From Pseudanabaena galeata CCNP1313 (GTDB lineage Bacteria > Cyanobacteriota > Cyanobacteriia > Pseudanabaenales > Pseudanabaenaceae), in the NCBI RefSeq assembly GCF_029910235.1, contig NZ_CP112874.1:2108001-2172000 (forward strand): DNA of 64,000 nt. Reading direction: 5' to 3'. Numbering within the stretch: the stretch's first letter is position 1; the number at the start of each line of letters is the position of its first letter. This document shows positions 1 to 64,000 of this stretch, one piece after another. A program made the translations under genes and the position numbers. The notes beneath the pieces were generated by a model. It saw only the letters and a program-made list of their open reading frames with translations, ran no database searches and was not told the DNA's origin.

Positions 1-593
1 AAGATCATCCCTACAACAACAATAACTTTTACGGCGCTACCAAAATCGCTGGCGAGCATATGTGTCGATCTTTGTACCATCGCTACAAAGGTACTGACAA
101 ACATTTTGACTATGTAGGCTTGCGATATATGAATGTATATGGTCCACGCCAAGACTACAAGGGAACATATATTGCCGTGATTATGAAAATCTTAGATCGT
201 CTAGATAAGGGCTTACCGCCTGTTGTTTATGGCGATGGATCACAAGCCTATGACTTTATATATGTTGGTGACTGTGCTGCTGCAAATGTATGTTCAATGA
301 AAGCTGATAAGACAGACTCTTTCTACAACGTTGGTACAGGTGTAAAAACAACTATTCAAGAGTTAGCTGAAATGATCTTGGAAGTTACAGGCTCTCACCT
401 CAAAATTCAGTATGAACCTGGTGGCACAACCTTTGTCAAAAATCGTGTTGGTTGTCCTAAAAAAGCAACTTCAGAAATTGGGTTTACAGCTAAAGCTGAG
501 TTGCGCGAAGGAATCAAAAACTTGATTGAGTGGCGAAATACTCATAAAGAAGACGTGGAAATGCGTCGTTTGGCAGCTGGGCTTAAAGGATAA
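1..593 (+). CDS. NAD-dependent sugar epimerase/dehydratase (SDR family), 5' end cut by window
   Basis: The reading frame is open from base 3 to the TAA at 591-593, so the gene begins upstream of the window. The visible part (about 197 aa) is the C-terminal half of an extended short-chain dehydrogenase acting on nucleotide sugars. The catalytic Tyr and Lys sit in YGATK (bases 30-44), followed by the LRYMNVYGPRQ segment and YGDGSQAYDFIYVGD, which are typical of UDP-glucose 4-epimerase and related dehydratases. The N-terminal NAD-binding GxxGxxG motif is not visible. It lies 15 bp ahead of asnB and heads the glycan operon, so it probably makes an activated sugar for the polymer. The exact substrate cannot be called. 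Confidence 0.9.
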   Translation, partial: DHPYNNNNFYGATKIAGEHMCRSLYHRYKGTDKHFDYVGLRYMNVYGPRQDYKGTYIAVIMKILDRLDKGLPPVVYGDGSQAYDFIYVGDCAAANVCSMKADKTDSFYNVGTGVKTTIQELAEMILEVTGSHLKIQYEPGGTTFVKNRVGCPKKATSEIGFTAKAELREGIKNLIEWRNTHKEDVEMRRLAAGLKG

Positions 594-608
594 AGGCAGA
601 TAAAACTA

Positions 609-2486
609 ATGTGCGGAATTGCTGGAGTCTTCCATTTTGACGGTGAGCCTGTTTCATCGGTTATTTTAAAAAAAATGACGGATGCGATAGCTCATCGTGG
701 TCCTGATGGCGAAGGTCAGTTTATTGAAGGTGGAGTAGGGATCGGGCATCGACGCTTAGCAATTATTGACCTATCTCCAGCAGGTCACCAGCCTATGTCA
801 ACGGCTAACGGTCGGTTTGTCATCAGTTTCAATGGCGAAATCTATAATTTTAATGAACTTCGTGTTGAGCTTGAAGCCCTTGGTTGCCCTTTTCATTCCC
901 GCACAGACACTGAAGTTCTGCTTTATGCCTATGCTACGTGGGGTGAAGCGTGTCTAAATCGTCTTAATGGCATGTTTGCCTTTGCGATTTTTGATCGCCA
1001 TACCCAAGAAGTCTTCATTGCTCGCGATCGCTATGGCATTAAGCCTCTGTACTACACCCTTCAGGGTCAAAAATTTATTTTTGGCTCTGAAGTAAAAGCA
1101 ATTTTAGCTAACCCTAGTTATCGAACCACGATTGACCAACCATCTCTACTCGAATACCTCACATTTCAAAATTTCTTTACGGACACCACCCTATTTCAGG
1201 ATGTCAAGCTCCTGCCAGCAGGAACCTCAATGTTGTTGTCACGAGAGTCAGGTCAAAAATTACATGTCAAGCAATACTGGGATTACCATTTTGTTGAACC
1301 CGAAAAACCTCTAGATGAACGTGAATATGTTGAAGAACTTGATCGCCTATTTCGTCAAGCGGTCAATCGACAGCTAATCAGTGATGTTGAGCTAGGTGCA
1401 TACCTCAGTGGAGGCATGGATAGCGGCTCGATTACAGCAATCGCAGCACAGCAACTCCCGTATCTCAAGTCTTTTACTTGTGGGTTTGATCTCAACTCAG
1501 CATCTGGCATTGAAGTTAGCTATGACGAGCGTGAGGCTGCTGAATATATGTCCTATTTATTTAAGACCGAACATTATGAGATGGTCTTAAAAGCAGGAGA
1601 CATGGAACGAGTGATGCCTCGCCTTGCTTGGCACTTAGAAGAGCCAAGAGTTGGGCAAAGTTATCCTAACTTTTATGTAGCCCAGCTAGCCAGTAAGTTT
1701 GTCAAGGTTGTCATGTCTGGAACTGGTGGTGACGAGTTGTTTGCTGGTTATCCTTGGCGTTATTATCGAGCTGTAGTCAATGACGATTTTGAACATTACA
1801 TTGATAAATATTATGGATTTTGGCAACGTCTCTTGGTTAATGGTGAAACGAAGTCAGTTCTTGCCCCAATATGGGATCAAGTGAAACATATTTCCACTAA
1901 AGATATTTTTAAAGGAGTTTTTCGTCAACCAAGACTACAAATGTCTCGTCCTGAAGATTATGTCAATTGTTCGCTTTATTTTGAAGCTAAAACTTTTTTG
2001 CATGGTCTACTGACAGTTGAAGATAAACTGAGCATGGCGCATTCTCTGGAAACTAGAGTGCCTTTTTTAGACAATGACTTGGTTGATTTCGCGATGAAAA
2101 TGCCAGTAAATTTAAAACTTGGCAATCTTACCGAAGTGGTTCAACTCAATGAGAATGATCTTGGCAATAAAACTGCTAAATATTTTCAAAAGACAAAAGA
2201 CGGCAAATTACTGTTGCGTAAAGTTATTTCTCGATATATACCTACGACTGTTACAGAAAGAGAAAAACAAGGTTTTTCTGCTCCTGATGCTAGTTGGTTT
2301 AAGGGAGATAGTATAGATTATGTCCGACGGAGATTGTCTGATCCCAAAGCTCAGATTTACAATTTTCTCGATCATAAATCTGTACAATTACTAATCGATC
2401 AGCATCTTGATGGCAAGCAAAATCGTCGTCTTTTGATTTGGTCGTTGCTCAATTTAGAAAGTTGGTGTGAGCAGTTTTTAGGATGA
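609..2486 (+). CDS. asnB: asparagine synthetase, glutamine-hydrolysing
   Basis: 625 aa, normal length for AsnB. The N-terminal glutaminase domain begins MCGIAGVF with the catalytic Cys2 exposed after Met removal. The synthetase domain has the ATP-pyrophosphatase loop SGGMDS around residue 267. The enzyme transfers amide nitrogen from glutamine through an adenylated carboxylate. AsnB homologues are frequent in capsule and O-antigen clusters, where they are often thought to amidate a sugar acid or other precursor rather than to serve housekeeping asparagine synthesis; that role is inferred from position. The stop overlaps the start of the next gene as ATGA, which implies translational coupling to the ABC permease. 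Confidence 0.93.
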   Translation: MCGIAGVFHFDGEPVSSVILKKMTDAIAHRGPDGEGQFIEGGVGIGHRRLAIIDLSPAGHQPMSTANGRFVISFNGEIYNFNELRVELEALGCPFHSRTDTEVLLYAYATWGEACLNRLNGMFAFAIFDRHTQEVFIARDRYGIKPLYYTLQGQKFIFGSEVKAILANPSYRTTIDQPSLLEYLTFQNFFTDTTLFQDVKLLPAGTSMLLSRESGQKLHVKQYWDYHFVEPEKPLDEREYVEELDRLFRQAVNRQLISDVELGAYLSGGMDSGSITAIAAQQLPYLKSFTCGFDLNSASGIEVSYDEREAAEYMSYLFKTEHYEMVLKAGDMERVMPRLAWHLEEPRVGQSYPNFYVAQLASKFVKVVMSGTGGDELFAGYPWRYYRAVVNDDFEHYIDKYYGFWQRLLVNGETKSVLAPIWDQVKHISTKDIFKGVFRQPRLQMSRPEDYVNCSLYFEAKTFLHGLLTVEDKLSMAHSLETRVPFLDNDLVDFAMKMPVNLKLGNLTEVVQLNENDLGNKTAKYFQKTKDGKLLLRKVISRYIPTTVTEREKQGFSAPDASWFKGDSIDYVRRRLSDPKAQIYNFLDHKSVQLLIDQHLDGKQNRRLLIWSLLNLESWCEQFLG

Positions 2487-3325
2487 ACATGCGATATTTT
2501 CTATCATTTGATTTGCATATACGAGCATTTCGAGAAGTCTTAAGGCTTGTCATAATGTATAAATCTCTAACATGGGAAATGACAAAAAGTGAGGTGACAG
2601 ATCGTTATAGAGGACAGATACTTGGTTGGTTCTGGGCAATACTTCATCCATTGATATTGATAGGAGTTTATATCTTTATCTTTGTTGTTATATTCAAAAT
2701 TAGAATCGGTGGGACAAGAGAAATGCCGCTTGATTACACTACTTACTTGCTATCTGGGTTAATCCCTTGGTTGACTGTGCAAGAGGTAATGTCTAAAGCA
2801 GGTACTGCAATTACTAGTAACGCAAATCTAGTTAAACAAGTTGTGTTTCCAATTGAGATTTTGCCAATTAAAAGCATTTTGGCTTCCTTAATTACGCAAG
2901 GGATTTTTCTATCTATTTTGATTATGTATGTGTTAGCAACGAATCATTCTCTGCCATTTACATATATATTTTTGCCATTGCTCTTTTTTATACAAATGGT
3001 TGGGATGGCTGGTATTTCTTTTACTCTATCTGCAATAGGGGTCTACTTCAAAGATGTTAAAGATATTGTACAGATGTTTACATTGATTGGTATATATTTG
3101 TTGCCAATTTTTTATCTTCCCGAGCAAGTACCTGAACAATTTAGATTACTTTTATTTATAAATCCTTTCAGTTATATGGTCTGGTGTTATCAAGATGTAC
3201 TCTATCTTGGTAGATTCGATCATCCTTGGGCTTGGGTAGCATTCATTGTCATGAGTCACTTCTCATTTACTTTCGGTTACAATCTTTTTCGTAAGTTAAA
3301 AATAATGTTTGGTAATGTTTTATGA
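2483..3325 (+). CDS. ABC-2 type polysaccharide export permease (Wzm-like)
   Basis: 280 aa inner-membrane protein with about six hydrophobic segments and the [19 protein letters not shown] start typical of ABC-2 permeases exporting O-antigen, capsule or teichoic-acid-like polymers. It overlaps asnB upstream (ATGA) and the ATP-binding partner downstream (ATGA, 3322-3325). It would form the channel through which a finished, lipid-linked glycan crosses the cytoplasmic membrane, energised by the neighbouring ATPase. Family membership is clear; the exported polymer is not known. Confidence 0.9.
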
Positions 3326-5718
3326 ATTTACAAGATCGACAAGGTATTGCAATAAAGATTAGTAATCTTTCTAAGGTATACAAAATTTACGAAAAACCTG
3401 CTGATATGGTTTGGGAGTTATTTTCATCTAAGACTATTCACAAAGAATTTTGGGCTTTAAAAAATATTTCTTTAGAAATTAGAAGAGGAGAAATTCTTGG
3501 GGTCGTTGGAAGAAATGGAGCTGGCAAGAGTACTCTTCTAAAGATACTAGCAGGAACCTTAGATAAAACATCGGGTGATATATATATTAACGGTAAAATC
3601 TCCGCTATCCTAGAGCTAGGGACAGGTTTTAATCCTGAGTACACAGGTCGTGAGAATATCTATATGGGTGGATTATGCTTGGGTATGTCGAGAGAAGAAA
3701 TAGATCAAAAAATTGACTCTATTATTGATTTTAGTGAGTTGAGACATGTTATTGATCAAGCATTTAAAACATACTCTAGCGGAATGCAAGCTAGGCTTAC
3801 TTTTTCTACGGCTATCAGTATAAAACCTGATATTTTGATTATTGATGAGGCATTAGCTGCTGGGGATGCACCTTTTGTTGAAAAATGTATTCATAAAATG
3901 GAGGAGATTATTCGCTCTGGCTGTACTGTTTTACTTGTTTCGCATAATACTAACTTAATAAGTAGATTTGCAAATCGCGCAATTTTACTAGAAGAAGGTA
4001 AAGTAGTCGCGGATGACTTATCAGAAAATATAGCTAAAATATATGAAGTTCGCAGCTATACATCTAGCCTAAATGAAAATAATGATGGGAAGAAAGAACG
4101 TGTTGGCGATCAGAAAATACACATAGTAGATGTCCAAATCTATGGAGAAGAGTTTGATAGTAATGTATTCTTTCAGGGAACTGATTTAAGTATAGAGATC
4201 GAAATTGACTCTTTGATTGAAAGTAGTACAGCGAATTTTTATGTAGCAGTTTATCGCACAGACGGCATATGTGTCTGGAGCTCAACTAACTATAAACATA
4301 TTGATAATAACTACAATCTAATTTCTACGCAATTTTGCATCAAACCAGGGAACAGCAAGATTCAGTTAAAGATAAAGACAATACCTTTTAATTCTGGAAA
4401 TTACTATCTCACAATTGGTATAGAGCCGTATCCTGATGTTAATGCTGTAGCAAATTATCATGATTATCTACCACGGTATAAAAAATTTTCTGTTACCCGT
4501 CGCGATAGCTTAGTGCTTAATAAAATATGTGATACACCTTCAAAATGGTTTCTCAGAAGCAATTACCTTATAAAATCTAAGATAGAAGTAGAATCAGAGA
4601 TTAGATTACGGAAATTCCCTTATCCCTACAAATCAGCTATTTCAATCTCCAATGATTGTGAGTTTATGTCTTGGGATAATCACTTGAAACTATACAGATT
4701 TTTATGCAGTAAACAAGGTCTTGGTCTAGAAATTGCCAACAGTATATTTTTTAACGTGACAAATTCACTTTGTCACTCAACGTTCAGCTATTTTCAAGAT
4801 TTATCTGATAAACCATCTGTTTATAGTTCAATTTTAAAAGAAATGATTCAATCGGGTTATATTGATACTATTCATGCCTATGGTGACTTTGATGATGGTA
4901 CTTTTAAAAATAAATTTGCTGAGAAAACAATCGAAGAATGTATAAATAATCAATTGAAGTTTAAAGTTTGGACAAATCACGGTTCAAATAAAAATTATCA
5001 AAATATAGGACATCATAATTTAGATAACTACCAGCAGGGAGATATTCCAAAGAGTAAATTTTATCACTTAGATATTTTAAGGTACATTGGAACTCGTTAT
5101 TTTTGGGTTGACGACGGTTATGTAAATCATCCATCGGATGGCAATTTATTATATTGTGAGCAAGCCCGTGATGGCTCAAACCTTAATCTGTTCAGGAGAT
5201 ATAGGGGGCTTGTTGGTAAGTCTGCTCCCAATGCAAGTTTATTGCCAGAGCAAATTTGCATAGACGATATAAATTTGCTAATTGCTCAAGAGCAAGCTTG
5301 TATTTACTATCAACACTTAGGCTGTTGGAAAAAGAATAATGATGGGACATTTGAAACCAATCAGCCACCATTTTTTTCTGCCGAGGCAATTAAGGTGCTA
5401 GAATATATTTCTCAAGTATTTCACGAAGGCAAGTGTTTAGTTACAACTGTAAGCCGATTGCTTCAATATCTTGAAGTATGTCAATCAATTAAGTTTTGGT
5501 CTTCAGACACAGAAATTATCATTTCATCCACATCCGAAAATATTACTTATCATGATCTAGAAGGGCTTACATTTTATATCCGAGAACCAGAAAAGATGAA
5601 ATTAGTTTGGCATAGCAAGAATGGAGAAATTATTGCTTTACCTTCAGAGACGTTTATTGATAATGATGAAAGTTGTATAGGCGTGCCTTGGAGAAAAATG
5701 GGAGAATTTATATGGTAA
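3322..5718 (+). CDS. polysaccharide ABC exporter ATPase (Wzt-like) with extra C-terminal region
   Basis: 798 aa, roughly twice the usual Wzt length. Residues 1-245 are a complete ATPase with Walker [10 protein letters not shown], signature YSSGMQARL, Walker B ILIIDEAL and the H-loop in LLVSHN. Residues about 260-420 look like the Wzt C-terminal beta-sandwich that binds the non-reducing end of the glycan before export. From about residue 434 to the end is a further region starting [13 protein letters not shown] and carrying KVWTNHGS. This resembles the metal-site motifs of NodB-type carbohydrate deacetylase barrels, but the match is by eye only. The fusion suggests coupling of chain recognition with chain modification. 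It overlaps both neighbours and is AT-rich. Confidence 0.85.
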
Positions 5719-7688
5719 GACCTTTGGATAAACTAGACATTTCTCTGATTTTATCGATAGCCAAAGCATATAATGACGAAGGGTACGCAAAATTCATTTG
5801 TCAGTTTCCTATGTCTTTCTATTTAGATCGAGTAAAGCGTATTAACTTTTCTGGCTATGAGAAGGTTTTGGATATTGGGTGTGGGTATGGACAATGGACA
5901 TCCGTATTAGCCATGTATAACCAAAAAGTTATAGCCCTTGAATGCAATCAGAATCGTTTGTCAATCGCACAAGAGTTTATCAAAAACTGTGAAATTCAGA
6001 ATGTAGATTTTGTCCTTGGAGATGCCATTTCTCTTCCATTAGATGATTTGGAGGTAGATGCCATTTTCTGCTATGGGGTGTTCATGTTCTTAGACAGACA
6101 GAAAGCACTAAAAGAATTCCATAGAGTTTTAAAGCCAGGTGGGAAGATCTATATTTGCACTAATGCTTTTGGTTGGTGGCTAAGAATGTGGCTGAAAAAT
6201 ATATTTGGCGATAAGAATCTCAGGTCTGCTGCCTATAGAGCCATGACACAAGGAAGAAAAAATGTAATACCAAACTCTACCAACAAGAAAGATGTTTTTA
6301 GACTTTTGAATTCTGATGATTGGGAGGATGTGTTAGTAGAATACGAGGGCCATTTATTTAATGAAATAGAAGCAAAACCTTTAAATTGCTATCAAGGAAC
6401 ATTCTTGAATTTTGATGCTGTAATTGAATTCACTTCTAAAAAAAAAGCAATTAAAACAATAGATGAGAAAGCAAATAGAGAACCTAAAATCTCGCCTAAT
6501 AATGTTGTTAATATATTTAAAAATACTGTTTTAGAAACTTTAACAAAAACCAACTATGAATACATAACTCCTTTAACAAAATACCCTCAGCCTAAACCAT
6601 CTCTTGATTTAGTCAATAACTGTTATGCAAGTATAATAGAAGTGAAAACTAGTTTATCTCTTTCACTAAATAGGTTAGAGCAACTTCAATGGCTTTATGC
6701 GAGAATAACTGAATCAAGTCAGTCTGACTTAGAAAAGTTCTATGCCTGCTTAACGTTTGCTCAGTTACACTTTTTTCATCACTTTGCTGGACAACCGATG
6801 CAGACTAATGGGGTTTCTGTACTAGATCCTATTGCTGGCATACTGCTTGGTTTTGGAAGATGTGGGACGGTTTCCCGTTTACTAGTTGACCTATTTCTTT
6901 GTAATGGATTTCAATCGAGGCTAGTGACTGCTGGTTGCCACACTTCATCTGAAGTTTTTTTAGGTGGAAAATGGGTTTTAGCAGATGCTAGTCTTTTCCC
7001 CCCTGGGATTTATCCTATGGATGATTCTGGTGATCCTGTAAGTTTGGAGCAAATAGCTGAATGTCCAGCATTAATTGACAAATGTCCTTCCTATATTAAT
7101 TATCATCACGAGTACATAGATGCTTTCCTAAAAACTTATCCTGAAACTGATGGCATTATTGGAAAATATCTTAGAAATCCTCTACTTCCTTCTTCTGGTT
7201 ATTTTGCAAAAGAATACTTCACTGGCGGTCGTGCTATTGGATTAATTGAGCGTCTTTCTAAAACTGGAAGCTTTCAAGAATGGAATGCTGATGTAAACTT
7301 TGGTTGGACAAGAAATTATGAAAAAGATGTTCTACAAGGACAGATACTAACAACTAGGCAAAGACCAAGCCAAGTTCAAGATATTTATCTTGTGGGAGAA
7401 TACATAACATGGAATAAGTCATTTTCTGTTCAACATGATACAGAAATTGTGTATAGACTAATTGTTTCGGATACATCGCGAAAATGGGCTTACGATAGCA
7501 TACCAATAGGTTTCAATTTGTCAGTCATTGGAGAAGTCATAAAGATACAAGATAATCACATTTCTATAAAAAATTTACTCTGTCTGGGCAGGTATTTAAC
7601 TATCTATGCAGAGATAAATTCATGGCAAGAGGAAGATATATTTTATCTTCCATCTAAAGAGTTTGATTTAAGATCTCTAGTAAATTAG
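5712..7688 (+). CDS. SAM methyltransferase fused to a transglutaminase-like domain
   Basis: 658 aa from the ATG at 5712, which overlaps the upstream stop (ATGGTAA) and follows a GGGAG ribosome-binding site; an in-frame codon at 5673 is a less likely start. The N-terminal domain is a class I methyltransferase with VLDIGCGYG at about residue 52. The C-terminal half contains a transglutaminase-type triad in the expected order: Cys384 in [10 protein letters not shown], His410 in GCHTSSEVF and Asp425 in VLADAS. Transglutaminase-fold enzymes act as amidases, peptidases or acyl transferases, so it may amidate or cross-link the glycan or an attached peptide. This is inferred from fold motifs and operon position, and the substrate is unknown. 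Confidence 0.82.
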
Positions 7689-7697
7689 TCAAATAAT

Positions 7698-8615
7698 ATG
7701 CATCATAATGATTTTGAGCGTGAAGAGAGTTTGTATGAAGATGCTATTGCTGAAAGATACAATCGTGATTATCACAGCTATTTAATTATGCAAGCACATG
7801 ATGAAGATTTTTCCCAGTTTGTGTCTCAAAACTACCATAAAGGAGATCGAGTACTAGATTTGGGATGTGGACCTGCATCTTTGTGGCATCTTTGGAAAAG
7901 GGCTTTACCTGATCCTTCCCAAATAGTTGGAGTCGATTTATCTGAGGGGATGATCAAAGAATGTGAAAAAATGTTTCCTGAAGATGATTTTAGAGTTGGT
8001 AGTGCATTAAAAATTCCAGCTGACTCAGGTAGCTTTGATTTAGTAATTGTCTCTAGTATATTGCATCATATTCCTGACGAATTTCTGCCAGATGCATTTA
8101 AAGAAATTAATAGAGTATTAGATGAGCATGGAGTTGTTGTTGGTCGTGAGCCAGTATCTAAAGGAAGATTAGGAGACGAACCCGGTTGGTTCTCGGGCGC
8201 AATTATGTCATTTAGACATTTAGTGTATAGACTCACTCATACTCGTGAATACCCAGAACCAGCAATTGGTGACTACCACCATGCTTACATCCCAACTGAA
8301 TTTTTAAAATTGCTTAGTCATTCTTTTTCTCCAAAGGGAGTTATTCTAAAGCACCCTGTCAGCTCATATGTTCTTAGAAGTAATAACACTTTGGTCGCTA
8401 AAATTGCCCGTCTCTTAGATAATTCTATTGGCTTTGGGGGACATGAATTTTACTACTCAGCCTCAAAAAATTACTATGATTCTGGTGATGTCATGGACTG
8501 TATAGAGAAAGAGTTAAATACCATACTCGATCCAGATAAAAAAATAGAGTTTATGGCTTTATTACAAAAATCTGCTGAACTTCTTGAAAGAGAGCTAAAT
8601 ACTGAAAATGGCTAG
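7698..8615 (+). CDS. class I SAM-dependent methyltransferase
   Basis: 305 aa. The SAM-binding motif RVLDLGCGP lies at residues 51-59, an acidic residue follows in VGVDLSEGM, and the FDLVIVSSILHHIPDE segment is typical of methyltransferase type 11 proteins. It overlaps the next glycosyltransferase by 8 bp, so both are likely translated together. In this setting it probably methylates a sugar of the growing chain or its end; terminal methylation is a known length-control and recognition signal in ABC-exported O-antigens. Target not determinable. Confidence 0.88.
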   Translation: MHHNDFEREESLYEDAIAERYNRDYHSYLIMQAHDEDFSQFVSQNYHKGDRVLDLGCGPASLWHLWKRALPDPSQIVGVDLSEGMIKECEKMFPEDDFRVGSALKIPADSGSFDLVIVSSILHHIPDEFLPDAFKEINRVLDEHGVVVGREPVSKGRLGDEPGWFSGAIMSFRHLVYRLTHTREYPEPAIGDYHHAYIPTEFLKLLSHSFSPKGVILKHPVSSYVLRSNNTLVAKIARLLDNSIGFGGHEFYYSASKNYYDSGDVMDCIEKELNTILDPDKKIEFMALLQKSAELLERELNTENG

Positions 8616-10431
8616 TAATTCAGATGTTCATATGACAGAAACGGCAAATTGGATTGAAAAATTCCGCCAAAAATATGGGCAATCGCCACGCATATTGCAT
8701 ATAGGGAATATCGCGAACAATGCTTATAACAATGCTAAATTACTAAACAATGCAGGGCTAGATTGTGATGTAATCTGCTATGACTATTATCACACTATGG
8801 GTTGTCCAGAATGGGAAGATGCAGATTTCATAGGTTCTGTTAGAGATCAATTCTTCCCAAATTGGCACAGTTTGGAAATGAATAAATTCCAGCGCCCTCT
8901 TTGGTTTGCCCAAGGTCCAACAAAACTCTGCATTCGTTACCTATTAGCAAAGAGACAAAGTGGTTTAAAGAGTGCCAGATCTTTGTGGTTTCAGCTAGGG
9001 CTATATAGATTTTTTCGCACATGTTTAGTCGGCAACTATGTATACAAAAAACTTTTATCCTTAAAAAAGATCAAAGACTCATATACACAGCCTGTCCTAG
9101 GAGCATATAGCTATGCAAAACTCTGCATTCGTTACCTATTAGCAAAGAGACAAAGTGGTTTAAAGAGTGCCAGATCTTTGTGGTTTCAGCTAGGGCTATA
9201 TAGATTTTTTCGCACATGTTTAGTCGGCAACTATGTATACAAAAAACTTTTATCCTTAAAAAAGATCAAAGACTCATATACACAGCCTGTCCTAGGAGCA
9301 TATAGCTATGCAAAATATCAATTAAAGCGTTGTTTTATTAATAAATACACGCGCCCTTATCTTAGAAAATATTTCCCCAAACTAAAAACCTCTAAAGATT
9401 TACCAGAATCTACTAAATCTTTATTTGAAGAACGAGTAGAAGAAATCATCCAAAGATTTAAAGTCAATTTCTCTGAACGTAGCGATCAACTATTAGCGAC
9501 AGATTTAATTCCTTACAACTCTATAATACCTTTATGGAGCCAGCTCTTTGATCAATATGACATTATCCAAGCATATTCTACAGATCCGATTTTGCCATTA
9601 CTCGCAGGCAAAAAATACTTTGCTTTTGAGCATGGAACATTAAGAGATATTCCTTTTTATCCAAACACGCAGGGTAGAATTACGGCAATTTCTTATAGTG
9701 AAGCACAGCATGTCTTTGTCACAAATTCTGATTGCTTAGAAAATGCGCATTACTTAGCTGGGGAAAGGGTTTCTTACATAAATCATCCGTATGACGAAAG
9801 CCATGGTGATGCTATAAGTGGCTCAGAAGATTTACGTAGACGCTTATGTAAAGAACTTGATGCTGACTTTCTTTTCTTTTTCCCGACTCGACAGGACTGG
9901 GTGGTTGGCACTGGCTATGCAGACAAAAGTAACGACATTTTTTTGAGAGCCTTCTGCCAATTGCGCCAATCAGGATATAAAGTTGGCATGGTTTGCTGTC
10001 GATGGGGTAAAAATGTTCAAGAAAGTATTCATTTGTTGAAAGACAACCAATGTGATAAATATGTGCTTTGGCAAGAGCCTATGGGAACAGTACAGTTTGA
10101 GAGGACAGTAAAAGCTTGTGACGTAGTTGTCGATCAGTTTAAGCTTGGGTCTTTTGGTGGAATAATGTTTAAGGCTATGGCAGTTGGTACAGTAATTTGT
10201 ACTTACTTAAATGAAGCCGAAATTTTGAATCAGTATCAAGAGTTACCACCAATAATTAATTGCCAAACAGAGGTGCAAATCGTTCAAGCTGTTCAAGAAC
10301 TTATCAATCACCCTGAAAATATTAATCGCTTATCACTCTCTGCTAAGCAGTGGATTGACAAGTACCATAGCTCTAGTCTGACAGTACAAACTCAGTTACA
10401 GCAATATAAGTTGTTACTTATGCCTGATTAA
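8608..10431 (+). CDS. GT-B-like glycosyltransferase with internal tandem duplication
   Basis: 607 aa. The C-terminal half has a GT-B, family-4-like donor-binding region: KYVLWQEPMGTVQFER, then ACDVVVDQFKLGSFGG and MFKAMAVGTV. Residues 106-170 and 171-235 are identical 65-residue copies, produced by a perfect 195-bp tandem duplication in the DNA; without it the protein would be about 542 aa. The duplicated part is basic, aromatic-rich and lies before the donor domain. Function as a sugar transferase for the exported glycan follows from family and context. Whether the enlarged protein folds normally is unknown. Confidence 0.82.
   Translation: MASNSDVHMTETANWIEKFRQKYGQSPRILHIGNIANNAYNNAKLLNNAGLDCDVICYDYYHTMGCPEWEDADFIGSVRDQFFPNWHSLEMNKFQRPLWFAQGPTKLCIRYLLAKRQSGLKSARSLWFQLGLYRFFRTCLVGNYVYKKLLSLKKIKDSYTQPVLGAYSYAKLCIRYLLAKRQSGLKSARSLWFQLGLYRFFRTCLVGNYVYKKLLSLKKIKDSYTQPVLGAYSYAKYQLKRCFINKYTRPYLRKYFPKLKTSKDLPESTKSLFEERVEEIIQRFKVNFSERSDQLLATDLIPYNSIIPLWSQLFDQYDIIQAYSTDPILPLLAGKKYFAFEHGTLRDIPFYPNTQGRITAISYSEAQHVFVTNSDCLENAHYLAGERVSYINHPYDESHGDAISGSEDLRRRLCKELDADFLFFFPTRQDWVVGTGYADKSNDIFLRAFCQLRQSGYKVGMVCCRWGKNVQESIHLLKDNQCDKYVLWQEPMGTVQFERTVKACDVVVDQFKLGSFGGIMFKAMAVGTVICTYLNEAEILNQYQELPPIINCQTEVQIVQAVQELINHPENINRLSLSAKQWIDKYHSSSLTVQTQLQQYKLLLMPD
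8921..9315 (+). repeat. perfect 195-bp direct tandem duplication inside a glycosyltransferase gene
   Basis: Bases 8921-9120 are repeated at 9116-9315 without a visible mismatch. The copies are offset by 195 bp (65 codons, frame kept) and share the 5-bp junction CAAAA. The start of the first copy, the junction and the end of the second copy all carry CAAAA, which fits slippage or unequal exchange at short homology. Zero divergence points to a very recent event, or to an assembly artefact. Confidence 0.97.
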
Positions 10432-10487
10432 ATCCCCACATTTTCTTCTGTCATCAATTATTGCAAAAATCAAATAATTACATATTT

Positions 10488-11624
10488 ATGAGAAACGAAG
10501 TTTTACCGAATTTAACAATTCCTGCAAATCTTGACAAATTTGATTTTCGTTGTTTCCAAAAAGAAATGGAGCAAGTGATTGAAGGTGTTTTTATTACAGA
10601 TGAATACTGGTATCCAGTTATCAAAGGTGTTCCTTGCTTTTTAAAAGATGTGCTTAGACCAAACTTTACTTGGTTTCAAGAAAAATATAATTTGGCAAAG
10701 CTTGCCGAATCCTCAATATCAGAATTTGAAAGCGAACAGTTACTCACAAATACAACTTTCTCAGATAAGTGGAACAAGTTTCGTAATTATGGTTTAGAGC
10801 AAACTCACCAAGAATTTCTTTACGCTTGGTACTGCAAAAAATTTGGCGTTTCGACGACTGAGGAACTTGTAAGATTTTATCGCCAATTTAAGACGGTTCT
10901 AGAAATTGGACCCGGCTCAGGATTTAACACGAGATTTATTGCAGAAACGCTAGCTGATAATAATGAAGCAAAAGTCTTTGCTTTAGACATTTCTGATGCA
11001 GCATTTACAACCTTTGAAAATACTAAGCATCTTGCAAATTGCCATGTTGTCCAAGCAGATCTAATGTCTATGCCATTTGCTGACTGCTCATTTGATTTCA
11101 TTATTGCTGATGGTGTTTTACATCACACACCCGACACGAAAAAGGCTTTGTTTGCAGTTTATAAGAAACTCAAACCAAATGGACAGATGTTCTTTTATGT
11201 TTATAAGCAGATGGGTGCAGCAAGGCAGTTTTGCGATCGCTACATTCGTGAGCATTTTACACATCTAGAGCCAGATGAATGCTACAAAGCCTGTGAGGGA
11301 CTTACAGAGTTAGGCAGAGAGCTTAGTCATCTCAATGCCAAAATCACCCTTGAGAAAGATATTCCAGTATTGGGTATACCAGCAGGAACCCATGATGTCC
11401 AACGGCTTTTCTACTACAATTTTGTTAAATGTTTTTGGAATGATGCTTTCGATTTTGAAACGAATAATATGGTTAACTTTGATTGGTATCATCCCCATAA
11501 TGCTTGGCAACATACAGAAACAGAAGTAGCAGGTTGGCTACAAGAGCTAGGTGTAAGCGATTACAAGTTTAATGATGCAAACCCAAATGGTATCTCTGTC
11601 CTCCTAACTAAGCCCTCGCTGTGA
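10488..11624 (+). CDS. class I SAM-dependent methyltransferase
   Basis: 378 aa from ATG 10488; a TTG at 10461 would add nine residues, and neither has a clear ribosome-binding site. The first ~130 residues contain GVFITDEYWYPVIKGVPCFL, like the short N-terminal domain (usually Zn-ribbon-like, here without its cysteines) found before many glycan-cluster methyltransferases. The catalytic domain shows VLEIGPGSGFNTRF at about residue 138 and FDFIIADGVLHHTPD. Its stop overlaps the GTG start of the next glycosyltransferase. It probably modifies a sugar in the operon's product; the substrate is not known. Confidence 0.87.
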   Translation: MRNEVLPNLTIPANLDKFDFRCFQKEMEQVIEGVFITDEYWYPVIKGVPCFLKDVLRPNFTWFQEKYNLAKLAESSISEFESEQLLTNTTFSDKWNKFRNYGLEQTHQEFLYAWYCKKFGVSTTEELVRFYRQFKTVLEIGPGSGFNTRFIAETLADNNEAKVFALDISDAAFTTFENTKHLANCHVVQADLMSMPFADCSFDFIIADGVLHHTPDTKKALFAVYKKLKPNGQMFFYVYKQMGAARQFCDRYIREHFTHLEPDECYKACEGLTELGRELSHLNAKITLEKDIPVLGIPAGTHDVQRLFYYNFVKCFWNDAFDFETNNMVNFDWYHPHNAWQHTETEVAGWLQELGVSDYKFNDANPNGISVLLTKPSL

Positions 11625-12826
11625 AAAGATTATTTTGGTTTGGTTATGATTTTTTGTCTTATGTTTTTTTGGGTATAGGCTTATTACTATTTCCATTGAG
11701 GTGGCTAGTTAAGTTTATTTCTATAAGAACTCAGCCTACTGATCTAAGATTAAACAGCCTCTGGACAGGCACACCAATTATTACATTGGCAGTTAAAGCA
11801 AAAGCAGAAGCTCTCTTAGGAGTTAATGCAAAATCATTGGTCTATGATACTTATTTTATTACTAGTGACTTTGACTACAATTTGAGTGGTTGGACAACTA
11901 TTCCTTTGGTAGGTAAATTAACCTCTTTATTTGTTTTTATTTGGGTTTGCCTATGGGCTGACCGTATCCATATGTACATGGATCGAGGCGTTTTACTTGG
12001 TAGTAAACCTTTACAGTCAAGTTTTAAGGAATTATTAGTTTACAAAAAATTAGGTATTTCGTTTTTTTTCTGGACTTATGGTGCAGATGTACGGAGCCGT
12101 CAAACTACAGAAAAACTAGGACATCCAAATTGCTGTACGGAATGTCCTGCCATTGGAAAAGCCTGTATTTGTGATGAGTATAGCCGTAAAATTCGTATAA
12201 ATAAACTCACACATTATGCGAGATGTGTATTTTCTATGGGCGATATGATGGAGTACACAGTAGGAAGTCGCAACGATCTATTTTTTTGGCCATTGGATCT
12301 ATATGGCGCGAAGTCTGCAAAGTATAAAGCTATATATCCAACTAGTGATCGCACAAAACCTGTACGCATTGTCCACGCTCCTAACCATCGGGCCTTTAAA
12401 GGAACACATTACCTAATCGAAGCTGTAGAAAGACTAATTGCTAAAGGTACACAGATAGAACTAGTTCTAGTCGAAAAAGTTGCTAATGAAAAGGCTCTTG
12501 AGATGTATAGATCTGCTGATATCATATTTGACCAATGCTTAATAGGATTTCATGGCTACTTTGCATTAGAAGGTATGGCAATGGGAAAGCCTGTGATGTG
12601 TTATATCCGCAAGCCACAAGAATATCTGCTGAACCATGAAGAATGCCCAATTATAAATACTCATATTGATACACTAGAGCAAGATATTGAAGAACTTGTA
12701 AATAATCGCGATCGCTTAAGAGAGATTGGAATTAAAAGCCGCCAATATATTGAAAAATATTTCACATTGGAAGCATTTGCCGATAGGCTAAAAAATGCTT
12801 ACCAAGATTTAGGAGTTACTATATGA
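11621..12826 (+). CDS. GT-B-like glycosyltransferase with Cys cluster
   Basis: 401 aa, GTG start overlapping the previous stop. A hydrophobic N-terminus (YDFLSYVFLGIGLLLFPL) may hold it to the membrane. The donor-binding half has IVHAPNHRAFKGTHYLIEA and SADIIFDQCLIGFHG, then GMAMGKPVMCY. A cysteine cluster, NCCTECPAIGKACIC, follows YGADVRSRQ in the middle of the protein and may bind metal. It shares this layout with the 358-aa glycosyltransferase at 13722. It ends in ATGA with the downstream epimerase. Acceptor and donor sugars are unknown. Confidence 0.82.
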   Translation: MKRLFWFGYDFLSYVFLGIGLLLFPLRWLVKFISIRTQPTDLRLNSLWTGTPIITLAVKAKAEALLGVNAKSLVYDTYFITSDFDYNLSGWTTIPLVGKLTSLFVFIWVCLWADRIHMYMDRGVLLGSKPLQSSFKELLVYKKLGISFFFWTYGADVRSRQTTEKLGHPNCCTECPAIGKACICDEYSRKIRINKLTHYARCVFSMGDMMEYTVGSRNDLFFWPLDLYGAKSAKYKAIYPTSDRTKPVRIVHAPNHRAFKGTHYLIEAVERLIAKGTQIELVLVEKVANEKALEMYRSADIIFDQCLIGFHGYFALEGMAMGKPVMCYIRKPQEYLLNHEECPIINTHIDTLEQDIEELVNNRDRLREIGIKSRQYIEKYFTLEAFADRLKNAYQDLGVTI

Positions 12827-13707
12827 AAGTCTTAATCATCGGATCAGGTGGCTTTTTAGGAAAAAATTTGCTCAATTATTTTCTAGCGCAAAATATTGAC
12901 GTTATAGGTTGTAGTTCTGCTCAAAGTAATGGTGGCATATGTGCAGATACAGGTTTGCTCTCTAGTCAATTTTCTATTCCACCAGATACGCATACAGTCA
13001 TTTATCTTTCCCAATCCCCATACTATCGACAAGTCCCAGAAATGGCAGAGCATTTACTAAATGTAAATGTAGTTAGTGCAGTTAAAGTTGCTGAATTAGC
13101 CCGTAGAGCAAAAGTTAAGCATTTCATTTACACATCCACAGGAAATGTTTATGCCCCAAGTTTTGAACCACTCACCGAAGATGCCCCAATTAATCGGAAT
13201 AACTGGTATGCATTGAGCAAAATACATGCGGAGGAATCATTATCCTTATTTCGCAATGACTTTGATGTGACAATTATGCGATTGTTTGGTGTGTATGGGA
13301 CAGGTCAAACTGACAAATTAATCCCTAACTTATTCAATACTGTCTTACAAAGAAGAAAGGTTTTTGTTGATCGTAATTCTATTGATACAAACGATATAGA
13401 TGGATTGCGAATATCACTAATTAATGTAGTAGATCTTGTCAAAATTTTTCTGCAATGTATAACTTCTTCAAACTTAAAGAGCTATTTACTAAATATTAGT
13501 AGTCATGAAGTTGTTAGTATTCGTCATATCACTACATTAATTAGTCAAGCTCTCGATCTTCCAGTTGATATAGAGATTAGTGACAAATATCAACAATCTA
13601 GTTTAATAGCAAATATTCAGTTGTTACAAGCAACTTTTAATCCAGTTTTTACACCTATAGAAAAAGGAATCCAAAATATGGCTGTTCAATATAAAGTGCT
13701 AAAGTAA
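12823..13707 (+). CDS. NAD-dependent epimerase/dehydratase (SDR family)
   Basis: 294 aa. The Rossmann motif GSGGFLG is at the N-terminus (residues 7-13) and the catalytic YALSK sits near residue 127, after the TSTGNVYAP segment. The length is typical of extended SDR enzymes acting on nucleotide sugars, such as dTDP-4-dehydrorhamnose reductases and GDP-sugar epimerases. It is translationally coupled to the glycosyltransferase before it. It likely supplies a second activated sugar besides the epimerase at the window start; exact activity cannot be assigned. Confidence 0.85.
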   Translation: MKVLIIGSGGFLGKNLLNYFLAQNIDVIGCSSAQSNGGICADTGLLSSQFSIPPDTHTVIYLSQSPYYRQVPEMAEHLLNVNVVSAVKVAELARRAKVKHFIYTSTGNVYAPSFEPLTEDAPINRNNWYALSKIHAEESLSLFRNDFDVTIMRLFGVYGTGQTDKLIPNLFNTVLQRRKVFVDRNSIDTNDIDGLRISLINVVDLVKIFLQCITSSNLKSYLLNISSHEVVSIRHITTLISQALDLPVDIEISDKYQQSSLIANIQLLQATFNPVFTPIEKGIQNMAVQYKVLK

Positions 13708-13721
13708 GATTAATAAAAACA

Positions 13722-14798
13722 ATGAAAGTTCTTCATTTACCTACTTATACTGGTGGACAGGCTTGGGGACTCGCACAAGGGGAAAGATCTCTCGGATTAG
13801 ATAGCAAAGTTTTAGTAAGAAATAATGAATGGCTTGGATATTCCTGTGATATTGACTTGGGATTAGATAAAATGTCTTCTCCATTCACTAAATTTGCTAA
13901 GCTAACAAAGACTTTTTTTCAAATTAGAAATAAATATGATGTATTCCATTTCAACTTTGGCTCATCTTTATTTCATTCACCTAAGGACTATCTTAATCAT
14001 TTAGAACTGCCATTTTATCCTAAACAAGCTAAGCTTTTTGCAACTTATAATGGCTGTGATATTCGCCAGAAATATATCACGATGCAACGTACTTCAATAG
14101 CAGCCTGTCATAATTCTACTTGTTACAATGGGCAGTGTAATTCTGGCAAGTTAGATGAGTTACGGCTTAAAGGCATTACAAAGATGCAAAAGTATGTACA
14201 GCATATTTGGGCAGTAAATCCAGACTTACTGTATTTCTTACCGCCTCATATGTCTTCTTTTCTTCCCTATTCCATTAGTCTAGATGGAATAGCTGTAAAC
14301 CTTCCAAAACTTGAGCGTAAAAAAATAAAAATTATTCATGCTCCAACTAATCGTGCTGCAAAAGGGAGTGACTATATATTTACAGCGATCGCAAAGTTAG
14401 AAAAAACCCATGCTGAATACTTTGATTTTAAGGTAATTGAAAATATTCCTCACGCACAAGCCTTACAACTTTATCAAGACGCAGATCTAGTTATAGATCA
14501 GATCTTGATTGGTTGGTATGGAGGATTTGCTGTAGAAGTAATGGCAATGGGTAAACCTGTGATCGCAAGAATAGCTACTGAAGATCTACATTTTTTACCA
14601 CTACAAATGGCTAAGGAAGTTCAAGAATCAGTTATTAATGCCGATCCTATCTCTATCTTTACAGTTTTAAAACAGTGTATTGAAGATCGCAAACTACTCC
14701 AAGATTATGCCAATACTGCAATTGAATACGCTCGCAAATGGCATCATCCGCAGCATGTTGCTAGTCTAACAAAAGAAAAATACGAATCATATTTCTAA
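13722..14798 (+). CDS. GT-B-like glycosyltransferase with Cys cluster (paralogue of the 11621 gene)
   Basis: 358 aa. It begins MKVLHLPTYTGGQAWGL. The donor half has IIHAPTNRAAKGSDYI and ADLVIDQILIGWYGG, then VMAMGKPVIA, nearly matching the 401-aa enzyme upstream. A cysteine cluster, ACHNSTCYNGQC, follows YNGCDIRQ at the equivalent place. It is the last gene of the operon and is followed by a strong palindromic terminator. The role is sugar addition to the exported glycan by context; donor and linkage are not known. Confidence 0.83.
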   Translation: MKVLHLPTYTGGQAWGLAQGERSLGLDSKVLVRNNEWLGYSCDIDLGLDKMSSPFTKFAKLTKTFFQIRNKYDVFHFNFGSSLFHSPKDYLNHLELPFYPKQAKLFATYNGCDIRQKYITMQRTSIAACHNSTCYNGQCNSGKLDELRLKGITKMQKYVQHIWAVNPDLLYFLPPHMSSFLPYSISLDGIAVNLPKLERKKIKIIHAPTNRAAKGSDYIFTAIAKLEKTHAEYFDFKVIENIPHAQALQLYQDADLVIDQILIGWYGGFAVEVMAMGKPVIARIATEDLHFLPLQMAKEVQESVINADPISIFTVLKQCIEDRKLLQDYANTAIEYARKWHHPQHVASLTKEKYESYF

Positions 14799-14808
14799 AC
14801 AGCTAGAT

Positions 14809-14856
14809 AGAACTAAAGCTTATGCTGCTTGCAGCAGCGGCACAAGCTTTAGTTCT
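14809..14856. terminator. bidirectional hairpin between the glycan operon and lhgO-like gene
   Basis: The arms AGAACTAAAGCTT (14809-14821) and AAGCTTTAGTTCT (14844-14856) are perfect complements, with a loop containing a smaller GCTGC palindrome. The hairpin lies between convergent genes and overlaps the stop codon of the minus-strand gene, so it could end transcription from both sides. Confidence 0.75.
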
Positions 14857-16039
14857 ATGTACTTAATTCTCTAACGATCGCTTTTCCAATTTCTAAAGAA
14901 GAAGTAGCCGCAGGAGATGGTGCATTACAAACATGAATAGATTTTTGATCTTTAATAATTAAAAAATCCTCAACTAACTGTCCATTAGGCTTAAGTGCTT
15001 GGGCGCGAACTCCTGCGTGTGTTGGCACTAAATCATCCGATATCACTTCAGGAATCAATTGCTGAAGACTACGCACAAATGCATCTTTACTGAAAGAACG
15101 AATGATCTCTTGAATACCATCTTTAGAATACTTAGAGGCTAATTTCCAAAAACCAGGATAGGAAAAAATTTCAGCAGCATCTCGCATATCAAAATCTGTT
15201 TTGTGGTATCCCTCTCGCTTGAGACTAAGAACAGCATTTGGTCCAGCATGAACACTACCATCAATCATTTTGGTAAAGTGAACTCCCAAAAACGGGAAAT
15301 TAGGATTAGGGACAGGATAAATCAGAGTCTTTACTAAATACCTTTTTTCAGGCTTTAACTCATAATATTCTCCACGAAATGGAATAATTTGTATTTGTGG
15401 ATCAACATTTCCAAGCTTTGCAAGGTGATCGCTTTGAAGACCACCACAATTAATTAGCATTCGAGTTGCGAAAATTCCTTGACTTGTATCTATTTCTTTT
15501 CCTTCAGAAATATCTTTAATCTGAGTCACATGTGCCTTCAGCAAAAGTTCCCCACCATCATCTCTAATCATATCCACTAACTTTTGACATACTTGGCGAT
15601 AGCTGACAATTCCTGTGGAAAAGACTCTTAATCCTGCGATACAACTTACATGCGGTTCAACTTCTTTGACTTCTTCAGCACTAATTTTTTCCACCTTAAG
15701 TCCATTAGCTAATCCACGTTGATAAAGATCTTCAAGTAGAGATAACTCTTGTGGCTTAGTTGCAACAATTACTTTCCCGCATATTTCGTGACTGATATTA
15801 TATTTATTACAGAATTCTGTCATGGAAATATTCCCCTCACGGCAGAATTTTGCTTTAAAGCTACCTGGCTTGTAATAAATACCAGAATGGATCACACCAC
15901 TATTGTTACTGGTTTGGTGGAAAGCCCATTGACTCTCTTTATCTAGGATTAATAGTTTTGCTCTAGGATAACTCTGGAGTAAATTCCTTGCTGTTGCAAG
16001 TCCAACAATTCCACCGCCAATAACTATGAAGTCATACAT
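14855..16039 (-). CDS. lhgO: L-2-hydroxyglutarate oxidase-like FAD enzyme
   Basis: 394 aa, normal for LhgO. The N-terminal FAD-binding motif is VIGGGIVGLATARNL (residues 6-20), followed by the family-typical FHQTSNNSGVIHSGIYY and later GLRVFSTGIVSY and HAGVRAQAL. The family oxidises L-2-hydroxyglutarate to 2-oxoglutarate and passes electrons to the membrane or to oxygen. It is monocistronic, convergent with the glycan operon. The family (DAO superfamily) is certain; the exact substrate rests on the LhgO-like motifs. Confidence 0.88.
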   Translation of the reverse strand: MYDFIVIGGGIVGLATARNLLQSYPRAKLLILDKESQWAFHQTSNNSGVIHSGIYYKPGSFKAKFCREGNISMTEFCNKYNISHEICGKVIVATKPQELSLLEDLYQRGLANGLKVEKISAEEVKEVEPHVSCIAGLRVFSTGIVSYRQVCQKLVDMIRDDGGELLLKAHVTQIKDISEGKEIDTSQGIFATRMLINCGGLQSDHLAKLGNVDPQIQIIPFRGEYYELKPEKRYLVKTLIYPVPNPNFPFLGVHFTKMIDGSVHAGPNAVLSLKREGYHKTDFDMRDAAEIFSYPGFWKLASKYSKDGIQEIIRSFSKDAFVRSLQQLIPEVISDDLVPTHAGVRAQALKPNGQLVEDFLIIKDQKSIHVCNAPSPAATSSLEIGKAIVRELST

Positions 16040-16479
16040 ACTATATATTCGTAAAGGTGATCTATATCAATTATTCCTAATTTTTGATCCTACATTGAGT
16101 AGGTGATCTCGACAAAAATATTTATCGTGAAAAAATGAGGATTCTAGAGATCCTATTCTCAATAGTATATTCTTATTGACTATAGCAATCCTAAATAGGT
16201 TGTGAGAGTGCGCCCCTTCGGGGCGCACTCTCACAACACTCAAAATCTTACAACTCATTTAGGAGCGCTATATCCTATATCAATTCAAATACCCACCAGT
16301 TTCAAATTCAAAAAGCTGTAAATAATACAGACATAAATAACTAAGGAGTGAAAATTCAATAACCTGTGCAAATAAACCCAAAACATTTTTGGGTTTTATT
16401 AAATTTCTGACCCTAAACACCTATTAAGCATTTGTAATATACTCAGTAATATATTGCTAGACCAATACTGATCAAACTT
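16040..16479. other. intergenic region between divergent lhgO-like and Uma2 genes
   Basis: 440 bp without a credible gene. Besides element A it holds a short CCAAAAACATTTTTGG palindrome near 16378-16393. The promoters of the two divergent genes must lie here, but I see no clear -35/-10 pair. Confidence 0.6.
16180..16272. repeat. palindromic element A, copy 1
   Basis: The ~93-bp element is bounded by TA and has imperfect 20-bp inverted ends: TAGCAATCCTAAATAGGTTG on the left and the complement of TAGCGCTCCTAAATGAGTTG on the right (16 of 20 match). The left part holds a perfect hairpin (16199-16237) with a TTCG tetraloop. A near-identical copy is at 57694-57787. Confidence 0.88.
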
Positions 16480-17049
16480 ATGGTTGTGCAAACTCTAGCT
16501 CGTCGAAAATCTATTGAAGAATACCTTGACGCAGAAGAAACTGCTGAGCAGCGCAGCGAGTATCGTAATGGAGAAATAATCGCAATGGCTGGCGGTTCAA
16601 TTAACCACAATCGCATCATTCGCAATTTCAGTAGATTGCTAGAACCTCCAGACTATGAAGTTTTTATCAGAGACTTACGCTTGTGGATTCCTGCTTATAA
16701 CGAATATACCTATCCAGATATTTTGCTAATCAAGGGTGAGCCAATCTTTCAAGAAAACCGTATAGATACGGTGATTAATCCCAGTATCATTATCGAAGTT
16801 TTATCTAAATCCACCAGCAATCGCGATCGCGGTGACAAGTTTGCATTTTATCGATCAATTCATGAGTTTCAAGAATATATTTTAGTTGATCAATATCGAG
16901 TTCACATCGAACAGTTTCGAAAAAATGACGATGGTAACTGGTTACTGAGCGAGTCTGAAGATCAAAATGGGATTCTGGCTTTAGCAGATGGGCTTTGCCA
17001 AATTTCCCACCGTGACATCTACGCAAAAGTCAAATTTGATCAGGTATAA
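16480..17049 (+). CDS. Uma2 family endonuclease-fold protein (DUF820)
   Basis: 189 aa, the usual size for this restriction-endonuclease-fold family, which is greatly expanded in cyanobacteria. Typical signatures are SIEEYLDAEETAEQRSEYRNGEI, the catalytic Asp in YPDILLI, and E and K in IIEVLSKST, followed by DRGDKFAFYRSI. The biological role of Uma2 proteins is not settled. It stands alone, in opposite orientation to its neighbours, with a HIP1 site in the coding region. Confidence 0.9.
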   Translation: MVVQTLARRKSIEEYLDAEETAEQRSEYRNGEIIAMAGGSINHNRIIRNFSRLLEPPDYEVFIRDLRLWIPAYNEYTYPDILLIKGEPIFQENRIDTVINPSIIIEVLSKSTSNRDRGDKFAFYRSIHEFQEYILVDQYRVHIEQFRKNDDGNWLLSESEDQNGILALADGLCQISHRDIYAKVKFDQV

Positions 17050-17141
17050 AAGTTCTTAGCTCAAAATATGGCAAAGGCGATCGCAGAAATTTATTTGACT
17101 CAAACAAGCCTAGACAAGTGATCGTAGAAAACATCAAAGGT

Positions 17142-17594
17142 TTACTGTTCCCAATCTTGGCTAGTGTCACATATAAAATTTTCTGTCACAATATCTTCAA
17201 ATTTATAGGGACAACTTTCTGGAAAAGCGCGTAAGGGTAAGTTTGTTTCTCGGAGTGCCAAATCAATACCTGATTCAAATCCATCTGCCAACGCCTCGAC
17301 AATACGAGATTTTAAACTGGGATTGCGATGAAAATGTCGGTTAATCGCTCGGCGCTGTTCTCGAATTGTCAAGAACCAACTACGCGATCGCCGATCTGGT
17401 TGATATTCCCACTTAAGCAAGTGTCCCAACAAAACACCAAGATGACTAACTAACTCGCGATACTCCTGTCTACCCAAGGCTTGAACTTCCTCCAGTAAAT
17501 TTTGCCAGTCTAGGGCTGATACTTCGTGACGGGCTAGTGCTTGTTCTTGCCACTGCACCCAACCGTAAAAATCTTGATCGTATAGTTTGCTCAT
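17142..17594 (-). CDS. DUF29 family protein
   Basis: 150 aa from ATG 17594 (MSKLYDQDFYGW); the longer frame up to 17666 adds 24 residues not typical of the family. DUF29 features are the YDQDFYGWVQWQ start, DWQNLLEEVQALGRQEYRE and the LLGHLLKWEYQPDRRSRSW block. DUF29 proteins are small helical proteins common in cyanobacteria with no known function. It lies 106 bp after the Hsp70 cluster on the same strand; co-transcription is possible but not shown. Confidence 0.87.
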   Translation of the reverse strand: MSKLYDQDFYGWVQWQEQALARHEVSALDWQNLLEEVQALGRQEYRELVSHLGVLLGHLLKWEYQPDRRSRSWFLTIREQRRAINRHFHRNPSLKSRIVEALADGFESGIDLALRETNLPLRAFPESCPYKFEDIVTENFICDTSQDWEQ

Positions 17595-17700
17595 ATAAAG
17601 TAAAGCAATGTTGAAACAAGATAATTCTAACAAATTCCCGAAGGTTTTCTGCTCAGAATATGACATAGACGATCGCTGATATTTACTTGTCTTACAGACT

Positions 17701-18084
17701 TTAGACTAACGGTACAATTCCCAAAATCCGAAGAAGCTCCCCAGCTTTTGGGTGTTTCGGGTTTATTTCTATAGCTTTGTGCCATGCAGCGATCGCCTCT
17801 TCAAGCTCTCCTAACAAGGCAAAGACTTGTCCTGCTAAGACATAAAAATCGGCATTAGAGGAATACAGCGCGATCGCCCGTTGGTTTTGGGAAATAGCTT
17901 CCATGAGATCGCCTGATATATAAGACTGAATGGCTTCGCGATGATGACAGAGAGCCAAATCATGCAGACAAATTAATGGGGCAAGATCGACACCACAACG
18001 ATGACAGCTAGTAGATGCGATCGAACGAGAATCTTCGTTAATTCTTGATGGACGGTAAATAGCTCGACAAACAGGGCATTTCAT
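17701..18084 (-). CDS. small zinc-ribbon/TPR protein
   Basis: 127 aa from ATG 18084 (MKCPVCRAIY); a TTG further upstream at 18105 is less likely. The N-terminus carries a CPVC...CHRC four-cysteine ribbon, probably zinc binding. The C-terminal two thirds contain about two TPR units, including ADFYVLAGQVFALLGELEEA followed by IAAWHKAIEINP. TPR proteins often dock Hsp70 C-termini. Its place directly after dnaK suggests a co-chaperone or adaptor role, which is inferred from context only. Confidence 0.78.
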   Translation of the reverse strand: MKCPVCRAIYRPSRINEDSRSIASTSCHRCGVDLAPLICLHDLALCHHREAIQSYISGDLMEAISQNQRAIALYSSNADFYVLAGQVFALLGELEEAIAAWHKAIEINPKHPKAGELLRILGIVPLV

Positions 18085-18107
18085 TGGGTTTAATATTAAT
18101 TTCAAGC

Positions 18108-18156
18108 CTAAATCTGTAAGGTTGCGTCCCTGCGAGAGGCAACCTTACAGATTTAG
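18108..18156. terminator. hairpin between dnaK and the zinc-ribbon/TPR gene
   Basis: Perfect 18-bp arms CTAAATCTGTAAGGTTGC and complement, loop about 13 nt, ending one base before the dnaK stop codon. It has no long T-run and may attenuate or stabilise the transcript rather than end it. Confidence 0.6.
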
Positions 18157-19941
18157 TTAGGATTCTTTGGTGGTGGAGTAGTAGAGAAAATCAGATAGTT
18201 CTTCTTGAAGTTGAGCGATCAATACTGTTTCTTCTTGAGCGATCGCCTCTTCTAGGCGATCGAGCAGATCTTGCAATTCATCCGCTTGCTCATCTTCGAG
18301 GGTATCGATGAGCTTTTGTCCCTGCTCAACCAGTTTTGCTAACTCAGGATCGAGTTCAGTAAATATCTCATCATCATCTTCAATCTCATCATCATCTTCC
18401 ACAAATAGAGAATCTAAATAATGCTTGGCTTGATTGAGAGCTTGACTAGAAAGCTTCTGCACACCTGTGGCGCTTTCCACAACTAGCTTAGCTTGCTGCC
18501 CCTTGCCTTTCTCGGTTGTAGTGACTGTGAGTATGCCATTGAGGTCGAAGTCAAAATGGACTTCGATCTTAATGCTCCCAGCCGCCCCACGGGGAATATC
18601 TTCGATTTTATAGGAACCCAGTGGCACATTTTCCTCAGCCATTTGATTTTCGCCTTGAAAGACATCGATCTTAACCACAGATTGATTGTCAGAGGTCGTG
18701 GAGTAAACTTGGGAACGGGAGACAGGGACAACACTGTTGCGCGGAATAATCACGCTAAAAAATCCTGGCATCATCCCCATGGGTGTCATTACTACTGCCG
18801 AAATGCCTAGAGAGTGAGGGATTACATCCACCAAAATCGCTTCTACATCCTCGCCCACCAGCACTCCTGCTTGTATCGCTGCGCCTAAGGCAACACAGAG
18901 ATCGGGCTGAATACCATCCACAGGTTTTTGATTTAGGTGTGCATCCACCATCTGTTGCACGAGTGGAACGCGGGTAGAGCCACCAACTAAAATGACACGA
19001 TCCAGATCACTAGGGACTAAATTAGCATCTGCAAGCGCTCGATCGATCGCTTCTAAAGTCTCATTTACTAATGGTCGAATCAGATCTTCAAAATCAGAAC
19101 GGGCTACTTCAGTTTCTAGATGCAGTGCTGTCTTGCCCTTAGTTCCCAAAAAAGCTTCCCTAACTGGAGCGAAGGCGTGGGAACTAAGCTCCATCTTAAT
19201 TTCTTCGGCAGCCTGTAACAGTCTCGCTTGAGTGGATGGCTCATCAGGAACATTCACTCCATGTGTCTTCAGGAATATATCTGTTAAGTGTAGTTGCAGC
19301 CTACGGTCAAAATCATCTCCCCCTAAACGGTTGTTGCCGTGACTTGCCAGCACTTCTGTGACTGAGCCTGTAATCTCAACCACCGACACGTCAAACGTAC
19401 CGCCGCCTAGGTCATATACTAGAACGCGTTCGGTTTCTTCCGATCGCACGTCGTAGGCTAGCACGGCGGCAGTGGGTTCATTAATGATTTGCAGTACCTC
19501 AAAGCCTGCAATCTCCCCAGCCGTTTTGGTTGCTTGCCTCTGAGCATCCGTGAAATAGGCAGGAACAGTAATCACTGCTTTGGTCACTTCTTCCCCTAAA
19601 GCATTTTCAGCGCGTTGCTTCAGCGATCGCAAAATTATTGCCGAGATTTCATGGGGTAAATAGTCTTTTGTATCTTCAGATTCAGAGCCGCCTATACGCA
19701 ATGTTGTCTTGTGGTCAGTTCCCATCCAACGCTTGATCGATCGCACGGTACGTTCGGGCGCAGCAGCATACTGTCTTAGGGCTTCGCGTCCCACCAAAAG
19801 TTTGCCCGTATCGCTAAATCCCACACAGGATGGCAACATCAGATTGCCATCTGTGTCGGGTAATATCCTCGCTTGTCCATTCTCGACGATCGCTACTTCT
19901 GAATTCGTAGTTCCCAAATCAATGCCGACGGTTCTGCCCAT
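18157..19941 (-). CDS. dnaK: Hsp70 chaperone DnaK (short paralogue)
   Basis: 594 aa, about 40 shorter than housekeeping DnaK. The ATPase domain is intact: GIDLGTTNSEVA, VITVPAYFTDAQRQATK, INEPTAAVLAYD, VYDLGGGTFDVSV and VGGSTRVPLVQ. The substrate-binding domain follows; the lid region is short and carries an acidic stretch (VEDDDEIEDDDE) and no standard C-terminal tail. Cyanobacteria have several DnaK paralogues, and this one is associated with a GrpE-like and a J-like gene. ATP-driven client binding is expected. It is preceded and followed by palindromes in the gaps. Confidence 0.93.
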   Translation of the reverse strand: MGRTVGIDLGTTNSEVAIVENGQARILPDTDGNLMLPSCVGFSDTGKLLVGREALRQYAAAPERTVRSIKRWMGTDHKTTLRIGGSESEDTKDYLPHEISAIILRSLKQRAENALGEEVTKAVITVPAYFTDAQRQATKTAGEIAGFEVLQIINEPTAAVLAYDVRSEETERVLVYDLGGGTFDVSVVEITGSVTEVLASHGNNRLGGDDFDRRLQLHLTDIFLKTHGVNVPDEPSTQARLLQAAEEIKMELSSHAFAPVREAFLGTKGKTALHLETEVARSDFEDLIRPLVNETLEAIDRALADANLVPSDLDRVILVGGSTRVPLVQQMVDAHLNQKPVDGIQPDLCVALGAAIQAGVLVGEDVEAILVDVIPHSLGISAVVMTPMGMMPGFFSVIIPRNSVVPVSRSQVYSTTSDNQSVVKIDVFQGENQMAEENVPLGSYKIEDIPRGAAGSIKIEVHFDFDLNGILTVTTTEKGKGQQAKLVVESATGVQKLSSQALNQAKHYLDSLFVEDDDEIEDDDEIFTELDPELAKLVEQGQKLIDTLEDEQADELQDLLDRLEEAIAQEETVLIAQLQEELSDFLYYSTTKES

Positions 19942-19972
19942 TATCTGTACCTCTTAATGTTTGTTTTTAATG

Positions 19973-20012
19973 GAATTGGGTTGTGGGCGCGGAGCCGCCC
20001 ACAACCCAATTC
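19973..20012. repeat. hairpin between grpE-like gene and dnaK
   Basis: Near-perfect palindrome with GAATTGGGTTGTGGGCG arms around a GC-rich centre. It fills most of the 72-bp gap and ends directly after the GrpE-like stop codon. It could act as a processing site or partial terminator. Confidence 0.65.
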
Positions 20013-20013
20013 T

Positions 20014-20739
20014 TTACTTTGCTGCTACGATTACTTGTGCTTCTCGCAGGACTTGCTCTCCCCACATATACCCTCTCACCACTTCTTGAATGACGGTGTT
20101 TTCAGGGAATTCTGTCGTTACCTGACGACCAACCGCATACATGGTTTTCGCATCGAAAGACTTGCCAAGGGCGGGGATCGGCAATACTTGGCGTTGGCGT
20201 AACACATCAAGCAGCGATCGCCGAATTAGTTCGCCTCCCTGCTGATCGCTGACTAAAATCTCACGAATTGAGGATGAAGATAAGCTTTTGCCAGAATCTG
20301 GAGTCTTGCCTATCAACTTTTGCCATAAAGATTGAGGGTGATTTGCCGAATTCGTTTGAGCGAGATCTAGATCTGCAATCTGTGCTTGCCAATGGTTACA
20401 AGCTCGATCAAGCGCATCTACGACCCCAATCAAATCGCGCCATAGCGCTTTGCGATCAGCTTGAGACAATTCTTGCTGTTGAGCGATCGCTAGCTGTTGT
20501 TGCAGAGATGCTTTGTCTGACTGGATCTCGGTCAATGCTGCTTGGAGTATATTAGATGCCCCTTGAAAAAGTTTTCCTTGCTGCTTTACCTCCTGTCGCA
20601 GGGCAATCCATTCGGCTACCATTTGATATGGGTCAAATTCTGTCACTGATTCGGGAGGCTCTCCTAAATACTCAGGTAATGGTGGTGGAGTCTCGATAAC
20701 CGTGAGAAATTTTTCAAATAGTGCTTGTTTATCGATCAT
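20014..20739 (-). CDS. GrpE-like nucleotide exchange factor
   Basis: 241 aa from ATG 20739 (MIDKQALFEKF). The long N-terminal part is helical and Gln-rich (residues about 50-110), consistent with the GrpE coiled coil. The C-terminal 60 residues match the GrpE beta domain: ALGKSFDAKTMYAVGRQVTT and RGYMWGEQVLREAQVIV. GrpE releases ADP from DnaK. The middle insertion (about 120-170) is unusual, so this is a divergent paralogue, presumably dedicated to the adjacent short DnaK. Confidence 0.82.
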   Translation of the reverse strand: MIDKQALFEKFLTVIETPPPLPEYLGEPPESVTEFDPYQMVAEWIALRQEVKQQGKLFQGASNILQAALTEIQSDKASLQQQLAIAQQQELSQADRKALWRDLIGVVDALDRACNHWQAQIADLDLAQTNSANHPQSLWQKLIGKTPDSGKSLSSSSIREILVSDQQGGELIRRSLLDVLRQRQVLPIPALGKSFDAKTMYAVGRQVTTEFPENTVIQEVVRGYMWGEQVLREAQVIVAAK

Positions 20740-20840
20740 GCTTGACTGACTGTTTATTATAAATTTTGTGTGATACTGCAAGGGATTGGTAATTGGGGAT
20801 TGGTAATTGGTTACCCATCACCCATTACCCATCACCCAAT

Positions 20841-21140
20841 TCAAAAGGTTTCTCGAATTAATTCGTCTAAACTTATTTCTAAGCGATCGCGTACCCTTTG
20901 CCTCAAACCTTCTAAATCATTAGGATTGAGTGTTGCTTCCAACGGACGAACCATAAAAAAGAAATCATCAACTGGCGATGTTTTGCCTTTACGAATAGCT
21001 TCGTAAGCTGAACGAATAGCTTTAAATTCCTCAGGGTGACTGTGGGCTGGGAATTCTTTTAATTTGGTATGGTACGCTGCTTTAATTTCAACGGGAGTAG
21101 CGGTGGGAGAAACGCCAAGGCGATCGTGGGAGGAAGTCAT
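20841..21140 (-). CDS. J-domain-like protein lacking the HPD motif
   Basis: 99 aa from ATG 21140 (MTSSHDRLGVSP). Residues 5-50 align with the J-domain of DnaJ: DRLGVSPTATPVEIKAAY, a linker, then EEFKAIRSAYEAI. At the loop where DnaJ has His-Pro-Asp this protein reads KEFPAHSHPEEF, so the catalytic HPD is absent. The rest (residues 55-99) is a short helical tail with no G/F or zinc region. In canonical J-proteins HPD is required to stimulate Hsp70 ATPase, so this one may dock or block rather than activate. It sits between a TPR gene and the GrpE-like gene. Confidence 0.8.
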   Translation of the reverse strand: MTSSHDRLGVSPTATPVEIKAAYHTKLKEFPAHSHPEEFKAIRSAYEAIRKGKTSPVDDFFFMVRPLEATLNPNDLEGLRQRVRDRLEISLDELIRETF

Positions 21141-21173
21141 AGCTAAATTTTTACGGGTTGGGGAGTTTATCAT

Positions 21174-21216
21174 CCAAACCCGTAATATGCCCCTGCGGGG
21201 CATATTACGGGTTTGG
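21174..21216. repeat. hairpin between TPR gene and J-like gene
   Basis: Perfect 20-bp arms beginning CCAAACCCGTAATATGCCCC around a TGC centre. It lies in the 90-bp gap upstream of the J-like start, so on the transcript it would fold in the leader between the two genes. Confidence 0.7.
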
Positions 21217-21230
21217 GAATTCTGTACACC

Positions 21231-23717
21231 TTATCTACGGCGGCGCTTTGAAGTCTTTTTATAACTAAGGGAAATACCTTTGAGCGGATCGTCGTCATCA
21301 TCATCAAAGTCACCAAAGTCAGGCATATTATTCATCATCATTTTCTTCATTTCTGGGAGCATTCTTTTTAACTCATTTGGAGGAACTTTATCTCCAAACA
21401 TGTTGCGAATCATCGCATCTAGCATATCGCCAAAATCCTCCATATCGAGATTGTCGAAACTTTCAGGTGATGGGAAAGACTGCTGTACTTCCTGAGAACT
21501 AAGGTAAGCATCTTCTTCTCGGAATGCTTGTAACGCTCTAGCATCTTGCAAACGCCGCGCAATCTCAAATCCTTGTTGCCGCAACTCCTCATATTTTTGA
21601 GGATTACCATCGTAAGTTGTGGCTTTGGCTAGCAGCAGAAGTGGATTTTGAGGTTCTCGATTTAGGGCTTCTTCTAGCATGGAGCGTAAAACTGTATTCT
21701 GCATAAAATCCGCATAGCGCCGCAATTGTAGCTGAATTAGGGCTAGAGCATTACTTGGTTGCGGTGTTGTACTGAGATAATTTTGGAAAGGAATTTGCAG
21801 CTTTTTGAGATCCCGCTCTTTGAGCGAGAGGATCACCAGATGCGCTTCTCTGGCGGCAGGTTGTTCAGCCCCTAGATCAAACAGCTTGAGCATATATTGG
21901 GTGACCAGCGCTGCAATCCCCTTCTCGCGCTTGGCAAAAAGTTGAATGCACAGCGCGATCGCTTGCAATGTTGGTACTTGGTCTTTAGACGATAGCCTTT
22001 GCAAAAGAGCATCCCATCTTTGCGTGGCTTGTGTTTGGTTGAGGATAATCTTATCGCCTGCTTTCGTTTCTCCTTGAGCCGCCTCCACAAAAATCTGACA
22101 GGCACGGATGGCTGGGTCGAGATCGCTGGCATCCTTGACCAAACGGCTAAAAAATTGATAGCTACGGGTAGACAGAGCGTCAACCCAAGGCAGCATTTCC
22201 ACTTCTGTTTCAGGGCTGAGATCGCCAAAATTCTTGCCAAAACGGCGACGGATCTCGAACGCAGTTTCGGATTTACCCAAATCTTTCCAAGTGCTAATCA
22301 ATGCGCTATAAACTTCAAGAGAGCGACATCCTTCCTCTAACGCTTCAGTGAGCATTTGAGTAGCCTTGTCAAAATTCTTCTCGGACAATTCAACTAGTCC
22401 ATACCGCCCTTTGACTTCAGGAGATTCTCGCCAAATCCGTTCGGCAGTTTGAAGCGCTCCTAGAGCCGTTCGCGATCGCCCCATCGCCATCCAAGTATCG
22501 GCTAGTCGGCAATGGGCATAAGCTAGCGTGGTTTTACGACGAGCTTCTGACCAGTCTTGGGGATGCTGCTTAATTTCTTGTTCTAGCCATCTGATTAGCT
22601 TAGTGATTAACTGCTGTAGCTCTTGGTAATCTTCATTGAGATCTAGCACCTTCATCAGATTAAGAGCTAGTTGTGGTTGAAAGGGCTGCTCTCGATATAC
22701 TAACTGCCAAAATGTGCAAGCACAATCTATTTCCCCTTGAACCATTGACTGTTGTCCAGCCATTGTTAATAGGGTGGGGCGTAGGGCTGCTAACTCTGGG
22801 AATTGCTTAGAACGGCGATCAATATTTAGTAATGCATGGGCTGCATTGTGCGGATCATCTGCGTCAATCAGTTCAAGCATCGTCAAAGCGTTTGCTATCT
22901 CCATGAGAGCTTGATCGTTTTGATTCAAGGACATACTTTTTATGGAAGGTTGTCCAGTTTTACACTTTTGCCAGAGGGCTAACCGCGTTAACATCGGATG
23001 ATAGGCATAGGTTGGTTTCCCAAATAAAGATCCACCCATGGCGAACCCTCCCAATAAAATTTGTCCTTGCAGTTTCAGTTTTTTCGCGGCGGATTCCCAA
23101 TTCTGCATAATCTGGAGTGTGTAAACTTGCCAGATATCTTGGTGATCGCTAGCTGTTAGAGGGGCTTTTAGTTTTTCAAATGACGATAATGCTGCTTCAG
23201 ACTGCCCAGATTTCAATGCTAAAACACCACGAATCCATTGCTGCTGAGCGACAAAAAACCGTTTAGACTTTTTGCTTAGCAACTGTTCGACTGTTGCGGT
23301 GTCGCCTTTCAAGAATAGGAGTTTGGCATAGCAAATGCTGTACTGATTGGGTAAACTCCCATTGTCGAAAGCATTGCCAATTAAGGCGATCGCTTTGTCA
23401 AGCTGATCTCTCGCAAGCAAACATTTAGCGAGCCAATAATGCGTTTCTCCCACTATCCCCAATTGCAAAGCACGCTGCAATGAGGTTTCGGCTTTTTTAA
23501 ATTCTCCCTTATGAAATTCTTCTTTGCCAATAAGTAACCAAACTTCCGCCTCGGAAGGAGTAATTTTTAAGTCAGGTTGAGATTTTTGAGCCTTCTGTAT
23601 CTTTTCTAAAGCTTGACGAAACTTTTTTTGCTTCAGCAGCGATTGAAGTTGTATCTGCAAACCATCCTGAGGCGAGGACTTTTCTGTTGTCGGAACTGGT
23701 TGTTTAGCCACAGACAT
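21231..23717 (-). CDS. large TPR-repeat protein of the Hsp70 cluster
   Basis: 828 aa, first gene of the minus-strand chaperone cluster. Helical repeats run through most of the protein; clear TPR-like units are KGEFKKAETSLQRALQLG, RDQLDKAIALIGNAF and LSEKNFDKATQMLTEALEEG. No signal peptide or membrane segment is seen, so it should be cytoplasmic. The C-terminus is unusual: an Met-rich stretch (EMKKMMMNNMPDFGDF), a run of aspartates and a basic tail KKTSKRRRR. TPRs bind peptide partners, and the conserved linkage to DnaK genes here suggests a client adaptor. This function is inferred. Confidence 0.82.
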   Translation of the reverse strand: MSVAKQPVPTTEKSSPQDGLQIQLQSLLKQKKFRQALEKIQKAQKSQPDLKITPSEAEVWLLIGKEEFHKGEFKKAETSLQRALQLGIVGETHYWLAKCLLARDQLDKAIALIGNAFDNGSLPNQYSICYAKLLFLKGDTATVEQLLSKKSKRFFVAQQQWIRGVLALKSGQSEAALSSFEKLKAPLTASDHQDIWQVYTLQIMQNWESAAKKLKLQGQILLGGFAMGGSLFGKPTYAYHPMLTRLALWQKCKTGQPSIKSMSLNQNDQALMEIANALTMLELIDADDPHNAAHALLNIDRRSKQFPELAALRPTLLTMAGQQSMVQGEIDCACTFWQLVYREQPFQPQLALNLMKVLDLNEDYQELQQLITKLIRWLEQEIKQHPQDWSEARRKTTLAYAHCRLADTWMAMGRSRTALGALQTAERIWRESPEVKGRYGLVELSEKNFDKATQMLTEALEEGCRSLEVYSALISTWKDLGKSETAFEIRRRFGKNFGDLSPETEVEMLPWVDALSTRSYQFFSRLVKDASDLDPAIRACQIFVEAAQGETKAGDKIILNQTQATQRWDALLQRLSSKDQVPTLQAIALCIQLFAKREKGIAALVTQYMLKLFDLGAEQPAAREAHLVILSLKERDLKKLQIPFQNYLSTTPQPSNALALIQLQLRRYADFMQNTVLRSMLEEALNREPQNPLLLLAKATTYDGNPQKYEELRQQGFEIARRLQDARALQAFREEDAYLSSQEVQQSFPSPESFDNLDMEDFGDMLDAMIRNMFGDKVPPNELKRMLPEMKKMMMNNMPDFGDFDDDDDDPLKGISLSYKKTSKRRRR

Positions 23718-23739
23718 TTCTCCAAACGAACAATCTCAT

Positions 23740-23894
23740 AAAGAATCAATTTTTGTGACAAGGCAAAGCCGTGCCACAAAAATTGATTCTTTATTCATGC
23801 CCAAGAATACTTCAATGCTTTCTCAAAATCAAACGTTTTAAATAGGTAAGGCATAGACGACTCGAAGCGCTGTCTATGCCTTACCTATTTAAAA
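23740..23894. repeat. two large hairpins between nuclease and TPR genes
   Basis: The first palindrome (23740-23792) has 18-bp arms AAAGAATCAATTTTTGTG. The second (23836-23894) has 23-bp arms starting TTTTAAATAGGTAAGGCATA. The second overlaps the stop codon of the minus-strand nuclease gene and could be its terminator. Both stand upstream of the TPR gene on the same strand. Confidence 0.72.
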
Positions 23895-24680
23895 TGTGAC
23901 TTCGGGGATATCGGCGATATTGCTAGGTATTGGGCTGGTTAACAGATCTCCCCGATCGCAGCGATCGCGAAACTCACAGTAAACACACTCAGAGCTATCA
24001 ACTGCTAATTTTGGATAGTCTTGAGCTTGGGCAATCTGCCCCAGAATATGCTGTAATTTTTTTTCGGTTTGATCATGCTCTACCTGCGAGTAGGAAATGA
24101 TTACTGATTCGGCGGTATTGGCAAACCAATAGGTCATTGATAACTGCTCAGGCGCATAGTTAGTTGTTTGAGCTAGTAGATATAGATAAAGTCGGGTTTG
24201 CCAATTGTTTTTTAATTTTTCCGCAGCGATCGCCACTTGATGGGTTTTCCAATCGAGGATTTGGGCTTGGCGATCGCCCAAAATCAGAAAGTCATAAATT
24301 GCAGTCAAGACAAAATACCCTTGACCATAATCACTATTCTGACTATGATGCTGCGACCTTTCGATTTGCCTTTCTAAGGTGCGTCGATGCTCGCAGAGGC
24401 GATCGCCAGCAATCATTTCTGGAGGCTGATGCTCAAAGGCATCTAGCCACGATTTCAACTTCGGATCACTACTGGCAAGTACTGCCACATCTAGCCCTAG
24501 TTCTTTTTGCTGCATTAGCAAGTGAAAATTAGATCCTAGAAGCAAATTTTTTTTGATCTTAGGATCAGCTTCAGGTAAACTCAATTCCTCTAGAAAGCTA
24601 TATTGATATTTACGCCGACAAATTTCCCAAATATTGAGATGTCCCTGTGAAATTGAAGTAATTGGCGAAATAGCTGTCAT
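23889..24680 (-). CDS. PD-(D/E)XK nuclease family protein (RecB-like fold)
   Basis: 263 aa from ATG 24680; an upstream start at 24707 is possible. It starts with SQGHLNIWEICRRKYQYSF, typical of RecB/Cas4-like nucleases. The catalytic motif is ILDWKTHQ near residue 130, preceded by the acidic YDFLILGD. The C-terminus has a cysteine group CVYCEFRDRC, which resembles the Fe-S cluster region of AddB/Cas4-type nucleases, although only three cysteines are evident. No cas genes are nearby, so a DNA-repair or general role is more likely. It is divergent from the transporter gene, 65 bp away. Confidence 0.8.
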   Translation of the reverse strand: MTAISPITSISQGHLNIWEICRRKYQYSFLEELSLPEADPKIKKNLLLGSNFHLLMQQKELGLDVAVLASSDPKLKSWLDAFEHQPPEMIAGDRLCEHRRTLERQIERSQHHSQNSDYGQGYFVLTAIYDFLILGDRQAQILDWKTHQVAIAAEKLKNNWQTRLYLYLLAQTTNYAPEQLSMTYWFANTAESVIISYSQVEHDQTEKKLQHILGQIAQAQDYPKLAVDSSECVYCEFRDRCDRGDLLTSPIPSNIADIPEVTF

Positions 24681-24745
24681 TGCAGATTTGCGTTCTTGTA
24701 GTACCATATCGTCAAACGATCGCCATCATCCATGAATACACCCAG

Positions 24746-27700
24746 ATGACTGCACCCGTCATTCCTAACTCTAATTCTTCGATGCGCCGATTTCTAAAAA
24801 TCGTCAACCTGCGTCCAGACGAAGCTGAACGCACATTTTTGATGTTTTTATTTTACGGTGCAACCTCGATTGGAGCAGTATGGCTTGAGTATTCTAGTTC
24901 TACCTTGTTCCTTCAAGCCTACACAGCCGAAAATCTGACTTGGGTATACATTGCCACCGCTTTTGTGGTGACAGCTTTAGGTGTGTTTTATTCATGGCTG
25001 CAAAAAATATTTCCTTTGCGTTGGGTGATGCTAGGCATATCCTGCTTGCTGGCTCTGCCACTGCCTTTGGCATGGATGGGACTCATGCAAGAAGGCAAAT
25101 CATTTATGTACATGGCGGCAGTTTTCGGGATTCGCCTGTGGGTTGAGGGGATTTATGTACTGAGCAATATTAATAATGATATTGCAGCCAACCAGTTGTT
25201 TAATATTCGGGAAATTAAACGAGCTTTTCCCTTAATTAGCACAGGGATTATCGTTGCGGAAATAGTAGCGGGTTTTTCCTATCCATTGTTGGTAAGTTGG
25301 GGTGGGGCAACGAATATGACCCTTGCCACTTGCTTGATGTTAGCGATCGGTTCTTGCGTACTGTTTTATCTGAGTACCCGCTATAAACAAGCTTTTCCTA
25401 ACTCTGTCTATAACAGTGAAGAAGATCGCGAGATTTCTACTCGTACTCTCAAAGGCAACATCCGCAAGTATGTTTGGCTTTTGTTTGGCTTCTTTATTGC
25501 TGCTCAAATTTTATTTTTTATGATTGAGTTTCAGTATCAGTCACAACTGGAAATTCATCTAAAAACTGAAGAGGCGATCGGCAGCTTTCTGGGGATTTTT
25601 GGCGGAATTATGGGGGTATTTAAGCTTGCCCTTCAGCTTTTTGGCTCTAGTCGAATTATTGAACGAATTGGGGTGTTTTTTGCGGTACTGATGCCACCCA
25701 TAGGCATCATCATTACAGGCACGATCGCAGGATTTGCTCCATTTGGTTTATTAGTAGGTTTTGTAGTTCTAAAATTCTTTGATGAATTATTTCGGTTTAC
25801 CATTGTTGCGGCTACAGCACCCACACTCTTTCAGGCTGTACCAGATCTGTTTCGCAGTCAGATCCAATCTTTGGTGCGGGGTATTGCTGATCCCCTAGCC
25901 ACAGGCGGTGCAGGAGTCTTGATCTGGGTTGTAAGTGAAATTTTTAGGCTTAACAATATTAGTGATGCTATTTCTTCTCAGTGGTTTGCAGGAGTAATCG
26001 TCTTGGTTGCGATTATCTGGGTAATAGTTATTTGGTTATTGCGACGGGGGTATTTAGAGCTTTTGATTCAGAGTGTGGAGCGGGGGCAATTGAGCTTGTT
26101 AACTGTCGATACTCGCGAAGTTCGTCGGGCGGTGTCGGAGTCGATGACTAGAGCCGAAACCCAAACTGAGCAATCGGTCTGTATTGACCTATTGACGCAA
26201 ATTGTGCCGCAAGCTGTAGGTGAAACTCTTGCGCCGATGTTGTCGCAGATGACACCAGACTTACAAGCTCAAAGCATTGCCGCCATGTTGGAAAATCCTG
26301 AGCCTAGGTATTTGTCTTACATTCGTGAAGTGATGCAGTCTCCTAACGCATCGCCGCAGGTACAAGCTCTATGTCTGCGCTACGTGTTGATCGCCGATGA
26401 AAAAAATCGTGATATTGATGGATTACGCAAGTATTTAGGCCCAGAACAAAATCCAATTATTCGGGGTACGGCAGTGGCTTTGATGATGAGACTGGGGGCT
26501 TCGTCACAGGTTGCGGAAGCAACTAATACTTTGCGGCATATGATTACCAGTTCATCACAACCTGAGCGGGTGTTAGGTTGTCGAGCTTTGGCTGAAGCCG
26601 CCTTTATGCAGTCTCTGCGTTTTTATGTACCGCAATTATTGCAAGATCCATCCATTGAGGTTCGTTGTGCCTTGCTCAGGGCGATCGCCGCCACTCGTGC
26701 TAGTGAATATTTCCCATCGATTATTCGGGGGTTGCATTACAAAGCAACGCGCAAGGCGGCTTATGAGGCTTTAGTAACCCTTGGTGATGACGCGATTCCC
26801 TCTTTGCTAGAACTATCCTTTAGCGATCGCAGTCCTGACACTGTCCGCATACTTGCATGGGATATTTTGGGTGAAATAGGCTCTCAGGCTTCCATTGCAG
26901 TGCTAGCCAATAATTTGTCTAAATCTTGGGGTAAGCATCGACGACAAATTTTGCGTACCCTCATACGCATACCCCAAGAGCAAGGTATTGAAGCGATCCT
27001 TGAACTGATCGGGCGTAGTGGTATCGAGAAAATGGTGGTGCAAGAGCTTGGGGTAATGACTGAGGCTTGGGCAGGTGTAGTCGATCTGTCGGTGGATCAA
27101 GTCTCCACCACAGAGACTGGTCTATTGATCGATTCGTTGCAAAATGAAGCGATCGGTAGTTTGGAACGAATTTTCTTGATGATGAAATTACTTTATTCAG
27201 CATCAGCAATTCAGGCGGCAGCTTTTAATATTCTGTCTGACTCCAAGAGCAGTCTGGCTCGCGGCATGGAAATCTTAGACAATACCGTTGACTTAAGCGT
27301 TAAACAAATTATTTTGTCAGTGGTTGACAATCGCTCGATCGCTGATAAATTAAGCGTGCTTGGGAACATTCATCCTTATGAGCCTTTGTCACCATCTAAA
27401 CGGTTACAACAACTTGTGGATTTGCGCTATTGCCTATCAGATTGGACGTTAGCTTGCTGTTTTCATGTGGCGCGGACACAACATTGGAGCGTGCCTGCGG
27501 AGTCTATGTTGAAATGTCTAGAACATCCCACAGGATTTGTGAGGGAGGCAGTTATTTCTTATTTGCAAGTTGCTTCGCCGCGATCGCTGCTTAAAGTTCT
27601 GCCACGGCTGCTTAAGGATCGCGATTCTTTGGTGCTTGCCCAAGCAAGGGCTATTTCCTACTACTTTCAAAATAATGGCAAAAATATCCTAAATCTAAGT

Positions 27701-27784
27701 GATAATTTGCATGACAGTAATGATATAGATACTGAGATAAAAGCCAGAATGGGCGGCAAACCAAATGGGTATGGGGAGTCTTAG
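24746..27784 (+). CDS. nucleotide-transporter/MFS-like membrane protein with C-terminal HEAT repeats
   Basis: 1012 aa from ATG 24746 (MTAPVIPN); the frame is open further up but those residues are not convincing. Residues 20-450 hold about 12 hydrophobic segments arranged as in the ATP/ADP carrier-like (NTT) and MFS families. From about residue 470 to 990 the protein is soluble and built of HEAT-like helical repeats, such as VRCALLRAIAATRASEYFPS and RQILRTLIRIPQEQGIEAIL. Related proteins in other bacteria carry a cNMP-binding domain at the C-terminus; here that domain is a separate gene 3 bp downstream. Transported substrate unknown. Confidence 0.83.
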   Translation: MTAPVIPNSNSSMRRFLKIVNLRPDEAERTFLMFLFYGATSIGAVWLEYSSSTLFLQAYTAENLTWVYIATAFVVTALGVFYSWLQKIFPLRWVMLGISCLLALPLPLAWMGLMQEGKSFMYMAAVFGIRLWVEGIYVLSNINNDIAANQLFNIREIKRAFPLISTGIIVAEIVAGFSYPLLVSWGGATNMTLATCLMLAIGSCVLFYLSTRYKQAFPNSVYNSEEDREISTRTLKGNIRKYVWLLFGFFIAAQILFFMIEFQYQSQLEIHLKTEEAIGSFLGIFGGIMGVFKLALQLFGSSRIIERIGVFFAVLMPPIGIIITGTIAGFAPFGLLVGFVVLKFFDELFRFTIVAATAPTLFQAVPDLFRSQIQSLVRGIADPLATGGAGVLIWVVSEIFRLNNISDAISSQWFAGVIVLVAIIWVIVIWLLRRGYLELLIQSVERGQLSLLTVDTREVRRAVSESMTRAETQTEQSVCIDLLTQIVPQAVGETLAPMLSQMTPDLQAQSIAAMLENPEPRYLSYIREVMQSPNASPQVQALCLRYVLIADEKNRDIDGLRKYLGPEQNPIIRGTAVALMMRLGASSQVAEATNTLRHMITSSSQPERVLGCRALAEAAFMQSLRFYVPQLLQDPSIEVRCALLRAIAATRASEYFPSIIRGLHYKATRKAAYEALVTLGDDAIPSLLELSFSDRSPDTVRILAWDILGEIGSQASIAVLANNLSKSWGKHRRQILRTLIRIPQEQGIEAILELIGRSGIEKMVVQELGVMTEAWAGVVDLSVDQVSTTETGLLIDSLQNEAIGSLERIFLMMKLLYSASAIQAAAFNILSDSKSSLARGMEILDNTVDLSVKQIILSVVDNRSIADKLSVLGNIHPYEPLSPSKRLQQLVDLRYCLSDWTLACCFHVARTQHWSVPAESMLKCLEHPTGFVREAVISYLQVASPRSLLKVLPRLLKDRDSLVLAQARAISYYFQNNGKNILNLSDNLHDSNDIDTEIKARMGGKPNGYGES

Positions 27785-27787
27785 GCC

Positions 27788-28246
27788 ATGTTAACCAGTA
27801 TTGATCGATTGCTATTGGTGCGCGGAGTTCCAATTTTCAAGGAATTGCGCGATGACTTCTTGGTGCGCCTTGCTTCGATCATGAACGAGGTGTCCTATCC
27901 ATCTGGCAAAATGATCTTTGCAGAAGGTCAGGAAGGCCGATCGCTATATATAGTAGTTGCTGGTCGGGTGCGGGTGCACTCGAAGGATCAGGAACTAGCC
28001 CTGTTAGAGAAAGGTAGTTGTTTTGGGGAAATGTCGCTATTTGATGCAGAACCGCGATCGGCTTCGGTAACGGCAATTTCTGGTTGTGATTGTCTGGTGC
28101 TAACGCAGCAACAGTTATATGAAGCGATCGATGAGACTCCCGATATTGCTGTCAATATTATTCGTTTACTATCTCGCCGCATTCGTAGCCAAAACGTAAA
28201 ACTTAATGAGTTAAAAGCGGCTACGACATTACCAACACCGCATTAG
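27788..28246 (+). CDS. cyclic-nucleotide-binding domain protein
   Basis: 152 aa, a single Crp-type cNMP-binding domain: ELRDDFLVRLASIMNEVSYP, GRSLYIVVAGRVRVHS and the phosphate-binding cassette GEMSLFDAEPRSASVTA. No DNA-binding helix-turn-helix follows, so it is not a regulator of the CRP type. It starts 3 bp after the transporter-HEAT gene and is surely co-translated. It probably acts as the regulatory subunit of that membrane protein, by analogy to fused homologues. Cyclic AMP binding is plausible because the Arg in PRSASVTA is kept. Confidence 0.87.
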   Translation: MLTSIDRLLLVRGVPIFKELRDDFLVRLASIMNEVSYPSGKMIFAEGQEGRSLYIVVAGRVRVHSKDQELALLEKGSCFGEMSLFDAEPRSASVTAISGCDCLVLTQQQLYEAIDETPDIAVNIIRLLSRRIRSQNVKLNELKAATTLPTPH

Positions 28247-28478
28247 CGGTGCGGTGCTTTGCCTCGCACTGCTAATGCAGTGCTATTGTGCAGACCCTTA
28301 CAGCAATTACCGATCAAACGAACTACAAGAAAAAATTTGAAAGCGTTGCTTCGCAACGCTTTCAAATTTTTTCTTGGTTTGGGTTTGAGCGCAAAGCGCT
28401 GTAAGGTTGCGCCCCTGCGGGGCGCAACCTTAAGGGTTTTAAAAACGCAAAATGGCTACGCCATTTTGTATTTTGGTA
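28247..28478. repeat. run of palindromes after the cNMP gene, including element F copy 1
   Basis: Three hairpins stand in series: 28327-28375 (23-bp arms starting AAGAAAAAATTTGAAAGC), 28402-28432 (arms TAAGGTTGCGCCCC) and element F at 28432-28481 with CAAAATGGCTACGCCATTTTG. The first could end transcription of the cNMP operon. The F end TTGGTATTA provides the stop codon of the minus-strand gene. Confidence 0.75.
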
Positions 28479-30113
28479 TTACCCATAGGGGCGGGGATAG
28501 GGTTTTAACATTGGTGAAGCTCGATAGACTGGAAAAATTTGGACAGCTTGACCGCTCCGTTTAATGGGAATATCCGCAATTTTTTCTAAAGATTGAAAGT
28601 AACCTGCATATTTATCTAAGGGTTGGGGAAATCTTTCATCTTTTAGAAATTGCTCTGAAGTGATGTAAAGCGAAGTCTTACCGACAAAATCTTCAGCTTT
28701 GCTCCAATAGGCAAATCCACGCAAATCTTCATCAAAACAGGTGACTTTCTTGCCCAGTGGTTCGATCGCCATGCCCACTTGCCCTGCCACAAAGAAATTA
28801 TTACTAAATACAAAATCAGATTTTGCTAATTCTGCTTTTAGCATCGGTGAATCAACAAAGGCTTGGCGTAACTGCTCAATGTCAATCATTTGTGTGGAAG
28901 GATCATCTTTGGCTTCCCAGAAACCACCTGCGATCGCTGCATCCCCACCTTTCTGCGCGATCCCTAAATGCACATGCAGTAATCCAATTAGCAACAGTGG
29001 CAAAATCACTACCCCCGATCCCCAAAGCCAATTGCGAATAAATTTGGGACGCTTTAACTGCACTTGAGCAGCCCGTTCGCCTAGTAAAAGTGTTGCCCCA
29101 AAAAATCCTGGCATATGCCATGAGGGCAAGATTTGGATAAATCCGCCCATGAAAGTAAATCCAAAGAAAATTGGTGCTGATACGCAGAGGATTAGCAATC
29201 TTTTGGTACGCAGGATATCTTCGGCGATCGCTAATTCATGGCTATTTTCATCAGTCTTGTCTTGTTTTGTAGGAACTTTTACCAACTCCCCCAATGTCCG
29301 AAAACTTGTCCACCATAGGGGAAACCCAAACGTAGGAAACAGATAACCCAGCGCTAATAGAATGGTTACCAACAATCGCTCTAGGTTATATCCCTGCGAA
29401 GGCACAGCCCGTCCACTCTGAAAGCGAAATGAGGCAAATTCATGTTGGTAATTCCAGATCAGCACGGGAGAAATGACGATCGCAAATAAAGCGATCGCGG
29501 CTAAAGTCCAGACTGAGAACAATGCTACGCGATGGCGACGGCTGAGCAAGCAAAATAGTACTAATCCGCCACCGAGAAGCACTCCATGATATTTACCTAG
29601 AAATGCTAAACCAACTAATAAACCAATAATGGCAAGGCGGTAAGTCGGTTTGTAATCATGAACTTGATTAGCAACTTGATCGGACGGAAAAAATTCTGTG
29701 GCGGCAACCCATAAACAAGCTGCCCAGAAAAACATCAAGGCATTATCAGGCAGAGTGAGAATCCCAAAGGCAATCTGGAAAATCGGAATTGTGGTCAAAA
29801 TCGCCAGAGTTAAAGTGGCTGTGCGATCTCCAAACAGTTTGCGACTAGCCAAATAGGAAAAAATTAGTGTCCCTGTATAAAGTAAAACGCCCCCAATTCG
29901 TAAGGTTAAAGGCGTAACTGCACCCGTTAGCCAGATCCCAATTCCTGCGGTGAAAGCCACTAGGGGGGGATGATCGAAATAACTTAGGTTGAGATTTTGG
30001 GTATATAGGTAATAGTAAGCTTCGTCAAAGCCGATGTTGAGATAGATCGCGCATACAGCCCTAAACAGGAAACCCCACAATAATATGGCGATCGCCCACT
30101 TATGAATTTTCAC
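28479..30113 (-). CDS. glycosyltransferase family 39-type membrane protein (ArnT/PMT-like)
   Basis: 544 aa with about ten membrane segments. The first periplasmic loop has the family signature GFDEAYYYLY...LSYFDHPPLVAF, where the acidic residue is catalytic in dolichyl/undecaprenyl-phosphate-sugar transferases. Enzymes of this family move sugars from a polyprenyl carrier to lipids or proteins outside the membrane. It is alone in its transcription unit; a 23-bp-arm hairpin stands 24 bp upstream of the start. Its TAA stop is formed by the end of a repeat element (TAATACCAA on the minus strand), so the C-terminus may have been altered by that element. Confidence 0.87.
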   Translation of the reverse strand: MKIHKWAIAILLWGFLFRAVCAIYLNIGFDEAYYYLYTQNLNLSYFDHPPLVAFTAGIGIWLTGAVTPLTLRIGGVLLYTGTLIFSYLASRKLFGDRTATLTLAILTTIPIFQIAFGILTLPDNALMFFWAACLWVAATEFFPSDQVANQVHDYKPTYRLAIIGLLVGLAFLGKYHGVLLGGGLVLFCLLSRRHRVALFSVWTLAAIALFAIVISPVLIWNYQHEFASFRFQSGRAVPSQGYNLERLLVTILLALGYLFPTFGFPLWWTSFRTLGELVKVPTKQDKTDENSHELAIAEDILRTKRLLILCVSAPIFFGFTFMGGFIQILPSWHMPGFFGATLLLGERAAQVQLKRPKFIRNWLWGSGVVILPLLLIGLLHVHLGIAQKGGDAAIAGGFWEAKDDPSTQMIDIEQLRQAFVDSPMLKAELAKSDFVFSNNFFVAGQVGMAIEPLGKKVTCFDEDLRGFAYWSKAEDFVGKTSLYITSEQFLKDERFPQPLDKYAGYFQSLEKIADIPIKRSGQAVQIFPVYRASPMLKPYPRPYG

Positions 30114-30136
30114 TCTAGATTCCTTTGTTTAATATA

Positions 30137-30420
30137 CAAATAATTTTTCAAATCCTTACTTTGTAAGGATTTGAAAAATTATTTGGTTTTGACCATCCAT
30201 ATTATCGCAACACAAATGATCAGTATCTGGGCATAATCAAAAACCAGATCCAAAACTCATGATGCACGCGCAGCGTGCATCATGAGTTTTGGCTGTTTAT
30301 ATTTAATTGCGCCTCCAAAGATTATTGGTGCGGCGCGAAGCGCCGCACCAATAATCTTTGGGTGGGAGTAGCAAATGATAGTAGGGACAATTCATGAATT
30401 GCCCCTACTATCATTTGCTA
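30137..30420. repeat. array of four different perfect hairpins
   Basis: Four consecutive palindromes: 30137-30185 (arms CAAATAATTTTTCAAATCC and on), 30250-30292 (CCAAAACTCATGATGCACGC), 30315-30361 (CCAAAGATTATTGGTGCGGC) and 30369-30420 (TAGCAAATGATAGTAGGG). They fill the 352-bp space between divergent genes. The sequences are unrelated to one another, so this is a hot spot for palindrome gain, not a tandem repeat. No gene is visible between 30114 and 30465. Confidence 0.85.
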
Positions 30421-30465
30421 TATAATTCAGCATGATTACGTGAAAACTAGACGGAGTAGATCGAG

Positions 30466-30729
30466 ATGCCGAGAGAACCCAGAAAGCCTAATGAATACAT
30501 CGTGCATTTAAAGCTAGAAGGCGGACAGGAAGTCACCACAAAATTTACGACTATCGAAGAAGTTAAAACCTGGTATGCATCGCAATTTAAGGCAAAGGCA
30601 AATGAGGATGATCTGATGCCTATTCCAGTGAGGGCTGAATTAAACGAAATTTTGTTAGTCCGTCCTAAGCGCGTTATTGCTATTCATGTTGAGCCGATTT
30701 ACTCCTCTAGTGTCGAAATGTTTGCATAA
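30466..30729 (+). CDS. conserved-looking small protein of unknown function
   Basis: 87 aa, start preceded by a GACGGAG ribosome-binding site. It begins MPREPRKPNEYIVHLKLEGG and has the look of a compact alpha/beta domain with no membrane segment, cysteine pair or known motif. The good ribosome-binding site and uninterrupted, charged composition support a real gene. I do not recognise the family. It is followed within 10 bp by element D copy 1, which may serve as its terminator. Confidence 0.7.
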   Translation: MPREPRKPNEYIVHLKLEGGQEVTTKFTTIEEVKTWYASQFKAKANEDDLMPIPVRAELNEILLVRPKRVIAIHVEPIYSSSVEMFA

Positions 30730-30738
30730 AATTTTGCA

Positions 30739-30855
30739 TATAGCTGTCGCCAAGTGTATGAGGACATAAAACCCAAGAAGAGAAAGGCGGCGCAAAGCGC
30801 CGCCTTTCTCTTCTTGGGTTTTGCTTTTGTCCTAACACAATCGACGGCAGCTATA
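30739..30855. repeat. palindromic element D, copy 1 (complete)
   Basis: 117 bp bounded by inverted ends TATAGCTGTCGCC and TATAGCTGCCGTC (as read inward). A long internal hairpin (30769-30822) has base AAAACCCAAGAAG and a GC-rich top. Partial copies are at 60412 and 61671. A further hairpin, unrelated, follows at 30856-30892. Confidence 0.82.
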
Positions 30856-30907
30856 AAATTAAAAGGGACGCATTGCGCCCCTTTTAATTTTATATGACCA
30901 AATTTCA

Positions 30908-31846
30908 ATGCTTTTACACCAAGTTTCAGGGCGATCGCGTTTAGGGCTAGCGCTATCGTTGCTCACAGTTTTGCTATGGGGATTTTTAGCGATCGCTCTC
31001 AAGATTGTCCTCCAAGAGCTAGATCCCTTCACCGTTACTTGGTTTCGCTTTACTGTTTCAGGGGTTGTGCTGGGAATATATTTAGCGCTACGCAAGCAAC
31101 TGCCAACATGGCAACAATTGCAGAAAGTTTCCTTGCCATTGTTTTTAGTAGCTGTGGGTGGACTATCGCTCAACTATATTTTGTTTTTAATTGGCGTAGG
31201 CAAAACCTCAGCCAATAATGCTCAAGTAATTACTCAAATAGCACCCGTGATGATGGGAATGGCTTCATTGGTCATTTTCAAAGAAAAATACAACTATCGC
31301 CAATGGGGTGGGGTGGCAATTCTCGTTTGTGGGCTGTTGCTGTTTTCCCATGATCAAGTGCGATCGCTGGTTACCAGCTTTGACACCTACATGTGGGGCA
31401 ATATGCTTCTAGTCCTAGGGGCGATCGTTTGGGCTTTTTATGGACTTGCTCAAAAGCAGCTATTACTTAATCTACCTTCGACTTCTGTGTTGTTATGTCT
31501 CTATCTCATTGCAGCTATGCTATTTGCACCAATGGCTCAACCTGATAGACTCTTGACTCTATCAGGATTACCATTGATCGCCCTCATCTTTTGCGCGTTC
31601 AATACTTTGATTGCCTATGGTGCATTTGCGGCAGCGCTCGAACATTGGGAAGCCTCGCGAGTCAGTGCCGTGATTACCCTTGCACCCCTTGTCACCTTAG
31701 CTGCGTCGGCGATCCTGCCCAATTTTGTCCCGCAATTTTTACCGCCATCGCCTCTAAGTTTATTGGGCTATACAGGGGCGATCGCTGTAGTACTTGGCTC
31801 CATGATTATTTCTCTATGTGCAAGTCGTAAAAGCCAGTTCCCATAA
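30908..31846 (+). CDS. EamA/DMT family transporter
   Basis: 312 aa with ten predicted membrane segments in two EamA repeats. Signatures include ALSLLTVLLWGFLAIALK and TWFRFTVSGVVLG in the first half, and WGNMLLVLGAIVWAFYGLAQK and SAVITLAPLVTLAAS in the second. The family exports amino acids, nucleosides or other metabolites by proton exchange. The gene stands alone after palindromes, with a HIP1 site in its beginning. The substrate cannot be told from sequence. Confidence 0.9.
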   Translation: MLLHQVSGRSRLGLALSLLTVLLWGFLAIALKIVLQELDPFTVTWFRFTVSGVVLGIYLALRKQLPTWQQLQKVSLPLFLVAVGGLSLNYILFLIGVGKTSANNAQVITQIAPVMMGMASLVIFKEKYNYRQWGGVAILVCGLLLFSHDQVRSLVTSFDTYMWGNMLLVLGAIVWAFYGLAQKQLLLNLPSTSVLLCLYLIAAMLFAPMAQPDRLLTLSGLPLIALIFCAFNTLIAYGAFAAALEHWEASRVSAVITLAPLVTLAASAILPNFVPQFLPPSPLSLLGYTGAIAVVLGSMIISLCASRKSQFP

Positions 31847-31953
31847 TGCTTTACAAATTTTTTCAAAAAAAATTAAAAATGATTGCGCGATTGTCACACT
31901 TATACGCTATAGTTGTTAACGCTGAAGTCATTGACGCAGCAAAACAGCTACTT

Positions 31954-32025
31954 TCCTCAGTAGCTCAGTGGTAGAGCAATCGGCTGTTAACCGATCGGTC
32001 GCAGGTTCGAATCCCGCCTGGGGAG
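31954..32025 (+). tRNA. tRNA-Asn (anticodon GTT)
   Basis: 72-nt cloverleaf without encoded CCA. The acceptor stem TCCTCAG pairs with CTGGGGA (one G-T wobble), discriminator G; D-arm AGCTCAGTGGTAGAGC; anticodon stem ATCGG/CCGAT with loop CTGTTAA giving GTT; T-arm GCAGGTTCGAATCCCGC is slightly offset but normal. A strong terminator follows at once. Confidence 0.96.
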
Positions 32026-32031
32026 TTATAT

Positions 32032-32066
32032 AAAAAAGAAGGTATGCAATGCATACCTTCTTTTTT
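32032..32066 (+). terminator. rho-independent terminator of tRNA-Asn
   Basis: Perfect palindrome AAAAAAGAAGGTATGC and complement with a tiny loop, ending in TTTTTT, 6 bp after the tRNA. Confidence 0.9.
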
Positions 32067-32151
32067 ATGAATCGCTTTAAAAGAGCAATGGCAGCGCTAA
32101 GCGCTGCTATTACTCTATTGGATTTAAGCAAAACTTATATTGCTATAAATT

Positions 32152-32290
32152 ACTGATGTTACGTGGAACTCAGATGATGAACCTTTTGCTGATAGCATAT
32201 CAGGGCAACCACAGGGGGATTGCCCCTACCTGTAAATTTCATATCTTGTAGGGGCTGCGCCCCCGTGCCAGCCCTAGACTTACTTTTGTG
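32152..32290. repeat. element E, copy 1 (right end missing)
   Basis: It begins ACTGATGTTACGTGGAACTC like copy 2 and shares its inner hairpin of GGGGATTGCCCCTAC and GTAGGGGCTG...CCCCCGTGCC. The right inverted end seen in copy 2 is not found here. The end coordinate is approximate. Element F copy 2 follows directly. Confidence 0.75.
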
Positions 32291-32359
32291 GATTAAAAAA
32301 TAAACCCATTAAGGGTTTCAAGTTAAGAAATGGCTACGCCATTTCTTAACTTGGTATTA
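32291..32359. repeat. palindromic element F, copy 2
   Basis: Hairpin 32319-32353 with arms CAAGTTAAGAAATGGC around TAC, then TTGGTATTA. The last three bases form the stop codon of the minus-strand GGDEF/EAL gene, just as copy 1 does for the gene at 28479. Confidence 0.75.
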
Positions 32360-34468
32360 GATATTTGATTGAATCCATTGAGTAGCTTTTTCCTGATCTA
32401 AAGGGTGCGAAATAAAAAAGCCCTGTATCTCTATACTACTACCACCTAGCCCTTCAAAATAATCCAACTCCTGAGATGTTTCTACGCCCTCAACAATAAT
32501 TCCAATACCAAGGTTGTTTGCCAAACGTAAAATTGACTGAATAATTCTTTGACTTTTCACATCAGTAGAGACTTTACTCGTAAAGCTCCGATCTATTTTT
32601 AAAACGTCTATGGGCAAATTTTGTAAATAGCTGAAAGAAGAATAGCCAGTACCAAAATCATCAATATATACTTGAACTCCAATTTCTCGAAGTTGCTCAA
32701 GTTTTTGAGAAGAGATTTCGATGTTATCCATCAAAATTGTTTCGGTGATTTCTAGTTTAATTAAGCTTGGTAAAACTTGATTAGCTACAATTATTTCTTG
32801 AATACGTTCTACAAAATCTGGCTGAACAACTTGAATGGTAGAAACATTAATTCCTAGAGTGAGAGATAGAATATCAGGAAATTCTTGCTGCCATTGATAT
32901 AACTGCTTGCAAGCTGTTTCAAAAACCCAATATCCAATCTGAATAATCTCCCCCGTTTCTTCAGCAATTGGTAAAAATTCCTGTGGAGAAATCAGCCCTT
33001 GTAAGGGATGCATCCAACGAAGTAAAACTTCAAATCCTGTTAGCTTGTGTTGATGTAGTGAAACTATAGGCTGATAGACTAGATAAAATTCTTCATGGAC
33101 GATCGCTTGACGTAGATCGGATTCTAACTGCCAGCGTATCTTCGCGCCTTGATTCATATTATTTCTAAATAAGGCTTGCTTACCTCGACCAAGACCACGG
33201 GCGTGATGCATAGCAATATGAGCATCTCGCAAAATTTCATTAGCATAGATATAATCAGCATCGCTAATAGCTATACCAGTGCTAGCAGAGATAAAAAATT
33301 GATTATCATCAATCAGAAATGGCTGTTTAATACTTTCGGAAATTTCCTCAGCTAATTCAATCGTAAAATTTTCACCACCAAGATTGTCTTTATCAATATT
33401 TTCAAGTAAAAGCGCAAACTCATCGCTGTCAATTTTGGCAATAGTTATATTGGCACTACGATATGCAATTATACGTTTACTAATTTCTTGTAATAGCTTA
33501 TTGCCAATGGCAACACCAAAATCATCATTAATTGATTTGAAGCGATCGCAATCTATAGACAGAACAGCGAAATTGCGACTAGCATCAGTTTGCAATTTTG
33601 CAAATGCTAAATCTAGAGACTCCATAAATGAGTTGCGATTTGGTAAACCTGTTAATGAGTCGTGAAGCTGGTTATGGTGTAACTTAGCAATTATTTGATC
33701 CCTCTCAAGTCTAACTTCATTAGACTTGGCAAGTAATTGGATTTGATGAATAGAAATTGCTAGTTGAGTTCCTAGTTTTTCAAGTATTTCGATCTCCCAG
33801 TTATGCCAATTACGTGGGTTATTATATTGATGAATTATTAACAATCCCCATAGTTTGTTACCTTTAGGAATAGCAATTGCAATTGCAGAATGGATACCTA
33901 ATGGAGCTAGTGATGTTGAAAATTTAGGGTCAACAGCCTCACCGTTAATATTGTGAATAACGTGACTAATACATTTTTGAAAAGTTTCGAGCCATTGGAG
34001 ATCGGTATAGATGGATGGGAGCGCTTGCCCCTGAAGTGAGTAACGAGAATTACTAACAATTTCGTATTGAATTAGTTGAATATCTTCTAAGTGATCAGTT
34101 AGTTGATAAACAATAACTTGATCACTTTGTAACAACTGATATGTTTCTAAAACAACAGAATCAAGCAACTCATCAAGATTTATCGCATGTCTTAGACGCG
34201 CAAAAATCAAGGCTAATAAAGTATAACCTTCATCTTCATATTCATTATTTAATTCTATGCTTAGTATAGATTGATTAAGTTCTTTGATTTTTTGTCTCAG
34301 GCTGCTTGTCTCTATATCTAAGTTGTTAAAGCAGAGAGTTAAAGTTGCACTAAGAGACTTAATGTTTTGCAAATCATCTTGCTGCTCTTTAGTTAATAAC
34401 TCGGATTCGCTTACACGATTTACACAATTTAACAAGGCTGATAATGTTTCAGAGAAAATGTCTCGCAT
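32357..34468 (-). CDS. GAF-GGDEF-EAL protein, probable c-di-GMP phosphodiesterase
   Basis: 703 aa from ATG 34468 (MRDIFSETLSAL). After a helical start comes a GAF-like domain (about residues 95-255), then GGDEF (about 270-440) and EAL (about 450-700). The GGDEF signature is changed to DSDEF near residue 346, so diguanylate cyclase activity is doubtful; it may still bind GTP. The EAL domain keeps EVLLRW, DDFGTGYSS and IVEGVE, so c-di-GMP hydrolysis is likely. The GAF domain resembles phytochrome-type GAFs in NPRNWHNWEIEILEKLGTQLA, but I see no clear chromophore cysteine. Single-gene unit. Confidence 0.88.
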   Translation of the reverse strand: MRDIFSETLSALLNCVNRVSESELLTKEQQDDLQNIKSLSATLTLCFNNLDIETSSLRQKIKELNQSILSIELNNEYEDEGYTLLALIFARLRHAINLDELLDSVVLETYQLLQSDQVIVYQLTDHLEDIQLIQYEIVSNSRYSLQGQALPSIYTDLQWLETFQKCISHVIHNINGEAVDPKFSTSLAPLGIHSAIAIAIPKGNKLWGLLIIHQYNNPRNWHNWEIEILEKLGTQLAISIHQIQLLAKSNEVRLERDQIIAKLHHNQLHDSLTGLPNRNSFMESLDLAFAKLQTDASRNFAVLSIDCDRFKSINDDFGVAIGNKLLQEISKRIIAYRSANITIAKIDSDEFALLLENIDKDNLGGENFTIELAEEISESIKQPFLIDDNQFFISASTGIAISDADYIYANEILRDAHIAMHHARGLGRGKQALFRNNMNQGAKIRWQLESDLRQAIVHEEFYLVYQPIVSLHQHKLTGFEVLLRWMHPLQGLISPQEFLPIAEETGEIIQIGYWVFETACKQLYQWQQEFPDILSLTLGINVSTIQVVQPDFVERIQEIIVANQVLPSLIKLEITETILMDNIEISSQKLEQLREIGVQVYIDDFGTGYSSFSYLQNLPIDVLKIDRSFTSKVSTDVKSQRIIQSILRLANNLGIGIIVEGVETSQELDYFEGLGGSSIEIQGFFISHPLDQEKATQWIQSNI

Positions 34469-34506
34469 AGTTTTAGAAGAAGTCTTGCGTGGATAATTCT
34501 TGAAAT

Positions 34507-34614
34507 TATACCAAAGCACAAAATGGCTACGCTATTTTGTGCTTTTAGAACCCTTACTGGGTTTAGTTTTTAATTCACGAAAGTGTAGTTACACTTTCGT
34601 TAATTGATATTAAA
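34507..34614. repeat. palindromic element F, copy 3 (long form)
   Basis: It contains the core CACAAAATGGCTACGCTATT, a middle part ACCCTTACTGGGTTTAGTTT and a second hairpin AATTCACGAAAGTGTAG with ACACTTTCGTTAATT. The same three parts, in opposite orientation, make copy 4 at 35364. Confidence 0.78.
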
Positions 34615-34616
34615 CC

Positions 34617-34682
34617 ATATAGCACTTTTCAAGCAAGTGAGGTACAAAGGTTTGTACCTCACTTGCTTGAAAAGTGCTATAT
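34617..34682. repeat. 66-bp perfect palindrome
   Basis: Arms of 32 bp (34617-34648 and 34651-34682) match perfectly around GG. The outer bases ATATAGC...GCTATAT resemble the TA-flanked ends of element A. Confidence 0.92.
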
Positions 34683-34709
34683 CTTTCTTAAAAACGTAGT
34701 AGATGCTCT

Positions 34710-34748
34710 AAAAAGCAAAGAGATACTTAGTAATCTCTCTGCTTTTTT
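34710..34748 (-). terminator. rho-independent terminator of the Ycf51-like gene
   Basis: Read on the minus strand, a stem of AAAAAAGCAGAGAGAT with ATCTCTTTGCTTTTT follows and overlaps the stop codon of the gene that ends at 34747, with a T-run. Confidence 0.78.
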
Positions 34749-35271
34749 ATGAAGTTGGATCTTTGTGTAATTCTGCGAATTTATCGGTAAATATATCTAA
34801 TTCAATATTTGGATCATTCCGTAAGCTTAGCGATCGCTTGACACGCCCTAAATATAGTGGTTTGGATACTCCTTCGCGCACATGAACAACGGTTCTAGCA
34901 TAAATAGTTAGTTGTGACTCACCTTGACCATTGCGCCCCGAAGAAAATAAGTTACTACTAGCTTGTTTTAACGTTGACTCAAGCTGTTCAGGTGTGATTG
35001 TGGGTGCAACTGCAATCGTGGCTTGGGGACCAAAGCGATCATAAACAAGCTTAAATGGAACAGATCCTTCAATAGATGAGCGGGTAATTGGCTCAAAACT
35101 AAGAGAGAAAAGCCCCACAACTAAGACGACTGAAAATAAAGTTGCTCCGACCATTCGATAGCGCCAACTCCACTTAAAGGCTATAGCTAGTCCTGTAATT
35201 AAGGCGCAGACTAATACAAATACGCCCATTGCTTGTGCGAGTTGACCAAATAAAGCAGGCGTTAGCGACAT
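34747..35271 (-). CDS. Ycf51-like membrane protein (DUF2518)
   Basis: 174 aa. Two N-terminal membrane segments (residues about 14-33 and 40-60) precede a soluble domain with TRSSIEGSVPFKLVYDRFGP and LESTLKQASSNLFSSGR. Size and layout match the Ycf51 family, known from cyanobacteria and some algal plastids and without a proven function. The assignment is from memory of the family pattern, not an alignment. Monocistronic, with its own terminator. Confidence 0.7.
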   Translation of the reverse strand: MSLTPALFGQLAQAMGVFVLVCALITGLAIAFKWSWRYRMVGATLFSVVLVVGLFSLSFEPITRSSIEGSVPFKLVYDRFGPQATIAVAPTITPEQLESTLKQASSNLFSSGRNGQGESQLTIYARTVVHVREGVSKPLYLGRVKRSLSLRNDPNIELDIFTDKFAELHKDPTS

Positions 35272-35363
35272 AAATTAATTTTTTGTGAATTTTTAAATAA
35301 CTACTCATTTCATTTTATAGCGCTTTGATCTGCAAGCCGCAAAAAGTCGTGATCAACTTTAAA

Positions 35364-35519
35364 TAATACCAACTCACGAAAGTGGGGTAACACTTTTATG
35401 AATTAAAAACCAAACCCTGTAAGGCTTTTAAAAGCACAAAATGGCTCCGCCATTTTGTGCTTTGGAATAAAAGGAGAGATGAGGAGAGATGAGCAGCACT
35501 TAGCGCTACTCATCTCTCC
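35364..35519. repeat. element F copy 4 and a terminator-like hairpin
   Basis: Element F copy 4 runs from AATACCAACTCACGAAAGTG (35365) to GCACAAAATGGCTCCGCCAT and TTTGGAATA (35469). It is followed by hairpin 35483-35519 (GGAGAGATGAG and CTCATCTCTCC) with a T-run. No gene lies between 35272 and the carbonic anhydrase. Confidence 0.75.
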
Positions 35520-35670
35520 TTTTACTGATCGAACAAAGCTGAGCCAACACTTTTGCAAAAATTCTTTGTTCGCGTTTTATTTGATCGCAGAACCCTGTAA
35601 GTTGTAACAATTCGGAGTAAATCTCAATGGTTGTTATATATTGACTTTAACTTTCAGAAATTAATATTGC

Positions 35671-35723
35671 TGCCAAGTAATTGTGTTGTGAGCGCAAAGC
35701 GCTCACAACACAATTACTTGGCA
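35671..35723. repeat. perfect 25-bp-arm hairpin in the leader of the carbonic anhydrase gene
   Basis: The arms TGCCAAGTAATTGTGTTGTG(AGCGC) are exactly complementary around AAA. It ends 38 bp before the chosen ATG. If transcription starts upstream, the leader would carry this strong structure. Confidence 0.85.
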
Positions 35724-35761
35724 TGATTACCCAGAAATTTAACCGAAGAGAGCGTAAGTCA

Positions 35762-36538
35762 ATGGATATCCTCAATAGGAATTATGGCAAGAAGTTAATA
35801 TCTCTAGTAGCGATCGCCCTAGTGACATTAGCACTACTAGCAAAGCCTGTTTTAGCCGTAGACTCCCCCCATTGGAGCTATGGCGGTGCTGCAAATCCTA
35901 CTCAATGGGGTAAACTCAGCAACGATTTTACAATGTGTGAATTAGGTAAAGATCAATCTCCAATCAATATCAAAAATGCAATAGAAGATAGTCCAGCAAA
36001 AATCAGTTTTGATTATCAGCCTTCTCCCTTGAGTGTCGTCAACAATGGTCACACTATTCAGGTGAACTATGCTCAGGGTAGTACTGTGAGTATTAATGGT
36101 GAGAAATACTTGTTACTTCAGTTCCATTTCCATACTCCCAGCGAACATGAAATTAACGATCGCGCCTCAGCAATGGAACTTCATCTCGTCCATCGTAATG
36201 AGGCAGGAAAACTTGCTGTGGTAGGAGTTATGCTCAATGAAGGTAAGTCAAATCCTCTAATCGCCGAAATCTGGAAGCAAATTCCTGATGTTGGCGAAAC
36301 AAAAACGGTGAGCGATCGCCTGATTAATGTGGCTAACCTCTTGCCTAGTAACAAAGCTTATTACAGCTACGCGGGATCGCTCACCACGCCGCCATGTAGT
36401 GAAGGTGTTAGCTGGAACATTTTTGTGGAGCCAATCACTGTTTCAGAAGAACAGATTGAAACATTTGCCAAAATCTATCAAGTTGATGCGCGTCCCCTTC
36501 AGCCTATTAATAATAGAGTTGTGCAGTTACATCTTTAA
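35762..36538 (+). CDS. alpha-type carbonic anhydrase, exported
   Basis: 258 aa from ATG 35762 (MDILNRNYGKK), preceded by GAAGAGAG; further in-frame starts upstream fall in or next to a hairpin and would spoil the signal peptide. A signal sequence (residues about 10-33, cleavage after VLA) directs it to the periplasm. The zinc site is LQFHFHTPSEHE plus the His in MELHLVH; QSPINI, LTTPPCSEGVSWNIF and the late QPINNR are all present. It interconverts CO2 and bicarbonate outside the membrane, like cyanobacterial EcaA. Confidence 0.93.
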   Translation: MDILNRNYGKKLISLVAIALVTLALLAKPVLAVDSPHWSYGGAANPTQWGKLSNDFTMCELGKDQSPINIKNAIEDSPAKISFDYQPSPLSVVNNGHTIQVNYAQGSTVSINGEKYLLLQFHFHTPSEHEINDRASAMELHLVHRNEAGKLAVVGVMLNEGKSNPLIAEIWKQIPDVGETKTVSDRLINVANLLPSNKAYYSYAGSLTTPPCSEGVSWNIFVEPITVSEEQIETFAKIYQVDARPLQPINNRVVQLHL

Positions 36539-36600
36539 CTCATAGCGCAAATCGCTGTGATACCAAAACACAAAATGGCTATGTCATTTTGTGTTTTTAA

Positions 36601-36710
36601 CGTCAGTTCGACGAAAGCTAAAAATGGTAAGAATCGCTAGGCGATTCTTACCATTTTTCGCCAATTGCGTCGTGCGAAGCACGACGCAATTGGCTATATC
36701 GAACTCACGT
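36601..36710 (+). mobile_element. miniature element B, copy 1 (110 bp)
   Basis: Inverted ends CGTCAGTTCGA and CGTGAGTTCGA (read inward) enclose two hairpins: AAAAATGGTAAGAATCGC (36620) and GCCAATTGCGTCGTGC (36660). A 9-bp direct repeat TGTTTTTAA flanks it. It has no coding capacity, so movement would need a transposase in trans. Confidence 0.87.
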
Positions 36711-36767
36711 TGTTTTTAAAACCTTTACTAGATTTAGTTTTCAATTTACAAGAGTGTCGTCACACTC

Positions 36768-36898
36768 AGCAATTCTCATTATGAAACCGATTTTGGTATT
36801 TCCAGCGCCGAAGGCGCTGGAAATACCAAAATCGGTTTTTTGAAAGTCCGCCAACGGCGGACTTTCAAAAAACCGATTTTTATAATGATAATTGCTGT
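36768..36898 (+). mobile_element. miniature element C, copy 1 (131 bp)
   Basis: Ends are AGCAATTCTCATTATGAAA and TATAATGATAATTGCTGT, imperfect inverted repeats. Inside are a 25-bp-arm hairpin (from 36784) and a TTTTTTGAAAGTCCGCC hairpin. It has the same length and layout as copy 2 at 62680. No flanking duplication remains here. Confidence 0.83.
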
Positions 36899-36908
36899 AA
36901 GTCATGCT

Positions 36909-36952
36909 AAAGAATGAAGTGGCGAAGATTTTTTTCACTCTTCATTCTTTTT
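36909..36952 (+). terminator. possible terminator hairpin upstream of pgeF
   Basis: AAAGAATGAAG pairs with CTTCATTCTTT and is followed by TT; loop about 20 nt. No plus-strand gene directly precedes it except the carbonic anhydrase 370 bp away. Confidence 0.5.
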
Positions 36953-37003
36953 AAGTTAGGATCAAGCTTATTGCGGAATCGTTACTTTTAAGACTCTAAA
37001 TCA

Positions 37004-37750
37004 ATGAATGCGAATCAATGGCAATGGCGAGACAACGTATTAACTTGCGATCTATTGGCTGAATGGCGACATGGATTTTTTACGCGATCGCACGCTCCTC
37101 AATTACCAACCGATTTGCATAATCATTTGGTGACATCTGGCAAAGCCTATCGGGCGAAACAAGTACATGGTAATCGCTTAGTACATGCCGATGAAATCGA
37201 AACTGCACCAAATACAAACTTGCCTGAAGCCGATGGTGTATGGGCTACACGCGATGGTATGAATCGGTCAGTATGGGTCTGTACTGCTGATTGTGTACCT
37301 GTATTGATAGGCGATCGCAAGTTAGGCTCAATAGCGGCTGTCCATGCGGGATGGCGCGGAACTGCTGCGGGGATCGTGACTAAGGCGATCGCCACATTGT
37401 GCGATCAAGGTAGTGAGCTAAAGGATTTGCGAGTAGCGCTTGGTCCTGCAATTTCGGGTCATGTCTATCAAGTGTCTCAAGATGTGGCGCAACAGGTTAC
37501 GGCTACAATTAGTCAAGCTGTGGGGGTACAACCTGATGAGCATCCAGAAAGAGTCAAGCTCGATTTACGTCAAGTCCAAGTGCAACAGCTTCAAGAATTA
37601 GGATTGCCAACAGAAAATGTGGCGATCGCCCCTTACTGCACTTTGCAACATGAGGAAATCTTCTTTTCCTATCGACGTTATTTTCTAAATAATCCCAATC
37701 CCCTGCCTAGAGCGCCACAAGTGCAATGGTCAGGAATTGCGATCGCTTAA
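37004..37750 (+). CDS. pgeF: peptidoglycan editing factor PgeF (laccase-domain, YfiH family)
   Basis: 248 aa, normal length. Hallmarks are RHGFFTR, KQVHGNRLVHAD, EADGVWAT, VCTADCVPVLIGD and AAVHAGWRGTAAGIV, which carry the metal-binding Cys and His residues. The family removes wrong amino acids from peptidoglycan precursors and has related purine-nucleosidase activity. Its last 21 bp overlap the 3' end of the convergent membrane-protein gene. Confidence 0.93.
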   Translation: MNANQWQWRDNVLTCDLLAEWRHGFFTRSHAPQLPTDLHNHLVTSGKAYRAKQVHGNRLVHADEIETAPNTNLPEADGVWATRDGMNRSVWVCTADCVPVLIGDRKLGSIAAVHAGWRGTAAGIVTKAIATLCDQGSELKDLRVALGPAISGHVYQVSQDVAQQVTATISQAVGVQPDEHPERVKLDLRQVQVQQLQELGLPTENVAIAPYCTLQHEEIFFSYRRYFLNNPNPLPRAPQVQWSGIAIA

Positions 37751-40075
37751 ATCCTCAGTGTTGTTATTCTCATTTAAGGGATTTCCATCTAAAAGTGCTT
37801 CCAGATCTGCAAATTCATCTATTTCAGTATCAATTTCCGAGGAAATTTCTTGAGCTTTCTTTTTTTCTGGGTTAACTTTATCTGCGTTATTCAATTCTTC
37901 TAATCTTGCGAAAAACTTATCAACCAAAAATTCTTGAACTAAGTATTTAGCATCTTGAATTTTTTGGTCATTACTTGCTATCTCTTCAGTACTTTCCTCA
38001 CTAACTTGAGTTTCTAATGCTGGTAGATTTTCAGTAAAAGATTCTACATTTTCTTGTGCGATCGCTACTTGGGTTGGATCAAAAACTATTGATGGATCAA
38101 TTGGTTCAGCACTTTCCTCATCTAAAGCTTCTCCATCAACTAGGCTCTGCTCAACAAAATTGCTTTCAATATCTAATTCTGGTGTTGCTTCAATAATCTG
38201 CACAGTTTCTAGATTATTGTCAACATCCTCAGATTCTTCGTCATTATCTTCTAAGTATTCTTTGAGAATATTTTCAACATAAGCATTAAAAGCAAGTAGC
38301 TCATCTAATTCGTCATCAAAATCTTGAGTTTGGTGGTTAGGTGTTTCTAACTTTAGCTCAGTAGGCGCAGCGATCGCTTCAATATCAATATGAGGCTCGT
38401 TAATAATCTCTGGCTCAGGTTCAAGACTTTTTGGAATGCTTACAGGAAGATTCTCTCGCTTGATCGATTTACCAAAACCAAGTTTTTTAGGCGAACCTCC
38501 AGTTTTACGTGACTTTTTTAAAAAATTTAGTCCTCTTTTGTCATCATTTGTTGTGGTTGTATTATCAACCACAACAACGTCCGAATCTTCGACAGTTTCA
38601 AGGGATTCTAATTCTTCATTATCTTCTGCAAGCTGTTCATTTAGAAAGGTATCAGCAGGATCTAAACTAGTTTCAACCTGTTCAGGTTCTTCAAGGTTTG
38701 TCTCTGAGCTAGTATCGGGACTTTCAAAAAACGTTAGTTCAGGATCTTCATCAGTCTCAAAAGCAACTAATTCATCAGTTTCTTCAACAATATTCTCAAT
38801 CTCAGGCTCTTCAGTTGATGACTCAGATGCAGTATCAGTAATTTCTAAGTCTGTTTCAACAGGAACTGCTTCGTCAATAGAATCATGGGAGGCAAAAGGA
38901 TTTAATTCTTCAGGTTCTTGAGTAATTGCTTGATCTAGTTCTTGATTCAAAACTGACTTGATTTGAGGTTCTTCAAAAATCTGCTCAGTTTCAGGCTCAG
39001 CAATTGCTTCAATTACAGATTCTTCGGCAGCGATCGCACTAATCTCTAATTCTTCAACTTCTTCTACAAGCTGAGCATCTGAGCTAACATCGGCAGCTTC
39101 AGATTCTTGAACAATCTCTTCATCTAAAATAGTTTCGAGCTGAGGTTCTGGAAATATCTCGGTAGGTTCAAAAGCCGATGTAATTTCAACAGGCTCTGTG
39201 ATCGCATCTTCTGTAGTACTAGCGATCTCCTCAGTCTCAGAGACATTTTCAACAAGACTATTAATTTCTGAATCTACTTCAGATATGACTTCTGAAACAA
39301 TATTGCTAGGCTCTGCTTCTTCCGTCTCTTGCTCTTGAGAATCTTGGGATTCCTGTAAATCTGGAGACTGATCGACTACTACCTCATCAGCAATCTTGCC
39401 TTGAGGCAAATCATTTGTGACTTCGCCGATCGCCTCTTCTTCAAAAAACTTTAATAACTGGGGCGATCGCCAACCAATATTTGTAAAGTTGTTTTTGATT
39501 TTATCAACTGCAAAGGGTTGTAAGCCCTTGAAATCTGAATCAGCCGTTAACTTAATTCGTAAAGCTGATATTCCCGCTTGCGCCAAAATATTACTCAATA
39601 AAAAGAAAATCTCCGCCCAAATAATCCCAAACAAGCGCAAACTGGCAGGAAATGGCGCAATGACTTGAGCTAATGGTGCAGCTAGATAGAGCTTGCAAAA
39701 CACTGCACTCATCGAGATCGCGACTATTGCCGCAATCCATCCCGTTACATACCAACCATTGCGATGTTGCTTAACTAAGGTCAAGACCTGACGCTCTGGC
39801 TCATTTAGACTCTCACTTGGCTTCGCGACAAACCATAGACTAAACGGAGAGATGGGCTGTTGCCACTGCACCCACGCCGCTAAGGCGATCGCAGGAAATC
39901 CCAGCAGAAAAATCTCAAACCACGCAGGAAAGACAGGATCACCCACCGCTAAGCCAGCCATACTTAGCACCAATAACCAAGGCACACCTGCAAGTAAAGC
40001 GATATTGCCCCAGATAAAAGGATGATTACCTAGAGAAATATTGCTGGTTTGGTTAGTGGAAGGTGATGGTGTCAT
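37730..40075 (-). CDS. low-complexity-tail membrane protein
   Basis: 781 aa from ATG 40075 (MTPSPSTNQTSN). Residues 1-215 hold about four hydrophobic segments (for example ALLAGVPWLLVLSMAGLAVG and FEIFLLGFPAIALAAWVQ). The remaining ~560 residues are strongly acidic, rich in Glu, Ser, Thr, Ala and Val, with no folded domain visible, and a charged C-terminus. This matches a cyanobacterial family annotated as low-complexity tail membrane protein, whose function is unknown. A basic patch (LNFLKKSRKTGGSPKKLGFG) interrupts the acidic tail near residue 520. Confidence 0.8.
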   Translation of the reverse strand: MTPSPSTNQTSNISLGNHPFIWGNIALLAGVPWLLVLSMAGLAVGDPVFPAWFEIFLLGFPAIALAAWVQWQQPISPFSLWFVAKPSESLNEPERQVLTLVKQHRNGWYVTGWIAAIVAISMSAVFCKLYLAAPLAQVIAPFPASLRLFGIIWAEIFFLLSNILAQAGISALRIKLTADSDFKGLQPFAVDKIKNNFTNIGWRSPQLLKFFEEEAIGEVTNDLPQGKIADEVVVDQSPDLQESQDSQEQETEEAEPSNIVSEVISEVDSEINSLVENVSETEEIASTTEDAITEPVEITSAFEPTEIFPEPQLETILDEEIVQESEAADVSSDAQLVEEVEELEISAIAAEESVIEAIAEPETEQIFEEPQIKSVLNQELDQAITQEPEELNPFASHDSIDEAVPVETDLEITDTASESSTEEPEIENIVEETDELVAFETDEDPELTFFESPDTSSETNLEEPEQVETSLDPADTFLNEQLAEDNEELESLETVEDSDVVVVDNTTTTNDDKRGLNFLKKSRKTGGSPKKLGFGKSIKRENLPVSIPKSLEPEPEIINEPHIDIEAIAAPTELKLETPNHQTQDFDDELDELLAFNAYVENILKEYLEDNDEESEDVDNNLETVQIIEATPELDIESNFVEQSLVDGEALDEESAEPIDPSIVFDPTQVAIAQENVESFTENLPALETQVSEESTEEIASNDQKIQDAKYLVQEFLVDKFFARLEELNNADKVNPEKKKAQEISSEIDTEIDEFADLEALLDGNPLNENNNTEDLSDRNS

Positions 40076-40147
40076 ATAGTCTTCAGGAATGATGGCGAGA
40101 TCTTTGAAGGTCATCAGAGTCAAAAGCAACTCTCACAACGAGAATTT

Positions 40148-41296
40148 TTATCCTAAACCTGTAGTTAAGCGCGTCCAAAAACCTTCATATATTTGGAGAA
40201 CTTCAGGATCGAGCTTGGTAATGCGATCGCTTCTGGCGGTAATCGCATCTGATGGTTCTAGAGCCTTAATCGCTTTTAGGTCATCAGGAATCATTGTTTT
40301 TGCCAATTTATTAGTTGTGCCAAAACTATTCGCATCGCTAATTTTAGCGGCAACTTCAGGACGCATTACATAATTAATCCACTCATGAGCGCCTTCGATA
40401 TTTGATGCACCTCTGGGGATCGCCATGGTATCTGTCCAAATTGATGTACCGTTATTGGGCAGCACATATTTGATGTTTGGATCTTGTCTTGCCATGCTAA
40501 TCGCGTCACCTGAAAAAGCCATGCACATCATCAGATCGCCTGAAGCAAGAGGATCGCGCCATGCGTCGGTGGTGAAGTTGGCGATCGCAGGCATCAATTC
40601 CTTTAGTTTTTGGAAAGCTTGCTCAATCTTTTCGGTTTCTTTGGTGTTGTAAGAATGACCAAGAATATGTAAAGCCATGCCCATCACTTCGCGCGGATCA
40701 TTAACAAGGGTAATCCGCAGTTTTTCTTTGTGTTCCCATAGGTAATTCCAATCAAATGGTTCTTCCCCTATCACCGAATTAACCGCCTCGACATTGTAAG
40801 CAATCCCTGTTGTCCCCAAACTTACAGGAATACTAAATATTGAGCCGGGATCGTGGGGTAGTTCTAAATAATTGGGTGCGATATTTTTGATATTGGGTAA
40901 TAACTTTTTATTCAGGGGCGCAAGCAGCTTTAAATCCCGCATCTGCGTCACCATATAATCGCTAGGATAAATGATGCTATAACCCGATCGCCCACCAGAA
41001 GCCTCTAGCTTGGCTAGCATAACTTCATTAGAGTCATAGGCATCTCCAACAACTTTAATCCCAGTTTCCTTTGTGAATTCCTCTAAAACCTCTTGGTTGT
41101 TAATGTAGGTAGCCCAACCATAGATATAGAGGGTTCGTTTATCCTGAGTCACTGGGCGCTCTACATCCTCTTCACCAGACTCACTTTCTTGGGGACTGTT
41201 CTCAAAAATGCCGCAGGCGGCAAGGGTTGAAGCACTAGCGATCGCTGATGCAGCATAGGCTGTTTGTCTAAGAAATTTTCGCCGAGAGATTTGCAT
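40148..41296 (-). CDS. potD: spermidine/putrescine-binding lipoprotein
   Basis: 382 aa. The N-terminus SRRKFLRQ is a twin-arginine signal and is followed by a lipobox STLAAC, so it is likely a Tat-exported lipoprotein. The mature protein shows PotD features: LYIYGWATYINNQEVLEEF, GYSIIYPSDYMVTQM and SGDLMMCMAFSGDA. It captures polyamines or similar cations for ABC import. It lies 19 bp after potA on the minus strand and is surely co-transcribed with it. The usual potB and potC permease genes are not in the window. Confidence 0.9.
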   Translation of the reverse strand: MQISRRKFLRQTAYAASAIASASTLAACGIFENSPQESESGEEDVERPVTQDKRTLYIYGWATYINNQEVLEEFTKETGIKVVGDAYDSNEVMLAKLEASGGRSGYSIIYPSDYMVTQMRDLKLLAPLNKKLLPNIKNIAPNYLELPHDPGSIFSIPVSLGTTGIAYNVEAVNSVIGEEPFDWNYLWEHKEKLRITLVNDPREVMGMALHILGHSYNTKETEKIEQAFQKLKELMPAIANFTTDAWRDPLASGDLMMCMAFSGDAISMARQDPNIKYVLPNNGTSIWTDTMAIPRGASNIEGAHEWINYVMRPEVAAKISDANSFGTTNKLAKTMIPDDLKAIKALEPSDAITARSDRITKLDPEVLQIYEGFWTRLTTGLG

Positions 41297-41315
41297 AATA
41301 GAAAGTTAGGAGGAT

Positions 41316-42470
41316 TTAGGTCGCGACTGTAGTTTTAGGAAGAGCAACACAATCTTCAGGCATCCATGAGACATAAACCTGACTATCAAAGGGAGGAGTC
41401 CTTTCGCCTTGGTGATTAGAACGTACTAGCATGACTCTGACAGGCGGTACATTTTCGCTAGCATGTAGATCCACAACAAACTGAGAGTGATCACCTAGAT
41501 ACAAGACATTATTAAGAATACCGCGATAGGTATTGTAAGGCTGATTAGGATATTCGGTAGAAAGCTTGATTTTTTCGGGACGCACACTGACCACGGCTTC
41601 GGGAATCGGCAGCCAATGCCTAGGTTTTGCCGCTACGATCGCTAAACCTGTAGATGATCGCAACTCGACAAATGCACCATCCTGCTCGATCACTCGACAT
41701 TCAAACAAATTTGTTTCACCCACAAAATCGGCGACAAATGCTGAAGAAGGGCGATCGTAAACTTCTGAGGGAGTACCAATTTGCTCAATTCGACCTTGGT
41801 TCATGACCGCAATTCGCGAGGAAATTGCCAAAGCTTCACTTTGATCGTGGGTAACCATAATAAAGGAAATACCCAACTCGTACTGTAAGTTTGACAGTTC
41901 TACTTGCAGTTCTTTACGGAGTTTAAAATCTAGCGCCGCTAATGGCTCATCTAACAAAATTACTTTGGGACGGTTGACGAGGGCGCGTGCGAGGGCAACC
42001 CGTTGCTGCTGACCACCTGATATTTGACTAGGATAGCGATCGCTCATGTGATCGAGTCGTACTTGCTTGAGTGCATCCTTAGCCCTTTGCTGAATTTCTG
42101 GCTTAGGCACACCTTTAACTGACAAGCCAAACGCAACATTATCAAAAATAGTCATATGCCCAAAAAGAGCATAGCTTTGGAAAACCGTATTTACAGGTCG
42201 CTGATAGGCGGGAATATAGGTCATCGGATTGCCTTGAATCAGCACTTCACCTGCTGATGGCTCTTCAAAGCCTGCAACTAGTCTTAGTAAAGTGGTTTTG
42301 CCACAACCTGATGGACCCAAAATGCTAAAAAGCTCACCGCGCTGGACTTGCAGATCGACACCTTGGACAACGGTATTTGTCCCGAACATTTTAAATACTC
42401 GCTGTAGCTCCACATCGGGAACTGTACCCGTTGGGGTGGCAAACTGTTTAGCAGTGGTTGACTGAGCCAT
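41316..42470 (-). CDS. potA: polyamine ABC transporter ATP-binding protein
   Basis: 384 aa. Walker A is GPSGCGKTT, the signature is SGGQQQRVALARAL and Walker B is VILLDEPLAALD, followed by the H-loop in VTHDQSEA. The C-terminal ~140 residues form a TOBE-type regulatory domain containing VSVRPEKIKL. It energises spermidine/putrescine import with the adjacent PotD. The permeases must be encoded elsewhere, or the upstream membrane protein may take part, though that one is of a different permease type. Confidence 0.92.
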   Translation of the reverse strand: MAQSTTAKQFATPTGTVPDVELQRVFKMFGTNTVVQGVDLQVQRGELFSILGPSGCGKTTLLRLVAGFEEPSAGEVLIQGNPMTYIPAYQRPVNTVFQSYALFGHMTIFDNVAFGLSVKGVPKPEIQQRAKDALKQVRLDHMSDRYPSQISGGQQQRVALARALVNRPKVILLDEPLAALDFKLRKELQVELSNLQYELGISFIMVTHDQSEALAISSRIAVMNQGRIEQIGTPSEVYDRPSSAFVADFVGETNLFECRVIEQDGAFVELRSSTGLAIVAAKPRHWLPIPEAVVSVRPEKIKLSTEYPNQPYNTYRGILNNVLYLGDHSQFVVDLHASENVPPVRVMLVRSNHQGERTPPFDSQVYVSWMPEDCVALPKTTVAT

Positions 42471-42499
42471 GTTATGTTCAAACGTCTACTAATGTGTCA

Positions 42500-44098
42500 C
42501 TAAGTCTCTCGCATTTTAGCGCGTTGTAGCTGATAAATGAGTTGTAATGTCAGCGCAATTATTACAGAAATTTGTCCAGCGAATGCCAAAATAATATCGG
42601 AAAGTTGGATGTTTGACACAACAAACCAAGGATATCCAAAAAATAACCACAACCCAGCGTAGCGATCGGGACTAATCGATAGACTAGCCATAATCAAAAT
42701 TGGTAGAAAAATTAGCGCAGAAATGATCCCTGTCATCCAAGCTGAAGGGTTGCGCGTTTTCAAAAACAAAACCAACTGGGCGATTAGGGCAAACAAAAAC
42801 ATAGTGAGCGTAAAAGATGCTAATACCACTATGGCTTTATCTCGCTGAGCTGAGTCATTCCAAGTGTTGACCCAAATTAAAATAGGGACTTGCGTAAATA
42901 CAAGATTGAGGGCGATCGCGATCGGGGTTGGGCTTTTGTCTGACCAAATCAAATCCCGCAAAATATAGCCCAATCCAGTCGGATGCTCATCAGTCGTCGA
43001 TAAGGCTCCAAACCTTACCCAATCTAAGAGAGATTGTCTGTGTGGGGTTAAAGCGGTAATTGTGAGAAAAAGTAAAAAACAATTGGGAATGTAAATAATC
43101 AGTAACAGAATGAACTGAAATTCTCCAGAAAAGCTCTTGTCTGCAAAGCCTGTCTGTACACAAAATCCGAGCATCAAGATCTCTAGATAGGTAGTGGCGA
43201 CATAGCTTTGAGCTTTACTAACTAAAGTGGCGTTGGGATTGTGAAAGCGGCGTTCTAAGATCCGCCAAACCGCAAAGCTCAAAATTGCTAAGTTGCTAAT
43301 TGTAAAAATATGCGAAGTCCAAATATTCGATGTAATTGGCAAATACCACCATTCAGCTTGGATTGGGTCGATCCGTCCGCCTACTAAGACTTTGCTAAAG
43401 GAACTCCATGTTGTGAAGATATTCCACCACATGAAGGATGGGGCAATCCAGATGAAGGTAATAAATGAAAATAACAACGCACCTGCGGATACCTGTCCGC
43501 CAAATTTGGCTTGCCATCCACTCAGTAGAGCAAGCAACAGGGCCGCACTAAATAGCAAAAATGCTGTGGCGATGATCAATATGTAAAAGCTGCATAAAAA
43601 GGCGATCGGCACATTTGCGCCGATCGCCGCAGTCAAGTGATAGGGGATCGATAGTCCGATGCTGATATAGGCTAGCAACGGCACACCCATGATCTTGCCC
43701 ATGAGAATATTGATGCTCGATCGCGGACTAATGCGAATAAAGTTAAGCGTGCCTTTGTAGTCTTCTAAGGAGAGGTCAGCTACGAGGCTGTAAACCCCTG
43801 CTAAAAATAAAACAAACGGCTCAGTCCAAGTAATCACTCGAAACTGCTCTAACCACCAATCTTGCCAAGACGCGGCACAGCCAAAACCACGGATTTGGGC
43901 AAAACACTCTTCATTAGGTATGCGTTGGCTATAGAACAAAAGTAGCAAGATCTGAAACAGTAAAGATAAGCCGATCGCCACAATCAGATTACGCAATTTC
44001 AGCTTGCCCCGAATCTCCCGCAATAGTTGCGGATTCCAGTTGCCAATGCGATCAAGCCAAGATGCAGCTTGTGGGGAATTCGATGGAGAATCATTCAT
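42500..44098 (-). CDS. ABC-2-like multi-pass membrane protein, function unknown
   Basis: 532 aa with about ten to twelve membrane segments. It begins with a soluble stretch (ASWLDRIGNWNPQLLREIRGKLKLRN), as in ABC-2 permeases of cyanobacteria, and has FIRISPRSSINILMGKIMGVP, the usual segment after the second helix of ABC-2 proteins. No ATPase partner of that class is adjacent: potA, 29 bp downstream, is an importer-type ATPase. It may be co-transcribed with potA-potD, yet it is unlikely to be their permease. Confidence 0.7.
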   Translation of the reverse strand: MNDSPSNSPQAASWLDRIGNWNPQLLREIRGKLKLRNLIVAIGLSLLFQILLLLFYSQRIPNEECFAQIRGFGCAASWQDWWLEQFRVITWTEPFVLFLAGVYSLVADLSLEDYKGTLNFIRISPRSSINILMGKIMGVPLLAYISIGLSIPYHLTAAIGANVPIAFLCSFYILIIATAFLLFSAALLLALLSGWQAKFGGQVSAGALLFSFITFIWIAPSFMWWNIFTTWSSFSKVLVGGRIDPIQAEWWYLPITSNIWTSHIFTISNLAILSFAVWRILERRFHNPNATLVSKAQSYVATTYLEILMLGFCVQTGFADKSFSGEFQFILLLIIYIPNCFLLFLTITALTPHRQSLLDWVRFGALSTTDEHPTGLGYILRDLIWSDKSPTPIAIALNLVFTQVPILIWVNTWNDSAQRDKAIVVLASFTLTMFLFALIAQLVLFLKTRNPSAWMTGIISALIFLPILIMASLSISPDRYAGLWLFFGYPWFVVSNIQLSDIILAFAGQISVIIALTLQLIYQLQRAKMRET

Positions 44099-44127
44099 AG
44101 GTTTTTCTATGTAGGCGATCGCTAATT

Positions 44128-44295
44128 ACTGATGTTACGTGGAACTCAGATGATGAAACTCTTGCTGCTAGCATAACAGGACAACCACGGGGGGATTGCC
44201 CCTACCCCAAAACTTAAGGGTTATCGTAGGGGCTGTGCCCCCGTGCCAGCCCTAGACCTATGCTATGGCAGGAATTCCTTCCACGTAACATCAGT
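44128..44295. mobile_element. miniature element E, copy 2 (168 bp, complete)
   Basis: Perfect 17-bp inverted ends ACTGATGTTACGTGGAA and TTCCACGTAACATCAGT bound a 168-bp non-coding unit. The inside contains a GGGGGATTGCCCCTACC hairpin and a second GTAGGGGCTGTGCCCC palindrome, as in copy 1. A clear flanking duplication is not visible. Confidence 0.88.
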
Positions 44296-44324
44296 TGAAA
44301 ACTATTATTCTTGGGAAGGATAAC

Positions 44325-45518
44325 CTAATTTACGGATTTTCTAAACATCTCAATCAAAGGTTTGGTCAACCAATATGAGCCAATCTTCCATTGATGCTGT
44401 AGGGTGGGCATTCTCAATAAATATGCTAATCGCCGCATCACATGGGCGGGTAATCCATCAATACTGAACTTGCCAAAAATGGAGGCAGTTGCGCCATCAA
44501 TCCCTAAACTAATAAACTCTCCGAGGGGAATATAGCTAAAGGGAACCAATGCTTTTTGATTCAGGCTTGCCCAAATGTTCCAAGCACAATATTGAGACTG
44601 CTGGAAGGCTACCTGTGCGGTAGCAGGGACAAGGCTAGAATTCGAGTCAAAACAACTTGCTAAGTCACCGATCGCAAATACATCAGGGTAGTCCTTAACT
44701 TGTAGGGTTGACTCCGTGGCGATCGCTCCTTGCCGACCATGCTCAAGTGGTAGATTTTGAAGCATTTTCGAGAAGGTGCTACCCACTGTCCACATCACAA
44801 TGTCAACGGGTAAGATATCACTACCATCGCTGTAGTCAAGGGTAACTTCACCATCATTTACCTGTAAAACTCGCGTATTGAGATCAGTCCAGACACCACG
44901 TTGCGAGAGGGCAAGTTCCGCAATTTTACGATTTGCGTCTGTGGAGTTACTTAAAATTTTGTTATTGCGATCAACTAGACGAACGCGACCACGATCTTTA
45001 AGGCGATCGGCAATTTTACAGGCGAGTTCTACGCCACTGCTGCCACCACCTGCGATACAGACGCGGATTTTGTCATGATCGGATGCTTCTAATAATTCTA
45101 ATTTGCTATTAAGGCGATAGAAGTCATTGAGATTGCGGAATGGAATTGCATATTCCGCCGCACCATCGACAAGGTTCATCGGGGTTTCTCCACCGATCGC
45201 TAATACAAGGCGATCGTAGGTCAAAACACTAGGCTGACCAATATTAATTTCTACTTGCTTAGTTTCAAGATCAATACTAGTAACTAAACCCTGCACAAAT
45301 TGAATACCAGTATCGGCAAGTAATTCGGTAAATGTTGGGGCAACCTCCCATTCCTGCATTTCGCCTGTGACTAGCTCATAGAGAAATGGCGTAAATAAGA
45401 AGCGATCGCTTTTATCGATCAGGATAATTTCAGGCATGACCGCCCAAGGTAAGCGAGATAGATTAAGCGCAGTATACAAACCGCCAAAACCACCACCAAG
45501 AATACAAATTCGTGTCAT
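44325..45518 (-). CDS. ndbB: type II NAD(P)H dehydrogenase, NdbB-like
   Basis: 397 aa from ATG 45518 (MTRICILGGG); a TTG at 45530 is weaker. It has two dinucleotide-binding motifs, ILGGGFGGLYTAL (FAD) and CIAGGGSSGVELA (NAD(P)H), and the late FAIGDLAS. Single-subunit NDH-2 enzymes pass electrons from NAD(P)H to quinone without pumping protons. The length of about 400 residues fits cyanobacterial NdbB, which also reduces demethylphylloquinone in vitamin K1 synthesis, better than the longer NdbA/NdbC; this subgroup call is tentative. Confidence 0.82.
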   Translation of the reverse strand: MTRICILGGGFGGLYTALNLSRLPWAVMPEIILIDKSDRFLFTPFLYELVTGEMQEWEVAPTFTELLADTGIQFVQGLVTSIDLETKQVEINIGQPSVLTYDRLVLAIGGETPMNLVDGAAEYAIPFRNLNDFYRLNSKLELLEASDHDKIRVCIAGGGSSGVELACKIADRLKDRGRVRLVDRNNKILSNSTDANRKIAELALSQRGVWTDLNTRVLQVNDGEVTLDYSDGSDILPVDIVMWTVGSTFSKMLQNLPLEHGRQGAIATESTLQVKDYPDVFAIGDLASCFDSNSSLVPATAQVAFQQSQYCAWNIWASLNQKALVPFSYIPLGEFISLGIDGATASIFGKFSIDGLPAHVMRRLAYLLRMPTLQHQWKIGSYWLTKPLIEMFRKSVN

Positions 45519-45553
45519 GTGAAAATCCAATTTGTTTTTTCCATCTTATCTCA

Positions 45554-45650
45554 AAGGTTAGAAAAGGGGCGCGACGCGCCCATTTTCTAACCTTACATAG
45601 CAATCCTGTCGTGAGAGTGCGCCCCGAAGGGGCGCACTCTCACGCTATAG
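45554..45650. repeat. hairpin and short element A copy 3
   Basis: First a palindrome at 45554-45594 (AAGGTTAGAAAAGGGGCGCG), then ATAGCAATCCT and a perfect hairpin at 45610-45643 with CGTGAGAGTGCGCCCC arms, ending GCTATAG. The second part is element A lacking its right half. Confidence 0.78.
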
Positions 45651-45754
45651 CATATTAACTTTTGGTTAACTCTAGGTTATCTATTTTCACTTGTATCCAC
45701 ATACTGGCATCCGATAAAGTAAAAGTTGTTACAATTTTTAAGTCTGGGGGTTGT

Positions 45755-47731
45755 GTGGTCAAATCTGTTTTATTGGCTCAGCTATCAGAAGAGCAATCTC
45801 TGATGTGGCACAATGCCCTATCCTCTCACCAACTGGAAGTATGGGCTGCACCTGAAGCCGAAGACTTACTTAAATTGCTTGATCAAAAGCGGCAGACAAA
45901 ACAGGGTTTACCGCAACTGATTATTTCTGATATTGGCATTCGCTATGGGGGTGGGACTTCTTTACTTGCTACTGAGCTTTGCAAATGGTGCGCCGATCAT
46001 GCACCTGAATTAAAAGTTTTATTGGTTAATCCTCGCCAATCCCAAATCAAAGAAGTGGAAAAACGTTGGGCAATTCGTCGTGGTGCGATCGATTTATTGC
46101 CAAAGATATCTCTAGAAAACTTAAATTCTGCTTTTAAGGTGGCTGCTCAAGCATTAGCGATCGAGATTAAACCCGAAGCATTAACCTCTGCAATTAGCAA
46201 TCTTAAGTTGCAACAGTATCAACCCGATCGCGGCGCGGTTAAGGGTAAGAATATTCGACAAACAGCAACCCAAGAGTTAGCCCGTAAGATGGCGATGATT
46301 CCACTGATGGTGATGGCAAGTGAACCAGAGATGGAATCAGTTAGTAGTATTGATAGTAATTCATCACAAGGGCTAAAGCGTCAATTGGCTCTTGACTCGA
46401 CCATCTCCGAGTTGAATTTGTACAGTACCAAGGTTGATTTGTCTAAAACAGGGGATTTTACAAGTCAACTTTTTAAAAGTGATCCTCTACTACCTGCACT
46501 CATTGTTTACGATCGTGAGCAGTATGTGGGCATGTTGTCTCGCCGCCGATTTTTAGAATGTTTGAGTCGTCCCTATGCCCTCGAACTATTTACCAAAAGA
46601 CCATTGAGAGTCCTCTACGAGCAAATCCCCCCTGAAGTTCTGAAATTGCATGGTAATACTTCGATAGTGATGGCTGCTCAGATGGCGTTAGGGAGATCTA
46701 GCGATGAAATTTATGAACCAGTGATTGTCCATCTAGATACTGATACTTATGCGGTACTTGATGTCCATGATTTGTTGCTAGAGCAGTCCCATATTCATGA
46801 ATTAGCCACCAAATTGTTGCGTGAGCAAACCCAAACAACAATGTTCCAAACTGAGAAGATGGCAAGTTTGGGGCAAATTGTGGCTGAGGTGTCCCACGAC
46901 ATTCGCAATCCTGTATCAGCAATTTATGGAAACACTGAATGCCTCTTAACTTACATCGAAGGGGTAATGCAAATTTTAAGAGCCTATGAAAAGGAATATG
47001 GAATTTCGTCAACAGTAATTAGTGAAACCCTTGAGGCTGTTGATTGGGATTTTGTGCGTTCTGACTTACCGCAGGTGGTGAAGAGTATCCAATCTGGGTC
47101 AAAGTATTTGCGGCGACTGGTTGACACTTTGCAATCTTTATCGCATATGGAGGATCATGCTAATCCTGAGGCTATTAGTTTGATTGACTGTGTGGAAAGC
47201 AGTTTGACAATTCTTAGTGGCAGGATTAGGAATGTTCAGATTATCAAAAATTTCATCGATCTTCCCAAAATCAATGGATATAGCGATCGCCTAATTCAGG
47301 TGTTTATGAATCTGATTAGTAATTCTCTTGATGCATTGGTTGATTTAAGGGCTCATCCTGATTTGATCAGGCAACGTGATCATCTTCTTGTCAAAGAAGA
47401 GAGTAGCGGTAATGTCCAGACAGAAATTACATGGCAGCCGTTGGTGATGATCACATCAGCGATCGCGGAAATTGATAATCGTAATTGGATATCGATTAAA
47501 GTTGCGGATAATGGGATGGGAATTCCCAAGGAAATCCAAGATCGCATTTTTGATAATTTCTTTACTACCAAGGGTCAAGGGCATGGCACTGGGTTGGGTT
47601 TAGCAATTTGCCATCAAATTATTACGCAGCAGCACAATGGCAAAATTGTTTTGCGATCGCCTTATCTCAATAATCAAGGTGATGTCACGATTGGTACTGA
47701 GTTTGAAGTGTTGTTACCAATTAAGTTCTAA
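45755..47731 (+). CDS. sensor histidine kinase with receiver-like N-terminus
   Basis: 658 aa from GTG 45755, chosen for the GGGGG ribosome-binding site 5 bp upstream; a TTG at 45662 is possible. Residues 1-135 look like a receiver fold (LIISDIGIRYGGG). The middle (about 225-365) resembles a pair of CBS-like repeats (PALIVYDREQYVGMLSRRRF and EPVIVHLDTDTYAVLDVHDL). The kinase core has the phospho-His in EVSHDIRNPVSAIYG near residue 380, the N-box FMNLISNSLDAL and the G-boxes DNGMGIP and GTGLGLAIC. It is cytoplasmic, with no membrane segment. The signal it reads is unknown. Confidence 0.85.
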   Translation: MVKSVLLAQLSEEQSLMWHNALSSHQLEVWAAPEAEDLLKLLDQKRQTKQGLPQLIISDIGIRYGGGTSLLATELCKWCADHAPELKVLLVNPRQSQIKEVEKRWAIRRGAIDLLPKISLENLNSAFKVAAQALAIEIKPEALTSAISNLKLQQYQPDRGAVKGKNIRQTATQELARKMAMIPLMVMASEPEMESVSSIDSNSSQGLKRQLALDSTISELNLYSTKVDLSKTGDFTSQLFKSDPLLPALIVYDREQYVGMLSRRRFLECLSRPYALELFTKRPLRVLYEQIPPEVLKLHGNTSIVMAAQMALGRSSDEIYEPVIVHLDTDTYAVLDVHDLLLEQSHIHELATKLLREQTQTTMFQTEKMASLGQIVAEVSHDIRNPVSAIYGNTECLLTYIEGVMQILRAYEKEYGISSTVISETLEAVDWDFVRSDLPQVVKSIQSGSKYLRRLVDTLQSLSHMEDHANPEAISLIDCVESSLTILSGRIRNVQIIKNFIDLPKINGYSDRLIQVFMNLISNSLDALVDLRAHPDLIRQRDHLLVKEESSGNVQTEITWQPLVMITSAIAEIDNRNWISIKVADNGMGIPKEIQDRIFDNFFTTKGQGHGTGLGLAICHQIITQQHNGKIVLRSPYLNNQGDVTIGTEFEVLLPIKF

Positions 47732-47785
47732 AACCTAGAAAGCTGTCCCGCCCGCCTATCGGGCGGGACAGCTTTCTAGGTTTTA
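47729..47785 (+). terminator. long terminator hairpin of the histidine kinase gene
   Basis: Perfect 26-bp arms (TAAAACCTAGAAAGCTGTCC and on), loop about 5 nt, beginning inside the stop codon. Confidence 0.8.
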
Positions 47786-47797
47786 GGTTTTAATTAA

Positions 47798-47907
47798 GCG
47801 TGAGTTCGATATAGCCATTTGCGGCGTGCTTCGCACGCCGCAAATGGCGGACAATGGTAAGAATCGCTAAGCGATTCTTACCATTGTCCGCTTTCGTCGA
47901 ACTGTCG
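47798..47907 (-). mobile_element. miniature element B, copy 2 (110 bp)
   Basis: Opposite orientation to copy 1 but equal in length and layout, with the same GGTAAGAATCGCTAAGCGAT hairpin and a GGCGTGCTTCGCACGCC hairpin. TTAATTAA flanks it on both sides (47790-47797, 47908-47915), an 8-bp target duplication. Confidence 0.86.
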
Positions 47908-47934
47908 TTAATTAACGTCAGTTATAGTTTGAAA

Positions 47935-48594
47935 TTAACCCAAGCCGAGGTTAGATAACAAAACAATATTTGTCAACTTAAACTCCTGCGGTTGAGCATC
48001 ACCATCGGTACTGACAGTGCGAGAAGTCATGATGAAATAATTCCCAAAGTCCGCGTATTCATCATGATGATGTTGCATAGGACTAATGGAATCTGGATCA
48101 TTAGGCTTGGAGTAAAAGGAATTGTAATCCATTGGCAAATAGCCTTTTCCAGTGTCAAAAGTAGAAAGCACATTAATCGTAACCACGGTTCCATGAATAT
48201 GGCGATGCACCATAGTTACAATCTTGTCTTTGACCTTATAGCGATCGCCTGCGGATGCACCACCAACCAAAATCAAAACTTCACCTGATTCATCACTATC
48301 ACCATAGCTAAACTCATTCTTGCCATGGACATTCTCAAAACTACGATGAACTCGGTGGATTACAATCTCTTGCATCTGCCCATAGATTGCTTTCTCAGCT
48401 TCGCTGCTGTTAGCGTTAGCAACGCTAACTTTGAGTTCTGGAGAAATAGTGACATCCGCTTGATGCACAAGTCCATTTTGGGTAAGTTGTGCTGTTGCTG
48501 TAAAACCTGTGAAGTTCGCATCCCAAGTGTAGCGATTCTCATAGGCGGTTTGAAATAGAAACGCGGCATTAATTCGTTCGGCTGTAATTGTCAT
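47935..48594 (-). CDS. DUF3386 family protein
   Basis: 219 aa. The sequence matches the DUF3386 pattern: AAFLFQTAYENRYTWDANF, GQMQEIVIHRVHRSFENVHG followed by KNEFSYGDSDESGEV, and the later FDTGKGYLP. The family is found in cyanobacteria and plants and its function is not established. No signal peptide or membrane segment. It is divergent from the exbB operon, with 218 bp between the starts. Confidence 0.83.
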   Translation of the reverse strand: MTITAERINAAFLFQTAYENRYTWDANFTGFTATAQLTQNGLVHQADVTISPELKVSVANANSSEAEKAIYGQMQEIVIHRVHRSFENVHGKNEFSYGDSDESGEVLILVGGASAGDRYKVKDKIVTMVHRHIHGTVVTINVLSTFDTGKGYLPMDYNSFYSKPNDPDSISPMQHHHDEYADFGNYFIMTSRTVSTDGDAQPQEFKLTNIVLLSNLGLG

Positions 48595-48812
48595 AGTAAA
48601 CTCTAGTATTAATTTATTGCATTAGTGTTTAAGTCGATTTTGCCAAGATAATAGTTAGACCCTACTGTTTGCAGGAAGTTTCTGAAATCATTTCTACACT
48701 TATTGACATTATTTACCAATTATAAGAAACTAGCAGAAACAGTAAATTATTGCAAATAAATCTCAGTAACCTTTAAAAATCTTACCAATACTAATTGATC
48801 CCATTTTCTAAA

Positions 48813-49469
48813 ATGTCTAAATTGTTCGATACCTTGTTAGCAGGCGGGATTACGATTATCCCGCTCATGATTTGCTCTTTTTTGGTCATTACTTTGGCGA
48901 TTGAGCGATCGCTATTTTGGAGAAGCGTCAAAAAGCACCAGCGACGCATTGCTAGTCAAGCCTTGCTTATTTATCAAGAAAGCCCTAACCAAGCAGAAGA
49001 TTTTCTGCGTCAGCATAACGAATTAGCGATCGCCCGCATTTATTTAGAGGCCATATCGATCCCCGAATCTACACCCGTCGAATTTGCCCTAGCCCTTGAT
49101 GCCAAAACTCAGTCAGAAGTCCCTAGTCTCAAACGATTCAACAATGTTTTTGAAATTATTGTAGGACTAGCTCCTCTATTGGGATTGCTTGGTACTGTGA
49201 CAGGATTAATCGCCTCCTTTGGCTCACTTACCCTTGGTGATGTTGGTGGTTCTAAGTCCCTTAATGTTACAGGTGGTATTAGTGAAGCGCTTATTTCTAC
49301 TGCGGTTGGTTTGATAGTGGCGGTAATGGCTTTGATTGCTGCAAGTATATTTCGCTCACTCTATGCCCAACAGGTTGCCTATTTAGATGAATGTTGCTCT
49401 CAATTGGAATTACAACACCTGCGATCGCATCGCCAACAGACTCATCAACAGGTAAAAGCTCATGTCTAG
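48813..49469 (+). CDS. exbB: ExbB/TolQ-type proton channel
   Basis: 218 aa from ATG 48813 (MSKLFDTLLAGG); a TTG at 48795 is an alternative. Three membrane segments: GGITIIPLMICSFLVITLAI, then FEIIVGLAPLLGLLGTVTGL and ALISTAVGLIVAVMALIAAS. The conserved LLGLLGTVTG region lines the proton path. With ExbD it powers TonB for uptake through outer-membrane receptors. It overlaps exbD by 8 bp. Confidence 0.93.
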   Translation: MSKLFDTLLAGGITIIPLMICSFLVITLAIERSLFWRSVKKHQRRIASQALLIYQESPNQAEDFLRQHNELAIARIYLEAISIPESTPVEFALALDAKTQSEVPSLKRFNNVFEIIVGLAPLLGLLGTVTGLIASFGSLTLGDVGGSKSLNVTGGISEALISTAVGLIVAVMALIAASIFRSLYAQQVAYLDECCSQLELQHLRSHRQQTHQQVKAHV

Positions 49470-49890
49470 AAGACTCCGCCGCCGCCATGAGAACGAGCTA
49501 GCTAACCAACCCATTGAGATCAAAAATATTTTGCCTCTCATGGATGTGATTTTTGCCTTGCTAACCTTTTTTGTGATCTCTACTTTATTTCTCAATCGTA
49601 CTGAGGGATTACCCGTCAGTCTCCCCAAAGCTCAGTCAGGAACAATCCAAAAAAATCCTGCTCGCGCCACGATTAGCATTAATGAAAAGACAGAAGTATT
49701 TCTCAATAAGCAAAAAATTGGTCTTAATGAAGTTGGCGATCGCGTCAAACAATTATTAGAACCAGACCAAGAACTGATCGTTATTCTCAATGCTGATCGC
49801 GTTGTCCATCATGGTGATGTGGTGCAAGTCATGGATCAACTCCGCCAAATCCCCCGAGTCAAAATGGCGATCGCCACTAAAAACAATTAA
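49462..49890 (+). CDS. exbD: ExbD/TolR-type protein
   Basis: 142 aa: one N-terminal membrane helix (PLMDVIFALLTFFVISTLFL, with the proton-carrying Asp in MDV) and a periplasmic domain ending DQLRQIPRVKMAIATK. It forms the motor with ExbB. Translationally coupled to exbB, 29 bp before tonB. Confidence 0.93.
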   Translation: MSRRLRRRHENELANQPIEIKNILPLMDVIFALLTFFVISTLFLNRTEGLPVSLPKAQSGTIQKNPARATISINEKTEVFLNKQKIGLNEVGDRVKQLLEPDQELIVILNADRVVHHGDVVQVMDQLRQIPRVKMAIATKNN

Positions 49891-49919
49891 AGATTACAGA
49901 CAAATTAGGAGATCGATCT

Positions 49920-51143
49920 ATGCATGAACCTATACTTGTTAACGCTCTAACAAAAAAAGAGAACAAAGCTTTAACTTCCCTACTATTCATTGGATTGGTC
50001 GGCTCTACCTGTGTTCATGCAGCAGTTATGATCGCACCAGTACCTACACTATGGAAAACAGCTAGCAAAGATTCAGATGACATCATCGAAATTGTGGTTG
50101 AAGCAACCCAATCCACTGAAGACAAGGTTCCCGAAATTGCCAAAGAACTAGAACCAATCCCGCCCGTAAATGAAGAAATTCCCCAGATTGAAGCTGCTCC
50201 CGTAGCGATCGCCCTTGCGCCTGAGACGATCGCACCCGTAAAAGAAGGTAAAGATGCTGCAGCTTCTGATGATTTAAAGCCATTAACAACCCAAAACACC
50301 AGTGATGTTAAAGTGCCACAGGGAGGCGGTCCAATTATTGCCAATAATGGAATTGGTTCTGGTTTTGGCAATAGCAAAATCCCGACAGGATTTATTCTTG
50401 GAGGTAAAAAGAATGGTAATCCCGATGGCAAGAAAAATGGTGTCATTGACGGAGTAACGAATGGCAAACCCGATAGTAAAGGTACTCAAACTAGTGCTTT
50501 GCCTCCCGCCCCCTCCGTAGAAGCTAAAGCGGTAAAACTTGAATGCCTCAGTTGCCCTAAACCTCAGTATCGTGGCAAAGAAGGCACTCCCAGAGTTACC
50601 TATGACATTACCCCCGATGGTAGGGTTATTAATGTGCGACTGCGCCAGTCGAGCGGCGATGAGCAAACCGATCGCGAAACCCTCGAAGCAATGAGCAAAT
50701 GGCAATTTAATCCGCAAACTGTGCCTGAGGGTGGTCGAGCTAATGTGAGAGTGCGGATCACCTTTGAAGAAGAAGGTTCTAAATTTCAACGCCAGAACGA
50801 GGAGCGTCGTCGTCAGGAATCTGAGCGATTAGCAGCGCAAGAGGCTGAGCAAAGAAGATTAGCAGCAGAGCGTCGTCAAAGGGAAGCAGAAAGCCTTAAA
50901 CCAACGGCTGTGACTATTCCCGTTAATCCCGAGCCTGTGCGATCGCCAGAGTCGCAGATAAATTCACCCGAACCTGTTACAACTCCAGTGCAGCCAATTA
51001 TCAATTCGCCAGCCCCAACTGTTACCGAACCAGTCGTACAGCAACTTATCGAACCAGTGGTGGATAATCCTTCTCCCATTGCACCATCATCTCCTTCTAT
51101 CGAGGCTACACCTACTCCAGATAAAACTCCATCATCTCCATAG
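49920..51143 (+). CDS. tonB: TonB family energy transducer
   Basis: 407 aa. A membrane anchor (SLLFIGLVGSTCVHAAVMIA) is followed by a Pro-rich spacer and a TonB C-terminal domain (about residues 195-280: GTPRVTYDITPDGRVINVRL, EAMSKWQFNPQT). Unusually, this domain is in the middle: a charged coiled coil (ERRRQESERLAAQEAEQRR) and a second Pro/Ser-rich tail of about 90 residues follow it. It transmits ExbBD energy to outer-membrane receptors; no such receptor gene is in the window. Confidence 0.87.
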   Translation: MHEPILVNALTKKENKALTSLLFIGLVGSTCVHAAVMIAPVPTLWKTASKDSDDIIEIVVEATQSTEDKVPEIAKELEPIPPVNEEIPQIEAAPVAIALAPETIAPVKEGKDAAASDDLKPLTTQNTSDVKVPQGGGPIIANNGIGSGFGNSKIPTGFILGGKKNGNPDGKKNGVIDGVTNGKPDSKGTQTSALPPAPSVEAKAVKLECLSCPKPQYRGKEGTPRVTYDITPDGRVINVRLRQSSGDEQTDRETLEAMSKWQFNPQTVPEGGRANVRVRITFEEEGSKFQRQNEERRRQESERLAAQEAEQRRLAAERRQREAESLKPTAVTIPVNPEPVRSPESQINSPEPVTTPVQPIINSPAPTVTEPVVQQLIEPVVDNPSPIAPSSPSIEATPTPDKTPSSP

Positions 51144-51145
51144 TG

Positions 51146-51204
51146 AGCGACTCATACCAAAACACAAAATGGCTATGCCATTTTGTGTTTTGGTATGAGT
51201 CGCT
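51146..51204. terminator. element F copy 6, likely terminator between tonB and the receiver-kinase
   Basis: Perfect 28-bp arms starting AGCGACTCATACCAAAACAC around TAT, beginning 3 bp after the tonB stop and ending 25 bp before the convergent gene's stop. It is element F in its most symmetric form. Confidence 0.8.
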
Positions 51205-51228
51205 GGGTTTGGTTTTTAATGGCAATTT

Positions 51229-52572
51229 TCATAACAGGTTTAGAGGTAATGTGACCACGATCTCCGTAAATTCACCTGATTTACTGGCGATCGCTATGGA
51301 GCCATGATGTTGTTTAACGAGAATGTCATGGGTTAGCGAAAGTCCTAAACCCGTTCCCGAACCAGGAGGTTTAGTTGTAAAGAAAGGATCAAGAATTTTT
51401 GATTTTATTTGTGGTTCAATCCCACATCCATTGTCATGAATCCGAATCTCGACATGATTATCAACTAACTTTGTGGAGATTCTTAAGGTTGGGGTATATC
51501 CTTCATCATACTGATGGTTATCACTAGCTAGCTCAGAATGTTTAAAATGAAGCGCATCATAGGCATTATCGATCAAGTTAATAAAAGCCCGCATTAAATT
51601 ACTAGCGATCGCCTCGATCTTGCCGACATCTAAAGCATAGTCTGTACAAATTTTGATTTGGAAGTTGCTATCTTGCATCTGCCTATTGTAGCAAGACAAT
51701 TTCACGGCTTCCTTCAATAAGTCATTAACTAATATAAGTTGAACCTTGGGACGCTCATTGTCAGTATGTGCATGTTGCATCATGCTAGTGATGATTGCGT
51801 CTGCTCTCATACTATGACGACAAATCGTAGTAGCATTTTCTTGCAAATCTGCAATTAATGTTTGGACATGTTGAGCTTTAGCAAACTCAATAGAATGGAT
51901 TGTGGGTTGGAGAATTTCAAATAAGTCCTGAGCCAGTCCGATCGATCCTTCAGCATAGTTTTTGACAAAGTTGAGAGGGTTTCGCAATTCATGGGCGACT
52001 CCAGCCGTGAGCGTACCTAAAGATGCTAATTTTTCTTGGGCGATAACTCGTTCTTGGGCTTCTCTTAAAGCCGCAGTTCTTTCTTCTACACGATTTTCTA
52101 GGGTTAACGAATATTCTGCAAGTTGTTGATTAGCCTTTTCTAGATCGACCGTGCGTTGCCAAACCTGATGTTCTAAATTTTTGGTTAAGCGGCGTAGTTG
52201 CAAATGGGTTTTGATGCGTGCTAAGACTTCGACTTCTTGAAAAGGTTTAGTCACATAATCAACGGCTCCCAACTCAAATCCTTTCGTTTTGCTTTCCATA
52301 TCAGATAGAGATGTCATAAAGATAATCGGAATCTCTTTGAAGCTTTCCATCGATTTCAAACGTTGACATACTTCAAACCCATTCATGATGGGCATTCTCA
52401 CGTCTAATAAAATTAGATCTGGTACTGACCATTGCAACTGTTTAAACATCCTTTCGCCGCTAGTAGCGATCGCCACTTCAAACCCCGCATCAATCAAAGC
52501 ATCGGAAATAACATCTAAATTAATAGGTGTATCATCGACAATCAAAATTAATTCAGGGTTAGCGGAAGACAT
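51229..52572 (-). CDS. receiver-histidine kinase (REC-HK) signalling protein
   Basis: 447 aa. The N-terminal receiver (about 8-122) has the phospho-Asp in LILLDVRMP and the Lys in YVTKPFQ. A coiled coil (about 130-185) leads to the kinase core with H-box [12 protein letters not shown] near residue 195, DNGCGI and [11 protein letters not shown]. It starts 11 bp after the old stop of the membrane kinase gene upstream, so the two form a phosphorelay pair in one operon. No DNA-binding domain is present. The IS insertion upstream may now reduce its transcription. Confidence 0.88.
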
Positions 52573-52583
52573 AGGTAAAAATT

Positions 52584-52778
52584 TTATTGTGTATAGATAT
52601 GTTTTTCTAGATGTTTTTCTAGGTATTGTTCTAAGGCTTCCATTTGAAATGTTTTGGCAAATTTCATTGTATTTTGAATAAAGGGCTGATAGCCTATATG
52701 TTTTTCCTCAATCCTAGTCGCCTCCTCAATAAATGTTTTCATTAACCCTCGCTGAACTAAATTTAATAGTCTTTGAAG
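52584..52778 (-). pseudogene. detached 3' end of the membrane histidine kinase gene
   Basis: Bases 52778 down to 52584 encode the last ~63 residues of the kinase that begins at 56130. Joining the two parts through one copy of GTCTTTGAAG restores a single reading frame (MELQR-LLNLVQRGLMKTF) to the TAA at 52584. The tail is helical (EALEQYLEKHLEKH), of the type seen after kinase cores in other cyanobacterial sensors. The longer open frame to 52856 includes IS sequence and is not genuine. Confidence 0.9.
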
Positions 52779-54077
52779 CTTAGTGGTGCAGAAAAGTCTG
52801 AGAAAGGTTGCTAGGCATAGAGTCTCAAAATGAGACAAGAGGGATAAAAGGGACAAGAGATGAGATACTCAAGTTCCTCAACAAAAGATCTTATCCATGC
52901 CCCACCTATATCTTCAGCTACAACAACAATTGCGTCAATGGATCAAGCCAAAAGATAAGCGACATCTCCAAGGATTTGCGGAGTCTGTAGCTGCGATATT
53001 GCAATCAGGAAGTGCGAGTCTGAGTCATTGGTTGCCCTATTTAAGCCATCGAGAGTGCCAAGCCAGAAGTCAGATGGAAAGACTAAGCTACTTTGTGCAT
53101 AATCCACATATCATCGCCGAGACATTCTATAACCCATTGGTGAAGCACTTTCTCCAAGCATTTGCAGGAGCATCGTTGGAACTAGCTCTCGATACGAGTA
53201 TGCTGTGGGATAAATTCTGTCTGATCGAAATATGCTTGATTTGGGGTGGAAGGTCGATTACTTTAGCGCAAGTGGTATTAGAGCATGGAAGCGCTACTGT
53301 TGGCTTTGAGCATTACCGTCCCGTATTAGAACAAGTACTCACCCTATTGCCGCCAGAAAGCAAAGTGACCTTACTTGCCGACCGAGGCTTTGAACATGGG
53401 GAATTAATCCGATGGTTACAGCAAAATCAATGGTCTTGGGCATTTCGCGCAAAGTCCGATCTGCTAGTGACTTTGCCGACAGGTACAACCAAGCGCGTCG
53501 AACAACTGATACCTCCCACAGAGCAAGCTTATCTAGTTCCCAATGTCACCGTACTCGGTGATGTTAATTGTCACTTAGCGACGGCTAACCTAGACATGGC
53601 TAACGGTTCATGGGCTGTCCTTACCGATATTCCCCCTTCATTACAGACTTTTGCTCTCTATGGCAAACGCTTTGGCGGTATTGAACCTCATTTTAAGGAT
53701 TACAAGTCGGCGGCTTTTAATGTGGTTAGCTCGCATCTCCGTGATGCTCAATCTCTTACCTGTTTGTTTATGCTCCTTGCCACTGCTAACCTGATTGCTG
53801 TAATTCTTGGCATAATGTTGGTGCGTTTGGGGCAAAGGGCGGCTATTGATTGGCACGATCATCGCGGCTTGAGTTTTCTGCAACTCGGTCTCCGTCAGCT
53901 TCACACCCTTCTTTACCAACAAAAACCTCTTCCTCTTTTGCAGATTTTCCCTAGAACTAATCCTCCACCTGCCTGTGCTTCTATTGCCAAACGCGAAAAG
54001 TTAGATTTTCGTATCGAATTTGCTCGTATTACCATTGTCTCATCTTGAGACTCTCCTGAGTTTTCTGCACCACTAAG
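52779..54077 (+). mobile_element. IS4-type insertion sequence, complete, 1299 bp
   Basis: Perfect 17-bp terminal inverted repeats CTTAGTGGTGCAGAAAA. A 10-bp target duplication GTCTTTGAAG flanks the element (52769-52778 and 54078-54087). One transposase gene fills it. Intact ends, intact transposase and an exact duplication indicate recent insertion and possible activity. Confidence 0.96.
52897..54048 (+). CDS. IS4 family transposase
   Basis: 383 aa, complete. DDE-type catalytic residues appear as Asp in LALDTSMLW, Asp in LLADRGFEHG and Glu in FGGIEPHFKDYKS. The fold with an N-terminal helical part (GFAESVAAILQSGSASLSHW) and the YLSHRECQARSQMERL segment agrees with IS4-type transposases. It cuts at the 17-bp ends of the surrounding element and inserts it into new sites with a 10-bp duplication. 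Confidence 0.9.
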   Translation: MPHLYLQLQQQLRQWIKPKDKRHLQGFAESVAAILQSGSASLSHWLPYLSHRECQARSQMERLSYFVHNPHIIAETFYNPLVKHFLQAFAGASLELALDTSMLWDKFCLIEICLIWGGRSITLAQVVLEHGSATVGFEHYRPVLEQVLTLLPPESKVTLLADRGFEHGELIRWLQQNQWSWAFRAKSDLLVTLPTGTTKRVEQLIPPTEQAYLVPNVTVLGDVNCHLATANLDMANGSWAVLTDIPPSLQTFALYGKRFGGIEPHFKDYKSAAFNVVSSHLRDAQSLTCLFMLLATANLIAVILGIMLVRLGQRAAIDWHDHRGLSFLQLGLRQLHTLLYQQKPLPLLQIFPRTNPPPACASIAKREKLDFRIEFARITIVSS

Positions 54078-56130
54078 GTCTTTGAAGTTCCATCTTATCA
54101 GGGATCTGGATAGTCTCATTGCCATTGGTTTCAGCTAGAGTTTCGAGATCGCTTGAGTAATGTTCTGTTTTCTCTATGTTGATAGGAGTCGCTAAATCGT
54201 ATTTTGAAGCGATCGCCACCTCTATTTCCAACGTAAAAGTACTACCCTGATCGATGACGCTCTCGACTTCGATATTGCTATTCATTAAATTCGCAATCCG
54301 CCGACATATCGCTAAGCCTAATCCTGTTCCTTCGCTCTGACGCTGGCGATCGCCTACTTGTAAAAATGGTTCAAAGATTGTCTCTAGCTTGTCAGACGGA
54401 ATTCCCACTCCAGTATCTTGTATTTGGAAACGGATGATAGCTAAGGCTTTTCCCATCGGCTCTCTTTTGCCCCCAATTTGCTGCACCTTAAAAACCACTG
54501 AACCGCGATCAGTAAATTTGATCGCATTACTCAATAAATTAATCAAAATTTGTCTTAAACGCACATCATCAACTTCAATTTCTGGCACTAGATGCGGATC
54601 AGGTAAATACAAAAACTCTAGTCCCTTACTCTCGGATCTGACCCGACACATTTCAATTACACCTTGCAAAAATGAAGGTAAATGAATAAATTTTGGATGA
54701 AGTTCTAGTTTATTAGCTTCAATTTTGGAAAGATCTAAAACATCGTCTATGAGCGTTAACAGATGAAACCCACATTGATGAATAATATCAACTCCGCGCT
54801 TTTCCTTATCTCCCCAAGCTCGCGATCGCCTTAAAATTTGGGTGTAACCTAAGATCCCGTTTAAAGGCGTTCTTAACTCATGGCTCATATGGGCTAGAAA
54901 TTCACTTTTTGCATGGTTTGCCGAATCTGCTAGCTCTTTAGCTATTTTTAACTCGCTGGTTCTTTCTTCTACCTTTTGTTCTAAACCTTCAAAGGAAGAC
55001 TTTAACTGTTTTGCCATTTTATTAAAAGTCTGCGCTAATACGCCCACTTCATCGATAGTCATAATTGGTGCAGCTTGATTGAGATCTCCAGCCGCTAAAC
55101 TAGCCGCTGCCTCACTAATTGCTACAATCGGACGTGTGATTTGACTAGAGAACCAGTAAATAGCAACTAGCAATACTCCTGAAGAGAGAAACCCCAAGAC
55201 AAGAATATTTATAGCTAAGCGGTTGGCTGGAGCTAACGCTCTTTCTTGGCTAATTTCGGCGATCAGTGCCAAATTTTGTGAAGGTAACCACCAATATACG
55301 CCTACCACAGGTACACCTGCGTAGTTATTGTAAGCTCCAAAAACATTTTGTTGTCTAATCGCTTGATTGATCCCTTCGCTAGATACTCCATTTGCCCAAA
55401 GGCGATCGTTGGCGTTTGCTTGTTCCCCCGCAATAAAAATGGCTTTCGTACCAGCTTTGCCAATCAAATAAGTTTCACCTGTTTCACCTAGCCCCGTATT
55501 ATCACGAATTAAAGCATCAATGTCATCCAGATTAAAATCAGCAGTCACCGCCCCCATTTTGGTATTAAATTCATCGAACAATGCGGTGCTAACTGTCATT
55601 GCTACTTTTTTGGTACTTGATGAAATATAAAAATTAGGAACAACTGTATCTAAGCGATCGCCTGTAAAGTATGTAGCAGGATCACCCAAGGGCAGATAGC
55701 TTCCCTCTAGTTTGGGGTCTAAGGAGGAGAAGATCACAAAACCACTATTTCTTGTAATACGGATATTCCTTAAGTTTGGTTTTACTCTCCCAATCTGTTC
55801 CATATATTGTTTGAGTTCAGCATAGGCTTGTTGATAAGTAGGTTGAGAAGATTCGGAAGTCAGAAGTATGCTTAATGTCTCTTTAATTTTGAAATCTTGA
55901 CTAACCAGAAGAATATCGCGTAACTGGTTATCTACCCACTTTGTAAGTTGATAGGATTTTAACTGGTTTGCCACGGTCAAGCGATCGACGACTTCTGCCG
56001 ATAGAGAATTGCGTGCATGAAAATAGGAACCGATCGCCACCGTAATCACAGTAATCACAGACAATGCCGAAAAATAGCCGACAATTTGCCTTAATAAACT
56101 GCGACTGAGCCATAATTTCATTCTTTTCAT
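54073..56130 (-). pseudogene. membrane sensor histidine kinase, 3' end lost to an IS insertion
   Basis: Original protein 745 aa; the present open frame gives about 685 aa, ending in four codons altered by the IS end. The start ATG 56130 overlaps the upstream stop as ATGA. Layout: membrane helix (10-35), extracellular Cache-type sensor (about 40-290), second helix, HAMP (about 325-375), HisKA with [15 protein letters not shown], and a complete ATPase domain ([29 protein letters not shown]). Because the core is intact, the shortened kinase may still be active. It would read a ligand brought by the solute-binding protein encoded just upstream. Confidence 0.9.
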
Positions 56131-57542
56131 ACTGTTTTCTCCCAAGATTGCCAAATATCTTGGATTTTAGAGATCAACCAATCTGTAGATTCTACAATTG
56201 AAGCCTTGTCTTGAATGACTTTGAGAACTGTCTTTGCCCAAAGTTGCTGGTTTTGGACTGCGCTAAAGGCTGAGTGAATTACCTCATAAGGCACAAAGCT
56301 AGGACGTTGAAAAATTTGCATTGCTGATGACAAGTGGGGATCGTTAGGGTCATTCCAAAATGAATCTTCTAACAGATCTGGCATGACTGGAAAAACTCTT
56401 CCTTTAAAACTTTTTAACAGAGGAATCAAGTTATCTCTACGAATTAAAAAGCTTAAAAACTCCTTGGCAAGCTGAGGGTCTCTCCCATTTTTAGGAACGA
56501 TTGCCTGCTTTATTCCTTTTCTGGTCAATAATTCACTACCATCTACTTTTAAGGGTCGATTAATTGTCACGATCTGGCGATATCTGGCGATCGCATCACG
56601 ATCATACCTAGGATGAGATAGCTTTTGAGTAAGCGGAATTGATAGTGTTAGGTTTTGAGTCATTAAGATTTCGCCATTTAATAAACTATTGTTATTACCC
56701 GCACCTAACCACTGAGAGGCCGCAGGCGGCACATATCCCTGTAAATAAAAATTAGTAAACTCCCTTAATGCGTCCATAAACTTTTGACGATTTTCAGGAC
56801 TCGATAGCAAGAGTTGTCCTTGAGCATTAACCACAGAGACATCATAGGCATCCATAAACATCTTTAGAGATGTGTAAGTATCAAATCCAATGGCAGACAT
56901 ACAAAGACCAACACCGTAAATTTTAGGGTGATTCTTAGCTCGCAACAATGTTTGAGCAGTTCGCCAGAATTGCCAAAACTGATCCCATTCTCTAGGAATA
57001 TCCTGCTGCGTGAATCCAATCTCTTCTATAAGATTTCCCCAATAGTGAATATAGTCATCCGATTGCCACAATGGCATAGCGTAGTAACTACGTTCTTTTT
57101 GCACTTGATTGCGATAGAAGACATGATCAAGCGCAATAGAAGTATATCTGTCTTCAATCGGATGAATTACATCAGACAAATCAACTAGGCGATCTTGCCA
57201 AGCTAATTTGGGTGCAAGGCTAGCATCGATTCCCACAGAATAGACAATATCAGGAATTTGCTCGAAATTTTGTTGGTCGATAAAGCTAGTCAACTGCTGA
57301 TCAATCAAAGGAACAGGTAATAGTTTTAAGTCAACATCCTTACCAGTCTTTTGTTCCCATAATTGAACTAGAAGATTGATCTGTTCATTCTCTTCTGGTA
57401 AAAAACCCTGCTCCCACCAAATTACAAGATCAGCTTTATTGGACTTCTGACTATTAGTACTGTTTAGATACTTTGATGGGGTACAACTTGACATTCCCAA
57501 TGCCCCCAAAGATAGCTTGGTAAAATGCCGTCTATTTAACAT
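56127..57542 (-). CDS. extracellular solute-binding lipoprotein (family 1), sensory partner
   Basis: 471 aa from ATG 57542 ([13 protein letters not shown]). The signal has a twin-arginine start and a lipobox-like GMSSC, so it is probably a membrane-anchored lipoprotein. The body matches sugar-type family 1 binding proteins ([48 protein letters not shown]). No permease or ATPase is adjacent; instead it is coupled (ATGA) to a membrane histidine kinase. It therefore likely presents a ligand, possibly a carbohydrate, to the sensor, as binding proteins do in other three-part systems. Confidence 0.85.
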
Positions 57543-57693
57543 AATGAATTGGCATAACAAGTTAATATGCTATTAATAATAACAATTCACAAAAGTGTCG
57601 CGACACTTTTGTGAATTAAAAACCAAAACCAGTCTTTGTGTTTTGGTATAACTTAGCAAAATAACATATAAGTATATGTAATTGTATATTCAA

Positions 57694-57787
57694 CTATAGC
57701 AATCCTAAATAGGTTGAGAGAGTGCGCCCCTTCGGGGCGCACTCTCTCAACACTCAAAATCTTACAACTCATTTAGGAGCGCTATAT
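57694..57787. repeat. palindromic element A, copy 2
   Basis: Same left and right 20-bp ends as copy 1 (16180) and identical in the right half. The hairpin arms differ in one place (GAGAGAGTG instead of GTGAGAGTG), and both arms changed together so pairing is kept. Confidence 0.9.
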
Positions 57788-57802
57788 TTTTTATCAGTAA
57801 TT

Positions 57803-57845
57803 AATTGTCATTATGAAAATCGATTCCATAATGACAATTGCTGAT
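57803..57845. repeat. element C remnant: two ends only
   Basis: AATTGTCATTATGAAAATCG and the complementary CCATAATGACAATTGCTGA stand back to back, so this is element C without its two internal hairpins. Confidence 0.7.
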
Positions 57846-58413
57846 TTTCTACTCTCAATAATGCAATAACAGTATTGCTGTAATTGGGCGTTTTGGGGAA
57901 CCGTTTATTTGTATGTGTATAAGTAGGAGATGCTTTATAATTTAAGACCAAAGATTTACTATGACAAAAGCTCTATAAATGGAGCAATGCTAAATTATTT
58001 GTAAGCATAACAAGAAGCTACCCCCCCTTGTTATGTACTTTAGCTTCTCATGATTCATTTAGGATTTATATAATTTCTAAAATATTCACTAGGCAATAGT
58101 AATGACTATCTATTAGTCATTTACTACCTTACCAGTCTAAAAATAGACATTAAAACCCAAGAATTAGTGGTGTGATGCGAAGCGCCACTTCAATAATTCT
58201 TGGTCGGGAAGTTATTTAATGATGATATACCAAAATACAAAACGGCTATACCGTTTTATCTGAATTGTTCAGATAGCGACACCTTCCCCCATGTGTAACC
58301 TGTTATGCTGAGGTTGTGAGACAATCCGATCAATACAATTCTATAAGTAATCTTAAGATAGCTAAACCAAAGAATAATTTTAGATTTCGGAAAAATCTGA
58401 GCAGTTTTAAATT

Positions 58414-60135
58414 ATGAAAAACAAAGTAAAATCGATTTTAGTAGTTGATGATGAAATTGAAATTCAAAGACTTTTTAAACAGAGATTTAGAAAAAGAATT
58501 CAAGCTAAAGAACTAGATTTTATATTTGCGTCAAATGGTTTAGAAGCAATTGAAATCTTGAAAGAGTCGAATTGTATATCGATGGTTCTAACTGATATTA
58601 GAATGCCAGAAATGGATGGTTTATCCTTAATTTCAAAATTGGCTGAACTTGATCAAAATTTAAAAGCAGTAGTAGTTTCAGCCTATGGAGACATGCAGAA
58701 TATTCGGATGGCGATGAATTACGGTGCTTTTGACTTTGTAACTAAACCGATTGATTTTGAAGACTTAGAAATTACTATTAATAAAACACTTACTTTTGTA
58801 GATAGTTTACAGGAACAGCAGCAAAAGCTGGAGGAAGCGTTCACACAGGTGCGATCGCTAGAATTAAAGGAAATTGCTCTTGCTCATGCCAAAGAGATGG
58901 CGGAAGCGTCAAATGCAGCAAAGAGTGCTTTTTTAGCAAATATGAGCCATGAAATCCGTACTCCCATGAATGGTGTAATCGGAATGGCAGATCTACTGGC
59001 AACTACTAACTTAACTGAAGATCAGAAAGATTATGTGCAAATTATTCGTGATAGCGGTAATGCACTGTTAACAATCATTAATGACATTCTTGATTTTTCT
59101 AAAATTGAATCAGGAATGTTGAAAATAGAAAGCCGACCTTTGTTTTTAGAAGATATTATTAAATCTGTCTGCGAACTTTTAAGCAACCAAGCGAACGATA
59201 AAAGCCTCAACATTCAATATTCAATCAATCCTGATATCCCTAGAGAGCTATCGGGTGATGCGGTACGAATTCGTCAAATTTTAATCAATCTTTTAGGCAA
59301 TGCCATTAAATTTACGCTACAGGGAAATATTTCAATCTCGGTTGCACCTCGTTTATCTGCTGGCGATCGCGCCAATGCCAATAGGTTATGTGAATTAATT
59401 TTCATAGTTACAGATACGGGGATTGGCATTGAATATGAGCAACTAAATTTATTGTTTCAGCCCTTTACTCAAGCTGATTCTTCCATTAGTCGCAAATACG
59501 GTGGCACAGGACTGGGGCTGGCAATTAGCAAAAGTTTAGTTGAGTTAATGGGAGGCACTATTTGGGTAGAAACCAATGGTCGAATCGGTGGTAACCCTCC
59601 TGTTAATTGGATATTTAATTCTGAAGATATATACATGCGAGGTTCCAAGTTCTACTTTACGCTAGTTCTGGAAACGTTACCTACAATATGTATCCCATGT
59701 CCAGCAACCAGTAACCAAAGCATTCAACCAAATTTATCCCCTCTGGCTCAACCAACTCTTCCATCAGCTAGTTTCCAAGTCCTCATTGCTGAAGACAATC
59801 TCGTTAATCAAAGGATACTTGAATTATTTCTAGAAAGCCTTGGCTATAGTCCAAATCTTGCCAATAATGGTTTAGAAGTACTAGAAGCTCTCGGTCAAAA
59901 AAATTATGACTTGATTTTTATGGATATACAAATGCCTAAGGTTGATGGAATTACAGCTACGAAAAAGATTCGCCAAGATTTCCAACAACAACCATGGATT
60001 GTGGCCTTGACCGCTAATGCTTTGCCAGAAGATCGTCAATTATGCCTAGATGCGGGGATGAACGACTTTATTACTAAGCCAATTCAGATTGAAGATATTG
60101 TGAATATTTTCGTGAGGTATAGCAATTCCAAGTAG
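58414..60135 (+). CDS. REC-HK-REC hybrid histidine kinase
   Basis: 573 aa. First receiver (about 1-125: phospho-Asp in LTDIRMP, Lys in FVTKP), a coiled coil, kinase core with FLANMSHEIRTPMNG (His about 180), NLLGNAIKFT, DTGIGI and GTGLGLAIS, then a second receiver (about 455-570: LIAEDNLVNQ, phospho-Asp in FMDIQMP, Lys in FITKPIQ). There is no sensor or membrane segment, so input probably arrives by phosphotransfer to the first receiver. The stop codon overlaps the left end of an element E copy. Confidence 0.92.
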   Translation: MKNKVKSILVVDDEIEIQRLFKQRFRKRIQAKELDFIFASNGLEAIEILKESNCISMVLTDIRMPEMDGLSLISKLAELDQNLKAVVVSAYGDMQNIRMAMNYGAFDFVTKPIDFEDLEITINKTLTFVDSLQEQQQKLEEAFTQVRSLELKEIALAHAKEMAEASNAAKSAFLANMSHEIRTPMNGVIGMADLLATTNLTEDQKDYVQIIRDSGNALLTIINDILDFSKIESGMLKIESRPLFLEDIIKSVCELLSNQANDKSLNIQYSINPDIPRELSGDAVRIRQILINLLGNAIKFTLQGNISISVAPRLSAGDRANANRLCELIFIVTDTGIGIEYEQLNLLFQPFTQADSSISRKYGGTGLGLAISKSLVELMGGTIWVETNGRIGGNPPVNWIFNSEDIYMRGSKFYFTLVLETLPTICIPCPATSNQSIQPNLSPLAQPTLPSASFQVLIAEDNLVNQRILELFLESLGYSPNLANNGLEVLEALGQKNYDLIFMDIQMPKVDGITATKKIRQDFQQQPWIVALTANALPEDRQLCLDAGMNDFITKPIQIEDIVNIFVRYSNSK

Positions 60136-60408
60136 TTACGTGGAACGCTGAGATTGGGGCTTGGAGACCAAGCCCCTACCTTTACAAATATGTAGGGATT
60201 TGGTCTCCAAATCCTCTTTTAGAGGCCATTTAAGAACTGTCTAGCTCCCCCTCAATCCCCCTTAAAAAGGGAGAATTATCTTCTTCCCCCTTTTTAAGGG
60301 GGATTGAGGGGGAGCTCTTAGTTTTTTTATACCAGAAAGTAATTCTTAAATAGTTTCTTAAGATGATATGGAAACATGATGACGATCTTCGTTCTACGTA
60401 ACATCAGT
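60135..60408. repeat. element E copy 3, enlarged by another hairpin
   Basis: The left end GTTACGTGGAACG (60135) pairs with CGTTCTACGTAACATCAGT at the right (60390-60408). Inside is GGGGCTTGGAGACCAAGCCCC and a further 29-bp-arm hairpin at 60243-60316 (AGCTCCCCCTCAATCCCCCT), of a type widespread in cyanobacteria. The left end lacks the outermost bases of the 17-bp repeat. Confidence 0.75.
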
Positions 60409-60411
60409 AAA

Positions 60412-60568
60412 TATAGCTGTCGCCAAGTGTATGAGGACATAAAACCCAAGAAGATGAGTGGCGGCGCGAAGCGGCGCCACTCATCTTCTTGGGTTTGGTC
60501 TGTGAGCATTCTTAACACCGAAGAAATTATAAAAAGCTCGTTCTATAAGGTTTTTATAATTTCTTCGG
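60412..60568. repeat. element D copy 2 (right end lost) and another hairpin
   Basis: TATAGCTGTCGCCAAGTGTA matches copy 1 exactly and is followed by its hairpin base AAACCCAAGAAG (60442-60496); the right end is missing. A palindrome CCGAAGAAATTATAAAAA follows at 60518-60568. The 617-bp gap 60136-60752 carries these repeats and, in its last 180 bp, presumably the crtR promoter; no gene seen. Confidence 0.78.
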
Positions 60569-60752
60569 ACTCCGAAAACCGATCGCGGCAAAATCAAAGT
60601 TGCAATCTCGCTCTATTATCGGTAGCATAGGGGATAATAAAAAATGTAATAAAACGCAACAATCAAATATCTTTGGTTTTTGCAACTGGCAATCCCCAAA
60701 TGTATATTTGGCTATAAAGAAAAGATAGGAAATTTGAGTAAGGAGTGACACA

Positions 60753-61637
60753 ATGCAGCAGCAGGGCAAAGCCCTAACTGTTCCAATCGGTCTGATGGGT
60801 GCAGCACAGGGATTTAATCCGACGATACTACTGCTACTGGGTTCGATTGTTTTGGCAACTGCATCGACAACAGGGTATTGGGTATGGGGCTGGGCGCACT
60901 GGCTCGTATTTGTTTGTAATTTTTCGGCGCTTTATGTACTGGGAACAGTAATACATGATGCTTGCCATAACGTTGCTCACCCCAATCGCATTGTCAATGC
61001 TGCGATCGGGCATATTGCCGCAATATTGCAAGGCTTTGTTTTCCCTGTATTTACTCGTGTCCACATGCAGCACCATGCCCATGTGAACGACGAAGAAGAT
61101 GATCCCGACCACTTTGTTTCAACTGGTGGACCATTGTGGTTGATCGCAGCTCGCTTTTTCTATCACGAAGTTTTCTTTTTTCAACGTCGGCTATGGAGAA
61201 ATTACGAGCTTTTAGAATGGGCAATTAGTCGTTTAATTGTGGTCGCGACCATATTTGTTGGTTATCACTATGGTTTTCTTGGCTATATGATGAATTTCTG
61301 GTTTGTGCCAGCAGCCGTGATGGGACTTTTGTTAGGCTTGTTTTTTGACTATTTGCCGCATCGTCCTTTTGTTGAGCGATCGCGTTGGAAGAATGCCAGA
61401 GTTTATCCAGGTAGATTTTTAAATATCTTGCTATTAGGTCAAAACTATCACTTAATTCACCATCTTTGGCCGAATGTACCTTGGTACTACTACGAGAAAG
61501 CTTATTATCAAATGAAGCCTTTGCTTGATGCCAATGGATCACCACAAACCTTAGGGATTTTCAAAATGCCTGATCTAGCTGGTTTTCTATACGATGTGTT
61601 CTTGGGTATTCGTTTTCACAGTCATAAGCACAAATAA
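60753..61637 (+). CDS. crtR: beta-carotene hydroxylase (CrtR type)
   Basis: 294 aa di-iron membrane desaturase/hydroxylase. Histidine boxes are HDACHNVAH (about residue 69), HMQHHAHVN (about 104) and HLIHHLWP (about 240). The blocks DDPDHFVSTGGPLWLIAARF, LFFDYLPHRPF and LLGQNYHLIHH are those of cyanobacterial CrtR, which adds hydroxyl groups to beta-carotene (to zeaxanthin) and, in some species, to monocyclic myxol precursors. The ribosome-binding site AAGGAG precedes the start. Monocistronic with its own terminator. Confidence 0.95.
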   Translation: MQQQGKALTVPIGLMGAAQGFNPTILLLLGSIVLATASTTGYWVWGWAHWLVFVCNFSALYVLGTVIHDACHNVAHPNRIVNAAIGHIAAILQGFVFPVFTRVHMQHHAHVNDEEDDPDHFVSTGGPLWLIAARFFYHEVFFFQRRLWRNYELLEWAISRLIVVATIFVGYHYGFLGYMMNFWFVPAAVMGLLLGLFFDYLPHRPFVERSRWKNARVYPGRFLNILLLGQNYHLIHHLWPNVPWYYYEKAYYQMKPLLDANGSPQTLGIFKMPDLAGFLYDVFLGIRFHSHKHK

Positions 61638-61670
61638 AAAAGGGAGCGCTAAGCGCTCCCTTTTTTATTT
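61632..61670 (+). terminator. terminator of crtR
   Basis: Perfect 19-bp arms AAATAAAAAAGGGAGCGCT and complement with TTTTTT; it includes the crtR stop codon. Confidence 0.88.
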
Positions 61671-61752
61671 ATATGAGGACATAAAACCAAAGAAGAGAAT
61701 GGTGGCGCTACGCGCCGCCATTCTCTTCTTTGGTTTTGCTTTGGCAGCTATA
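61671..61752. repeat. element D copy 3 (left end lost)
   Basis: It starts inside the element at TATGAGGACATAAAACC, carries hairpin AACCAAAGAAGAGAATGG with a GC-rich top, and ends GGCAGCTATA like copy 1. The join with the crtR terminator is seamless, so the lost left end was probably cut off by deletion. Confidence 0.76.
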
Positions 61753-61796
61753 AAAAGCTAGGGCGTTGCACAGCGCTAGCTTTAACTTTTTGGGGG

Positions 61797-62093
61797 CTAT
61801 AGTTTATCCAAGGAATGGTCTAGCTGCATTCTCGTTTCCATTTGGCGGATAAAGTAACCTGTCATCATCGCTGAGCCGATCAAGCCCGCTAAGTTTTCGC
61901 GATCGGTGGTGATACTGACATTAAAGTGCTGTGGAGGTAATATACCTAGCAAGTTTTGAATATTTTGGTTGATGATTTGCTGCGCTTCAGGGCTGACGGA
62001 TTGAGCAACAGTTGCCAGAGTTTCAGGCGATTGATTTTTGAGATAGTCGAGTAAAAGGTTGTTGGAGGAGTTTAGCTCGCCAAGGTTAAACAT
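61797..62093 (-). CDS. DUF760 family protein
   Basis: 98 aa. The family pattern is clear: LLDYLKNQSPETLATVAQSV, SPEAQQIINQNIQNLLGILP and LIGSAMMTGYFIRQMETRMQ. DUF760 proteins occur in cyanobacteria and chloroplasts; in plants some take part in regulated protein turnover, but the bacterial role is unknown. No signal or membrane segment. Confidence 0.87.
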   Translation of the reverse strand: MFNLGELNSSNNLLLDYLKNQSPETLATVAQSVSPEAQQIINQNIQNLLGILPPQHFNVSITTDRENLAGLIGSAMMTGYFIRQMETRMQLDHSLDKL

Positions 62094-62192
62094 AATCGGT
62101 TACCTACATCTTTAATGAAAATATCTAAAATATATTCTTACTGATGCGATCGCTGAGTTTTGGGTAGGAAAACCGTATTTAACCGAATAGAA

Positions 62193-62229
62193 AATTTTAA
62201 AAGCCTTGCTAAGCAAGGCTTTTAAAATT
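62193..62229 (-). terminator. terminator hairpin of ssb
   Basis: AATTTTAAAAGCCTTGCT pairs with its complement; it overlaps the ssb stop codon and ends in AT-rich sequence. Confidence 0.75.
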
Positions 62230-62599
62230 AAAAATCGTCGTCATAGCTGCCGCTACTATTGCTAGCTGCTTCATTATCTTTGCGAGAACCAAGTAGATCT
62301 AGACGATCAACACGAATTACAGGTTTTTGCCGCTCGTCACCTGTAGTGCGATCGTTCCAGCGATCAAATTTGAGTGATCCTGATATACCGATTAGGCTCC
62401 CTTTTTTAACAAAATTTTTGGCAACTTCAGCGGTTTTGTCCCACATTTCTAAGTCAAACCAATCGGGTGGATCATCACGGTTGCTGGTATTGCGATTAAC
62501 TGCGATCGTGAAGTTGCAGACTACTTTGCCAGACTCGAAATATTTAACTTCAGGATCACGTCCTGCACGTCCAACTAGATGAACTTTGTTTAAGGTCAT
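62228..62599 (-). CDS. ssb: single-stranded DNA-binding protein
   Basis: 123 aa OB-fold protein: NKVHLVGRAGRDPEVKYFES, NFTIAVNR, DWFDLEMWDKTAEVAKNFVK, GSLIGISGSLKFDRW. The C-terminus ends in an acidic tip (SYDDDF), the site that recruits repair and replication partners. It protects single-stranded DNA in replication and repair. It is a little shorter than E. coli SSB, as is common in cyanobacteria, which often have two versions. Confidence 0.94.
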   Translation of the reverse strand: MTLNKVHLVGRAGRDPEVKYFESGKVVCNFTIAVNRNTSNRDDPPDWFDLEMWDKTAEVAKNFVKKGSLIGISGSLKFDRWNDRTTGDERQKPVIRVDRLDLLGSRKDNEAASNSSGSYDDDF

Positions 62600-62650
62600 A
62601 GAAAAATTATCAAAAAAGATTTAGACATCTGCATTTTATAGCAAAACCCC

Positions 62651-62825
62651 AAAATAGAGGCGACACTTCGTGTCGCCTCAGCAACTCTCATTAGGAAACC
62701 AATTTTGGTGTTTCCAGCGCCGAAGGCGCTGGAAACACCAAAATTGGTTTTTTGAAAGCCCGCCAACGACGGGCTTTCAAAAAACCGATTTTCATAATGA
62801 GAATTGCTGATGTCGCCTCTATTTT
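62651..62825. repeat. old palindrome split by element C
   Basis: AAAATAGAGGCGACA...TGTCGCCT (62651-62678) is the start of a hairpin whose last part, CTATTTT, reappears after element C at 62818-62825. This shows that the hairpin existed before the element entered its right arm. Confidence 0.88.
62680..62810 (+). mobile_element. miniature element C, copy 2 (131 bp) with target duplication
   Basis: Same length and layout as copy 1. TGTCGCCTC (62671-62679) is repeated directly after the element (62811-62819), a 9-bp target duplication. The element carries a 25-bp-arm hairpin (from 62696) and the GAAAGCCCGCC hairpin, and no coding capacity. Confidence 0.9.
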
Positions 62826-62828
62826 GAG

Positions 62829-64000
62829 CTATGGATTAATTGACTCAATCCTTGCTGATAAGCCTTGTTGCGCGAGGCGAGACACTTGGACTTCAGCAAT
62901 ACGGCGATCGCTATAGGCTCCAATCTGCACTACTAAATAGCCATTCAGCCGCGAAGCAAAGGAATTCGGCACAATTTGACGTACTTGAGCAACGACATTT
63001 GGTGAAGAAACAGGCACAACCACTCGATATCGAGGTTGGTTTTGGGGTCTAAAACTGGTATTTGCTAGTGGCGCAATTAGAATTGGTTGATTGACAGGTT
63101 CACCACTAGGTGGACGCGATCGCACAGGGGGCAAACTGGTGGTAATTTCAGGGTTAGCAGGTATCGGAGAGTTAAAACTTCTAGGTGTAATTCTGACAAT
63201 CACAGAAGTAACAGGCTCATACCAGAAAGGATTGTTTGCTTGAATGCCTTGATTGGGGGTAGAAGATGTCGATCTAAACAATGCGGGTGGATTATCAAGG
63301 GGAGGCGCAAGATTCATGGGCTGACTGGCTGCAATCTGTTGTTCTAGTTGTTGGTTGATATTGGCAAAGCGATCGCTTTTGGGCGCAGTTGGTAAGGGCT
63401 TACGTACCGCCACATTTGCCGTTGTCGTATTTGTCGAAGGACTAGTAAGATTATTTGCAAATAGATTGGATGGCGGACGCACACCCGACAATTGCAAATT
63501 TCCCTTTACTCTTTTAATGTCCAATTGATTGCCAATCACAGCAACCGCATTACGGCTGACGTTTTGCAAATCGAATGTGCCATTTCCCTGAAAAGTGTTG
63601 TTACCATCATCGTTAGACTTACCCAGATCTGGCTTAGCAGTATCAGAAATGGTTACGCCATAGGCTCGATTATTGACGATCGCATTGCCGCGCAAAATTG
63701 GCTTGGCGTTAGATTGGATTAAGAGTCCATTTTGATTTTGCGTAAAGGTATTTTCCGTGATTTGTGGAGCCGCATTTTGGCGAATACTCATGCCAAAAGT
63801 AGTTTGTTGAAAGAGGTTGCCACGAATATCTGGACTGGCTTCACCCTCGATCGCTAAGCCACTAGTTCCATTGCGAAAGAACTGATTGGCAGAAATAATT
63901 GCCGTTGATTTGCCCGTAATCAAGCCGCCATCTTGCTGATTATCGATAAAAGTATTATTGGCGATCGCAGGACTCACATTTTCAATCCACAGTCCATAAC
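62829..64000 (-). CDS. beta-helix repeat protein with SPOR-like C-terminus, 5' end cut by window
   Basis: The frame stays open to the window edge, so the N-terminus is missing; the visible part has about 390 residues. The first ~175 are right-handed beta-helix turns (DUF1565-type): SPAIANNTFIDNQQDGG, ISANQFFRNGTSGLAIEGEA, ITENTFTQNQNGLLIQSNAK. A Pro/Ser-rich linker follows, and the last ~80 residues (YLVVQIGAYSDRRIAEVQVS, then RLAQQGLSARIES) resemble a SPOR peptidoglycan-binding domain. It is probably an exported, wall-associated protein; function unknown. Confidence 0.82.
   Translation of the reverse strand, partial: YGLWIENVSPAIANNTFIDNQQDGGLITGKSTAIISANQFFRNGTSGLAIEGEASPDIRGNLFQQTTFGMSIRQNAAPQITENTFTQNQNGLLIQSNAKPILRGNAIVNNRAYGVTISDTAKPDLGKSNDDGNNTFQGNGTFDLQNVSRNAVAVIGNQLDIKRVKGNLQLSGVRPPSNLFANNLTSPSTNTTTANVAVRKPLPTAPKSDRFANINQQLEQQIAASQPMNLAPPLDNPPALFRSTSSTPNQGIQANNPFWYEPVTSVIVRITPRSFNSPIPANPEITTSLPPVRSRPPSGEPVNQPILIAPLANTSFRPQNQPRYRVVVPVSSPNVVAQVRQIVPNSFASRLNGYLVVQIGAYSDRRIAEVQVSRLAQQGLSARIESINP

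Follow-up and report, generated by a model that had tools for sequence, protein, structure and literature searches.

How did the open reading frame of a probable polysaccharide glycosyltransferase come to contain an exact internal repeat, and what would the repeat mean for the enzyme? In the window, the whole 64,000-nucleotide stretch of Pseudanabaena galeata CCNP1313 DNA analysed here, a repeat search located a 195-bp unit twice in tandem on the forward strand, at 8921–9115 and 9116–9310, with the two copies 100% identical. Tandem Repeats Finder (TRF) reported 8921–9315, with a period of 195, 2.0 copies, a 100% match and no indel. The 5-mer CAAAA occurs at 8921, 9116 and 9311, that is, at the start of each copy and again at the downstream border (9311–9315, +), where it forms a 5-bp border homology. 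Residues 171–235 of the product repeat residues 106–170, which adds 65 aa and leaves the frame (8608–10431) open. The original prediction, a perfect in-frame 195-bp tandem duplication bordered by CAAAA and adding 65 residues, was right in every detail. Beside the junction lies a hairpin (9327–9352, 81% complementary).

A DNA search of the organism's own genome (5.84 Mb, 6 contigs) found the 195-bp unit at these two places only. For comparison, 475 kb of the same contig, composed of the 64-kb window, 11 kb upstream of it (1 kb overlap) and 20 samples of 20 kb, was scanned for exact tandem repeats of period 20 or more present in two full copies or more. Besides the 195-bp pair, the scan showed 21-nt arrays in two samples and, within a longer array, a pair of 126-nt units. 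The exact 195-bp tandem pair is far above chance expectation. The genome carries an array of 126-bp units (L101, 16284–17492; 9.6 copies), in which some neighbours are exactly identical and which presumably belongs to a TPR-type repeat protein.

The duplication is contained in an ORF of 607 aa (8608–10431, +). The AlphaFold2 model of the protein (mean pLDDT 83.0, pTM 0.80) matched GT-B glycosyltransferases in the PDB, with MshA, Anabaena HepE and BshA as the top matches. A second model, that of the single-copy orthologue from Nostoc (mean pLDDT 86.7), aligned with a GT4 enzyme at Z 25.8 over 333 residues and with HepE at Z 25.5. By sequence, a PDB search with the 607-aa protein returned no match, and no Pfam family scored above its cut-off, the best being Glyco_trans_1_4 (glycosyl transferases group 1) at 16.0 bits against a cut-off of 27. 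At the site of the EX7E motif, which GT4 enzymes have in the C-terminal half, the window protein reads LGSFGGIMFKAMA, with no acidic residue at either end. Because the model matches GT-B enzymes by fold, these results indicate that the protein is a GT-B glycosyltransferase; it is left out of GT4, since that site lacks the acidic residues of EX7E. The label "glycosyltransferase" given originally is thus borne out by the structure matches but not by Pfam. The GT4-type enzymes HepE, BshA, PimA and MshA share its overall fold (VIA-align Z 22–26 over 327–349 residues, for the Nostoc orthologue model), whereas identity to them is only 10–15% and the long helical insert, the lack of a Pfam match above cut-off and the missing EX7E acidic residues distinguish the present protein.

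The neighbouring genes encode an NAD-dependent epimerase, an asparagine-synthase-like protein, an ABC-2 membrane protein (2483–3325, +), an ABC ATPase with a Wzt C-terminal domain (3322–5718, +), methyltransferases and further glycosyltransferase-like proteins. From this gene content we infer that the neighbourhood is a Wzm/Wzt-type polysaccharide export cluster. The ATPase ORF has 798 aa, with its Wzt-type C-terminal domain at residues 258–394, and its counterpart in Nostoc sp. CHAB 5844 (L081) has just 414 aa. Between window 609–8615 and L081 3079–7965, the asparagine-synthase-like protein, the ABC membrane protein, the ABC ATPase and the methyltransferase share 49–78% protein identity, with their order kept; the glycosyltransferases of the two loci share 32%, below the value of these neighbours. 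In addition, similarity to the congeneric genome G022 shifts sharply at about 10603. Downstream, 10603–16084 has 91.5% nucleotide identity to G022, and upstream the match is one 184-nt piece of the glycosyltransferase gene (75.5%). Judged from the alignment, this position looks like the boundary of a cassette exchange in the polysaccharide cluster.

Orthologues were sought among 38 near relatives, 388 genomes of the class and, within the family of G105, 217 genomes; the genome at the centre of each set is counted in these numbers. Six cyanobacterial orthologues were obtained, from G022, of the same genus, and from G105, G529, G530, G535 and G537. All six have the segment once, with lengths of 534–559 aa. 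The genomes G105, G535 and G537 belong to the class of the window's genome, which identifies the window as cyanobacterial; their orthologues are letter-for-letter those of Anabaena sp. 4-3 (L046), Nostoc sp. LEGE 06077 (L047) and Nostoc sp. CHAB 5844. When alignment searches were extended to the order of G105 (388 genomes) and to the window's own genus (26 genomes), they turned up no further intact orthologue. No relative was found on viral contigs by an alignment search or on plasmids by tblastn, and a scan of genome contigs with the single protein confirmed none, whereas the alignment-based scan did find relatives. Since each of the six orthologues carries the segment once, these results indicate that the one-copy form is ancestral and the two-copy form derived. 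A single-copy orthologue of 542 aa had been anticipated, and the six lengths bracket that value; the opposing case, in which all relatives share the two-copy form, does not hold.

A candidate orthologue at L108 (G772) was rejected, its ORF matching convincingly over residues 258–601 only. At that locus (525–2366), an N-terminal stretch without a match, overlapping an ORF on the opposite strand, is joined in frame to the C-terminal part of the glycosyltransferase, and the break falls within the insert described below. In two of the six orthologues, those of G022 (L026) and G537 (L033), the N-terminal block is 53–58% identical to that of the window, against 30–34% beyond the insert; the other four are similar throughout. 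This pattern possibly reflects an exchange of halves at the insert.

Comparison with relatives divides the gene into three parts, namely a conserved N-terminal block with the first strands of the N-terminal Rossmann half (residues 1–103; 8608–8916, +), a variable basic helical insert containing both copies (residues 104–317; 8917–9558, +), and a conserved remainder from residue 318, which completes the N-terminal half and includes the C-terminal Rossmann half (9559–10431, +). The 37 relatives used were drawn from the 40 loci of the alignment scan and the six genomes, and with the window gene they make the set of 38. Eight rows were left out of the 38-gene counts, five as short or contig-cut ORFs (L059, L061, L069, L071 and L079) and three as duplicates (L046, L047 and L081, letter-for-letter identical to L027, L038 and L033, respectively); L080, which has no usable ORF, was also left out. 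Measured between the conserved blocks at residues 103 and 318, the insert of the 37 relatives is 115–341 aa long (median 155). The window insert has 214 aa, or 149 without the extra copy, which is near the 144–162 aa of the six cyanobacterial orthologues.

In the model, the insert sits between two strands of the N-terminal half (residues 100–103 and 319–323), and an initial description of the segment as an interdomain linker was dropped for this reason in favour of "insert". The core is predicted with confidence, most blocks exceeding 90, and most of both copies forms low-confidence helices, much like the insert of the Nostoc orthologue. The first ~30 residues of the unit are confidently folded (pLDDT 92–95) and partly conserved. 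Net positive charge is found in the insert of 37 of the 38 proteins, compared with the N block of five and the C block of eight, and a single 65-residue unit contributes 12 net positive charges. A transmembrane-like stretch is present in 14 of the 38 inserts. The window's own insert has none (maximum 0.85), and a hydrophobic-moment scan of residues 96–265 gave no 18-residue stretch above 0.5. Membrane binding by the window's insert is therefore weakly supported.

The insert is also where tandem arrays recur in this family. With TRF at a score of at least 50 and a period of 9 or more, arrays were detected in the inserts of seven of the 38 genes and in none of the 38 N blocks or 38 C blocks, although inserts make up 19,530 of the 67,413 nt. 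The periods (195, 21, 42, 21, 9 and 12, 30, 18) are all multiples of three, and in a betaproteobacterial MAG (L048) the copies of the 42-bp array match at 95%. In 200 runs with codon-shuffled inserts, the number of genes with arrays averaged 0.575 and reached 3 at most. The placement of arrays in the insert had p = 0.0006 with the window gene removed, a value that ignores relatedness. The threshold of 50 was chosen after a first scan at 36, and at a score of 36 weaker arrays also appear outside the insert and some periods are not divisible by three. These results suggest that in-frame duplications arise repeatedly in the insert and are tolerated there. Selection for frame together with free length would explain the clustering of in-frame arrays well, a raised mutation rate being unneeded. 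The idea that long inserts are old duplications was rejected: in the five inserts longer than that of the window, self-similarity is near the shuffle level (z −1.1 to 1.4), so that duplication is not shown to explain all of the length change.

The copies differ at none of 195 bp, which places a 95% upper bound of 1.5% on their divergence, compared with a nucleotide divergence of 8.5% from G022 over 10603–16084, the downstream part of the cluster. Gene conversion, or repeated contraction and expansion, also homogenises tandem copies. It is reasonable to regard the duplication as recent; the stronger wording of the original prediction, "very recent", is weakened by these other routes to identical tandem copies. 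As for its origin, the three CAAAA point to a one-copy ancestor in which CAAAA occurred twice, at a distance of 195 bp. When breakpoints 150–240 bp apart are drawn at random, a fraction of 0.0066 share 5 bp or more of border homology, in this gene and equally in 40 kb of the window. The 5-bp border homology thus speaks for slippage or template switching rather than a blunt join, though modestly, since there is one event. Template switching is an established route by which tandem repeats are deleted in E. coli (PMC8378479). The locus has the features of a microhomology-mediated tandem duplication, with CAAAA at both ends and, as all six orthologues indicate, a single-copy ancestor. In the yeast duplications of this kind, as reviewed in PMC13207564, short homology at both ends, a coding location and two copies are likewise present, whereas the present case is bacterial, in frame and found in an assembled genome.

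Most probably, then, the duplication arose recently through microhomology, in an insert that tolerates changes of length, and is near-neutral in effect, with the enzyme retaining its fold and activity. Replication slippage or template switching between the two CAAAA of the ancestral one-copy gene would have produced the duplication in one step, with a gain of exactly 65 residues. It would have survived as 195 is a multiple of three and the site is a length-free, positively charged, mostly helical insert. The two-copy enzyme would most likely still fold and work, with a longer insert bearing 12 more net positive charges, and the insert itself may serve to keep the enzyme close to a lipid-linked acceptor or attached to the membrane. 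A near-neutral change is the simpler reading because the segment falls in an insert of naturally free length; a second copy of the folded first ~30 residues could, according to the model, disturb packing. We consider it very unlikely that the repeat is an assembly or library artefact of a genome with truly one copy. The exact identity of the copies, and the fact that the two-copy form is known from one genome of the species, would fit such an artefact. Short-read assembly, however, tends to collapse such repeats, not to expand them, and an overlap assembler would not be expected to join on 5 bp. Moreover, the contig is 4.93 Mb long in a genome of 6 contigs, and the same insert carries arrays in other, independently assembled genomes.

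Two further explanations would give the duplication a function, as the original prediction also suggested with its altered acceptor specificity or reversible switch. In one, which is unlikely, the two-copy form would impair or change the enzyme and slippage or recombination would restore one copy, so that the surface polysaccharide varies within the population. Spontaneous duplications with reversible loss of the capsule are reported for the pneumococcal capsule genes (type 3 locus, cap8E and tts; Waite and co-workers 2001, 2003, as summarised in PMC4243769), and both the type of gene and the type of event, in which part of an ORF in a surface-polysaccharide locus is directly repeated in tandem, are the same here. 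In E. coli, moreover, tandem direct repeats of 101 bp are lost at high frequency when RecA is absent (PMC8378479). Against the pneumococcal cases, the present duplication keeps the frame, unlike a plain frameshift off-switch, lies in an insert whose length is free across the family, and is known from one assembled sequence; and reversibility, a property in principle of every tandem duplication, is generic and no mark of a switch. In the other explanation, which we regard as improbable, the second basic helical copy would have altered acceptor reach, membrane hold or product length, in the manner of PglH, and been selected. In PglH, also a GT-B enzyme, a basic amphipathic helix of the N-terminal half binds the membrane and counts the units of the glycan (PMC5792488); the present insert belongs to that half as well (between strands 100–103 and 319–323), and either element may meet the membrane and a lipid-linked acceptor. 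The 12 net positive charges per unit and the transmembrane-like stretches of other family inserts point the same way. The insert is nevertheless much longer than the PglH helix, variable, predicted with low confidence and, in the window copy, not clearly amphipathic; the unit lacks strong amphipathicity, and the analogy concerns composition and place only.

Taken alone, the duplication captures a coding repeat cleanly, at a stage when its copies have yet to diverge. The single event belongs to a known class, and the part worth following is the family pattern, in which one insert of a widespread, unnamed glycosyltransferase family repeatedly gains in-frame tandem duplications and the conserved parts do not. 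It is conceivable, at long odds, that the insert is an evolvable tuning element, in which frequent in-frame duplications and losses from short border homologies alter membrane hold or glycan length. That the family adjusts its surface sugars by insert length, the window having caught one step just after it, is an equally speculative part of the same proposal. If insert length does change the product, a simple replication error would be linked to glycan variation in environmental bacteria. For duplications that keep the frame within linkers, and for those inside glycosyltransferase genes of cyanobacteria, the open-licence literature searched gave nothing on point. The family extends over Cyanobacteria, Proteobacteria, Planctomycetes and Chloroflexi, and in Mariprofundus erugo (L057) two adjoining ORFs, 7377–9026 and 9060–10649, encode glycosyltransferases of this kind.

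Follow-up and report, generated by a model that had tools for sequence, protein, structure and literature searches.

Between an ssb-like gene and its upstream neighbor in a 5.84-Mb genome of the genus Pseudanabaena, one palindrome appears to interrupt another, which raises the question of whether a mobile element entered an older hairpin at this locus and, if so, what moved it. Within the window, the whole 64,000-nucleotide stretch of DNA analyzed, we regard it as nearly certain that the inner palindrome is a MITE, mobilized by a transposase acting on CAGCAATTCTCATTATG ends and inserted into a pre-existing hairpin of this lineage.

Structure of the element and its host hairpin

A preliminary description had placed a 131-bp element in the right arm of a palindrome, and we confirmed this, locating the element (element C; plus orientation, ends CAG...CTG) at 62679-62809. 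The host hairpin has 17-bp arms, the right one of which is split by element C: its left part (62650-62678) comprises the left arm (62650-62666), the loop (62667-62669), and bases 1-9 of the right arm (62670-62678), and the displaced rest of the right arm, CTATTTTG, lies at 62819-62826. Element C is bounded by terminal inverted repeats (62679-62695, consensus CAGCAATTCTCATTATG, and 62793-62809) that enclose two inner hairpins. Hairpin 1 (62696-62750) has 26-bp arms and a GAA loop; hairpin 2 (62740-62792) has 23-bp arms at 96%, the left one overlapping with the right arm of its neighbor. ORFs of 80 aa or more do not reach into the 131-bp element. The repeat described earlier on both sides is indeed a 9-bp target-site duplication, although its register, set from the family as a whole, had to be corrected: it reads GTGTCGCCT at 62670-62678 and ATGTCGCCT, with one mismatch, at 62810-62818, and the original TGTCGCCTC is the same repeat shifted one base rightward. 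Because element C shows 7 differences from the family consensus and its duplication contains a mismatch, the insertion is not recent.

The same MITE recurs at 36767-36897 on the plus strand (copy 1; first placed at 36768), again 131 bp long as had been claimed, with 6 differences from the consensus and flanks in which no duplication is recognizable (7 of 9 mismatches). Another MITE family, which has AACGTCAGTTCGACG-like ends and likewise contains two inner hairpins, is represented at about 36599-36711 in the window and at about 2080-2205 of locus L110; one of its copies adjoins copy 1, another sits inside a family C element, and a 310-aa IS with matching ends has many copies in this genome. 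The sequence CATTATCAAAGGTCATTGT occurs exactly at four places (G000:C1:712990, 966415, 1076117, and 1217009).

The ssb-like gene (62228-62599, minus strand) lies downstream of the host hairpin, and the upstream gene (62829-63977, minus strand) has its 3' end directly beside it; the hairpin is a putative terminator of the upstream gene. Scored in the orientation of its neighboring genes, the old hairpin is terminator-like, as is one inner hairpin of element C. A 10-bp stem of the old hairpin survives the insertion because the duplication starts right behind the loop; in addition, the left arm is able to pair with what remains of the right arm farther away. Termination may persist after the insertion.

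The empty site in relatives

With ssb as anchor, we compared the orthologous loci in 24 further genomes of the genus. In Phormidium tenue FACHB-1050 (G018; L073 = L344), CCAAAATAGAGGCGACACTTCGTGTCGCCTCTATTTTAGAGC occupies the same place, an intact hairpin without insert, and two further relatives (G020 and G015) carry an altered, element-free version of it. Neither the window's insertion nor a footprint of it is present at any of the 24 orthologous ssb loci. In Pseudanabaena sp. lw0831 (G019), the corresponding place has another hairpin, and in it lies a shorter relative of the element, apparently from a separate event. In several relatives the counterpart of the host hairpin (window 62650-62826; loci L071-L095) has another stem sequence, with both arms altered jointly.

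The empty orthologous hairpin and the element-free versions support the order of events read initially, with the hairpin first and the element second; the contrary case, with the composite in all relatives, is contradicted by these loci (0/24). It had also been stated that removing the element rebuilds the hairpin exactly; joining the flanks does so except for the one mismatch of the duplication, and the rebuilt sequence does exist in a relative.

Family size, target duplication, and short forms

End-like sites (at most 2 mismatches) number 173 in the genome compared with 5 for a reversed control pattern, which excludes chance as their source, and from the end counts we estimate about 80 copies. 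Relatives of element C occur in 24/26 genomes of the genus, and outside the genus one genome from the same taxonomic family has the exact ends; viral contigs gave no match to the terminal repeat. Exact 9-bp repeats flush with the CAG/CTG ends flank 80 of 167 candidate element-flank pairs, and 115 of the 167 have at most 2 mismatches in the 9-bp duplication, against 1.2 expected from shuffled pairing. Exact repeats of other lengths are rare among these pairs (5-7 bp, 0; 8 bp, 2; 10 bp, 5). The 9-bp target has no strong consensus.

The family consensus contains AAACCGATTTT at positions 18 and 104, 86 bp apart. A deletion between these two repeats leaves exactly 45 bp, the size of several copies that consist of ends only, some of which carry 9-bp duplications; such forms of about 45 bp have lost both inner hairpins between the direct repeats, probably by slippage between the AAACCGATTTT copies. 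The solo pair of ends noted at 57803 is real and belongs here: at 57797-57843, flanked by ATTTTTTAT and ATTTTCTAC (7 of 9, read from the sequence), it looks like an internally deleted copy, not like a separate or more ancient element.

The likely parent IS

A search for an IS with matching ends identified, in Pseudanabaena biceps O153, an end pair 1418 bp apart (CAGCAATTCTCATTATGAAA...CCATAATGAGAATTGCTG) that encloses a 435-aa ORF and is flanked on both sides by GAGATTTAT, a 9-bp duplication. This IS shares a 20-bp left end with the MITE, and the two have the ends alone in common. Genome G025 contains about ten full-length copies with transposases about 90% identical, and eight of the copies examined have exact 9-bp duplications. 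The 1418-bp IS is likely the autonomous parent of the MITE, and its transposase, or a close relative, would have moved the 131-bp copies. The mobility claimed at the outset finds support in the 9-bp duplications, present at most copies, and in an autonomous relative whose ends and duplication length are the same. In this genome, a decayed IS copy at C1:2280480-2280927 is interrupted by another hairpin repeat, and next to it a MITE has inserted. The parent survives here in no intact copy, so that the elements of this genome may or may not still move.

The 435-aa transposase scored below the Pfam cut-offs (PF01609, 17.7 bits versus 23; PF13808, 18.6 versus 32.3) and had no NCBIfam match at 0.001, and no sequence relatives of it were found in the PDB. 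Its similarity to DDE transposases is weak, below the curated cut-off for IS4 / DDE_Tnp_1 family membership. It is 46% identical over 98% of its length to WP_013335080.1, annotated as an 'ISNCY family transposase', of Gloeothece verrucosa PCC 7822; this full-length similarity to an annotated transposase places the parent in ISNCY, a label that stands for 'not classified yet'.

Another candidate parent, an IS4-type IS that encodes a 342-aa transposase, makes a 9-bp duplication, and has 8 identical copies in this genome, was rejected, as its ends (CAGAAGTGTTGAAT) differ. Located at L181 1303-2479 (G000:C1 near 25.5 kb), with the duplication GTACTGTTG and an identical transposase in all eight copies, it has probably been active recently. 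The window also contains a gene for a 383-aa transposase at 52897-54048, for which the best NCBIfam match, IS4_2, is below cut-off (107 versus 152 bits); its 394-codon frame has six further copies elsewhere in the genome.

Alternative explanations and choice of target

The strong inner hairpins and intergenic location of element C would also suit a structural repeat that is not a cut-and-paste DNA transposon, such as a palindromic one of the REP/BIME kind (RAYT-type, HUH chemistry). Such repeats are characterized by the absence of a target duplication, and the 9-bp duplications found here refute this reading; the terminal inverted repeats likewise argue against it, as does an autonomous partner that weakly resembles DDE transposases, and we give it almost no credence. 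Matches of the element in Rfam to eukaryotic microRNA families were far below gathering scores and reflect merely hairpin shape. Element C instead combines what defines a MITE: CAGCAATTCTCATTATG terminal inverted repeats, short length, no coding gene, a 9-bp target duplication, and an autonomous counterpart that matches it in ends and duplication length (L282/L294 and the G025 copies). Were the MITE to have entered the hairpin before the lineages split, the empty site in P. tenue could be the product of precise excision, which leaves an identical sequence; with the insertion and its footprint absent from all 24 loci elsewhere, this is highly improbable. Precise excision is rare for conservative transposons.

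A MITE inserted into this lineage's hairpin might have arrived there by accident or by preference. Several copies do lie in hairpin arms (e.g., L013, L025, L252, and L265), and at 17/64 in the first set, specific targeting of hairpins or terminators by the transposase looked attractive. It failed with more data: 18 of 85 independent 131-bp insertions are in hairpins (21%), versus the 16.7% of intergenic DNA that hairpins occupy (p = 0.17), and only 1 of 9 IS insertions is. Together with a 9-bp target that lacks a strong consensus, these counts make targeting unlikely; there is no significant evidence that hairpins, which are very common in the intergenic DNA of this genome, are a preferred target.

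Evolution of the inner hairpins

We compared the arms of 108 full-length copies, counting copies rather than independent events. Hairpin 1 has 124 double changes that keep the pair and 85 one-sided changes, where 17 double changes are expected if the arms vary independently; the double changes are of 36 types and affect 21 of 26 pairs. For the upper stem of hairpin 2, the counts are 32 pair-keeping double changes and 57 one-sided ones. The terminal repeats, which serve as an internal control, do not co-vary (3 double versus 160 one-sided changes). The loops occur as reverse-complement pairs (GAA 39 / TTC 38, AAC 52 / GTT 16, TAC 7 / GTA 6, and GAC 5 / GTC 5), and copies at the same site in different genomes differ by double changes and loop flips. 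A few hairpins at single-copy sites behave alike, with joint changes or flips (six hairpins compared, mostly from one locus). A unique-site hairpin at window 61683-61737 has the loop TAC, and its counterpart in a relative (L443) has GTA, a flipped loop.

On balance, we lean toward the view that in the inner hairpins one arm is often copied onto the other and loops invert in place, through template switching during replication or cruciform-type inversion; gene conversion between copies could contribute. Published template switching homogenizes the arms of inverted repeats and inverts spacers (PMC8604942, PMC8794818), and the arm and loop pattern seen in our alignments fits it: in both settings, concerted change keeps the arms alike and the spacer inverts. 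The published cases concern RNA genes and yeast coding genes, whereas the present one is a multi-copy transposon.

Discussion

Element C is almost certainly a non-autonomous DNA transposon whose transposase acts on terminal inverted repeats of the CAGCAATTCTCATTATG type and cuts target DNA with a 9-base stagger, repair of which would yield the 9-bp direct duplication. In the lineage of this genome, one copy entered the right arm of the older, terminator-like hairpin that separates ssb from its upstream neighbor, where it may have been tolerated thanks to the retained 10-bp stem and the two terminator-like hairpins that the element brought along.

A MITE of cyanobacteria, Nezha, was reportedly described by Zhou et al. 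in 2008. The element C family is new, but its kind is well known. Like other bacterial MITEs (PMC10969869), its members are short, lack an ORF, have terminal inverted repeats and target duplications, occur in many intergenic copies, and have an autonomous IS with the same ends; they differ in an interior of two long hairpins sharing one arm, in the 9-bp duplication, and in a parent transposase group that no Pfam or NCBIfam model recognizes. The SPRITE, BOX, and RUP repeats of Streptococcus pneumoniae (PMC10969869) are also small, terminator-like, and inserted in one another. They are separate elements from another phylum, set apart from family C by description rather than by sequence, and here, by contrast, an empty site documents that the hairpin was older than its insertion.

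The locus is a clean case of a palindrome inside a palindrome: besides the duplication, its empty site and its probable source transposon are known. The parent transposase group, unrecognized by current family libraries, and the evolution of the hairpins are the parts that deserve specialist attention. If arm copying and loop inversion are indeed at work, the MITE family would be a natural, replicated assay of hairpin mutation. Its copies are numerous, and some occupy the same site in more than one species, which allows selection and arm copying to be tested against each other as sources of hairpin perfection.
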